Below, piece after piece: positions 1-35,975 of a DNA stretch of 35,975 bases. The stretch is from Candidatus Bathyarchaeota archaeon. Lineage in GTDB: Archaea; Thermoproteota; Bathyarchaeia; 40CM-2-53-6; FEN-987. The translations under genes and the position numbers were made by a program. The stretch is from the NCBI GenBank assembly GCA_022865625.1, contig JALHTB010000075.1:1-35975 (forward strand), written 5' to 3'. Position 1 is the stretch's first letter; every line of letters starts with the position of its first letter. A model generated the notes under the pieces. The model did no database searches and was not told where the DNA came from. It saw only the letters and a program-made list of their open reading frames with translations.

Positions 1-447
1 AGAATGGTCGCTGTTCAGTCAACCGGATGCGCACCGCTCGTCAGAGCATTCGAACAGAAGATGGATCCGCGCAACATAGTTCCGTGGGAACATCCTGATT
101 CCGTTGCCACAGGACTGATGGATCCTTTCCCATGGGACGGAGATGTTGCTCTCAAAGCGCTGCACGAGTCCTCAGGCACCGCCATCAAAGTGTCAAACGA
201 AGAGATCTTGGAAGCACAGTGGATCTTGGCGAAGAACGAGGGAATATTCGGGGAGCCTTCAGGCGTCACCGCCCTAGCAGGGCTGACCAGACTGAAGAAT
301 CAGGGCATCATTGCGAGCGGCGACTCTGTCGTCGTAGAAGTGACTGGTAGCGGTCTGAAGGACTTGAGCGTGATCGGATCAGCAGAGGCACCATTGATCG
401 ATCCGGACATCGAGGCCTTGCAGAAAGTCCTCAAGATGACAAAATAG
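1..447 (+). CDS. thrC: Threonine synthase, C-terminal part (5' end outside window)
   Basis: The reading frame is open from the first base, so the gene starts upstream and only its last ~148 codons are here. Threonine synthase converts O-phosphohomoserine to threonine and phosphate with pyridoxal phosphate. The retained part is the end of the fold-type II PLP domain: a segment with SSGTAIKVSNEE, then GIFGEPSGVTALAGL, where the small-residue loop lies near the cofactor, and the terminal strand GDSVVVEVTGSGLKD that is typical of ThrC. The first methionine visible is internal and is not the start. The gene ends 24 bases before the convergent end of the carbamoyltransferase gene. The related threonine dehydratases and cysteate synthases share the fold, but the GSGLKD ending favours ThrC. 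Confidence 0.85.
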   Translation, partial: RMVAVQSTGCAPLVRAFEQKMDPRNIVPWEHPDSVATGLMDPFPWDGDVALKALHESSGTAIKVSNEEILEAQWILAKNEGIFGEPSGVTALAGLTRLKNQGIIASGDSVVVEVTGSGLKDLSVIGSAEAPLIDPDIEALQKVLKMTK

Positions 448-471
448 AGGCAGACAGATTCTTCTGAAGGT

Positions 472-1497
472 CTAGCGTTTCTTCTTCTTGCATGCCATCG
501 TGAGTGCAAGCACAGCCATCTTCGTGTACAACCCATTGTCGGCTTGCGGGTAGATCCGAGAATGCGGTCCATCCATTACTGCATCGGTGGCCTCTTCCCC
601 TCTCAGTACCGGAAGGACGTGCATGACGATCGCCCGTTTGTCAGCCAACTCAAGCGTCTGCTCTGTCAATGACCAGTGTCTGCACTTCTCATGCAGTTCT
701 GATTCTTGTTCCTTGCCGAATCTACTTGCGCCGACTTCCAGTAGGCCCTTGCTCGCCCAGTTCCTGGGAAAAATCGCGTCGGCTCCCTCCAGCGCTGTCT
801 TGAGGTCGTTTGAGACAGCAAACGTTCCACCCGATGCAGTCGCGTTTTCTGAAGATGCCGCAATGATCTTCTCGTCGATCTCGAATCCCTCAGGATGAGC
901 TAAGACGACATCATATCCGAATCGGGATGCGATGAGAGCGTCTTCTTGGACACTGCATCTGCCACGGAAGCCCTTCGAGTATGCCCACATGATGACGTAC
1001 TTCTTCCGCTTCTTTGGTCCGAATTCGTTGCGGAGTGTCATCAAGTCCGCAAGACCTTGCGTTGGGTGGTATGTGCAACAGGCCATGTTGATGACTGGGA
1101 TCTTCGCATGTTTCGCGTACTCTCTAACGACAGCGATTCCATTTCCGTAGACGTAATCGATGATCTCGTCAAGAATTCTGACTCCCAAGCCGTGACCGTA
1201 ACGTTCGTACATCTTCGCTACGTCTCTAACTGCTTCGCCGGCTCCGAGGCGAGTTGTTGAAGCATCAATGTACTGGGCGTGACCGCCGAGGTATGTCATT
1301 CCAGCTTCGAAGGCCGCTCGCGTTCGAGTTGAGGAGGCGTAGAACAATGCAAAGAACGTCTTGTCCCTCAGTAACGGGACAGCGCGATCCTTTCGATGCT
1401 TGTCACGAAAGCTGCGTGCAAGCCGTAGTGTTGATTCGAGTTCTTCGACACTCCACTCTTGAGTAGTTATCAGATCCCGCCCGGCAAGATCACTCAA
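472..1497 (-). CDS. YgeW-like knotted carbamoyltransferase
   Basis: This 341-residue protein belongs to the aspartate/ornithine carbamoyltransferase superfamily. The carbamoyl-phosphate loop reads STRTR (about residue 56) and the HPTQ motif lies near residue 145. The second domain has WAYSKGF, LAHPEGFEI, then NATASGGTF and PRNWAS, which follows the pattern of Escherichia coli YgeW and not anabolic ornithine carbamoyltransferase. The C-terminal loop that is HCLP in ornithine enzymes is HVLP here, so the cysteine contacting ornithine is absent and the second substrate is probably not ornithine. A Lys/Arg-rich tail ends the protein. The start is TTG with GAGAGG just upstream on the minus strand. 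The gene is divergent from carbamate kinase, which suggests phosphorolysis of a carbamoylated compound to carbamoyl phosphate. Family certain, substrate unknown. Confidence 0.85.
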   Translation of the reverse strand: MSDLAGRDLITTQEWSVEELESTLRLARSFRDKHRKDRAVPLLRDKTFFALFYASSTRTRAAFEAGMTYLGGHAQYIDASTTRLGAGEAVRDVAKMYERYGHGLGVRILDEIIDYVYGNGIAVVREYAKHAKIPVINMACCTYHPTQGLADLMTLRNEFGPKKRKKYVIMWAYSKGFRGRCSVQEDALIASRFGYDVVLAHPEGFEIDEKIIAASSENATASGGTFAVSNDLKTALEGADAIFPRNWASKGLLEVGASRFGKEQESELHEKCRHWSLTEQTLELADKRAIVMHVLPVLRGEEATDAVMDGPHSRIYPQADNGLYTKMAVLALTMACKKKKR

Positions 1498-1598
1498 TGT
1501 CCTCTCATCCGCCTAATGATGCTCGTGTGGAGGGCACAGAGACCTCGCTCTAAAGAAGTTTGTCAGATCTCGCTACAATGCTTCACTGATGATGCAAC

Positions 1599-1607
1599 AT
1601 TGATAAG
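1599..1607 (+). promoter_or_regulatory. Candidate TATA box for carbamate kinase
   Basis: The sequence ATTGATAAG lies about 45-50 bases ahead of the TTG at 1651. That leaves room for a start of transcription near 1628 and a short leader carrying GGAG at 1636-1639. It sits in the 140-base divergent gap between the carbamoyltransferase and the kinase. The match to the archaeal TATA consensus is weak. Confidence 0.3.
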
Positions 1608-1650
1608 CGGTGTTCACTGAATCTGAGCCTCCCTCGGAGTGCGAGCATGC

Positions 1651-2607
1651 TTGCCCAATAATGACATAGTGGTTGTCGCGCTAGGCGGCAACGCCATTCT
1701 CAGACGAGGCGAGAAAGGCACCTTCGAAGAGCAGTACCGCAACGTCTGTGAAACCGTTCAGCGAATAGCAGACCTCGTCCAGAACGGGTACAAGGTAGTG
1801 ATCACTCACGGAAACGGTCCGCAAGTCGGAGCCACGCTGCTGAGACATGAAGCCGCAAAGAGCATCGTTCCACCGTTTCCCTTGGATGTCTGCGGATCCG
1901 AGACGCAAGGTTTCATCGGCTACATGATCCAGCAGGCTCTCCGAAACGAGCTGAAGAAAAGGGGCATGGACAAGTATGTCATAACCGTTGTTACAAGAGT
2001 AATCATCGATGCCGATGATGAAGCATTCAGGAACCCCACAAAACCCGTCGGTCCGTTCTACACGGAGGAAGAGGCGGACAAGATTCGATCCCAGCACCCT
2101 GATTTTGTCGTGAAAGAGGACGCAGGCAGAGGCTATCGGCGAGTAGTCGCCTCTCCTGATCCGAAGATTATCGCTGAGAGACTCGCGATACGAGCCTTGG
2201 TGGACAATGGTTTCGTTGTCGTTGCCTGTGGTGGAGGGGGCATCCCAATCGTGGAAGAGGGCACTCAAGCGCGTGGCATTGAGGCCGTCATCGATAAAGA
2301 CCTGGCCGGTCAGAGACTCGCGACACTAATAGATGCCTCAGTATTCGTGATCCTGACCGACATTGATGGCGCATATCTGAACTACGGCACAGCGAAGCAG
2401 AGTCTGATCAAAGAAGCAACGCTGCAGCAACTTGAACAATACATGAAGGAAGGGCACTTCAAAGAAGGTAGTATGTCGCCGAAGATCAGTGCTGCCATGA
2501 GGTTCGTTGAAAGTGGTGGCAAGGAAGCGATCATTGCTGAGCTGAGCAAGCTTGCAGAAGCAATGCAGGGCAAGAGCGGTACGCACGTGGTAAGAGTCAG
2601 AGCGTAG
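1651..2607 (+). CDS. arcC: Carbamate kinase
   Basis: Carbamate kinase makes ATP from carbamoyl phosphate and ADP, releasing CO2 and ammonia. The N-terminus has VVALGGNAI, the glycine-rich phosphate loop of the amino-acid kinase fold. It is followed by THGNGPQVG near residue 50, the VDxFVVVACGGGGIPI strand near 190-200, a VIDKDLAGQRLA segment, and SMSPKISAAMRFV near the end. All are diagnostic of the family, and the length of about 318 residues is normal. The frame is open back to GTG at 1639. I prefer TTG at 1651 because GGAG at 1636-1639 is then well spaced and the protein begins MPNNDIVVVALGG. The divergent YgeW-like gene is the likely source of its carbamoyl phosphate. No arginine deiminase gene is present in this window. 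Confidence 0.93.
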   Translation: MPNNDIVVVALGGNAILRRGEKGTFEEQYRNVCETVQRIADLVQNGYKVVITHGNGPQVGATLLRHEAAKSIVPPFPLDVCGSETQGFIGYMIQQALRNELKKRGMDKYVITVVTRVIIDADDEAFRNPTKPVGPFYTEEEADKIRSQHPDFVVKEDAGRGYRRVVASPDPKIIAERLAIRALVDNGFVVVACGGGGIPIVEEGTQARGIEAVIDKDLAGQRLATLIDASVFVILTDIDGAYLNYGTAKQSLIKEATLQQLEQYMKEGHFKEGSMSPKISAAMRFVESGGKEAIIAELSKLAEAMQGKSGTHVVRVRA

Positions 2608-2693
2608 CATCTTCACTCCGATCTAGGGACCGTGCCAAAAAGAAGGCGTGCTGTCCGTTACGTCTCGCAGAGCCTCGGAATCAGAAGGCTGAG

Positions 2694-2945
2694 TTATTGA
2701 CAGATCCAGAGGCATCGTCCGACGCGATACTCGCCTCGGGGAAGCGAAGGAGTGTAGTATGAGGGCTCGTATGCGACCGGCGCACCATAGGCTAATGGTG
2801 TACCGTATGTTACCGGCGCAACAGGTGCAGCCGGGGGAACGTAGTAGGTCGGGACTGTGTAGTATGATGCCTGAGGCGGAACAGGTGTTGCAAATGCTGA
2901 AAGCGGGGTCACCCACATTAAGGGTCCAGGTGCAATGTAGAACAT
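2694..2945 (-). CDS. Doubtful Pro/Tyr/Ala-rich small protein
   Basis: The 620 bases between carbamate kinase and the HAD gene hold no recognised gene. On the minus strand one frame encodes a strikingly biased segment rich in Pro, Tyr, Ala and Val, with near-repeats such as VTYGTPLAYGAPVAYEP and YYTVPTYYVPP. Such composition rarely arises by chance. It resembles the disordered tails found on some archaeal small membrane or zinc-ribbon proteins. The start could be ATG at 2945, with a TAGATAT TATA-like element near 2990, or ATG at 2975. No domain or signal peptide is evident and no good ribosome binding site is seen. It may be a short real gene or the surviving tail of a decayed one. The stretch 2980-3225 shows nothing I can name. 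Confidence 0.3.
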   Translation of the reverse strand: MFYIAPGPLMWVTPLSAFATPVPPQASYYTVPTYYVPPAAPVAPVTYGTPLAYGAPVAYEPSYYTPSLPRGEYRVGRCLWICQ

Positions 2946-3226
2946 TCTAGTCAACCATTCAATCGAGCTGGTCATCGACGAAGTTAAAGATATCTAGACA
3001 GATTTCGTGCGCTCGCTCGTCCAACTCAAACACTGGCTCGCTCAAGTGCGACCATTGACATGGCTGAATAAACCGCACAGGCCCAAACGGCTCTGTAATC
3101 TATCCAAAACGGGCAATGCACGATACGGAACCCAGAGGGGATTGAATCGGTTTGCTGTCGATGTTCTAATAGCCAAGAACCGTGTCTTGATGACTCGTCA
3201 CATGAAAGTCGGCAAGACAAGCATGG

Positions 3227-3904
3227 GTGTCAAGGTTGACGGTGAAAGCTATACTCACTGACATGGATGGGACATTCACCATGTTCAACCTTGACTACAT
3301 GAGGATGCGAAGAACTGCACTGCAACTGTTGGAGGAAGCCGGTCTCATGCGTCCGAGCTTCAGTGACCAGATGAGCATCTACCTGATGTTGAAAGAGTTG
3401 CAGGGAACGATCAGCGAGGACAGACTCAACGAGGTCAAGAACCGCATCTACCAAGAAGTTGAGACGATCGAGGCCGGAGCGGCTGAAAAGGTTCAGTTGG
3501 CTCCCGGCGCCAGAGAGGCTTTGAACGAGCTCAAGCAGATGAGGAAGAAGATAGTCGTAGTGACGAATAATGGAAGGATCGGGGCTGAGCGGACCATCGA
3601 TAGATTGGGATTGAATGGAATCTTCGATGGTGTGGTTACGAGAGATGACGCCGAGGAGCTCAAACCGGACCCAGGAATTGTGCTAAAGGCGTTGAATCTG
3701 GTTAACGTGGATCGTGAGGACGCAATCTTGGTGGGAGACGCGGTCATCGACATAAAGGCGGCCAAAGCCGCATCGATAAGGAGCGTAGCTGTTCCAACGG
3801 GGCCGTTTCCAGCTGCGAGACTGCTACAGGAGGAACCGGACTTCATCGTCGGGTCTTTCCTAGAGGTTCCCGGGCTCGTGCGTCTTCTTGACGGCAAATC
3901 CTAG
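3227..3904 (+). CDS. HAD-superfamily phosphatase, phosphoglycolate phosphatase-like
   Basis: A haloacid dehalogenase-type hydrolase of about 225 residues. Motif I is DMDGTF at the N-terminus (nucleophile Asp and acid/base Asp), motif II is VVVTNNG (about residue 108), motif III is the Lys in ELKPDPG (about 148), and motif IV is VGDAVIDIKAA (about 170). The helical cap lies between motifs I and II, with a long amphipathic stretch ending in the EAG...AEKVQLAPGA hinge, as in phosphoglycolate phosphatases and pyrophosphatases. It probably hydrolyses a small phosphate ester in the cytoplasm, but the substrate cannot be read from sequence. The start is ambiguous: GTG at 3227, or GTG at 3242, which has AAGG at 3232-3235 at good spacing and would give a protein beginning MKAILTDMDG. 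It stands alone ahead of a stress protein gene. Confidence 0.85.
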   Translation: MSRLTVKAILTDMDGTFTMFNLDYMRMRRTALQLLEEAGLMRPSFSDQMSIYLMLKELQGTISEDRLNEVKNRIYQEVETIEAGAAEKVQLAPGAREALNELKQMRKKIVVVTNNGRIGAERTIDRLGLNGIFDGVVTRDDAEELKPDPGIVLKALNLVNVDREDAILVGDAVIDIKAAKAASIRSVAVPTGPFPAARLLQEEPDFIVGSFLEVPGLVRLLDGKS

Positions 3905-3977
3905 CATCTGGTTCCTGAGAGAGTGCACAGGACAATTCTTATCTTGGTTGTCTTGCAGCAGTTGATCTCAGAGAGCA

Positions 3978-4412
3978 TTGTTCTCTAGAATTCTGGTAGG
4001 TCTGGACGGGTCGGACTATTCCCTAAGAGCATTGGATTTCGCCATCGATCTTGCGAAGAAGTACCAGAGTCAACTAGTTCTGGTTCATGTCGTGATGCGA
4101 CAGATATACGCGATCAATCCTCCCGAGGCCGGGATACTAGCCGGGACAGCCATTGTCCGCGAGCTTGAGACAGAAGGAAAGACGATTCTCACGCAGGGAG
4201 AGGAGAAAGTGAAAGCTCAAGGACTACCCGTCGAGGCTCGACTGAGGCAGGGCGTGCCCGCGGAGGAACTGCTCCGAGCAGCAGCCGATGAGAAGACGGA
4301 TCTCATGGTCCTCGGAAGCCGCGGGCTCTCTCAGGTCAGGGCCTTCCTGCTCGGAAGCGTTTCAGACAAGGTCAGCCACCACGCAAAATGCCCGACACTG
4401 ATCATCAGATAG
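3978..4412 (+). CDS. Universal stress protein, UspA family (ATP-binding type)
   Basis: A 144-residue single-domain protein with the Rossmann-like Usp fold. The first strand reads RILVGLDGSDYSLRALDFA, with the conserved Asp that contacts adenine. The last third has VLGSRGLSQVRAFLLGSVSD, which fits the ATP-binding pattern G-x2-G-x9-G-S, so this is probably an ATP-binding member and not a UspA-type non-binder. The start is TTG at 3978, preceded by a purine-rich GAGAG. Family members act as soluble dimers in stress survival, and the exact role is unknown. The 3' end is convergent with the decayed permease sequence: the permease stop codon lies 28 bases beyond this stop. Confidence 0.9.
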   Translation: MFSRILVGLDGSDYSLRALDFAIDLAKKYQSQLVLVHVVMRQIYAINPPEAGILAGTAIVRELETEGKTILTQGEEKVKAQGLPVEARLRQGVPAEELLRAAADEKTDLMVLGSRGLSQVRAFLLGSVSDKVSHHAKCPTLIIR

Positions 4413-4440
4413 CCGAATAGAGCCGCAATACTAACGAGAT

Positions 4441-5120
4441 TCAGTACGTTCCCAGCGCACCCGTTCTTCGCGCTTCCTTCAAGTCGAGCGTATATGATCA
4501 ATCCCAACGGCGTCAGAATCACAGTCTCCACTATCAGCATCAGCAGATCCCACATCGTGACGGGATCCATGAATCCCAAGCCAAGGATGAGTGCTCTTCT
4601 CGTTGCGTCGACCCCGTAGGTCAAAGGTATCAGGTAAGCGATCGCTTGTCCCCAAGACGGAAGAATCTGAACTGGAAACGCTAGACCACAGAAGAAGGTG
4701 AAGACCGGCCATAGTACCTGACTGAGTTCTTCCGTAGGTCACTGGCAGAATGTAGGCAACAAACTGAAGGAGCTGAGGCAACGCCGAGACTGGAAAGGCC
4801 ACGCCTGAGAAGAATCTAATCGGAGCCTGGAGGGCTGAAGCCATCTGATCCGCAGCCCGAGTAAGCACGAAGAAACTCGCGAAGAAGACTCCAACCGATA
4901 TCAGCGCTATCATCGTTGACAAGATTCCCACGATGATGGCGAGCCAGCTGCTTATCGACGGCTCCACGCCAAATATCATCCAGCTTAGGACGAATATGCA
5001 CCCAATCCACCATGCCCCTTCCACAAGCGAAGGCACTCCCCTGGCGAAGAGCACCGTCAATCGCAGACCTGGCTCCAGTCTCGTAATCTTTATTATGACG
5101 ACTTGTACGCGCTCTTGTTT
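4441..5120 (-). pseudogene. Decayed chimeric ABC-2 type permease (relic)
   Basis: The minus strand encodes pieces of an ABC-2 (DrrB/NodJ-like) membrane subunit in more than one frame. Segment A, about 5100-4735, reads through membrane spans to FFSGVAFPVSALPQ and ends VAYILPVTYG. Segment B, about 4735-4460, is in the next frame. It starts with EELSQVLWPVFTFF, repeats the same family signature as FFCGLAFPVQILP and AYLIPLTYGVDATRRAL, and continues into the last membrane span. A further one-base frame change near 4465 restores a normal basic ending (KEARRTGALGTY) that stops at 4441. The conserved FxxGxAFP...LTYG block is therefore present twice in non-identical forms, so this looks like two paralogous permeases fused by deletion and then frameshifted. 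The N-terminal half is missing. No ATPase gene adjoins it. Confidence 0.7.
5089..5096 (+). promoter_or_regulatory. TATA box of thermosome subunit 1
   Basis: TTTATTAT lies 48-55 bases before the ATG at 5144. Transcription would begin near 5118 and leave a leader of about 25 bases. The leader contains AAGGTGA (5132-5138), an excellent match to the archaeal anti-Shine-Dalgarno sequence, five bases before ATG. Confidence 0.55.
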
Positions 5121-5143
5121 CACTAGAGCATAAGGTGAATGAA

Positions 5144-6778
5144 ATGGCACAAGCAGGCGGGAGTATTCCCATAATCATCCTCAAGGAAGGAACGGGGCGG
5201 TCCACTGGCAGAGACGCTCAGCGAAACAACATAATGGCAGCTAAAGTTGTCGCGGAGACCGTCTCGTCATCCCTTGGACCTCGCGGAATGGACAAGATGC
5301 TCGTCAGCGGAATCGGTGATGTCGTCATTACTAACGACGGCGCCACAATAATGAAGGAGCTCGACGTTCAGCATCCAGCTGCAAAGATGCTCGTCGAGGT
5401 CGCAAAGACCCAAGACACCGAGGTCGGCGACGGAACCACCACAGCAGTAGTTCTTGCTGGTCAGCTTCTATCGAAGGCAGAGAAGCTCTTGGACCTGGAT
5501 GTTCATCCGACCGTTATTGTGGATGGGTACAAGAAAGCGGCTGACAGAGCAACTGAGTTCTTGAGCAAGATTGCGTTGACCGTGGATCCAAAGGACGAAG
5601 TGCGACTCCGGCAAGTCGCCGCAACCGCGATGTCAACTAAGGACATATCCGCGGAGAAAGAATTCTTCGCAAAGCTTGCGGTCAAGGCAGTGGAGCAGAT
5701 CAAAGAAGAACGAGACGGGAAGATCAAGGCTGACATCGACCTGATCAAGATTGTGAAGAAACATGGAAAGAGCGTCGAAGAGACTGAACTGGTCGCGGGT
5801 ATTGTGATCGACAAAGAAGTCTCCCACAGCCAAATGCCGAAACAGATTCGAAACGCTAAGATCGCTCTGGTCAACCAGAAGCTTGAGATTGAGAAGACCG
5901 AGTTCGACGCGAAGATCAACATCGAGAGCCCAGAGCAGATGCACACGTTCCTAGACGAAGAGGAACGAATGCTCAGAGAAATGGCGGACCAGATCGCAAA
6001 ATCAGGCGCCAATGTTGTCATGTGTGAAAAAGGCATAGACGACATTGCACTACACTTCCTGGCGAAGCGGGGAATTCTAACGGTCAAGAACCTAAGCAGC
6101 GGTGACATGGAGAAACTCGCGAAGGCCTCTGGCGGAAAGATCCTTGCAAGCACAAAGGATCTCTCGCCGGAAGCTCTGGGCGAAGCGAAACTGGTGGAAG
6201 AGGTAAAGATCGGCGACGACAAACTGATCTACGTAAGAGAATGCAAAGACCCCCGAGCCGTCACGATAGTTCTCCGCGGAGGATCTGAGCACGTTGTCGA
6301 CGAGGCCGAACGTTCTCTACATGACGGTCTCTGCGTTGTGAGAAACGCTGTGGAAGACGGAAAGATAGTAGCTGGTGGCGGAGCATCCGAAGAAGAAGCA
6401 GCGAAAGAGCTGAAGACCTACGCAAAAACGGTCGGCGGAAGAGAACAGCTTGGCATCGAAGCGTTCGCAGAAGCCCTTGAATCCATCCCAATGGCACTTG
6501 CAGCAAACGCAGGGCTCGACCCGATCGACATCATGGTCGACCTGAGAGCAAAGCATGAGTCGCCTGAGAACATGTGGATGGGCGTTGATGCGATTGCTGG
6601 CAGAGTCGAAGACATGCTGAAGCAGAACGTGGTCGAACCTCTACGAACCAAGCAGCAGGTTATCCGCTCAGCAACCGAAGCAGCCTGCATGATTCTGCGA
6701 ATCGACGACGTCGTCTCATCGAAGGGCGGAGGTATGCCTCCTGGCGGAGGTATGCCTCCTGGCGGAGAAGAGTACTAG
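5144..6778 (+). CDS. Thermosome subunit (group II chaperonin)
   Basis: One subunit of the archaeal ATP-driven folding chamber, a double ring of eight or nine subunits with a built-in lid. Visible landmarks are [13 protein letters not shown] near the N-terminus, [13 protein letters not shown], the nucleotide loop [12 protein letters not shown] (about residue 88), the apical region with long charged helices, and the nucleotide-binding GIVAGGG-like stretch [12 protein letters not shown] near 410. [11 protein letters not shown] and the C-terminal [11 protein letters not shown] tail follow. The length of about 544 residues is normal. The frame opens with GTG at 5135, but AAGGTGA at 5132-5138 spaces perfectly to ATG 5144, so the protein should begin [10 protein letters not shown] second, closely similar subunit lies at 34127-35767, so mixed rings are likely. 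A T-rich tract follows the stop. Confidence 0.97.
6728..6763 (+). repeat. Tandem 18-base repeat encoding the GGMPPG tail
   Basis: The unit GGAGGTATGCCTCCTGGC occurs twice head to tail at the end of the chaperonin gene. It encodes repeated Gly-Gly-Met-Pro-Pro-Gly, the flexible tail of chaperonins. Each unit contains the palindromic block GGAGG-TATG-CCTCC, so the mRNA could fold a small hairpin in each copy. A similar AGGTATGCCTCC occurs once in the tail of the second chaperonin gene. Confidence 0.85.
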
Positions 6779-6793
6779 ACTAGCTCTCCCGCC

Positions 6794-6809
6794 CCCTTTC
6801 CCTTTTTCT
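6794..6809 (+). terminator. Pyrimidine/T-rich terminator after thermosome subunit 1
   Basis: About 15-30 bases beyond the stop codon the non-template strand is a C/T run ending in TTTTTCT. Archaeal RNA polymerase commonly terminates at such T-rich tracts without a hairpin. Confidence 0.5.
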
Positions 6810-6829
6810 AATCTCTCGGGCTTGCTATA

Positions 6830-6845
6830 GCGAGAGTACTCTCGC
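6830..6845. promoter_or_regulatory. Perfect 16-base palindrome upstream of ubiX
   Basis: GCGAGAGTACTCTCGC is identical to its own reverse complement. It lies between the thermosome terminator and the TATA-like box of ubiX (6858-6863), ending 12 bases before that box. This is where an archaeal dimeric repressor or activator would bind. It could instead form a transcript hairpin that aids termination, but its closeness to the promoter favours an operator. Confidence 0.4.
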
Positions 6846-6857
6846 CAATGTCAAGCC

Positions 6858-6863
6858 ATATAG
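6858..6863 (+). promoter_or_regulatory. Candidate TATA box of ubiX
   Basis: ATATAG, within CCATATAGC, lies about 50 bases before the ATG at 6912. It predicts a transcription start near 6886 and a leader containing GGAAGG (6899-6904), seven bases from the ATG. Confidence 0.4.
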
Positions 6864-6911
6864 CGCACGCTATCTCCTACAAGACAGTTGGATTCCACGG
6901 AAGGTTGTTTC

Positions 6912-7469
6912 ATGCTGTTCGTCGTCGCGGTGACCGGAGCAAGTGGATCGATCTATGCAAGACGCCTGCTCGAAGAACTGAAACGCGGCGGACATGAAAC
7001 GCTTCTTCTGATAAGCGACGAAGCCAAGAACGTCATCAAACAGGAGAACGAGGATCTGCAGAAGTTCATGGCGCTAGCCACTCAGACGTTCTCGGAACAT
7101 GACTTGGACTCACCAGTCTCAAGTGGTTCAGTGAAGACCGCTGGAATGGTAGTAGTTCCATGCAGCATGAAGACTGCAGCTCACATTGCTCATGGCCTCT
7201 CTGGCAACGCGATTACGAGAGCTGCAGACGTGACATTGAAGGAACGTAGACCATTGATCTTGGTGCCCCGAGAGACTCCACTAAGCACAATCCAGCTGAG
7301 GAACCTTCTACGAGTTTCAGGGGCAGGAGCCATCGTTCTCCCCGCAATGCCTGCATTCTACACGAAACCCAAGTCAGTCGACGACATGGTGAACTTCATC
7401 GTAGGCAGAATCTTGGACCTGTTGAATGTGCCCCACAACCTCTTTCCTCGATGGGGTCAACACATCTGA
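6912..7469 (+). CDS. ubiX: Flavin prenyltransferase UbiX
   Basis: UbiX attaches a dimethylallyl unit to reduced FMN to make prenylated FMN, the cofactor of UbiD-type decarboxylases. The protein, about 185 residues, begins MLFVVAVTGASGSIYARRLLEEL, a flavodoxin-like nucleotide-binding start in which GASGS is diagnostic. PCSMKTAAHIAHGLSGN near residue 90 carries the conserved Ser and Lys, and LVPRETPLSTIQLRN follows with the conserved Arg-Glu-Thr-Pro. The frame opens at TTG 6888, but GGAAGG seven bases ahead of ATG 6912 and alignment with the family fix the start there. No UbiD decarboxylase is visible in this window, so its partner is elsewhere. Confidence 0.93.
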   Translation: MLFVVAVTGASGSIYARRLLEELKRGGHETLLLISDEAKNVIKQENEDLQKFMALATQTFSEHDLDSPVSSGSVKTAGMVVVPCSMKTAAHIAHGLSGNAITRAADVTLKERRPLILVPRETPLSTIQLRNLLRVSGAGAIVLPAMPAFYTKPKSVDDMVNFIVGRILDLLNVPHNLFPRWGQHI

Positions 7470-7477
7470 CCTTGCGG

Positions 7478-7482
7478 TTTTT
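7478..7482 (+). terminator. T5 tract after ubiX
   Basis: TTTTT eight bases past the ubiX stop codon is a plausible archaeal intrinsic terminator. The rest of the gap to 7575 shows nothing else recognisable. Confidence 0.35.
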
Positions 7483-7575
7483 CTGAAACAGCACATGTAC
7501 TCACGGGTTGCTGTCTATTCGAAGTAGTCCTTGGAAATCCAAATCCAAAGTTACCGTCTGCAAACAAGCATAGTC

Positions 7576-8137
7576 TTATCTTTTGAGAGAAACCTCAGTT
7601 ATCGACGCCTGGACGAGTTCAGGATGGTGGGTCTTCGTTAGACCGTTCATTCCGGCTTTGGATGTGACGTATTCAACGTACCGCATCGCCGACGAATGAT
7701 ATAGTCCTGAGTTTGAAGAGACGTTGATTATCTTTCCCTTCTTGTGCTTCAGCATGATCGGCGCAACTTCCTTGGAGCACAGGTAGGCGCCCTTCAGATT
7801 GATGTCCATCGTCTTGTCCCAAACGGCTTCTGTGGCTTCAAGAGAATCATCGGTGAAATGGACTCCAGCATTGTTCACCAGAATGTCCACTCGACCGAAC
7901 TCTTCAACCGTTGTCTTGACTAGGCGTTCAACGTCCTCTGGCTTAGACATCGGCTTGTACGTGGATCGCCTGCCCACTTTGCCCCCTGATCTTCTCCGCG
8001 AGCTCTGAAGCTTCCTTCTCAGATTTGACGTAGTTGATCACAACCTTGGCTCCTTCCTGCGCGAAAAATTCTGCTATTGATCGACCAATCCCACGTGAAG
8101 CCCCTGTCACAATAGCGACTCTATCCTTCAGCCTCAT
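7576..8137 (-). pseudogene. Broken short-chain dehydrogenase/reductase (SDR)
   Basis: The minus strand carries a classical SDR in two frames. The first part starts at ATG 8137 with VAIVTGASRGIGRS, the TGxxxGxG dinucleotide loop, and ends AIHVQADV followed at once by TAA near 7948. The second frame continues exactly where the family would, with SKPEDVERL. It then has VDILVNNAG (NNAG motif), IINVSSNSG (catalytic Ser region) and YVTSKAG (YxxxK). A net loss of two bases at the junction explains the break. After GLTK the sequence leaves the family pattern and stops 18 codons later, so the last ~60 residues, including the usual NAVAPG region, are gone. Two independent lesions make a sequencing error alone unlikely. 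It was probably a 3-oxoacyl-ACP reductase or alcohol/sugar dehydrogenase type. Confidence 0.8.
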
Positions 8138-8178
8138 TCGCAACACCCAAAACAACACCTCAATTGGGCGTCTTGCTT

Positions 8179-8691
8179 TCAGTTTTTCTCCTTGTAGAGT
8201 TTTACAAGCTCAGTGTATGCTTTGGCGGCATACTTGATGACCGCTATGTCCGAATCGTCTAGTTTCCTGATGATTTTCGCTGGTACGCCTGCTAGGAGAA
8301 CCGCTGGGGGCGTCTTCTCTCCCTGCAGGATCACGGAACCAGCAGCAACTATCGAGTTGGCGCCGACCTCTGCCTTTTCCAGGACAGTCGAGTTCATTCC
8401 GATAATCACGTTATCATGGACTCTCGATCCGTGGATCACCGCGTTATGTCCAACCGTCACATAGTCGCCGACTACGCATTCTCCACCAACATCAGAATGA
8501 AGTGTGCAGTTGTCTTGGATGCTGCTTTGCTTTCCAACACGTATTCGGCCCATGTCTCCGCGTAGAACAGCGTTTTCCCAGATGCTGCTTCCTTCGCCGA
8601 TTTCGACGTTTCCGATCAGGGTCGCCCTCGGGGAGACATATGCATCCACGCTGACCTTCGGCTTTTTTCCACGGAATTCGATCAACGTCAT
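8179..8691 (-). CDS. Gamma-carbonic anhydrase-like left-handed beta-helix protein
   Basis: A 170-residue hexapeptide-repeat protein of the gamma-carbonic anhydrase/YrdA family, which forms trimers that bind zinc or iron between subunits. The turns show the repeated [LIV]-G-x-x-x-x pattern (IGNVEIGEGSSIWENAVLRG and onward). Three potential metal histidines are in place: one in CTLHSD and two five residues apart in VGHNAVIHG. The RGD-like VLRGDMGRI segment is also typical. A C-terminal helix (AVIKYAAKAYTELVKLYKEKN) packs on the helix. The acidic loop of the fully active Methanosarcina Cam enzyme is not evident, so activity is uncertain. The ATG at 8691 faces the ABC gene across a short divergent gap. 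The broken SDR lies just downstream on the same strand. Confidence 0.9.
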   Translation of the reverse strand: MTLIEFRGKKPKVSVDAYVSPRATLIGNVEIGEGSSIWENAVLRGDMGRIRVGKQSSIQDNCTLHSDVGGECVVGDYVTVGHNAVIHGSRVHDNVIIGMNSTVLEKAEVGANSIVAAGSVILQGEKTPPAVLLAGVPAKIIRKLDDSDIAVIKYAAKAYTELVKLYKEKN

Positions 8692-8804
8692 GTTGAATCA
8701 TCAAGTATTGCGCAGAGAGATCGCCCTCACAGTAGAGGGCGTATTCTTATCTATTTCACCCATGAATGAACGTGCCATCGCCTCCCCTTAGCCGGCTGTG
8801 CCTC

Positions 8805-9749
8805 ATGACTCGCGATGTCGTGCAGACGTCCGGACTCACAAAACGATTCGGCAGCCTAGTCGCTCTGGATCACATGGACCTCTCAGTGAAAGCAGGCGAG
8901 ATCTTCGGCTTCCTCGGCCCCAACGGTGCAGGCAAGACCACCACCGTGAGAATCTTATGCGGCCTGATGGTTCCAACATCCGGCAGCGCGACCGTCGTAG
9001 GCCACGACGTCACCAAGGAACCTGATGAAGTCAAACAGCGAATAGGATACATGCCTCAATCCTACGGGCTCTACGATGACCTAACCGTAGAAGAGAATCT
9101 GGAGTTCTTCGGGAGCATCTACAGAGTTCCGCCAGACGAAAGACGAAGACATGCAGATGAGGTCCTACAACTAGTTCGACTGGAAGAATTCCGCAGACAC
9201 TTCGCGGGACAACTGTCTGGAGGCATGAAACGCAGACTGTCCCTTGCTGTCTCCCTCGTCCACAATCCAGAACTGCTCATTCTAGACGAGCCGACTGCCG
9301 GAATTGATCCTCCTCTTCGCAGAGTCTTCTGGGAATATTTCAGACACCTCAACAAACTCGGCGTTACATTCTTCATCAATACTCATTACATGGATGAAGC
9401 GGAGCTCTGCGATAGACTCGCTCTGATCAACTACGGACGATTGGTGGCTGTCGCCTCACCAACTGAACTCAAGAGAAAGGCAATCGGTGGCGAGCGAATC
9501 GAGTTGGTCACCACGGAGGCGCAGACAACGCTCTCGATACTCAAAGACACAGAATCTGTGCGAGAGGCAAACCTCTCGAATGGCATAGTCAGCTTGATCG
9601 TTGACGAATCCGCTTCAGCGATTCCGAAACTAACATCCTTCCTCAAAGAACGAGGAATCGAAGTCCTCCAAGTGAGGCAATCACAACCTAGCTTGGAAGA
9701 CGTCTTCATCAAACTTGTTTCAGGAGCAGGTGAGAGACCACGGCAATAG
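8805..9749 (+). CDS. ABC exporter ATP-binding subunit (DrrA/CcmA type)
   Basis: ATPase of an ABC-2 type exporter working with the permease encoded 14 bases downstream. From ATG 8805 the protein has 314 residues: Walker A GPNGAGKTTT (about 38-47), Q-loop in IGYMPQSYGLY, signature LSGGMKRR (about 137), Walker B LLILDEPTAGID (about 157-168), and the switch His in NTHYMDEAE (about 193). The C-terminal ~80 residues form the extension found in DrrA/NatA-like ATPases. The open frame reaches ATG 8766, but the extra 13 residues do not look conserved and no ribosome binding site decides between them. Substrate unknown; families of this type export drugs, lipids or polysaccharides. Confidence 0.92.
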   Translation: MTRDVVQTSGLTKRFGSLVALDHMDLSVKAGEIFGFLGPNGAGKTTTVRILCGLMVPTSGSATVVGHDVTKEPDEVKQRIGYMPQSYGLYDDLTVEENLEFFGSIYRVPPDERRRHADEVLQLVRLEEFRRHFAGQLSGGMKRRLSLAVSLVHNPELLILDEPTAGIDPPLRRVFWEYFRHLNKLGVTFFINTHYMDEAELCDRLALINYGRLVAVASPTELKRKAIGGERIELVTTEAQTTLSILKDTESVREANLSNGIVSLIVDESASAIPKLTSFLKERGIEVLQVRQSQPSLEDVFIKLVSGAGERPRQ

Positions 9750-9763
9750 ATAGAGTCCTCCTG

Positions 9764-10822
9764 ATGACGAAGAAGGAACTCACTCACCTCATCAGGAATC
9801 GCCGGGTCTTCGCGCTTACCCTATTCATGCCTCTCCTCCTGATGACCATAGTCGGACTTGCCTTCACCGGCGAAGTCAAACACATCACAACAGTCATCGT
9901 CAACAAAGACGGACGACCATTCAGCCAAGTATTCGTTGACGCACTGAAGGTAAGCGAGACACTTCGGATAAGATACTACGCAGATGAGGAATCACAGGCA
10001 GAAACGCTGATTCGAGATGGATTGGCAAAGGTTGCGATTGTGATTCCTGCAACATTCGAGGATGACATCAAGTCATCCAACGGAATCGTGTATGTCATGG
10101 TGGACGGTTCGGATCCGGTCTCAGCAGGCGCTGTGGCGCCGGTCGTGCAAGGGATAGCGCTCGGGTTCACCGAGAAGCTGCGCGTTCAAGTGGAACGTTT
10201 GGTTCTGTATAACCCCTCGCTCAGATACATCGACTTCATTGCCCCTGCCATCGTCGGAATCTTCCTCCAGATCTTCCCCATGATTCTGATCTCGATGGCG
10301 ATTGCTGGAGAACGAGAGAGAGGAACAATAGAGCAGCTTATCGCGACGCCGGTCAGTGGATTCGAGATACTGCTCGGCAAGTTGTTTGTCTACATGGGGT
10401 TCGGCTTTCTCAGTGCGACATCCATGCTAGTCGTTGCAGTGTACGCATTCAACCTCGTAGTTCGAGGTAGCGTTCTCTTGATCGTGTTGTTCTTGGCAGT
10501 GTTTCTGACAGCGTCGTTGAGTTTAGGAACGTTGGTCTCCGCGGGATCGAGGACCCAGATGCAAGCCGTGCAGACCATAATGCCTGTGATCTATATCATG
10601 ATCTTCCTGTCAGGAACGTTCTATCCAATCGAGGCAATGTCGCCGCTGGTTCAGCCAATCTCGTATGTTCTGCCGCTCACGTACATGATTCATGCGTTGA
10701 GAGCGGTCATAGTCAAAGGGGCAGGTTTAGAGGTCGTGACCAACGACCTCATCTTTCTTTCCACATACACGATTGTCATGCTCGTGCTTGCGGTTGCTGT
10801 GTTCCGCAAGAAGCTTGAGTAA
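9764..10822 (+). CDS. ABC-2 type permease subunit
   Basis: Membrane partner of the preceding ATPase. The 352-residue protein starts KKELTHLIRNRR, the amphipathic interface helix, followed by a first membrane span (VFALTLFMPLLLMTIVGLAF). It then has a soluble external domain of about 130 residues and five more membrane segments (for example IVGIFLQIFPMILISMAIAG, then GFLSATSMLVVAVYAF). RERGTIEQLIATPVSG is the typical cytoplasmic loop of ABC-2 permeases, and FLSGTFYPIEAMSP...YVLPLTYMIHALRA is the signature found in decayed form twice at 4441-5120. The start is ATG at 9764, with no clear ribosome binding site; translation is probably coupled to the ATPase gene. The architecture with a large first external loop matches the YhhJ/ABC2_membrane_3 class. 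Confidence 0.92.
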   Translation: MTKKELTHLIRNRRVFALTLFMPLLLMTIVGLAFTGEVKHITTVIVNKDGRPFSQVFVDALKVSETLRIRYYADEESQAETLIRDGLAKVAIVIPATFEDDIKSSNGIVYVMVDGSDPVSAGAVAPVVQGIALGFTEKLRVQVERLVLYNPSLRYIDFIAPAIVGIFLQIFPMILISMAIAGERERGTIEQLIATPVSGFEILLGKLFVYMGFGFLSATSMLVVAVYAFNLVVRGSVLLIVLFLAVFLTASLSLGTLVSAGSRTQMQAVQTIMPVIYIMIFLSGTFYPIEAMSPLVQPISYVLPLTYMIHALRAVIVKGAGLEVVTNDLIFLSTYTIVMLVLAVAVFRKKLE

Positions 10823-10885
10823 GCACATGCAATTAGGATGGCAGAGCGGTAAGCAACGTCTGATCGTTGATCCAGGGTGACGGAG

Positions 10886-12292
10886 TTGCAGAGATCTGGT
10901 GTTCCTAAGCTGTTCGGTACGGCCGGGATACGTGGGAGCTTTCGAGACAAGGTAACGGAGAGACTTGGACTCGACTTGGCGCGAGCAATGAGTACCATGC
11001 TCGCGAATCAAGGTCAGGTAATCGTGGGGTCAGATCATAGAACCACGTCACCGGGGCTAAGGGCAACCATACTAGGAGGGCTGTTAGGAGGAGGCATCGA
11101 CGCGATCGATGCAGGAATGCTACCAACTCCTGTTCTAGCCTTCGGTGTTCCAAAGTTAGGAGCAAATGCCGGCATCATGGTCACCGCATCTCACAATCCC
11201 CCCGAAGATAACGGAATCAAATGCTACACACACGAAGGCAGAGAGTATGTTCCCGATGAAGAGAGAATCCTTGAGGAGCTCATTGGTCAACGTCAGTTCA
11301 CAGATGTTACCTGGAATCAAACGGGAACCCCAACCGAAGCGCGCGGTCTCATCGATGCGTACACTGAACGTCTCATGGGTCGAATGGAATCGTTCAGGCG
11401 AAAACTGAAGGTCGTCGTAGACTGCGCAAACGGTACCACATTCAATCTCACACCTCTAATCCTATCGAAGATGGGATGCGAAGTCATCTCCCTAAATGCG
11501 CACCCTGACGGACTTTTCCCGGGAAGACCAGCGGAACCAAACCCTGCGAACCTTGTCACAACATGTCGCTTCGTCAGCATGCTCAAAGCAGACTTAGGAA
11601 TCGCACATGATGGCGACGGTGACCGGTTGGCAGTGATCGATGAGAAGGGGAGATACGTCAACAATGATACAGTGCTGGCGTTCTTTGCCCGACTGCTCCT
11701 CACCGAGAACGGGCCTGGGAGAATTGTCACGACTGTTGACACCTCGTCTCGGATCGACAAGGTTGTAGAATCATCCGGGGGAACGGTCGAGCGTACAAGA
11801 CTTGGCAAGACTCACCTTTTCCTCACTCAAGAGGACCGGTCGAACATCAGGCTATGTTGTGAGCCCTGGAAGATCATAGACCCTGCTTGGGGATTCTGGG
11901 GCGATGCCATGTACGCCGCATGCATGGTCGTTCAGGCTCTGGACCAATCCAAAGGCCATGCGAGCGCTCTATTCCACGGAATACCCGATCGTCCTCAAGA
12001 GAGACTCTACTTCAAGTGCCCAGACGAGCTGAAGGATCCTACGATGGCAACGATCTCAAAAGCCTTGATGGCTGAGAAAGGTCTCAGAGACGTCTCGACC
12101 CTTGATGGCGTGAGAGTGAACTTCAACGATGACAGCTGGATACTAGTCAGGAAGTCTGGAACAGAGGGAAAGATCAGAGTCTACTGTGAGGGACGCTCTC
12201 CCAACAGACTGAGACAATTGGTACGCAACTCAACCAGGCTCGTCGAGAAAGCGATCACGACCGCACAGAGATCAGGCACGAAACCAGCTTAG
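10886..12292 (+). CDS. Phosphohexomutase (phosphoglucosamine/phosphomannomutase family)
   Basis: Alpha-D-phosphohexomutase that moves phosphate between C6 and C1 of a hexose. It has LFGTAGIRG at the start, the phosphoserine loop VTASHNPPEDNG (Ser about residue 101), the metal loop HDGDGDRLA (about 242) and the C-terminal phosphate grip VRKSGTEGKIRVY (about 421). The sugar-specificity loop, usually GGExSGH, reads CCEPWKIIDPAWGFWGDA here, a variant I associate with archaeal enzymes. Which sugar it takes (glucosamine-6-P, mannose-6-P or glucose-6-P) cannot be settled. The frame opens at GTG 10877, but AGGGTGA (10874-10880) overlaps that codon and is correctly spaced for TTG 10886, giving MQRSGVPKLFGTAG. 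The length of 468 residues is normal. It lies 63 bases after the permease. Confidence 0.9.
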   Translation: MQRSGVPKLFGTAGIRGSFRDKVTERLGLDLARAMSTMLANQGQVIVGSDHRTTSPGLRATILGGLLGGGIDAIDAGMLPTPVLAFGVPKLGANAGIMVTASHNPPEDNGIKCYTHEGREYVPDEERILEELIGQRQFTDVTWNQTGTPTEARGLIDAYTERLMGRMESFRRKLKVVVDCANGTTFNLTPLILSKMGCEVISLNAHPDGLFPGRPAEPNPANLVTTCRFVSMLKADLGIAHDGDGDRLAVIDEKGRYVNNDTVLAFFARLLLTENGPGRIVTTVDTSSRIDKVVESSGGTVERTRLGKTHLFLTQEDRSNIRLCCEPWKIIDPAWGFWGDAMYAACMVVQALDQSKGHASALFHGIPDRPQERLYFKCPDELKDPTMATISKALMAEKGLRDVSTLDGVRVNFNDDSWILVRKSGTEGKIRVYCEGRSPNRLRQLVRNSTRLVEKAITTAQRSGTKPA

Positions 12293-12396
12293 AATGGACG
12301 CATACCGATGTAAGACTTTCATAGAGGAAACCAGAAGTTCACTTCACCCACACCCGCACGCTGACGATGCAAGGAGAACCGTAGGAGCGCACCCAA

Positions 12397-13680
12397 ATGC
12401 TTGAGATCAAGTTCATACGAGAACACCCTGAGATTGTGAAGGCAGATTTCCAGAGACGTGGAGCCATCGAAAAGCTCAGCTGGGTTGACGAGCTACTACA
12501 GAATGACCAGAACTGGAGATCACTTCAAAGTGAAGCAAATGCCCTCAGGCAACAGCGCAACAAACTCACCGAGCAAATCGCGAGGCTCCGAAAAGAAGGA
12601 AAAGATGCAGCACAGGTCGTACGCGAAGCCGAATCCATCCCTGACCGGATTCGAGAGTACGAACAACAAGCAGGGAAGTTGCGCGAAGAGATCGACAGGA
12701 TCCTGATGCAGCTCCCGAATGTGATGCATGAGAGCGTCCCGACAGGAAAGGACGAGAACGATAACGTGGAAGTCAGGAAGTGGGGAACTCCACCGCAGTT
12801 ACCGTTTAAGCCTCTTGATCACATCGATCTTGGACTGAAGCTCGACCTGATCGACCTGGAGAGGGCTGCAAAAGTAGCGGGTGCCAGGTTCTACTATCTG
12901 AAGAACGAACTGGTGAGGCTCAACTTCGCACTAATCAGTTACGCACTCGATTTTATTGCACGGAAGGGCTACACAATCATGCAGCCGCCCTATCTTCTGA
13001 GACGAGACGTTCTCTCCGGCGCGGTTGCGCTTTCAGATTTCGAAGAAACCATCTACAAGATCGAGGACGAAGATCTCTACCTCATCGCCACATCCGAGCA
13101 CGCACTCAACGCGTATCACTTCGGGGAAATTCTGGACGGGAAGAAGCTGCCCCTCAGGTACGGTGGAGTGAGCCCATGCTTCAGAAAGGAAGCAGGAGCC
13201 CACGGTCGGGACACCAAGGGCATCTTCAGAGTCCACCAGTTTGAGAAGGTGGAACAGTTCGTATTCTCCAAACCAGAAGACTCATGGAAGGAACATGAGA
13301 AGCTCATCTCAAACGCGGAAGAACTCTACCAAGCATTGAAGTTGCCTTACCGAGTCGTCAATGTCTGCAGCGGCGACTTGGGAACTGTTGCTGCAAAGAA
13401 GTACGATCTTGAGGTCTGGTTGCCCGGACAGGGGAACTACAGGGAAGCAGTTTCCTGCAGCAACTGCACTTCATATCAAGCCGTCAGATCGAACGTGAGA
13501 TACAGGGACAAGACGAGTGATCCGACTGAGTACGTCCACACGTTGAACAGCACTTTCGTCGCCACCGAGAGGACACTGCTCGCGATTATGGAGAACTTCC
13601 AGCAAAGTGACGGCTCGATAGTGATTCCTGAGGTTCTCAAGCCCTACATGAACGGACTAGATGCTATTCGAGTCAAGTGA
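12397..13680 (+). CDS. serS: Seryl-tRNA synthetase
   Basis: Class II synthetase of 427 residues that charges tRNA-Ser (and tRNA-Sec where present). The first ~110 residues are the long antiparallel coiled coil that grips the tRNA long variable arm (LRQQRNKLTEQIARLRKEGK, then EYEQQAGKLREEIDRI). The catalytic domain has TSEHALNAYH, motif 2 in FRKEAGAHGRDTKGIFRVHQF (about 261-281), the serine-binding NVCSGDLG, and the WLPGQGNYREAVSCSNCTSYQ region. Motif 3 lies near 395-410 (LNSTFVATERTLLAIMEN). It is the common SerRS type, not the rare methanogen zinc type. The start is ATG 12397 with GGAG at 12384-12387. The 3' end is convergent with the ribonucleotide reductase gene. Confidence 0.97.
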   Translation: MLEIKFIREHPEIVKADFQRRGAIEKLSWVDELLQNDQNWRSLQSEANALRQQRNKLTEQIARLRKEGKDAAQVVREAESIPDRIREYEQQAGKLREEIDRILMQLPNVMHESVPTGKDENDNVEVRKWGTPPQLPFKPLDHIDLGLKLDLIDLERAAKVAGARFYYLKNELVRLNFALISYALDFIARKGYTIMQPPYLLRRDVLSGAVALSDFEETIYKIEDEDLYLIATSEHALNAYHFGEILDGKKLPLRYGGVSPCFRKEAGAHGRDTKGIFRVHQFEKVEQFVFSKPEDSWKEHEKLISNAEELYQALKLPYRVVNVCSGDLGTVAAKKYDLEVWLPGQGNYREAVSCSNCTSYQAVRSNVRYRDKTSDPTEYVHTLNSTFVATERTLLAIMENFQQSDGSIVIPEVLKPYMNGLDAIRVK

Positions 13681-13693
13681 CAGACGAGTCGCT

Positions 13694-16345
13694 CTAGCTG
13701 CATGCGCCCCAGCCGCACTCGGGGCAGATGTAACATCCCTCTTGGAAGACGACAAAGCCGTAGCACTGCGGGCAGACATCTGCGCGGTCACCGTTCTGGC
13801 TTCTCCCTTGGAAGAAGTTCTCAGAGTCAGGGCTCGCTATTGGCGCACCAACCGCTAGAACCTGCATGCGCTGTCTACTTCTGGTTCCGTAGGATTGCGC
13901 TCCGCTGACTCCCTTCCCTGTGTTTCCTTTTGCTTCCGTCGGTTCGCGTTTCTCCGCTCGTCCGGACGCAACCAAGACTTGTCCTTTGATCGAGGTGTCT
14001 CTGAACACGGTTACGTCCTTGCATCCGAGCTTGTAGGCGAGCAAGTAGCTTTCTCTCATGTCGTCGACGGTGGCGTCTGCTGGGAAGTTGTTCGTCTTCG
14101 AGATCGACGAGTCCACCCACTTCTGGAACGCGGCCAACGCGCGAATATGAGCTTCAGGAGTGATGTCCATGGCTGTAACGAAGACGTGCTTGATGTCACC
14201 GGGGATGTACTGGATGCCTTGAACCGTTCCGTTCGCGTCACTCACGTCTCGTATGAGTTCCTCATCGTACAGTCCATGCCCAGTCATTACCTTCACGAAG
14301 ACCGGATCAACATAGTAGAAGCTTCCAACTTTGACGTTCTTCTCGTAGACTAGGCTATAGACAGGTTCGATTCCGCTGCTGCAACCTGCAATCATGGAGA
14401 TGCTTCCGGTTGGGGCGATCACTGTTGTGTAGCTGTTCCTCAGGCCCGACTTCCTGACTTCCTGCGCCACCTGATCCCATGGGAGTCGCCAGCGGTCTTT
14501 CTGATCGAATCCTTTGAACGGGAGTCTTCCTTCAGGGTAGAAGCTCCTGTCATAGTACGGGAATGGTCCTCTTTCTTTCGCAAGTTGCATTGACGCTAGC
14601 TTGGAATGGTAGTTGATGAACTCCATCAGTTGTTCCATGAATTCTCTCGCTTCTTCGCTGCTGTATTGGATCCGCAGTTCGTAGAGGAGGTCACCAAGCC
14701 CCATCACGCCTAGGCCGATCTTCCTCGTTGAAAGGGTCATCTCTTCGATCTCTTTCAACGGGAACTTGTTCACGTCAATGACGTTGTCGAGAAACCGTGT
14801 TGATATCTCAACTGTCTGTCTGAGTGCTTCCCAATCGAGTTGAACTCGCCCCTCTGCTTGTTCCTTCACGAAGGCCCAGACGTTGATGCTTCCTAGATTG
14901 CACGACTCGTTGGGGTAGAGAAGCACCTCTCCACACGGGTTCGTCGTGACTATAGGTCCGAGTGATTTGAAGAACGGATTATACTTGTTGACGTGGTCGT
15001 AGAATATGACGCCTGGTTCCGCGCTCTCCCAGGCTTGGAAGACTATCATGTCGAAGAGTCTCCTGGCATTGGTTGTGCGCACAACCTCTTTCGTGCGAGG
15101 GTTCACCAGCGGGTACGGTTTGTCTTTCTCGTAGTACTCCCAGAAATCGGGCATTAGCAGAACTGACAGGTTGAAGTTTCTCAGGGCTCGGTTGCCTTTC
15201 TTGGCGGTGATGAACTTCTCGATGTCAGGGTGATTGCTGTTCAGTATTCCCATGTTGGCGCCGCGTCGTATGCCGCCCTGCTTGATGACCTCGGTCATCG
15301 TATCAAAGAGCGTCATGAAGCTTATCGGTCCAGAGGCAATGCCTGAAGTGGAGCTGACAAAGTCGCCCTCCGGCCTTAGCTTGGAGAAGTTGTATCCCAT
15401 TCCTCCTCCTGCTTTGAAGACGATGGCTGTCTTCTTGAGAGCGTCCATGATGCTCTCGATGGAGTCCTCAACGTCGAGTACGAAGCAAGCTGACCCCATT
15501 CCAAGCACGTTTCCGAAGTTGGCAATAGCCGGCGTGTTCGGCATGAAACGCTTGGAAACCATCAGATTATTGAAGGCGGTCACGAGGCTCTCGTAGTGGT
15601 TCAGTTTTCCTTCACGTAGAAGGGTGAGGAATTCACTCCAACGAAGCTTGGCTCGTCCTTCGCTGTTGAAACGGTCGTACATTCGCTTCAGGGCTTCGAG
15701 ATGGAACCTGTTGAGCGCATACTTCCCTACCGACAGCTTGCCCTCATTCGCTACAGGATCGAAATCCTCAGCAGGATGTTCAGGAGTCTTGCCTGAAACA
15801 TCGTAGGCTTTCTCGTCGTACAGAAGACTGGGCAGGCACGCATGGATCGCCACTCTGGCAAACAGTTCCTTAGGCGTCTCAATCAGTTTGCCGTCAATGT
15901 CTTTCCTAAGGTATCTTGCCTTCAAGACTCGAAGCGCGTTCAGGTCGAAGCGCTTGTCGACTTCATCGATCTCTTCTTTCTCGAGTATGCGCTGCTTCTC
16001 TTTTCGCATCTCTGCTCTCTTTTGTCGGTACAGGATGTAGGACTTGGCGGTCTTAGCCTGACCGTTCTCGAGCAGCACCTTCTCGACGATATCTTGAACT
16101 TCTTCTACGGTAGGGACAGTGCGTCCGTCGAATTTCTCTTGTAGGATCTTCACTACTTGGTCGGACATCTTCTGTGCGAGGGCCCGATCTTTTCCGACGG
16201 TTTGGGCGATTGCCCTAGCTAAGGCGGCCGTGATCTTGTTCTGGTCGAAGGTGACGAGTCGTCCGTCACGCTTCCGAATCTGCTTGATCGTGGCCGATGA
16301 TCCGCCGTCCGTAGTCCGGGCTGGGTCTGTGCTGTCCTCTACCAA
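13694..16345 (-). CDS. nrdJ: Adenosylcobalamin-dependent ribonucleotide reductase (class II)
   Basis: Reduces ribonucleotides to deoxyribonucleotides using a 5'-deoxyadenosyl radical from vitamin B12. Order of parts in 883 residues: an ATP-cone domain (about 20-115), then the ten-stranded barrel with PNTPAIANFG, GSACFVLD (redox Cys about 287), FKAGGGMGYNFSKLRP, QGGIRRGANMG, NPCGEVLLYP (thiyl-radical Cys about 470) and NESCNLGSINV (third Cys about 482). Near the end is a Cys-rich tail, VCPQCYGFVVFQ...CYICPECGWGACS, typical of class II enzymes, which shuttles reducing equivalents or binds zinc. No small radical subunit gene is present, in line with class II. The start is TTG 16345 with TGGAG about nine bases upstream. 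The presence of this enzyme means the cell must make or import cobalamin. Confidence 0.96.
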   Translation of the reverse strand: MVEDSTDPARTTDGGSSATIKQIRKRDGRLVTFDQNKITAALARAIAQTVGKDRALAQKMSDQVVKILQEKFDGRTVPTVEEVQDIVEKVLLENGQAKTAKSYILYRQKRAEMRKEKQRILEKEEIDEVDKRFDLNALRVLKARYLRKDIDGKLIETPKELFARVAIHACLPSLLYDEKAYDVSGKTPEHPAEDFDPVANEGKLSVGKYALNRFHLEALKRMYDRFNSEGRAKLRWSEFLTLLREGKLNHYESLVTAFNNLMVSKRFMPNTPAIANFGNVLGMGSACFVLDVEDSIESIMDALKKTAIVFKAGGGMGYNFSKLRPEGDFVSSTSGIASGPISFMTLFDTMTEVIKQGGIRRGANMGILNSNHPDIEKFITAKKGNRALRNFNLSVLLMPDFWEYYEKDKPYPLVNPRTKEVVRTTNARRLFDMIVFQAWESAEPGVIFYDHVNKYNPFFKSLGPIVTTNPCGEVLLYPNESCNLGSINVWAFVKEQAEGRVQLDWEALRQTVEISTRFLDNVIDVNKFPLKEIEEMTLSTRKIGLGVMGLGDLLYELRIQYSSEEAREFMEQLMEFINYHSKLASMQLAKERGPFPYYDRSFYPEGRLPFKGFDQKDRWRLPWDQVAQEVRKSGLRNSYTTVIAPTGSISMIAGCSSGIEPVYSLVYEKNVKVGSFYYVDPVFVKVMTGHGLYDEELIRDVSDANGTVQGIQYIPGDIKHVFVTAMDITPEAHIRALAAFQKWVDSSISKTNNFPADATVDDMRESYLLAYKLGCKDVTVFRDTSIKGQVLVASGRAEKREPTEAKGNTGKGVSGAQSYGTRSRQRMQVLAVGAPIASPDSENFFQGRSQNGDRADVCPQCYGFVVFQEGCYICPECGWGACS

Positions 16346-16418
16346 GGTGTCTTGCTCCAGAAGTGTGAAGCAAGTGAAGTGGCGCGTTGTACGACTTTAA
16401 TAGTTTTCGACAATTGTG

Positions 16419-16426
16419 TATATAAT
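16419..16426 (-). promoter_or_regulatory. TATA box of the ribonucleotide reductase gene
   Basis: ATTATATA on the minus strand is the best TATA match in the window and lies about 75 bases before the TTG start. It predicts a leader of about 50 bases. The rest of the 340-base gap to the JAMM gene (16430-16685) has no convincing gene; a TTTTATGG at about 16534 on the plus strand has no gene to serve. Confidence 0.55.
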
Positions 16427-16685
16427 CGTGTACTAGGCTCTCCCCGACCATATTCATCCACGTCAACGGATCTACCACTCGATCCGCTGCACTGTCAAGC
16501 AGGGCTGTTGGTATCCATGGCTGCTTTCGGAAAACGCTTTTATGGCCAACGGGGGTGCGCGCGAGCAGACATTGATCATCGCGTGCTGTTTCCCCCGGAA
16601 TCGCAGTCCATGTCTTCTGTCTCTTTCAGAAGACTTCAGCGTCATGATCGTAGAATCGAGAGACAGAGACATGGGCGCCTGGATC

Positions 16686-17117
16686 TCAGCCATGCACAAT
16701 TCTGACTGGTTCGGGGATGAGTTGTCTTCCGTCGAAGAGGAAGGATCTGAACTCGTTGTTCGGAATCGAGTAGATCAGGTATGAAAGACCTGGATAGTTC
16801 GCATGTCCCTTGTCAATTTCGGATGCGTCGGCGGAGTAGAATGGGTGGCTGTGATAGAAACCAACGACCTGTAGCCTATTCTGTTCGGCGTAGGTGAAGG
16901 CGCGCAGGAGAGTCTCTGGGTGGATCTCGTAGGAGGATTCGGACGAGAGTTCGTTCCTTGACGGCCATACTTGCGTTACTGTTCTCCCATCACGGGTCAG
17001 AATTCCAATCAGTATCCCGCAGGCCTCGATTGGGTACGATTGTCTGCAGTGAAGAGAAATGTGTTTCACATCTCTCTCAGTGATGGTGAGTGTCAATCGG
17101 TAAGGTACCTTTGGCAA
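16686..17117 (-). CDS. JAMM/MPN+ metalloprotease
   Basis: A 143-residue single JAB1/MPN domain with the complete JAMM zinc motif. The upstream Glu is in YPIEACGILIG (about residue 31). HSHP is followed by seven residues and SEID, in YHSHPFYSADASEIDKGHA (about 92-105). Active proteins of this family in archaea remove SAMP/ubiquitin-like modifiers (desampylases); others act in sulfur-carrier or cysteine metabolism. The start is TTG 17117, with no clear ribosome binding site. It lies 37 bases downstream of a zinc-ribbon gene on the same strand, so the two are probably one transcript from the promoter near 17420. No ubiquitin-like or E1-like gene is in the window, so the substrate is open. Confidence 0.92.
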   Translation of the reverse strand: MPKVPYRLTLTITERDVKHISLHCRQSYPIEACGILIGILTRDGRTVTQVWPSRNELSSESSYEIHPETLLRAFTYAEQNRLQVVGFYHSHPFYSADASEIDKGHANYPGLSYLIYSIPNNEFRSFLFDGRQLIPEPVRIVHG

Positions 17118-17154
17118 GAGGCCTGCAGCGTTTACTCGAAGTTGAGGTGTGGTC

Positions 17155-17376
17155 CTAGAGTTCGCCTTTGAGGAAGGCGTCTATTGTTGCCTTCCTGCAC
17201 TTCGGGCAGATTCGTAGGTGGTATCGGTCGTTTGGTAGGGCCTGGTGGCACCACTCGCACTTCTTGATTGGACCCTGTCTGAGTTCCTGTAGTTCCTCTA
17301 TCAGGAGTCGGGTTGCGCTGTCGTTCATCAAACCGCTGTTATCCCTCTTTACGGATTGCATTTGCTTTCGCGTCAT
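17155..17376 (-). CDS. Small zinc-ribbon protein
   Basis: A 73-residue protein with an N-terminal basic/helical part (RLLIEELQELRQG) and a C-terminal four-cysteine knuckle pair, CEWC then CPKC, separated by 13 residues. This binds one zinc. I do not recognise a named family. The frame is open to TTG/ATG codons as far as 17415, but the TATA box at 17418-17425 places transcription start near 17394, so ATG 17376 is the likely start with a very short leader. It precedes the JAMM protease by 37 bases and may be its cofactor or adaptor. It faces the RHH regulator across a shared promoter region. Confidence 0.7.
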   Translation of the reverse strand: MTRKQMQSVKRDNSGLMNDSATRLLIEELQELRQGPIKKCEWCHQALPNDRYHLRICPKCRKATIDAFLKGEL

Positions 17377-17392
17377 CCAGTGTGAACGTTGT

Positions 17393-17446
17393 AAGCATCT
17401 TAAGAGGTTTAACAAGATTTATAAGCAACTTATGTAAGCAGTGTTA
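17393..17446. promoter_or_regulatory. Divergent promoter with three AAGCA-nnn-TTA motifs
   Basis: Three related motifs lie between the zinc-ribbon and RHH genes: AAGCATCTTA (17393-17402), AAGCAACTTA (17423-17432) and AAGCAGTGTTA (17436-17446). The first two are exactly 30 bases apart. The TATA-like TTTATAAG (17418-17425) overlaps the middle motif and reads acceptably on both strands. The layout fits an operator bound by a small dimeric regulator such as the neighbouring RHH protein. Confidence 0.45.
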
Positions 17447-17490
17447 GCAGGTAATCAAGATATACAGACTAACTCTTGTGGGTGTTTGCC

Positions 17491-17901
17491 TTGGCTAACA
17501 ATGCTGTCCTCATACGTGGCCTCGATAGGAACCTCTACAACAAGGTCATAGCCCATTCCAAGGAGCAAGGCAAGAACGTGGCAGACCTCATCAACGACGC
17601 TATGCGAGCCTACCTCGCCGAGGGAGGCGTCGCCGTGCCAAGCGTCTACGACTCCAAGAAGCTCGTCTTCACAGGAACAGTGAATCTCTCCAAGTCGGAC
17701 GTATTCGGTCTCCACGAGGAACTCGGCCAATTCCAGGTTGAGAACAGCGGCACGCTGACCCTTGACAAGGACATTGACAAGGAAGCCTTCCATCGTATCG
17801 AAAGGATACACAATACAGGAAAACTTCGAGTACCCTCACACGTCCATCACCTAGCCCTGCTTAAGATAGGTCAGGTGCACGGCGAAGTCGAGAAGTACTG
17901 A
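17491..17901 (+). CDS. Ribbon-helix-helix DNA-binding protein with a C-terminal domain
   Basis: The N-terminal ~45 residues (VLIRGLDRNLYNKVIAHSKE then VADLINDAMRAYL) match the CopG/Arc ribbon-helix-helix fold: one strand followed by two helices, forming a dimer that inserts a beta ribbon into DNA. The remaining ~85 residues have alternating hydrophobics and a His-rich stretch (SHVHHLALLKIG), and I do not recognise them; the domain could bind a ligand or a metal. TTG 17491 is chosen because GGGTG (17480-17484) precedes it, and the protein then starts MANNAVLIRG. Earlier in-frame TTG 17476 and GTG 17482 are possible. Divergent to the zinc-ribbon/JAMM pair and next to repeated motifs, it probably regulates itself and that pair. 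Confidence 0.8.
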   Translation: MANNAVLIRGLDRNLYNKVIAHSKEQGKNVADLINDAMRAYLAEGGVAVPSVYDSKKLVFTGTVNLSKSDVFGLHEELGQFQVENSGTLTLDKDIDKEAFHRIERIHNTGKLRVPSHVHHLALLKIGQVHGEVEKY

Positions 17902-17994
17902 CTTCTTCTACACATGACGGCATTTCACAAATCAGCGTTTTAGAAGTCCACCCTACAAACCGCCGCAGAGCACGCGTCTCTGAGGCAGGAACGC

Positions 17995-18606
17995 TCATTG
18001 TTTCGAGACGAATGGGTTTTCTCTGATGAAGAAACGCCAAGGCTTCTCTAGGCCAACCCTGATTCCGATTCTGCTTGTAGATGCAATGTCCAGCGGTTCG
18101 ACACTATCGCCTTTCACAATGAACAGTTTCTTCCCGAGCGTAAGATCGTGACCGTTGAGGCTCCTGCTCACCGCAAATGCCTGCGTGAGCTTCGCCGGGC
18201 CATTGGCAAGGTCTCTCAACTGGTCTGTCCTGCGTCGCTTCTTCATCTGCTCGATTCCGCTAGTGGGCTGTGCTGCTCGGATTAGCACTGCTCCCGGGTT
18301 GCCAGTGGGTTCCGTAGTGACATTCAGGCAGTAGTGCATGCCGTAGGTGAAGTAGACGTATGCGTGCCCTGCTGGACCGAACATGACTGCGTTCCTTTTG
18401 GTCGGGCCTCTGTATGCGTGGCTGGCTGGGTCGCCTTCTCCCCGGTAAGCCTCTGCCTCAACAATGACGCCCCGCAACACGGTATGTCCGTTCGTTCTCA
18501 CGAGAATCGTGCCGAGGAGTTCTCGTGCAACTCGGACTGTATCCCTCTCATAGAAGGCCCGGGCAAGAGGCACCGTCGAAATATCCACCTGGGAAATGGA
18601 TCGCAT
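17995..18606 (-). CDS. Alkyladenine (3-methyladenine) DNA glycosylase, AAG/MPG family
   Basis: Removes alkylated or deaminated purines to start base-excision repair. The 203-residue protein shows the AAG order: ARELLGTILVR, the catalytic-site segment VIVEAEAYRGEGDPASHAYRG (active Glu within EAEAY), RNAVMFGPAGHAYVYFTYGMHYCLNV (the intercalating/aromatic pocket region), then GAVLIRAAQP and NGPAKLTQAF, ending with WRFFIRENPFVS. The length is normal for bacterial and archaeal members. The start is ATG 18606. The next gene upstream on the strand (GT2) ends 27 bases away, so they may be co-transcribed. Confidence 0.95.
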   Translation of the reverse strand: MRSISQVDISTVPLARAFYERDTVRVARELLGTILVRTNGHTVLRGVIVEAEAYRGEGDPASHAYRGPTKRNAVMFGPAGHAYVYFTYGMHYCLNVTTEPTGNPGAVLIRAAQPTSGIEQMKKRRRTDQLRDLANGPAKLTQAFAVSRSLNGHDLTLGKKLFIVKGDSVEPLDIASTSRIGIRVGLEKPWRFFIRENPFVSKQ

Positions 18607-18633
18607 CCTTCGTTGCCGACCTAACGGAATGGA

Positions 18634-19467
18634 TCATCCTGGCGGTCGCAAGGACAGGATGTATTTGAAGGCATAGTACAGGTTCCTCATCCTCAACGAG
18701 AAACTGAACTTCGTGTGACCAACCCTCCTCCGAAAGCCTACGGGCACCTCTTTCAAAACAAGTCCAGCCGTCTTCGCCTTGGAGAAGATTTCCAGTTCAA
18801 TTTCGAACCGTGTAGAACGCAAGCATGGAAGCAACCTTTGGACGGCGCTTCTACCGAGTGCCCAGTACCCTGTTTGGATGTCTGTGAAGCTCCCGCCGTA
18901 CCTTAGGGATAGCAGATATGAGACGACGCGATTTGACGCGATCGTAATGAAGCTCATCGATCCCGGGTCTCTTTCGCCCTTTGTCCGCGATCCGATAGCG
19001 ATGTCGGCCTCGCCGTTTCTCACAAGTTCCACCAAGCCGGCTAGGTCACCGGGGATGTTCGTACCATCGCCATCGATGATACAAAGGATCTCGGCGTCAC
19101 TTGACAGGAAGAATCTCATTCCGGTTCTGACTCCGCAGCCTTTTCCCGGGCCGAACTCTTGGAGGAGCACGTTTACTCCGAAGGACTGTGCGATCTCTCG
19201 GGTCCTGTCGTGGCTATGGCCGTCAACAACGACGGCTCGCGGGAAGATCGCTGCTGATTCCTGTAGGAGAGGACCTACCGCTTCTTCCTCATTCAGCGTG
19301 GGAATCATGAGCATAACTGCTGAATGGTCCCGGCGTATCGGAACGGGGCTTCTCTCGGCGATAGTTGGTCCCCTCATTCCGAATTGGTAGGTGTGGATCG
19401 TAGGCATTCCAGAACTTGCGTCATGACTACTTGGTGGCTCGGGTGATCCCGACACCTTCGACTGCAA
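18634..19467 (-). CDS. GT2 family glycosyltransferase (dolichyl-phosphate sugar synthase-like)
   Basis: A cytoplasmic GT-A fold enzyme. Core motifs are MIPTLNEEEAVG, VVVDGHSHDRT, the metal-binding DGDGTNIPGDL (DxD-like), IGSRTKGERDPGSM and TDIQTGYWALGR. It ends with RRVGHTKFSFSLRMRNLYYAFKYILSLR, a basic amphipathic membrane-associating tail. Relatives transfer a sugar from a nucleotide donor to dolichyl phosphate for N-glycosylation or S-layer glycans. No transmembrane domain is present. The open frame reaches TTG 19467 and so overlaps the end of the TldE gene by 41 bases. The first ~50 residues are low in complexity, and true starts at ATG 19407, 19377 or 19314 are possible; no ribosome binding site settles it. 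Confidence 0.88.
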   Translation of the reverse strand: MQSKVSGSPEPPSSHDASSGMPTIHTYQFGMRGPTIAERSPVPIRRDHSAVMLMIPTLNEEEAVGPLLQESAAIFPRAVVVDGHSHDRTREIAQSFGVNVLLQEFGPGKGCGVRTGMRFFLSSDAEILCIIDGDGTNIPGDLAGLVELVRNGEADIAIGSRTKGERDPGSMSFITIASNRVVSYLLSLRYGGSFTDIQTGYWALGRSAVQRLLPCLRSTRFEIELEIFSKAKTAGLVLKEVPVGFRRRVGHTKFSFSLRMRNLYYAFKYILSLRPPG

Positions 19468-20779
19468 TGTGTGGCAGATATGTCGGGGTCTCGACTTCCC
19501 ACCACTTGATCCATTGACGCTCCCTTGACAGTGACGTGATCGACTGCAGAATGCGCGGCATATTGTCGCTTATGCGGAGTCCTTTCAGAGGCTGGCCGAT
19601 ACGACCATTCTCTATCCTGAATGCGCCGTCTCGACAGATGGATGAGAAGTCTCCCGTCTGATAGTTCTGGAATCTGGTATACCAGTTGTTTGTCAGGTAG
19701 AGGCCGTTCTTCACTTCCTCGACCAATTCGTCGAACCGAAGCTCTCCAGGCTCGACGACGACATTGAGAGGTATTGGTGTCAGCCCCCATGTTCCACCGG
19801 CAAAGAAGCTGTTCCCAGTCAACTCGCCGCCATACTTTGCGACACTGTATGAGCTGTGCAGGTAGGTCTTCAGCACGCCGTGATCGATTATCTTCGTGTT
19901 TCTGGTAGGATAGCCCTCATCGTCGAATGAGCACGAGTTAATGCCGGTCGGCATGCGCGCCCCATCGGCAAGAGTGAACTTCTCGCTCGCGACTTTCTGG
20001 CCCACCTTGTCCTTGAGGAAGGAGAGGCCAATGTCGACATAGTAGGCTGAAGCGAAGTCGGCTACGCGGCTCAGAAACTCCGCCATTATCGAAGGGCCAA
20101 AGACCACGGTGAACTTGCCTTCATCACCAAAGACCGGATTCTTGGCATGGCATGCGATCTTGGCGGCTTCCTTTGCTGCACGTGTTGGATCGAAGTCTCC
20201 GAGCCTTGTCGCACAGCTTACTCCCATTCCGCTGGCATCATCGTCGGAGAATGCTCTAGTCGAGAGTTCGATGCTGGTTCCTCTGTCCTTGCCTTCGGAT
20301 CCTGTCGATGTCTTGACATACCTTTCCCATTCGTTTGTGACGAGTGTTCCAGAGGAACGTTTCGCGCCTTCAGAAAGAGCAGAGTTTATCGCTTCCTCAG
20401 CAATCCCTGTGAGCTCGCCGGTCATTTCCGGAATCTTGGAGTCATAGTTGTGAGGAACGGCCTCGTACTTGAATGGGCCTTTGGGAAGCTTGGACTCGAC
20501 TTCCCCCGGTTTTGAGATGTCCATCGTGGCCTTCAGGGCCTTCATGACATCCATCAACGCGTCAAGGTTCGGGTCACCTACGCGTGCTGCTGCGCGTTTC
20601 CGTTTCGATGTCAAGTATACCGCTGGGACGGTGTGATCCCACGATTGCATGACGATGATGGAGTTGTTCGAGAATCGAAGCATCTTCCGCCTTTCACGCG
20701 TCATCGACGCGGTCACTTCGTCTGCTCCAAGCTTGAGGCCGAACTTGACGGCCTCCTCAACAACCTGTTCTGGATTCAT
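19427..20779 (-). CDS. tldE: TldE/PmbA-type subunit of the TldD-TldE protease
   Basis: Non-catalytic partner of TldD. In characterised bacteria the heterodimer degrades unfolded peptides and trims modified peptides such as microcin B17. The 450-residue protein has the family's N-terminal domain and the central FDDEGYPTRNTKIIDHGVLKTYLHSSYSVAKYGG region. NVVVEPGE follows and GLYLTNNWYTRFQNYQTGDFS, typical of PmbA, is near residue 360. It lacks the HExxxH zinc motif, as expected for TldE. The ATG at 20779 has GGGAGGTTAG just upstream, overlapping the end of tldD; the two genes are four bases apart and certainly co-transcribed. Confidence 0.94.
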   Translation of the reverse strand: MNPEQVVEEAVKFGLKLGADEVTASMTRERRKMLRFSNNSIIVMQSWDHTVPAVYLTSKRKRAAARVGDPNLDALMDVMKALKATMDISKPGEVESKLPKGPFKYEAVPHNYDSKIPEMTGELTGIAEEAINSALSEGAKRSSGTLVTNEWERYVKTSTGSEGKDRGTSIELSTRAFSDDDASGMGVSCATRLGDFDPTRAAKEAAKIACHAKNPVFGDEGKFTVVFGPSIMAEFLSRVADFASAYYVDIGLSFLKDKVGQKVASEKFTLADGARMPTGINSCSFDDEGYPTRNTKIIDHGVLKTYLHSSYSVAKYGGELTGNSFFAGGTWGLTPIPLNVVVEPGELRFDELVEEVKNGLYLTNNWYTRFQNYQTGDFSSICRDGAFRIENGRIGQPLKGLRISDNMPRILQSITSLSRERQWIKWWEVETPTYLPHIAVEGVGITRATK

Positions 20780-20783
20780 GATG

Positions 20784-22208
20784 CTAACCTCCCAGCCTGA
20801 CCTTCCTCAAGCGTATCGATGGTCCCCCATGCCAGACAGGGGCTCCTTGGGACGGTTCTCCTTTGCCGCAGGTTGCCGCCTCGAACTCCACTTCCTTTCC
20901 TACGGCGTCCACGCTACCATATAACCCAGGAGTTGTGATCTCTAGAATCGGATTTCGCACCGGCGTTGTGACTTCGCCGTTCTCGATCATGTAGGCCTCG
21001 AGTCCGACGTACCTCTGGTTGTAGCGTCTATCGTCAATGTTCCATTCCATGAAAGTCTTGATGAATACGCCTTCCTTGACATCTTCAACCAGCTCTTCAT
21101 GCGTGTAGCTTCCTGGGAGCATGAAGGTGTTCGCCATTCTGATCATTGGTTCTCTATCGTAGGCTACTGCTCTGGCAGCTCCATTGCTGCTGACTCCGAG
21201 CTCCGCTCCCGTTTCGCGGTTCTGCAGAAAGCCGTTGATGACTCCTTCTTTGATCAGGATCCTTCTCTCTGCCTTCACACCTTCCTCATCATACAAGTAG
21301 AACCCGTTTGAGTTTGGAATGGTCGGATCATCAGCCACGGTGACGGCTTCTGTTCCGACTCGGTAGCCTATCATGTCGGGCTTGAGGTAGGATTCCCCAG
21401 CCTGCGCGGCCTCTCTGCCCAGAATTCTGTCTGCCTCTTGCGGGTGCCCGCACGATTCGTGACAGACTATCCCCGTCACTTCCGACCCGACAACAAGATC
21501 AAGCTCTTTCCGTGGAGCCTGCTTTCCTTCCGTAAGCATCTTTCCAAGAATCTTCGCCTCGTCAGAGACCAGTCGCGGAGGATCCCATTGCTCAAGTTGT
21601 TCCCACCCACCACTCTGTCCGTGCTGCCCAATTCTCTGAATTGTTCCTTTTCCGGGATCATAGACTGTAAGCACATACAGTAGATTGACCCTTGATACTT
21701 TTCCGTGAATCCTCGCTCCTTCAGTGTTCGCGAAGTATCGTTCAGTAATGTCGTCACCAAGGATCAGTGTTCGTGACGGGACAGCCACTTTCACAATTTC
21801 AGGCTGAAGGTTCTTCTCGATCTCCTCTAGGACTCTGAACTTCTCCTCTGTTGTCACGTCCGGTAGTGGTTTCCGAGCTTTGTCCTCCCAATTTGCCTGT
21901 TCCGCTTTCTGCTCTGACAGGCGAATGGGTTTGGCGATCAGTTTCCTCGACGCCTTTGCGCTTCTGTATGCTATCTCAACCGTGCTTTCAAGAGACGACT
22001 TCGAGAGATCATTCGTCGTCGCGAATCCCATCGCGCCGTCTACGAGTATTCGAACGGCGATACCCCTCTCTCTAGCTAACTGGACTGGCTCAGGCATACC
22101 ATTGGTGAGAGTGAACGCGCTTCCACTGTCGATGTGGAGTCTTGCTTCAGCATAGTCTACTCCCTTTGCTGAAGCAGATTCAACCGCATGTCTGACGAGG
22201 TCTTCCAT
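20784..22208 (-). CDS. tldD: TldD metalloprotease subunit
   Basis: Catalytic zinc protease of the TldD/TldE pair, 474 residues. The metal motif is HESCGHPQEAD at about residue 250: HExxxH with a following Glu, matching the TldD pattern. Other family marks are ALTLTNGMPE-like N-terminal strands, MGFATTNDLSKSSLE, VVGSEVTGIVCHESCGH, DDPTIPNSNGFYLYDEEGVKA, and FLQNRETGAELGVSSNGAARA near 330-350. It is first in the tldD-tldE order on the minus strand, starting at ATG 22208. No dedicated peptide substrate gene was found beside it, so general peptide turnover is the safest reading. Confidence 0.95.
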   Translation of the reverse strand: MEDLVRHAVESASAKGVDYAEARLHIDSGSAFTLTNGMPEPVQLARERGIAVRILVDGAMGFATTNDLSKSSLESTVEIAYRSAKASRKLIAKPIRLSEQKAEQANWEDKARKPLPDVTTEEKFRVLEEIEKNLQPEIVKVAVPSRTLILGDDITERYFANTEGARIHGKVSRVNLLYVLTVYDPGKGTIQRIGQHGQSGGWEQLEQWDPPRLVSDEAKILGKMLTEGKQAPRKELDLVVGSEVTGIVCHESCGHPQEADRILGREAAQAGESYLKPDMIGYRVGTEAVTVADDPTIPNSNGFYLYDEEGVKAERRILIKEGVINGFLQNRETGAELGVSSNGAARAVAYDREPMIRMANTFMLPGSYTHEELVEDVKEGVFIKTFMEWNIDDRRYNQRYVGLEAYMIENGEVTTPVRNPILEITTPGLYGSVDAVGKEVEFEAATCGKGEPSQGAPVWHGGPSIRLRKVRLGG

Positions 22209-22350
22209 GAGACAGACCGCCCTTGAGCAGAGGACGATTTCATTTAAGGCTAGCTAACAGGGGTTGGAACACAGGATCCCGGGTGCAGAGTTACCACTAT
22301 TGTGTGAAGCAACCTCAAGTTCTCAAGCTAGAACTTGGAGTGGCTCGTTC

Positions 22351-22848
22351 CTAGTATCTTCCTCTGCGGCCGCTGCCGTATCCTCTGTCTCGTCCTCTAC
22401 CGCCGTAGCCGCCTTCGTCCCGATATCTAGGTCTGAAACTCGGATCCCTGCGCCTCTCAGGCATTGGGAATTCCTTGTTGGACAGGTTGTTGTCCGCGTT
22501 GACATTCTCGATTGGTGTGCTGCTCGGCTCCATTGACCCGTAGCGACCTATGTTCAGACGCATTGATCCTTTGAAAAGCGAAATGTAGCCGTTCTTAACG
22601 TCGATGCTGTCGCCTTCCTTCACTTTGTCAATATTGTCATCCCATAGGGTAAGGTAGACCGAGCCGGTTTCGTCTCCAACGAGAGCGTCGACGACGCGGT
22701 GTGTCGAGCCATCTCTCCTGGAAGTCGTCTCGCGCGCTTGGCCCTTCGAGACCACCTTTACGGTAACATTCACTTGCCTAGATTCTGGGTCAAGACTCTC
22801 GATCTTGACATTTGCTGCAGCCGGCGGCTGCTCTTCTCCTGATGACAT
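22351..22848 (-). CDS. OB-fold single-stranded nucleic-acid-binding protein with RGG tail
   Basis: A 165-residue protein with one OB fold at about residues 12-100 (VNVTVKVVSKGQARET, then VVDALVGDETGSVYLTLWDD and GDSIDVKNGYISLFKGSMRLNIGRYG). This matches the RPA/SOSS-B-like domain of archaeal single-stranded DNA binding proteins. The last ~40 residues are disordered and rich in Arg, Gly and Tyr (GGYGGRGRDRGYGSGRRGRY), a typical RNA/ssDNA-contacting tail. It probably coats single-stranded DNA in replication or repair, but an RNA-binding role is possible. The start is ATG 22848, with a TATA-like element at 22890-22898 giving a leader of about 20 bases. Confidence 0.88.
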   Translation of the reverse strand: MSSGEEQPPAAANVKIESLDPESRQVNVTVKVVSKGQARETTSRRDGSTHRVVDALVGDETGSVYLTLWDDNIDKVKEGDSIDVKNGYISLFKGSMRLNIGRYGSMEPSSTPIENVNADNNLSNKEFPMPERRRDPSFRPRYRDEGGYGGRGRDRGYGSGRRGRY

Positions 22849-22889
22849 CTACTTCAAACCCGGCTTGCACTACCGGACACCAAGTGGAA

Positions 22890-22898
22890 TTTTAAGTA
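22890..22898 (-). promoter_or_regulatory. TATA-like box of the OB-fold gene
   Basis: TACTTAAAA on the minus strand lies about 42 bases before ATG 22848, consistent with a transcription start near 22868. Confidence 0.4.
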
Positions 22899-22945
22899 TT
22901 GTGATGCTCTGGGACGATCGGCTTCTTCCGGGCGTCGGTTGGAAA

Positions 22946-22967
22946 GTATAAGCAAGCGGCTTAAATC
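22946..22967 (+). promoter_or_regulatory. TATA-like elements of the aldehyde oxidoreductase gene
   Basis: AGTATAAGC (from 22946) and CTTAAATC (22960-22967) are both possible TATA boxes. The second predicts a transcription start near 22990, and TGAGGT lies in the leader about eight bases before ATG 23027. Confidence 0.35.
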
Positions 22968-23026
22968 ACGCACGTCCTCGATACCGTCCGCATTAGACAG
23001 CCAAGGAGAATTCTGAGGTCTTCGGT

Positions 23027-24880
23027 ATGCCGCTGATGGGTTACTCCAAGATTGCAGAAGTTGACCTTACTTCAAGAAAGGTAGTGACGAGAGAGGTCGA
23101 CGAGAAGCTCGCGTACGAGTACTTGGGAGGTAGAGGCTGGGCTGCGTCGACAATCTTCGAGAGAGTCTCTCTCAAGACTAGACCGCTCGATCCGAAGAAC
23201 ATAATCGTCGTGGCCGCGGGGCCACTGACAGTGCCGAATTTCCCCGGCGGATCCAAGACGACTTTTGCCTCGATCAGTCCCCAGACGGGCATCTATGGCG
23301 ACAGCAACGTCGGAGGATTCTTCGGGCATAGACTCAGAAAGGCAGGATTTGACGCACTCGTCATAGAAGGCGCTTCGAAGAAACCTGTCTATCTGTCAGT
23401 CATCGATGGTGAGATCGCAGTAGACGACGCGGGTGAGCTCTGGGGTAAGAGCTCGAGTGAGGCTGATCGCACTCTAAGAGGGAAGCATGGGGAAGAAGCA
23501 TCTGTGGCCAGTATTGGTGTCGCCGGAGAGAACCTTGTCACCTTCGCATGCGTGAACATCGATTGGGACCGCACCAAGACCCGGCATGGACAGGCCGGCC
23601 GGACTGGAATCGGCGCAGTCATGGGAGCCAAGCGACTGAAGGCGATTGTTGCGAAGGGTTCCAGAGACGTTCAACTCGCTTATCCGGATAGGCTCGCTGA
23701 GATCTACAAGAAATCACTGGATATCATCGTCCACAATCCAATCTACAAGACTTGGATGCGCCAGGGCACCATGAGTGTCATCGAATGGGCCAACGAAGTT
23801 GAATCTCTACCCACGCTGAATTTCCAGAAGACACATTTCGATCAGGCCCGTCAGATCGGCGGCGATGCTATGGAGGCGACCAAGGTCAAGAGCAGGCCAT
23901 GTTCGAATTGTCCGGTTCCGTGTGAACACGTGAGTCGAGTGAAGGACGAAACTGGCCGCGATATCGAGATCGGTGTGGAGTACGAGAACGCAGCACTACT
24001 CGGAGCCAACCTTGGGCTGCGAAACATCAGCGATGTGGTCCGAGCAAACTATCTGGCAGATGAACTCGGCCTGGACACGATCACAGCCGGCAGCGTCATC
24101 GCTTTCGTTCTGGAAGCCTACGAGCGAGAGTTCGTGTCAAAACGTCAGATTGGATTCGAGCCGAGGTTTGGAGACTTGAACTCGGTGCTGAAGTTGCTCA
24201 CGATGATCGCGCACAGGAAAGGGTTCGGTGATTTCATGGCCTGTGGCGTGAGATCGTTGGCTCAGAAGGTTGGAAAAGGCTCGTCTGAGTTCGCGATGCA
24301 GGTCAAGGGCTTAGAGATTTCAGGATACGATCATCGAGCGGCCCCGGCCATGGCGCTATCATATGCAACCGCAGACATTGGAGCCCATCACAACCGATCA
24401 TGGGCGATCACGTACGATCTGCAGGTAGGCCGAGACAGCTACAGCGACGACAAAGTCGACCGAGTCATCTATCTCCAGCACTTGCGACCGCTCTTTGACA
24501 TGCTTGGCGTCTGCAGATTCCATTGGGTCGAACTTGGCATGGACCCCAACCTGTACGCTGAGGCTTACTCTGCGGTGACCGGGAAGCAGTTCACCATCGA
24601 GGAATTACTCAAGAAATCGGAGCGGGTCTGGAACTTGACCCGAACAATAGCAGTTCTCAGAAAGGGAATCTCAGCAAAGGACGACATGCCTCCCGAAAGA
24701 GACTTCGTTGATCCCATACCCAACGGCAAGACGAAGGGCATGAAGCTTGACAAGGAGAAGTTCACGAGCATGCTTCAGACGTACTATAGCAGGCGAGGAT
24801 GGGATAAAGAAGGAAGACCCACAAGAGAGAAACTCAACGAGCTCGGGCTGACACAGGCTGCGGCGAGAATCTACGGCTAG
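23027..24880 (+). CDS. aor: Tungsten-dependent aldehyde:ferredoxin oxidoreductase
   Basis: AOR-family enzyme that oxidises aldehydes to acids (or the reverse) with ferredoxin, using a tungsten bis-pterin and one [4Fe-4S] cluster. The 617-residue protein starts with the strand GYSKIAEVDLTSRKV and has YLGGRGWAA (pterin contact) and AAGPLTVPNFPGGSKTTFAS. GRTGIGAVMGAKRLKAI follows at about 195-212. Cluster cysteines are in RPCSNCPVPCEH (CxxCxxxC, about 290-300), with the fourth in MLGVCRFHW (about 494). The length is typical. The start is ATG 23027; ATG 23036 is also possible. Substrate subtype (AOR, FOR, GOR or benzoyl-type) cannot be told. No tungsten transporter or pterin gene lies alongside. 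Confidence 0.93.
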   Translation: MPLMGYSKIAEVDLTSRKVVTREVDEKLAYEYLGGRGWAASTIFERVSLKTRPLDPKNIIVVAAGPLTVPNFPGGSKTTFASISPQTGIYGDSNVGGFFGHRLRKAGFDALVIEGASKKPVYLSVIDGEIAVDDAGELWGKSSSEADRTLRGKHGEEASVASIGVAGENLVTFACVNIDWDRTKTRHGQAGRTGIGAVMGAKRLKAIVAKGSRDVQLAYPDRLAEIYKKSLDIIVHNPIYKTWMRQGTMSVIEWANEVESLPTLNFQKTHFDQARQIGGDAMEATKVKSRPCSNCPVPCEHVSRVKDETGRDIEIGVEYENAALLGANLGLRNISDVVRANYLADELGLDTITAGSVIAFVLEAYEREFVSKRQIGFEPRFGDLNSVLKLLTMIAHRKGFGDFMACGVRSLAQKVGKGSSEFAMQVKGLEISGYDHRAAPAMALSYATADIGAHHNRSWAITYDLQVGRDSYSDDKVDRVIYLQHLRPLFDMLGVCRFHWVELGMDPNLYAEAYSAVTGKQFTIEELLKKSERVWNLTRTIAVLRKGISAKDDMPPERDFVDPIPNGKTKGMKLDKEKFTSMLQTYYSRRGWDKEGRPTREKLNELGLTQAAARIYG

Positions 24881-24983
24881 ATCCATTCAGTTGGCCTCGT
24901 TCGTCGGCATCAAACACAATTGGCACATGACCATTCCATCCTGTCTAGGGAGCTGAGCGCGCCTGAAGAAACGCCTCGACGAA

Positions 24984-25985
24984 TTGCTGCTCGCGACCGA
25001 AGATGTGGGTAGTCTTCCAGTTCTGGATGATTTCGACGAAAGCAGAGCCAATTTCAATCGAACTGTCGTTGACAAGGTCTCAATAGGACTGGACTATCCG
25101 TGCTGCCCTCAGCTCACAGGCACGTCGTCGAAGCCAATGAACATGGGCCTCCAGTTTCTCCTGCCACTCTCCAAACTCAATCTAGGAATTGAAGTGAAAG
25201 GCGAAGATGTCCACATTCTATCGGATGAGGTCAAAGAGACATCTGTGCCGATCGGGACGGAACGAGCAGAGTACTACCTCAGGTTCCTTCGTGAGCAAGG
25301 ACTGATCTCCAAAGTGAAAGGAGCAAAGGCTTGCGTTACAGGCCCCTTCACACTTGCCAGTTATATTGACAGGAAGAACCTGATGACGTGTGGCGCGTCA
25401 AAACCGAATATTGTGACAGCGCTCGCCAAGATCCTGAGCAGATCATGCAGACGGTTAGGTGATCTTGGATTCGACTTGGTCAACATAGATGAACCATTCC
25501 TCTCAGTCATGCTCGGGCGCACTGTCCTCTTCAAGTACGATCAGAAGTTTGTTGTTGAGACACTGAACATGCTGATCAAGGAGACGTCATGTCTCTCCGC
25601 GATCCATGTCTGCGGCAGAATAACACCGTTGGTCAAGGCGGTTCTGCTGGAAAGTGAAGCGGACATTGTGGATCACGAGTTCGCAGGATCTCCAAGCAAT
25701 CTCAGCGCATACAGCAGAGAGGAGCTCGAAAAGGCCGGGAAGTTCCTCGCTTACGGGTGCGTGTCCTCGGTCAGTCCAAGAGTCGAGACAGTTGAAGAGA
25801 TCGTAGGCTCCCTGAACAGTGCGGTGAAGACATTCGGTCCGCGCGTCATAGTGAAGCCGGACTGCGGATTCGCCGGAATGCTAGGTATCCCAGATGCGTA
25901 TGGCATCGCTTTCGGGAAACTCGAGAATATGGTCGAAGCGGCTCGGCTCGTCGCCAAGTCGAGCATTTCGGGTAAGACTCCCTAG
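24984..25985 (+). CDS. Core MetE-type methionine synthase (short, C-terminal domain only)
   Basis: A 333-residue TIM barrel matching the catalytic half of cobalamin-independent methionine synthase. The zinc ligands fit the MetE set: His and Cys in IHVCGRI (about 207-209), Glu in VDHEFAGS (about 231) and Cys in KPDCGFAGM (about 293). ACVTGPFTLASY and LVNIDEPFLS are other family segments. Short archaeal forms lack the folate-binding N-terminal half and are thought to take methyl groups from corrinoid or other C1 carriers, making methionine from homocysteine. TTG 24984 is the only usable start, because an in-frame stop lies 30 bases upstream; no ribosome binding site is obvious. It follows the AOR gene by about 100 bases. 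The UROD-like methyltransferases share the fold but not this ligand spacing. Confidence 0.85.
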   Translation: MLLATEDVGSLPVLDDFDESRANFNRTVVDKVSIGLDYPCCPQLTGTSSKPMNMGLQFLLPLSKLNLGIEVKGEDVHILSDEVKETSVPIGTERAEYYLRFLREQGLISKVKGAKACVTGPFTLASYIDRKNLMTCGASKPNIVTALAKILSRSCRRLGDLGFDLVNIDEPFLSVMLGRTVLFKYDQKFVVETLNMLIKETSCLSAIHVCGRITPLVKAVLLESEADIVDHEFAGSPSNLSAYSREELEKAGKFLAYGCVSSVSPRVETVEEIVGSLNSAVKTFGPRVIVKPDCGFAGMLGIPDAYGIAFGKLENMVEAARLVAKSSISGKTP

Positions 25986-26030
25986 ATCCTGAAGAGCGGC
26001 TGAGACGTGCCGTAAGACTGGACCAGCGAG

Positions 26031-26150
26031 CTATGTGAATAGTATCTGGGTCAGGAACTTGTAGACTATCAGCCCGACGAGGAAGATCAGGTAGATTCTG
26101 AGGAACAGAAGTGCTGCTCTGACTGCCCTGGTCGTATGCACTCTAGGCAT
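26031..26150 (-). CDS. 39-residue single-TM miniprotein
   Basis: An ATG-to-TAG frame of 40 codons, 32 bases after the stop of the PRC/MgtE_N/CBS gene and on the same strand. The peptide has a basic N-terminus (MPRVHTTRAVRAA) followed by one continuous hydrophobic helix (LLFLRIYLIFLVGLIVYKFL) and a short polar end, the classic form of a small membrane subunit with its N-terminus inside. AGGATG lies about ten bases before the ATG, a modest ribosome binding site. I recognise no family. Position suggests a third component or regulator of the NRAMP/CBS metal-transport cluster. It could be a chance frame, but clean hydrophobicity plus positive-inside charge and tight spacing argue for a gene. Confidence 0.5.
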   Translation of the reverse strand: MPRVHTTRAVRAALLFLRIYLIFLVGLIVYKFLTQILFT

Positions 26151-26182
26151 ATCTTCTTACATCCTGATCGCGTAGTTCGATG

Positions 26183-27517
26183 CTACTCCTCCGGCAGGAA
26201 TACATCTTTCTCCCTTATCACGCCCACGATCTTCTCTGAATCGCCCACTACAGGAATCGCTCTGAAACGATACTTGCGGAAGAGGGCCTCGACATCGGCA
26301 CGCATGGTTGTGGGCGCGACAACTACAACGTTTCTTGTCATGATCTCTTCGAGTTTGCGCGAAGGATCAGCCTGCAAGAGCTCGTTGATATCTATAACGC
26401 CTCTCAGATGACCCTCGTTGTCGACAACGTAGATGTACATGGTGACATCGCAGCTGCGTGCTTCAGTTCGGAATCTCGTGAATGCATCCTCAAGTGTGAT
26501 GTCGCCCGGGAATCCTAGATAGCAGCGCATCGCAAGAGTCGATGCGGGAACATCATGTTGGCTGAGGAGTTGATGGACCTTGGAAGCCACATCTCCCTTC
26601 AGTATCTTCAGGAATTCCTCGGAATCATCTCGTGGTAGAACTGAGATTATGTCAGCGATCTGGACAGGCGACAGATGTGTGAAGATTTGAGCTGCTCGCT
26701 CAGAGCTCGTCAACGCTAGGATTTCTCTCTGAACTCTAGGTTCAGTTGCCTCAAGAGCGTCGGCGGCAACCTCGTTATCTAATGCATTGAAGAGGTGTAT
26801 CCTCTCTTCTTGGCTGAGCTCTTCGAGTATGTCGGCCAGGTCCTCGGGATGGATGTCTTTGAGGCCCTCTCTTGTGATGGTGAGTTTCACATCTCCCTTG
26901 GTCCCTGTGAGATCTGCCGGCAAGGATTGAACATATCGCCAGGGTATGATGTCCTCCTGTGAGCCGTTCTCAAGCACGGATTTGGCGATTCTTCCGAAGC
27001 CGAGCCGGCGCATGGTCGCGTGTCTACCCACGTCTGCTCCGACAACGAATAGCTTGTCTTCGACGAGTAGAAGCTGTATGTCATAGACCACTTCGACGTC
27101 GAATCCTTCGATGTCGAGGATTCTCTTGTCGAGGATCTTGTCTCGTAGGAGAAGCTGGTCTCCGGCGTGTTTGATCTCTGGATACTTGCCTTCGGGCGGG
27201 TCTTTTATGACAGTCTTCTCTCTCGTCACACTGACAACATTGCTCCAGGAGACATGCAGAGGAGGGCGACCAAGCGAGCGTTCGATGATTATGCTCGATA
27301 CTTCAGGGTAATGCGGGTCGTCCTTGATCACCATGTCTTTTAGTTTGCCGACTGTTACACCGCTCTGGGTCTGAACTTTCTTGTTGACCACTTCGCTTAG
27401 GAACAGGTATCGCGTGGTCTTGTTCGGCTCGAGTGAGGCTTTCAGAATGTGCTCTCGAATCTGATTTGACCTTACTGACACTTCTGACCGCCTCTGGGCT
27501 GAGATTGTACTATGCAA
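26183..27517 (-). CDS. Soluble PRC-barrel / MgtE_N / CBS-pair regulator
   Basis: A 444-residue protein with no membrane span. Two PRC-barrel-like domains come first: about 36-105 (YLFLSEVVNKKVQTQSGVTV onward) and about 115-205 (LLLRDKILDKRILDIEGFDV onward, ending IIPWRYVQSLP). An MgtE N-terminal superhelix follows at about 218-320 (IHPEDLADILEELSQEERIH, HLSPVQIADIISVLP). A CBS pair occupies about 325-440, with TRNVVVVAPTTMRADVEALF and KYRFRAIPVVGDSEKIVGVI. In MgtE channels the N-domain and CBS pair sense Mg2+ and gate the pore, but here the pore domain is absent. The gene starts 17 bases after the NRAMP-like transporter, whose last codons carry a GGAGG. Start TTG 27517 follows an in-frame stop; GTG 27481 with AGGCGG ahead is an alternative. 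Confidence 0.9.
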   Translation of the reverse strand: MHSTISAQRRSEVSVRSNQIREHILKASLEPNKTTRYLFLSEVVNKKVQTQSGVTVGKLKDMVIKDDPHYPEVSSIIIERSLGRPPLHVSWSNVVSVTREKTVIKDPPEGKYPEIKHAGDQLLLRDKILDKRILDIEGFDVEVVYDIQLLLVEDKLFVVGADVGRHATMRRLGFGRIAKSVLENGSQEDIIPWRYVQSLPADLTGTKGDVKLTITREGLKDIHPEDLADILEELSQEERIHLFNALDNEVAADALEATEPRVQREILALTSSERAAQIFTHLSPVQIADIISVLPRDDSEEFLKILKGDVASKVHQLLSQHDVPASTLAMRCYLGFPGDITLEDAFTRFRTEARSCDVTMYIYVVDNEGHLRGVIDINELLQADPSRKLEEIMTRNVVVVAPTTMRADVEALFRKYRFRAIPVVGDSEKIVGVIREKDVFLPEE

Positions 27518-27534
27518 TCAATCATTTGTCGGCC

Positions 27535-28818
27535 TCATCCTCCTAATAAGTCAGGGAAGATCGTCGAGATGCCATACAAGGACGAGACCGCGATCACCGC
27601 GACGACGATTGCCCAATCTATCACGTTCTGGAGCTTTGTGTTCACGTATGGACCCATCAATTCCTTGTCGTTCAGCAGCAGAATCAGGAACACCAAAGCC
27701 GCAGGTAGGAGGGTTACAGCTACGACCTGTACGAAGAGCGTAATCAGCACGGAGGGTACGTTCGGAATCAGAACGATTGCCCCCGCAAGCGCGACGTTAA
27801 GGAAGTAGAACAGGTAGAACCAAGGAGAGCTCTTCACTTTGACATTCAATGTATGTGCCCATCCGAAGACCTCCCCAAACGCCCACGAAGATGCCAGAGA
27901 GATGCAGATCGCACCTAGCAGACCCGCATCGAACAGACCGATGGCAAACAGTGCTCCCGCGTACTGCCCAGCAAACGGAACTAATGCGAGTGCTGCCTCG
28001 GATGCCTCTGTGATGTTTACGCCAATCTTGTGGAGAGTTGAACCGGTGGCGATCATTATGAATGCTGCGCCGAGACCTGTCAACATCGAGCCGAGCGCAG
28101 TGTCGATCTTGGAGTAGGGAATGTCCTTCTCGTCGAGCCCCTTGTCGACGACTGCGCTTTGCTGGAAGAACAGCATCCACGGCGCGATCGTGGTTCCAAT
28201 ATTCGCCATTATCAACGTCAGGAGACCCGCAGTTAGGCCGGCTGGGAAACTCGGAGAGACAATGCTGCGAGTAACCTCGCTCCAGCTAGGGTTTGCGAGG
28301 AAGGCGGCTGGTATGTATACAAGGTTGAGAAGGCAGAAGACGAGCGTTATTCTCTCGAAGGTCCAGTATGTACCTGAGGCCACAAGCACCGTCAGAAAAA
28401 TGACAGATGCGACGATCGTCAATAGAGGAGGTATCCCGAAGATGCTGGCCGCTGCGACCATGCCTATGAACTCAGTGACGAGCGTCAGGAAATTGACGAG
28501 CGTCAAGTCTATCAACGAGAACCATCCCCAGAACGGGCCGAAGCCGTCAAAGATCGCCTCTGCATGGCCCCGCTTGGTTACGGCGCCGAGACGGACAGTC
28601 ATCTCCTGAACGAAGTATGCAAGTATCGCGAATAGCACTACCAGCCAGACTAGATTGAACCCGTAACGGGATCCGGTGACCGCGTAGGTAGTGATGCCTC
28701 CCGCGTCATTGTCGGCAACCATCACTATGATGCCGGGTCCCGCGATGGCAGAGAATATGGCGAGGCGCTTCCATGCGCGCCTGTAAAAGTAGTAGAGTCG
28801 CGGTACCAATTTCATCAT
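27535..28818 (-). CDS. Variant NRAMP-family divalent metal transporter
   Basis: A 427-residue membrane protein with about eleven predicted spans and the NRAMP (SLC11) layout. In the first span the canonical DPGN metal motif is replaced: GPGIIVMVADNDAGGITTY aligns as DAGG. In the sixth span the canonical MPH becomes APW (GTTIAPWMLFFQQS), so both the metal-binding Asn and the soft-metal Met are missing. Loss of that Met is expected to favour hard ions such as Mg2+ over Mn2+/Fe2+, as reported for NRAMP-related magnesium transporters; ion choice here is inferred. The start is ATG 28818 with GGCGGTGGA directly ahead; the next codon is also ATG. Downstream on the same transcript lie a soluble MgtE_N/CBS protein and a one-TM peptide. 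Confidence 0.9.
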   Translation of the reverse strand: MMKLVPRLYYFYRRAWKRLAIFSAIAGPGIIVMVADNDAGGITTYAVTGSRYGFNLVWLVVLFAILAYFVQEMTVRLGAVTKRGHAEAIFDGFGPFWGWFSLIDLTLVNFLTLVTEFIGMVAAASIFGIPPLLTIVASVIFLTVLVASGTYWTFERITLVFCLLNLVYIPAAFLANPSWSEVTRSIVSPSFPAGLTAGLLTLIMANIGTTIAPWMLFFQQSAVVDKGLDEKDIPYSKIDTALGSMLTGLGAAFIMIATGSTLHKIGVNITEASEAALALVPFAGQYAGALFAIGLFDAGLLGAICISLASSWAFGEVFGWAHTLNVKVKSSPWFYLFYFLNVALAGAIVLIPNVPSVLITLFVQVVAVTLLPAALVFLILLLNDKELMGPYVNTKLQNVIDWAIVVAVIAVSSLYGISTIFPDLLGG

Positions 28819-28959
28819 AGTCCACCGCCATGCCGGTTCCTGTCTGCCCCTTCCTGTTCCCGTTCACCCACTCTCTCACAGTAGCGTCTCAACTGCCCTG
28901 ACAATATCCGAATTAAGGCTTGCTCAAGCCCACCGGCTCAGAGGTGAACAGATCTGAAA

Positions 28960-29058
28960 ATGAAAACATGCGATAACTGCGCAGATTCAGGAAGGCAGTG
29001 CGGGCAAAGTGCTCATTGCGTAAGGCATCAACAGGATCGTTGCGTCTTGTCCATGTAA
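28960..29058 (+). CDS. Possible 32-residue cysteine-rich peptide
   Basis: A short plus-strand frame beginning MKTCDNCADSGRQCG with five cysteines in 32 residues (CxxC, then three more), suggesting a zinc-binding or disulfide miniprotein. GAGGTGA at 28941-28947 is a near-perfect archaeal ribosome binding site, though 12 bases from the ATG. A weak TATA-like AATTAAGG sits near 28910. The gene overlaps the 3' end of the larA gene on the opposite strand by about 70 bases, which weakens the case. No family recognised. The remaining gap 28819-28940 shows nothing else. Confidence 0.3.
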   Translation: MKTCDNCADSGRQCGQSAHCVRHQQDRCVLSM

Positions 29059-30225
29059 TCGGAGAGCGTGATCCAACGCTTCCTGTGGCTTCCTGAAGGT
29101 CTTGAAGATGACCGGGTTCGCTTCAGCCATCTTGTCGGAGACGACTATGATCTCTGCTCGCTTCGCGATTTTGCTGAGTGCGTACGTCTTGTGGGCGCCA
29201 AGAATGAACTGTTTGCTGAGTTTGTCTCGTATTTCGTCGAGGGTGGAGGCGTTCTTGGTCCAGTTCTCGAAGATGGTGTTGCCGTAGCCTTCGCGGCATT
29301 CGGCTGCGACTATTATGGTTCCGCCGGTTTTGACGGCGTGGGATGCGTTCTCAATCGCCTTGTGGGCTTGGTAGAGATTGATGTCCCGTGGATAGCCGCC
29401 AGCACTCGCGACGACTATGTCCGCGGGTTCCTTGATGAAAACCTTTGCGAAATTGTCCACGAACTTTGATGCTTGTCGATGCGCGGCGATTGGATCGCCT
29501 GCAAATGCCGCAACAATTCGATTCGCTTCATCCAAGACCACGTTGACGACAAATCGGAGTCCGGTCATTCGTCCTGCTTCTTCGAGGTCCTCGCGGACCG
29601 GGTTCTGTTCTATCACGCCGGGTTCGGAGTTTGGCAGCGTCATGAGGCTGTGGTTTCTCTCTATCGTCTCCTTTCCCGCCATGCCGGGGACAACGGCCTT
29701 GTAGCCGCCAGTGTACCCGGCGAAATAGTGAACATCAACATTCCCGATAGCTAGCACGAAATCCGCATCCGAGATCAAGGGATTGACTGAGACTCTCGTA
29801 CCGCTCTTCGTGGTGCCTATGAACTGCGCCGAGCCCATCTCGTGATCTACAACGTGTGGAATCGAATTCGCATATTCACCGAGGAGCCTCCTCCTCTCAG
29901 CTGAAGTATGTCCTCTATGAGTTCCGGTAGCGAGTACAATCCGAACATTGTCGCGAGTGACACCTGATGACTTCAGCGAATGCATGACCTGTGGAAGGAT
30001 TCTCTGCGTTGGGCAGGGTCGAGTGATGTCGCTGACGACCAGAGTCATCTTGCGTTTTTGGTCGACGAGTTTCCCAAGGGTTTCGGTTCCGATGGGTGAG
30101 GCGAGTGCTTCCTCAAGTTTTGGGCCGTGCCCAGTGATCGCCTTTGGCTTCAAGACTCCTAACAGCCGGCTCTTCGGAATTTGAAGCCTCACCAGGCGCC
30201 TGCCGTATTTCAGAGAGACTTGCAC
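28987..30225 (-). CDS. larA: LarA-family (nickel-pincer) racemase
   Basis: A 412-residue member of the lactate racemase family. Residues expected for the nickel-pincer nucleotide enzyme are present: SDITRPCP (Asp66, Arg69), ATGTHRG (His103), HYFAGYTGGYKAVVPG (His166 and Lys176, the Lys that is covalently linked to the pincer in LarA), NHSL (His192), and YQAHKAI near 295 (Gln and Lys). It racemises or epimerises a 2-hydroxy acid; relatives include malate, phenyllactate and sugar-acid enzymes, so lactate is not assured. The cofactor-making larB, larC and larE genes are not in the window. The start is GTG 30225, with GGGAT eight bases ahead. It stands alone between the metal-transport cluster and the surface protein. 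Confidence 0.92.
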   Translation of the reverse strand: MQVSLKYGRRLVRLQIPKSRLLGVLKPKAITGHGPKLEEALASPIGTETLGKLVDQKRKMTLVVSDITRPCPTQRILPQVMHSLKSSGVTRDNVRIVLATGTHRGHTSAERRRLLGEYANSIPHVVDHEMGSAQFIGTTKSGTRVSVNPLISDADFVLAIGNVDVHYFAGYTGGYKAVVPGMAGKETIERNHSLMTLPNSEPGVIEQNPVREDLEEAGRMTGLRFVVNVVLDEANRIVAAFAGDPIAAHRQASKFVDNFAKVFIKEPADIVVASAGGYPRDINLYQAHKAIENASHAVKTGGTIIVAAECREGYGNTIFENWTKNASTLDEIRDKLSKQFILGAHKTYALSKIAKRAEIIVVSDKMAEANPVIFKTFRKPQEALDHALRLHGQDATILLMPYAMSTLPALPS

Positions 30226-30317
30226 TATGATGATCCCATCAAGGATGTGCCATTCCAGTGCATCTCATAGGCATTTTGATCTCGATCACAGAACGGGGCA
30301 ACTGAAAGATGCCTTGG

Positions 30318-30334
30318 GCGGCTCTTCAAGCCGC
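30318..30334 (-). terminator. GC-rich hairpin after the surface-protein gene
   Basis: GCGGCT, a five-base loop, then AGCCGC form a perfect six-pair stem 23 bases past the stop of the surface-protein gene and upstream of larA. It has no T tract, so it may stabilise a transcript end rather than terminate. Confidence 0.3.
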
Positions 30335-30356
30335 ATTGCTGTGGGCTTCGGAGTTG

Positions 30357-32777
30357 TTAGTGGATCGTCAGCAGGCGTATTATCACTTTCGAGGTAGTCA
30401 GAGCTGAGACCGCTAGGCTAGTGAGGACGATCGCTGATGTCGCGCCCATCATCAGGACAACAGGAGCATCAAGAGTCACTGCCAGTGCCGTAGTGATGAG
30501 AGCTAGTAGCAGGGCTGCTGATAATGAGACTACGAGCTTTCTACGCGCTCGACGTGCCTTTGCGGAATATGTGAACAGTAGCGTTAGCGGGACAGACAAG
30601 TAAACCGAGCCTATTAGGGAGCTTACGACCAGGCCAGTGATCACCGCGCTAGTTTCTTGGCTTGCCGGGGCAAGATGGAATATTGCTCCGCCGATTCGTA
30701 GGATCCCGATAAGCGGGTATAACGCGAGTTTCACGACAGTTCTGACAGTTGGATTTTCACGTATGAACGCTGCAACGATTGGGCTGAATGAGTAGTACCA
30801 AGCGTCGAAGGCGATCATGAAGCTTGATCCCGTTCTAGTTGTCAGAATTGACTCGTCACGGAAGCTCCTCAACAACTGAACCTCGTCTGACAGTTCACTG
30901 CCGTAAGTGGCCGTTGCAATCAAGCAGCCTCCTGTGACTTGGGCTGTGAGTGTTGTGTTTCGAGTGAGTGCGCCGTCGCTTCCGGAAATCGTGAGGATGT
31001 AGGTTCCCTGAGGCGCTCCGGACAGGTTGATCGTGGCGGTCGAGAGTGCGGTCCCCCCTATCGGCGGTCGCACAGGATTCGGTTCGAACACTAGCGCCAT
31101 GCCCTCTGGCATGCCGGAACCTGCCAACTGTACTGGTGAGGAGAACACTCCCAGCGATTGAACTGTGATCGCAGCGGATCCGGATCCTCCTGGAGGAATC
31201 GACAGGTAGGATGGGGAAACCACGATCGCGAAGTCAGCTATTCCTGCAGCGATTGTCACTTCAACCTCCGTGGTGTGATTCAAGGACCCACTTGTCCCCG
31301 TTACTCGGAGCTTGTATGTCCCTGTGGAGGCTGCGGGACCTGCTGAGATGATCAGCGCCGAGAATACGCCTCTGCCGGGAGGCGGAGTCACGGGGCTCGG
31401 GAGCGTGTAGGCCACGCCGTCTGGTATCGTTCCCAACCATGAGCCTGCGAGTTGAACGGTTGATGAGAACCCATCGACCGAGGTTACTCTGCATGTGCTT
31501 GTGACGTTAGCGTTTTGAATGACGCTCAACGATGACGGATCACACTCGACGACGAAGTTTGACGCTAGCGAGAGTCTCGCCACCTTGGATGAGGATTCAA
31601 GTATCCAAACTTCGCCTGATGCGTCAACAACAATGTCCTGAAGCCCAGCCTCCAATGACCACTCTTGGAAATGCTCATCGCTCGTCATCGTCGGAATGCT
31701 CGTTGTCGGAGCGACTTTGACAGTTGACGGCAGCACCGGCCCAGCCACATGCGTGAAGAAAGCTGCTCCTGCAGGGTCGGACCGTACTTTGGTGGGTTGT
31801 ACGTTTGTGATTATCCCTCCGCCGGAGGGATCAAGCTTCGCGACCTTGTCTTCGCCTTGCTCCGTGATCCAAGGGTTCTGCGTTAGCGGATTGATGCTGA
31901 TGGCTTGTGCGTTCGCGCCGGGTGTTGGGACTTGCCACTCCGTGAACATGTTGTCACTCCGGAGCACTCCGACATAGCTGCTGGCGCCGATCGCTTGAGT
32001 GCTCGCTGAGGTATACCAGACTTGACCTAGGGCATCGATGTCGACGAAGGCGGCTTTGGTTGAAGTATGAGGTGGAATAGTCCACGTGGTGAACTGTCTC
32101 GTCGCGCTTTCCCATTTGACGATAGCATTCGTGCCTGCGAACCATATGGCGCCTGAAGTTGCATGGACGCCTTTCGCTCCGCCACCAGCAGCGGCTGGAA
32201 GTGCTAGTTCATTCATTCTGAGGGTGCCTAGCGATGGGTCGTAGATGACTTGACCCACAGAGTCGCCAATGCCAGTGAACCATGCTTTGACCTGCGGGCC
32301 CTCAGGCTCAATTGAGGTGTACAGTGGACCGAAATCCGGAGGCAACGTGTACTCTCTGAAGATGCCCGTGTTGGGGAAGAAGAGGAACACTTTGTCCTTC
32401 GCATTCTCGGTGCCGAGAACCGCGATCGACCCTGATATCATTGTCAAAGCCAGACTCGTCGGCTTCGAGTCGGGAGTCGGAATCGTCCATTCTTGGAACG
32501 TGTCTGTAGACGGGTCAAGGTGAACCACCTTGCTGCCGGATGATTCCACAAACCAACAGCATTCCCCCGACGGATCCAATGCCAACCCCATTGGGAGATT
32601 GTCCGGAGTCGGGATCGTCCACTCGGTCAGCACGGCGGTCGCTTCATCGCCGAGACCATGCGCTTGTCCAACAAGGCGAGATGAGACAGCAGCCGTGAAC
32701 GGCGCCGCTGTCAGAATAAGCATGAGAATGAATGATGCCTTACGTGGGAACGTATGACTTCTCAACCCGCCCACCAA
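30357..32777 (-). CDS. Exported beta-propeller surface protein with Ig-like repeats and CFI-box membrane tail
   Basis: An 806-residue exported protein. A signal peptide covers about residues 10-38 (basic start, then SFILMLILTAAPFTAAVSS). Residues ~45-400 form a Vgb/streptogramin-lyase-like beta-propeller with a recurring blade edge: TEWTIPTPDN, QEWTIPTPDS, REYTLPP, TTWTIPPH, TEWQVPTPG, QEWSLEAG. Two Ig-like domains of about 95 residues follow, each with FSS(T/P)VQLAGS. Near residue 620 is CLIATATYGSELSDEVQ, a Cys-Ile-Ala-Thr box seen in many archaeal envelope proteins. After it come several C-terminal membrane spans, so the propeller is displayed outside the cell. Lyase activity is unlikely to be implied; binding of sugars or peptides is more probable. 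The start could be TTG 32777 or GTG 32774. Confidence 0.85.
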   Translation of the reverse strand: MVGGLRSHTFPRKASFILMLILTAAPFTAAVSSRLVGQAHGLGDEATAVLTEWTIPTPDNLPMGLALDPSGECCWFVESSGSKVVHLDPSTDTFQEWTIPTPDSKPTSLALTMISGSIAVLGTENAKDKVFLFFPNTGIFREYTLPPDFGPLYTSIEPEGPQVKAWFTGIGDSVGQVIYDPSLGTLRMNELALPAAAGGGAKGVHATSGAIWFAGTNAIVKWESATRQFTTWTIPPHTSTKAAFVDIDALGQVWYTSASTQAIGASSYVGVLRSDNMFTEWQVPTPGANAQAISINPLTQNPWITEQGEDKVAKLDPSGGGIITNVQPTKVRSDPAGAAFFTHVAGPVLPSTVKVAPTTSIPTMTSDEHFQEWSLEAGLQDIVVDASGEVWILESSSKVARLSLASNFVVECDPSSLSVIQNANVTSTCRVTSVDGFSSTVQLAGSWLGTIPDGVAYTLPSPVTPPPGRGVFSALIISAGPAASTGTYKLRVTGTSGSLNHTTEVEVTIAAGIADFAIVVSPSYLSIPPGGSGSAAITVQSLGVFSSPVQLAGSGMPEGMALVFEPNPVRPPIGGTALSTATINLSGAPQGTYILTISGSDGALTRNTTLTAQVTGGCLIATATYGSELSDEVQLLRSFRDESILTTRTGSSFMIAFDAWYYSFSPIVAAFIRENPTVRTVVKLALYPLIGILRIGGAIFHLAPASQETSAVITGLVVSSLIGSVYLSVPLTLLFTYSAKARRARRKLVVSLSAALLLALITTALAVTLDAPVVLMMGATSAIVLTSLAVSALTTSKVIIRLLTIH

Positions 32778-32793
32778 TCAGAATCGTGATTGG
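32774..32793 (-). promoter_or_regulatory. Hairpin overlapping the surface-protein start
   Basis: On the minus strand CCAATCA, a six-base loop and TGATTGG make a seven-pair stem whose 3' arm covers the TTG/GTG start region. A strong GGAGG lies about 25 bases before the start, on the far side of the stem. The stem could bring it close to the start codon or, alternatively, hide the start. Confidence 0.35.
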
Positions 32794-32830
32794 AAAAACT
32801 CCGATCCTCCTAGGAATGTGGGAGAAATCG

Positions 32831-32840
32831 CATTTATCTC
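32831..32840 (-). promoter_or_regulatory. TATA-like box of the surface-protein gene
   Basis: GAGATAAATG on the minus strand predicts a transcription start near 32808, about 30 bases before the start codon. The remaining gap to the tRNA (32845-33137) holds no gene that I can see; TTGTTAAGT at about 33103-33111 is a possible promoter for the tRNA. Confidence 0.4.
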
Positions 32841-33152
32841 TTCTGTCCTGCCCTGTCACGTGAACAGCAACGTTCCAAAAGAAGCTGAGACTGTTGCAGA
32901 TTGGTCTTAGGTTCTTCTGATCAAATCCTTAGATTCGCGAAATCCTGCGGCGATTACAGTCGGACTTCCTGACAATGAAATGATCCGACGATTCTCAAAG
33001 CTCTAGCGCAAGAGTTCCCACAGCTCTGGAACATGTTGACTTACAATCCCTGTGATCTGCTGAAATTCGTGGGGTTCTGTTGCAGATTCATTCTGACATA
33101 ATTGTTAAGTGGTTGAGGTCGAAGTATCGGATTTGTGGCGGGAGTACCCGAG

Positions 33153-33175
33153 GCCAACGGTTCTGTTGGCGGGAA
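33153..33175 (+). other. tRNA intron 1, in the D loop (23 bases)
   Basis: The central four-pair helix is CCCG/CGGG. It is flanked by three-base bulges AGG and AAC, each cut after its second base, with inner stem CCAAC/GTTGG and a six-base loop. The outer helix is weak, giving the relaxed bulge-helix-loop form common for non-canonical archaeal introns. Confidence 0.8.
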
Positions 33176-33192
33176 CCAGGTCTAAGGGGTAG

Positions 33193-33212
33193 AAGCGTAC
33201 ACCGCTGCCCTA
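33193..33212 (+). other. tRNA intron 2, in the 5' anticodon stem (20 bases)
   Basis: A textbook bulge-helix-bulge: outer helix AAG/CTT, central helix GGGT/GCCC with one G-U pair, three-base bulges AGA and TAG, inner stem AGCG/CGCT and loop TACAC. Cutting after the second base of each bulge gives the only join that restores the TAGGC/GCCTA anticodon stem. Confidence 0.88.
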
Positions 33213-33330
33213 GCTTCAGGAGCCTATGGCGTAGGCCTTCGGGGGTTCGAATCCCCCCTCCCGCACTCACCACTCCTCAGTAGCAACTCTGTCATGACCG
33301 CAGAGCTTGGCGTCAGGAGAGCGCGCACTC

Positions 33331-33359
33331 ATTCAGATTCAAATCCCGTCCACCCAGCA
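33331..33359 (+). other. Possible tRNA 3'-end remnant
   Basis: TTCAAATCCCGTCCACCC at 33338-33355 looks like the T loop, T-stem 3' strand and acceptor 3' strand of a tRNA. The matching 5' T-stem strand (expected ACGGG) and any matching 5' acceptor are missing, so no intact tRNA exists here. It lies 73 bases past tRNA-Leu and differs from its 3' end. It may be a leftover of integration or a chance resemblance. Confidence 0.25.
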
Positions 33360-33477
33360 TTGCTAGAAGAACATCCTTGTTTCTGAAGAGTCTCGCTTGG
33401 AGAATGTCAGAAGCAGACACGATGGCAAGGCAAGGGACATGAGCGACGAGGAAAGCAAGTAGTTGGTGTGCGGATCG

Positions 33478-33612
33478 TTGAGTGAAGTGGCGAACGAAAC
33501 TCGTATGAAGTACTGTTCGAACTGCGGCAAGAAAATCGAGAAACCCATTCTATCCAAAGGGTACGTTTTCTGCTCAGACAAATGCCGAGAATCATTCACG
33601 GCCAGCCGATGA
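33478..33612 (+). CDS. Small zinc-binding protein (TRASH/YHS-like knuckle)
   Basis: A short frame encoding two cysteine pairs: MKYCSNCGKKIEKPI then YVFCSDKCRESF. The arrangement CxxC...CxxxC with an aromatic before the second pair resembles TRASH or YHS-type metal-binding knuckles. From ATG 33505 the protein has 35 residues; in-frame TTG 33478 or GTG 33487 would add nine or six. Codon use and the four correctly placed cysteines support a real gene despite the small size. It is the only gene in the stretch between the tRNA and 33793. The interval 33613-33780 shows nothing else. Confidence 0.55.
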   Translation: MSEVANETRMKYCSNCGKKIEKPILSKGYVFCSDKCRESFTASR

Positions 33613-33792
33613 GGCTCGAGCCACTATCCTCTGTGTCGCTCAGGGCGGAACTAAATTCTTCTGCTGTAGGCTCGATCGATTCCATGGGATTTGGGTTTGA
33701 CTAGACCTAAATGGCAGAAGAACCGGAAGAGAATGGCAGGCAGAAAGGGCCAGAAGAGCGGTAGGGTGAGGTAGGCAAGCCCGAGCGCTCGG

Positions 33793-33900
33793 CTAGATCC
33801 GGTCCTCGTACTTCGACTTTCTCAGAGGCACAAGGCAATAGGGACAAGTGGACTGAAACTCAGTGAACGCGGTACGGCACTTCGGACAGTACCAACCCAT
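33793..33900 (-). CDS. 35-residue zinc-ribbon protein
   Basis: The protein from ATG 33900 reads MGWYCPKCRTAFTEFQ and then CPYCLVPL, two CxxC knuckles ten residues apart, followed by a charged tail. This is a minimal rubredoxin-type zinc ribbon. Longer in-frame starts exist up to 33996, but the TATA-like box at 33941-33950 places transcription start near 33920, so the short form is preferred. A perfect 12-base palindrome (33781-33792) directly follows the stop and may mark the transcript end. Function unknown; such ribbons often serve as nucleic-acid or protein adaptors. Confidence 0.6.
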   Translation of the reverse strand: MGWYCPKCRTAFTEFQSTCPYCLVPLRKSKYEDRI

Positions 33901-33940
33901 CACAGCCACGTTCTTTGCATACGCATCTCGAGGGCGCAGA

Positions 33941-33950
33941 AGTATAGAAA
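33941..33950 (-). promoter_or_regulatory. TATA-like box of the 35-residue zinc ribbon
   Basis: TTTCTATACT on the minus strand, about 40 bases before ATG 33900, is a fair archaeal TATA match. Confidence 0.4.
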
Positions 33951-34126
33951 AGCTGCGCAGTCGTTGAAGCGTTGAGGAGCAAGTGCAGCCCTGCACAAGA
34001 GTGGAAGTCTCCTCATCTGGTACCCAGGATCACGTAGGCAAGGTCCTTGGCTAGAAGTGCTACGTTCCGTCAAGGATGCTTGGTTTATCAGGCGGGCAGC
34101 CTATTCCACTAACGGTATTGATTGGA

Positions 34127-35767
34127 TTGTCTGAAGGAACAACGCCGATTTACATTCTCCGGGAAGGATCGACACGAAACAGGGGCCACGATGCCCAACG
34201 AAACAACATCATGGCGGCAAAAACCGTTGCCGAAATTATTCGAACGACGCTTGGTCCGCTTGGAATGAGTAAGATGCTTGTGGCCGGCGTGGGTGATGTT
34301 GTCATCACTAGCGACGGTGCCACGATCATGAAAGAATTCGACATTCAGCATCCGGCTGCAAAGATGCTCGTGGAGGTCGCAAAAAGCCAAGACAACGAGG
34401 TCGGTGATGGCACAACCACGGCGGTTGTGCTGGCGGGTGAGCTTCTCTCGAAAGCTGAAGAACTCATGGATCAGGATGTTCACCCAACGATCATCATAGA
34501 TGGTTACAAGAAGGCTTCGGCTGAAGCTCTCCAGATTCTGGCTTCCCTAGCTATCACAGTAGACTCGGCCGACATCAAGACCTTGCGTCAGATAGCAAGC
34601 ACGTCAATGGGAACCAAAGCAGTAGCAACCAGCAAGGACTTCCTTGCCACACTCGCCACTTCGGCCATAACACAGGTAATGGACAACTCGAGCGGAAAGA
34701 CCAAGGCAGATATCGAGAGGATAAAGGTCCTGAAAAAGCACGGCGAAGGAATAGAGCAAACAGAGTTGATCAAAGGGATCGTCCTCGACAAGGAGATTGC
34801 TCACCCAGGGATGCCCAAGCGAGTAGAAGAAGCCAGAATCGCCCTTCTCAATGCTAAGCTCGAGATTGAGAAGACAGAGTTTGACGCAAAGATCACCATC
34901 GAGAGCCCAGACCAGATGAAAATGTTTCTGGATGAGGAGGAAACCATGATGAGGCAGATGGTGGAGAAGATCGCCGAGTCAAAGGCCAACGTAGTGCTAT
35001 CCGAGAAAGGCATTGACGACGTGGTTCTGCATTATCTTGCAAGGCGAGGAATCCTCGCCGTGAAGAATGTTAGCAGCGGCGACATGGAAAAACTTGGAAG
35101 AGCAACCGGTGGGAAAATCGTGGCGACCCTAAAGGATCTAAGCGCTGAATCCTTAGGCGAAGCCAAACTAGTGGAGGAGGTCAAGATCGGTGACGACAAG
35201 CTACTCTACATTAGAGAGTGCAAAGACCCGAAAGCGGTAACTATTGTGATACGAGGCGGTTCCGAACACGTTATCGAGGAAGCTGAACGATCCCTTCACG
35301 ACGGCCTTTGCGTAGTCCGAAATGTCGTTGAGGACGGCAAGATCGTTGCAGGCGGAGGCTCTATTGAGGCAGAACTAGCAAAACAGCTCCGCGACTTCGC
35401 GGTCAAAGTTGGAGGAAGAGAGCAGTTGGCTGTACAATGCTACGCAGAAGCTGTCGAATCAATAGCAATGACGCTCGCACAGAATGCAGGACTCGACCCT
35501 ATCGACATCATGGTTGAACTTAGAATGAAGCACCAAGAGAGCGCAAACAAATGGTTTGGAGTCAGCGTGCGCGATGGAAAGGTGGCTGACATGCTCAACG
35601 AAAGAGTGGTTGAACCTCTTCGCGTCAAACAACAAGCCATCAAGTCATCAACTGAGGTAGCATGCATGATTCTCCGTATCGACGACGTGGTTTCGTCTAA
35701 AGGAGGAAAGGAACCCGCTGGGGGACCGCCGGGGAGAGGTATGCCTCCCGGAATGGGCATGATGTGA
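34127..35767 (+). CDS. Thermosome subunit, second paralogue
   Basis: A second group II chaperonin subunit, closely similar along its whole length to the one at 5144-6778. Shared landmarks are [13 protein letters not shown], the nucleotide loop [43 protein letters not shown] and a Gly/Met/Pro tail ([10 protein letters not shown]). The catalytic Asp-bearing loops are intact. The open frame reaches ATG 34076, but the extra 17 residues are hydrophobic and unlike chaperonin starts. TTG 34127 gives [15 protein letters not shown], matching the family, and GGTTTATCAG near 34081-34090 could be its TATA box. The two subunits probably build mixed rings, possibly at different ratios with temperature or stress. 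Confidence 0.95.
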
Positions 35768-35830
35768 TGAGATAGGAACGCAGCGAGAGCTGAACATATC
35801 ACCAGTTTCGGCTTCAGCCAAAGTGCTCTA

Positions 35831-35975
35831 ATGGTTGTTTCTTCCTCTACTCGGTTGCTTGAAGTTGGACCCAAGATGCGAATAGGAAGCGCTGAGGATG
35901 CGGAAAGTGTGGTGAGGAAGTACTTCCTCGGCACCAGGACTTTCCACGGGAAGATTGTTTCCATGTTCGCCGAGG
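35831..35975 (+). CDS. Start of an unidentified gene (3' end outside window)
   Basis: An open frame runs from ATG 35831 to the window edge (48 codons). The part from the second methionine (MRIGSAEDAESVVRKYFLG) has protein-like composition, with an amphipathic helix followed by a basic strand (TRTFHGKIVSMF). No family recognised. There is no ribosome binding site, but ATATCA near 35796 could be a TATA box. ATG 35876 is an alternative start. Confidence 0.4.
   Translation, partial: MVVSSSTRLLEVGPKMRIGSAEDAESVVRKYFLGTRTFHGKIVSMFAE

Follow-up and report, generated by a model that had tools for sequence, protein, structure and literature searches.

A conserved one-helix miniprotein beside an NRMT-type transporter is a likely accessory subunit of a probable magnesium importer in archaea and bacteria

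Introduction

The pairing of an NrmT transporter gene with an MgtE-N-like gene was described by Shin et al. in 2014, who speculated on feedback regulation and reported no gain in Mg2+ rescue when the two A. capsulatum genes were expressed together (PMC4072509). EleNRMT transports Mg2+ by itself, and the binding site of NRMTs is marked by the signature DxxG-TxxA/T (PMC8806188). Here we analyzed a stretch of 35,975 nucleotides (the window) of contig JALHTB010000075.1 from a Candidatus Bathyarchaeota archaeon, for which an earlier note made from the letters alone had proposed a metal transport cluster with a division of labour not described elsewhere. That claim of novelty fails for the transporter and its MgtE_N-like neighbour, as both the pair and the regulation idea were published in 2014 (PMC4072509); what is new here is a miniprotein encoded beside the NRMT.

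Results

Organization of the locus and the transporter

The three-gene cluster proved to be real and consisted of the minus-strand open reading frames 28818-27535, 27517-26183 and 26150-26031. The window contained no Rfam match at gathering scores and no tRNA; thus, no M-box was present at that threshold. The first gene, nrmT (27535..28818, minus strand), encodes an NRMT-type SLC11/NRAMP transporter of 427 residues with the signature DAGG / TTIAPW, a call based on Pfam (Nramp, E 7e-83), PDB relatives and a tree. The variant motifs with a Mg2+-type signature that had been read from the sequence were borne out, with NDAGG located in helix 1 and GTTIAPW in helix 6, and the DxxG-TxxA/T signature of NRMTs was present as DAGG and TTIA. 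The closest solved relative was EleNRMT (PDB 7qia) with 257 bits, compared with 97 bits for the second-best match, and it was the sole NRMT among the solved relatives found. By sequence, the window NRAMP is an NRMT, the Mg2+-type class of SLC11, and its substrate is probably Mg2+. An MgtE-N-like gene close by, which is common in the NRMT family but not universal, was present at 26183-27517, and the pairing of NRMT and MgtE_N-like genes is conserved.

The soluble PRC / MgtE_N / CBS protein

The second gene (26183..27517, minus strand) encodes a soluble protein of 444 residues from TTG 27517 or 432 residues from GTG 27481. Of the 65 closest homologues listed, more had 432 residues than any other length, and P0027 and P0044, both of this length, begin at a site matching GTG 27481; the three closest relatives, on the other hand, are listed at 445-451 residues. 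The gap of 17 nt to nrmT given in the earlier note therefore holds for TTG 27517 and becomes 53 nt if GTG 27481 is the start. Pfam identified PRC, MgtE_N and CBS domains and no MgtE pore domain in the 444 residues, which confirmed the proposed MgtE_N and CBS pair without a pore, and this pair aligned with MgtE (2yvx) over 233 residues. One of the two PRC barrels claimed was found by Pfam, and the second was not confirmed by an AlphaFold model or hhalign: the model, which was of limited use, gave pLDDT values of 29-51 per ten-residue block for the putative second barrel (residues 111-150), and comparison of the two putative segments with each other gave an hhalign probability of 0.1%. Pfam likewise assigned one PRC barrel each to the window protein and the 7 relatives scanned, with L026 falling under the curated cut-off. 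No relatives of the soluble protein were found in viral contigs.

The earlier note had taken the MgtE_N and CBS domains as a Mg2+ sensor. Among the six TtMgtE ligands compared (E59, D91, D95, D226, D247 and D250), the sites of D91, D226 and D250 were non-acidic in 17/17 soluble-protein homologues aligned, D250 being placed by extending the alignment beyond its end because it falls just past the aligned stretch; acidic residues occupied the E59 site in 9/17 homologues, the D95 site in 16/17 and the D247 site in 16/17. With three of the six ligands absent, MgtE-style Mg2+ sensing cannot be assumed unchanged for this protein. The same losses would fit a transporter that carries mainly Mn2+ or another metal sensed by the soluble protein. 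In this direction also point the NrmT of A. capsulatum, which has an MgtE-like neighbour and restored Mn2+ uptake fully and Mg2+ uptake poorly (PMC4072509), and plasmid copies from Citrobacter and Serratia, which adjoin P-type pumps together with ArsR or winged-helix regulators. However, the binding-site signature is that of EleNRMT, a Mg2+ transporter (PMC8806188), and we regard another main substrate as rather unlikely.

The miniprotein family

The third gene (26031..26150, minus strand) encodes a miniprotein of 39 residues with one membrane helix and an LRIY motif, recognized by tblastn, inspection and profiles. The frame, with its single hydrophobic helix, was found to be a real gene: tblastn with the window miniprotein revealed relatives in the same operon of other genomes, at L005 (E 4.5e-8) and L001 (E 5e-5), and further relatives in archaea and bacteria were recovered by inspection and profiles, although Pfam and NCBIfam gave no convincing family match. 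In the miniprotein alignment A4, an R-x-Y motif was invariant, with R37 and Y39 present in 17/17 rows, the window's included. The window miniprotein is a short version that begins beside a proline conserved in most of the family. The dN/dS values between pairs of these relatives from other genomes ranged from ~0.02 to 0.3, showing that they are under purifying selection. A chance open reading frame was ruled out by this conservation and dN/dS.

The count of lysine and arginine was greater before the helix than after it in 16/17 miniproteins, and L079 had a net charge of 0 before the helix. By the positive-inside rule, the N-terminus is predicted to be cytoplasmic, and in this topology the invariant arginine would sit some seven residues deep in the membrane, counted from its cytoplasmic face. 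Separate miniprotein genes began 0-72 nt past the transporter stop at the 18 loci measured. The two genes were in the same frame at all nine loci compared, and GGAGG occurred within the final nrmT codons at 6/9 loci, at Shine-Dalgarno distance from the miniprotein gene; the last nrmT codons carried GGGGG in L001, GGAGT in L006 and GGTGG in L009. Read-through of the nrmT stop was considered and is not needed, as the Shine-Dalgarno motif is present and the frames differ at other loci.

Linkage of the miniprotein to the transporter

The miniprotein was conserved, being recovered beside NRMTs in archaea and bacteria. Among 292 Thermoplasmatota genomes, all ten with a recognized NDAGG NRMT (10/10) carried an adjoining miniprotein; 29 genomes of this phylum with NRAMP matches of <=37% identity were taken as having other NRAMPs, of which only a few were inspected (L080 in G268 and L081 in G291). 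Among 148 Bacteroidota genomes, a miniprotein was present in 12/12 genomes (13/13 loci) with a mini-type NRMT, and 3 genomes with the other kind of NRMT had none; one more weak match in G490 (E 0.001, with an internal stop) was taken as noise. The 19 plasmid loci fetched from 54 records, with the remaining 35 records outside the counts, comprised 4 separate miniproteins, 12 fused ones, 1 NRMT without a miniprotein and 2 that were not NRMTs. These counts rest on inspection and profile results, because the regular-expression search overlooks some miniproteins; tblastn of a Bacteroidota miniprotein against the plasmids gave nothing at E 0.01, and the plasmid miniproteins were recognized in translations and by profile. 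In G187, the transporter and the miniprotein both looked decayed, and in G300 (the same sequence as L007) the transporter next to the miniprotein was cut by the contig end and read in two frames.

The miniprotein could in principle anchor the soluble protein to the membrane or the transporter, as the earlier note suggested; the soluble gene directly precedes the miniprotein gene in the window and in L102, and the basic N-terminal segment of most relatives could bind the soluble protein. Nevertheless, five archaeal genomes (completeness not given) had an NRMT and a miniprotein with no full-length soluble gene found, three Bacteroidota loci had an NRMT and a soluble gene without a miniprotein, and the window miniprotein has almost no cytoplasmic segment. 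An anchoring role is thus disfavoured and very improbable, and the five archaeal genomes indicate that the miniprotein belongs with the transporter. The sequences show a miniprotein conserved in operons with the transporter and tied to it and not to the soluble gene, natural fusions of the two, and one apparent joint decay.

Fusion of the helix to the transporter

In 12 of the 19 plasmid loci fetched, representing 12 species, the same helix as that of the miniprotein formed the C-terminus of the transporter. A profile of the fused tails (A5; 10 of 12 tails, with L138 and L140 omitted) matched the miniprotein profile A4 with an hhalign probability of 96% (E 5e-9), and when 46 windows were slid over the alignment of the 10 fused NRMTs, a probability above 4% was reached by just two, both at the C-terminal end. 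The miniprotein profile matched single fused tails weakly (E 7e-7 to 0.07) and gave nothing under E 1 against 39 NRAMP rows that lack such a tail and served as controls. The 120 best of 7468 protein matches contained no fused NRMT, and fusions were seen only among the plasmid relatives. An extra hydrophobic segment between TM11 and the fused helix was seen in 5/5 proteins checked by hydropathy; this segment would return the chain to the cytoplasm, in agreement with the N-in topology predicted for the miniprotein.

The same segment bears on whether the miniprotein is a split-off twelfth helix of ordinary SLC11 proteins. Structural alignment of an AlphaFold read-through model with human NRAMP1, DMT1 and EcoDMT did extend into the miniprotein helix, which was predicted with moderate confidence (pLDDT ~66-76 over most of its length); however, the join places the miniprotein N-terminus outside in this model, which was likewise of limited use, so docking there means little. 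Moreover, the positive-inside rule gives an orientation opposite to that of the helix after TM11, natural fusions carry the additional segment, and a PDB search with the miniprotein profile gave no SLC11 match up to an E value of 10, leaving this origin very unlikely.

The fusions are also relevant to a role as a trans-acting regulator of transporter turnover, comparable to MgtU, MgtS or MgtR for the P-type Mg2+ pumps, with no standing place as a subunit. Some small proteins are known to shield Mg2+ transporters from FtsH, or else to make them accessible to it (PMC10710835), and the size of the miniprotein fits. Fusion at 12 loci in 12 species and the one-to-one linkage point instead to a constant partner, as does the start of separate miniproteins so close to the transporter stop, and we consider turnover control unlikely.

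The NRMT tree

In the tree, 49 NRMT rows, including EleNRMT, grouped apart from 6 other NRAMP rows with support of 100/98. The 43 NRMT rows with a miniprotein, separate or fused, formed a single branch, and the other branch held 6 rows, so that miniprotein presence requires one change (support 98/94) on a tree that carries a warning for long branches that meet. L084 and L085 were long branches among the NRMTs in the first tree and were omitted from the second, as was L139, whose miniprotein is identical to that of L131; the partial NRMT of L007 was in no tree. At the TM3 position of D104 in the window protein, an aspartate was present in 41/41 mini-type NRMTs, counted without L138 and L140, and in 0/6 mini-less NRMTs. 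EleNRMT fell in the branch of 6 rows without recognized miniproteins. To be set against a subunit reading, NRMTs of this other branch work without a miniprotein as far as is known (EleNRMT, PMC8806188).

Discussion

We consider it likely that the miniprotein is an accessory membrane subunit of the NRMT in a three-part importer, probably for magnesium, with the soluble protein as an optional regulator, and the miniprotein has probably escaped notice as a component of the transport machine. The NRMT would be the transporting part. The single helix of the miniprotein, with its N-terminus in the cytoplasm, would pack on the transporter and stabilize or tune it; in other bacteria the same helix forms the C-terminal end of the transporter chain. 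The soluble protein may regulate the NRMT from the cytoplasm, as proposed in 2014 (PMC4072509). A bolder and rather doubtful extension is that the added helix, as microprotein or fusion, is essential in one of the two main sampled NRMT branches, whose members would then not be 11-helix transporters of a single chain, and where the miniprotein arginine may pair with D104 in TM3, replacing part of the NRAMP charge network and setting Mg2+ selectivity or coupling.

EleNRMT, the sole NRMT among the solved relatives found, belongs to the mini-less branch. If the mini branch needs a further helix or a second chain, its NRMT genes, when tested singly, may have yielded incomplete transporters. In the study of EleNRMT, this protein reportedly stood out among 82 homologues tried as by far the best behaved (PMC8806188). 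Two-chain and fused-chain NRMTs form a natural pair for studying the role of a one-helix protein on a LeuT-fold transporter.

Upon comparison with known systems, the locus resembled the operons of Shin et al. in having the same transporter type beside an MgtE N-domain-like gene and the same feedback proposal; in contrast, the consulted parts of that paper mention neither a miniprotein nor a fused terminal helix, and the word archaea is absent from its main text (PMC4072509). EleNRMT (PDB 7qia; PMC8806188) shares the DAGG / TTIAPW binding site and is the closest solved relative, but it has 11 membrane segments and, unlike the window NRMT, sits on the branch without miniproteins. The MgtE channel (2yvx; PMC5882242) shares the MgtE_N domain and CBS pair, whereas the soluble protein lacks the pore and is non-acidic at the D91, D226 and D250 sites. 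Finally, MgtU, MgtS, MgtR and AcrZ are likewise tiny partners of transporters (PMC10710835), but their transporters are different, and the helix of the NRMT miniprotein also occurs fused to its transporter.

Locus organization and identity of the transporter

The three genes studied lie on the minus strand: first nrmT (28818-27535), encoding an Mg2+-type SLC11/NRAMP transporter (NRMT), then a soluble PRC/MgtE_N/CBS gene without a pore domain (27517 or 27481 to 26183), and third the gene of a 39-residue, one-helix membrane miniprotein (26150-26031). EleNRMT (PDB 7qia) was found to be the top solved relative of the window transporter, with 257 bits against 97 bits for the runner-up. The binding-site letters of the window transporter, DAGG and TTIAPW, matched DxxG-TxxA/T, the NRMT signature in the portion of PMC8806188 drawn on here. 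Elsewhere in the window, a LarA-type nickel-pincer racemase is encoded at 28987-30225 (minus strand), nearest to the LarAH6 malate racemase model and slightly under its cut-off (475.5 of 500 bits). An aldehyde ferredoxin oxidoreductase (23027-24880) and a MetE C-domain-like protein (24984-25985) follow each other on the plus strand, and in a large protein at 30357-32777 (minus strand) Pfam detects a Vgb-lyase-like region and NCBIfam a CFI-box domain at the C-terminus.

Conservation of the miniprotein

Nine loci, of which eight bear the title Thermoplasmata and one 'bacterium', encode a 56-57 residue relative of the miniprotein; it starts 3-6 nt past the nrmT stop and precedes the soluble gene. 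With further relatives in Thermoplasmatota and Bacteroidota genomes, this showed the miniprotein to be conserved in the transporter cluster, a check that the earlier note had proposed; the pair of NRMT and soluble gene, whose neighbourhood it had proposed to check, was likewise found together in the nine Thermoplasmata-type loci and in Bacteroidota loci. Pairwise dN was approximately 0.02-0.29 against dS of 0.2-1.9 in a set of seven chosen archaeal pairs plus Bacteroidota pairs with dS <2. Across the 17-row alignment that includes the miniprotein of the window (A4), R37 and Y39 were the sole positions kept in all rows, and both lie inside the membrane helix; K/R was commoner before the helix than after it in 16/17 separate miniproteins. 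No fitting Pfam or NCBIfam family was found, just single-member matches at E 0.03 or worse. The protein database gave 879 matches at E <=1 among 1571 candidates, the best 120 of which were inspected. We also observed GGAGG in the final nrmT codons of six of the nine loci L001-L009, at Shine-Dalgarno distance from the miniprotein start, which may explain their constant nrmT/miniprotein frame.

The miniprotein follows the transporter

The phylum names used here, Thermoplasmatota for the phylum of G003 and Bacteroidota for that of G298, were taken from the titles of L003 and L011. The window NRMT matched sequences in 39 of 292 Thermoplasmatota genomes (E <=1e-5). Ten of these 39 carry NDAGG-type NRMTs, 43-64% identical to that of the window, and the miniprotein adjoins the transporter in all ten. 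The A4 profile, a better test of absence elsewhere than of presence in those searched genomes that supplied its rows, gave one extra Thermoplasmatota match at E <=0.001 (G187). Here a multi-frame NRMT is followed by a miniprotein whose frame is interrupted by a stop and which lacks the arginine of the motif; both genes look decayed, an assembly error being the alternative. In the family of G003, a Thermoplasmatota genome, the miniprotein was present in 9/103 genomes, each time adjoining NRMT sequence, and no miniprotein was found at two DVDAP-type NRAMP loci (L080 and L150). In G300, an intact-looking miniprotein adjoins a partial NRMT read in two frames, either a sequencing error or a broken gene.

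NRMT was detected in 15 of 148 Bacteroidota genomes (E <=1e-60). Twelve of them, with 13 loci, encode NRMTs 61-63% identical to that of the window, and all 13 loci contain the miniprotein; the order is nrmT-miniprotein-soluble gene in 12, while L102 has nrmT-soluble gene-miniprotein, as in the window. The remaining three genomes (four loci, NRMT identity 37-38%) lacked the miniprotein, as a six-frame profile search returned nothing under E 0.3. The 61-63% NRMTs (L091-L102 and L105) are nearer to that of the window than are those of the nine Thermoplasmata-type loci (54-58%) and less near than that of G074 (64%), and this closeness suggests that the cluster was transferred between archaea and bacteria.

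The presence of the miniprotein follows the transporter and not the soluble gene. All five genomes of a second Thermoplasmatota clade contain miniprotein and NRMT, and the soluble-gene profile gave weak CBS-region matches alone in four (G120, G190, G227 and G251; E 4e-7 to 1e-4) and no match in G178. The converse case, NRMT and soluble gene with no miniprotein, was found in three of the four miniprotein-less Bacteroidota loci; these three have the soluble gene on the upstream side of nrmT.

Plasmid loci and natural fusions

Plasmid records gave 54 matches, of which 19 were fetched and examined. Four contain a separate miniprotein: those of Citrobacter and Serratia are identical and lie, without annotation, in the space that separates the two genes, and those of Acidithiobacillus caldus and Acidiphilium multivorum are annotated as hypothetical proteins. 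Twelve others encode NRMTs of 530-579 residues with a C-terminal W(R/T)MP...LRxYL, two being open frames in unannotated Streptomycetaceae records; of the rest, A. fastidiosus has a miniprotein-less NRMT and two are not NRMTs. The miniprotein profile reached all 12 fused tails (domain E 7e-7 to 0.07 in the set of 19 proteins) and gave nothing under E 1 in 39 control NRAMP rows without a fused tail. Profile-profile comparison of 10 of the 12 tails with the miniprotein gave 96% (E 5e-9), and among 46 windows along the 10 fused transporters just two, both terminal, exceeded 4%. Hydropathy revealed an extra segment between TM11 and the fused helix in the five fused proteins examined, as would be required for the helix to enter from the cytoplasm.

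The clusters of Citrobacter freundii (L131) and Serratia marcescens (L139), nrmT-miniprotein-CBS/MgtE-like, lie on large conjugative plasmids (IncHI1B and IncHI2A); their transporter is 61% identical to that of the window, and P-type ATPase and regulator genes (ArsR-family in L131, winged-helix in L139) adjoin.

Phylogeny and candidate contact

In a tree of 55 transporters, built after removing columns filled in <60% of rows, fused tails among these, the separate-miniprotein NRMTs (31 rows) formed one group (96/91) and the fused NRMTs (12 rows) their own (100/100). The two were joined at 98/94 against five miniprotein-less NRMTs and EleNRMT, in an analysis with groups assigned beforehand, near-copies included and a program warning on meeting long branches. 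Possession of any miniprotein required one change on the tree, EleNRMT not counted. In an earlier 39-row tree, 28 separate-miniprotein rows grouped at 100/99. The partner of the window transporter was L102 (96/82), with which it shares gene order and a short miniprotein.

We found 21 positions with one letter in at least 90% of 41 miniprotein-type NRMTs and that letter absent from six miniprotein-less ones. TM3 and the loop that joins it to TM2 hold several of these positions, including D104 (41/41 versus 0/6), which are candidate miniprotein contacts, a lead only, because the six comparison rows are one branch and any clade difference would look alike. A model of transporter and miniprotein as a read-through chain had a mean pLDDT of 80 and a pTM of 0.81 over the whole chain, with a confident transporter and a miniprotein helix of moderate confidence. 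Its structural matches to NRAMP1, DMT1 and EcoDMT extend into the miniprotein helix; we do not take this as docking evidence, because the join dictates the topology.

The soluble protein

The model of the soluble protein was weak (pLDDT 64, pTM 0.35). The MgtE portion of the protein could be aligned with residues 16-249 of TtMgtE (offset 23). Among the MgtE Mg2+ ligands named in the consulted part of PMC5882242, which include E59, D91, D95, D226, D247 and D250, we found D91, D226 and D250 replaced in 17/17 soluble homologues (D250 via ungapped extension of the alignment), an acidic residue kept at D95 and D247 in 16/17, and at E59 in 9/17. The protein may respond to Mg2+ in a different manner, or its ligand may be something else, for example a nucleotide bound by the CBS pair. 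Many of its relatives bear the misleading names 'sporulation protein YlmC' or 'magnesium transporter'.

Comparison with known NRMT systems

The earlier note made a real observation and misplaced what is novel in it: NRMT paired with an MgtE-N-like gene is already known, because Shin et al. 2014 (PMC4072509) reported, in the sections used here, that an MgtE N-terminal domain homologue adjoins most NrmT group members. In those sections, feedback regulation by this neighbour is a speculation, adding the MgtE-N-like gene to A. capsulatum NrmT did not improve Mg2+ rescue, and Mn2+ is seemingly the main cargo of that transporter. The literature search, which covered paper listings and text from PMC4072509, PMC8806188, PMC5882242 and PMC10710835, found no description of an NRMT miniprotein or fused terminal helix. 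Compared with the known gene pair, the new part is the miniprotein, a widespread helix that is putatively accessory to the NRMTs of one of the two main branches sampled.
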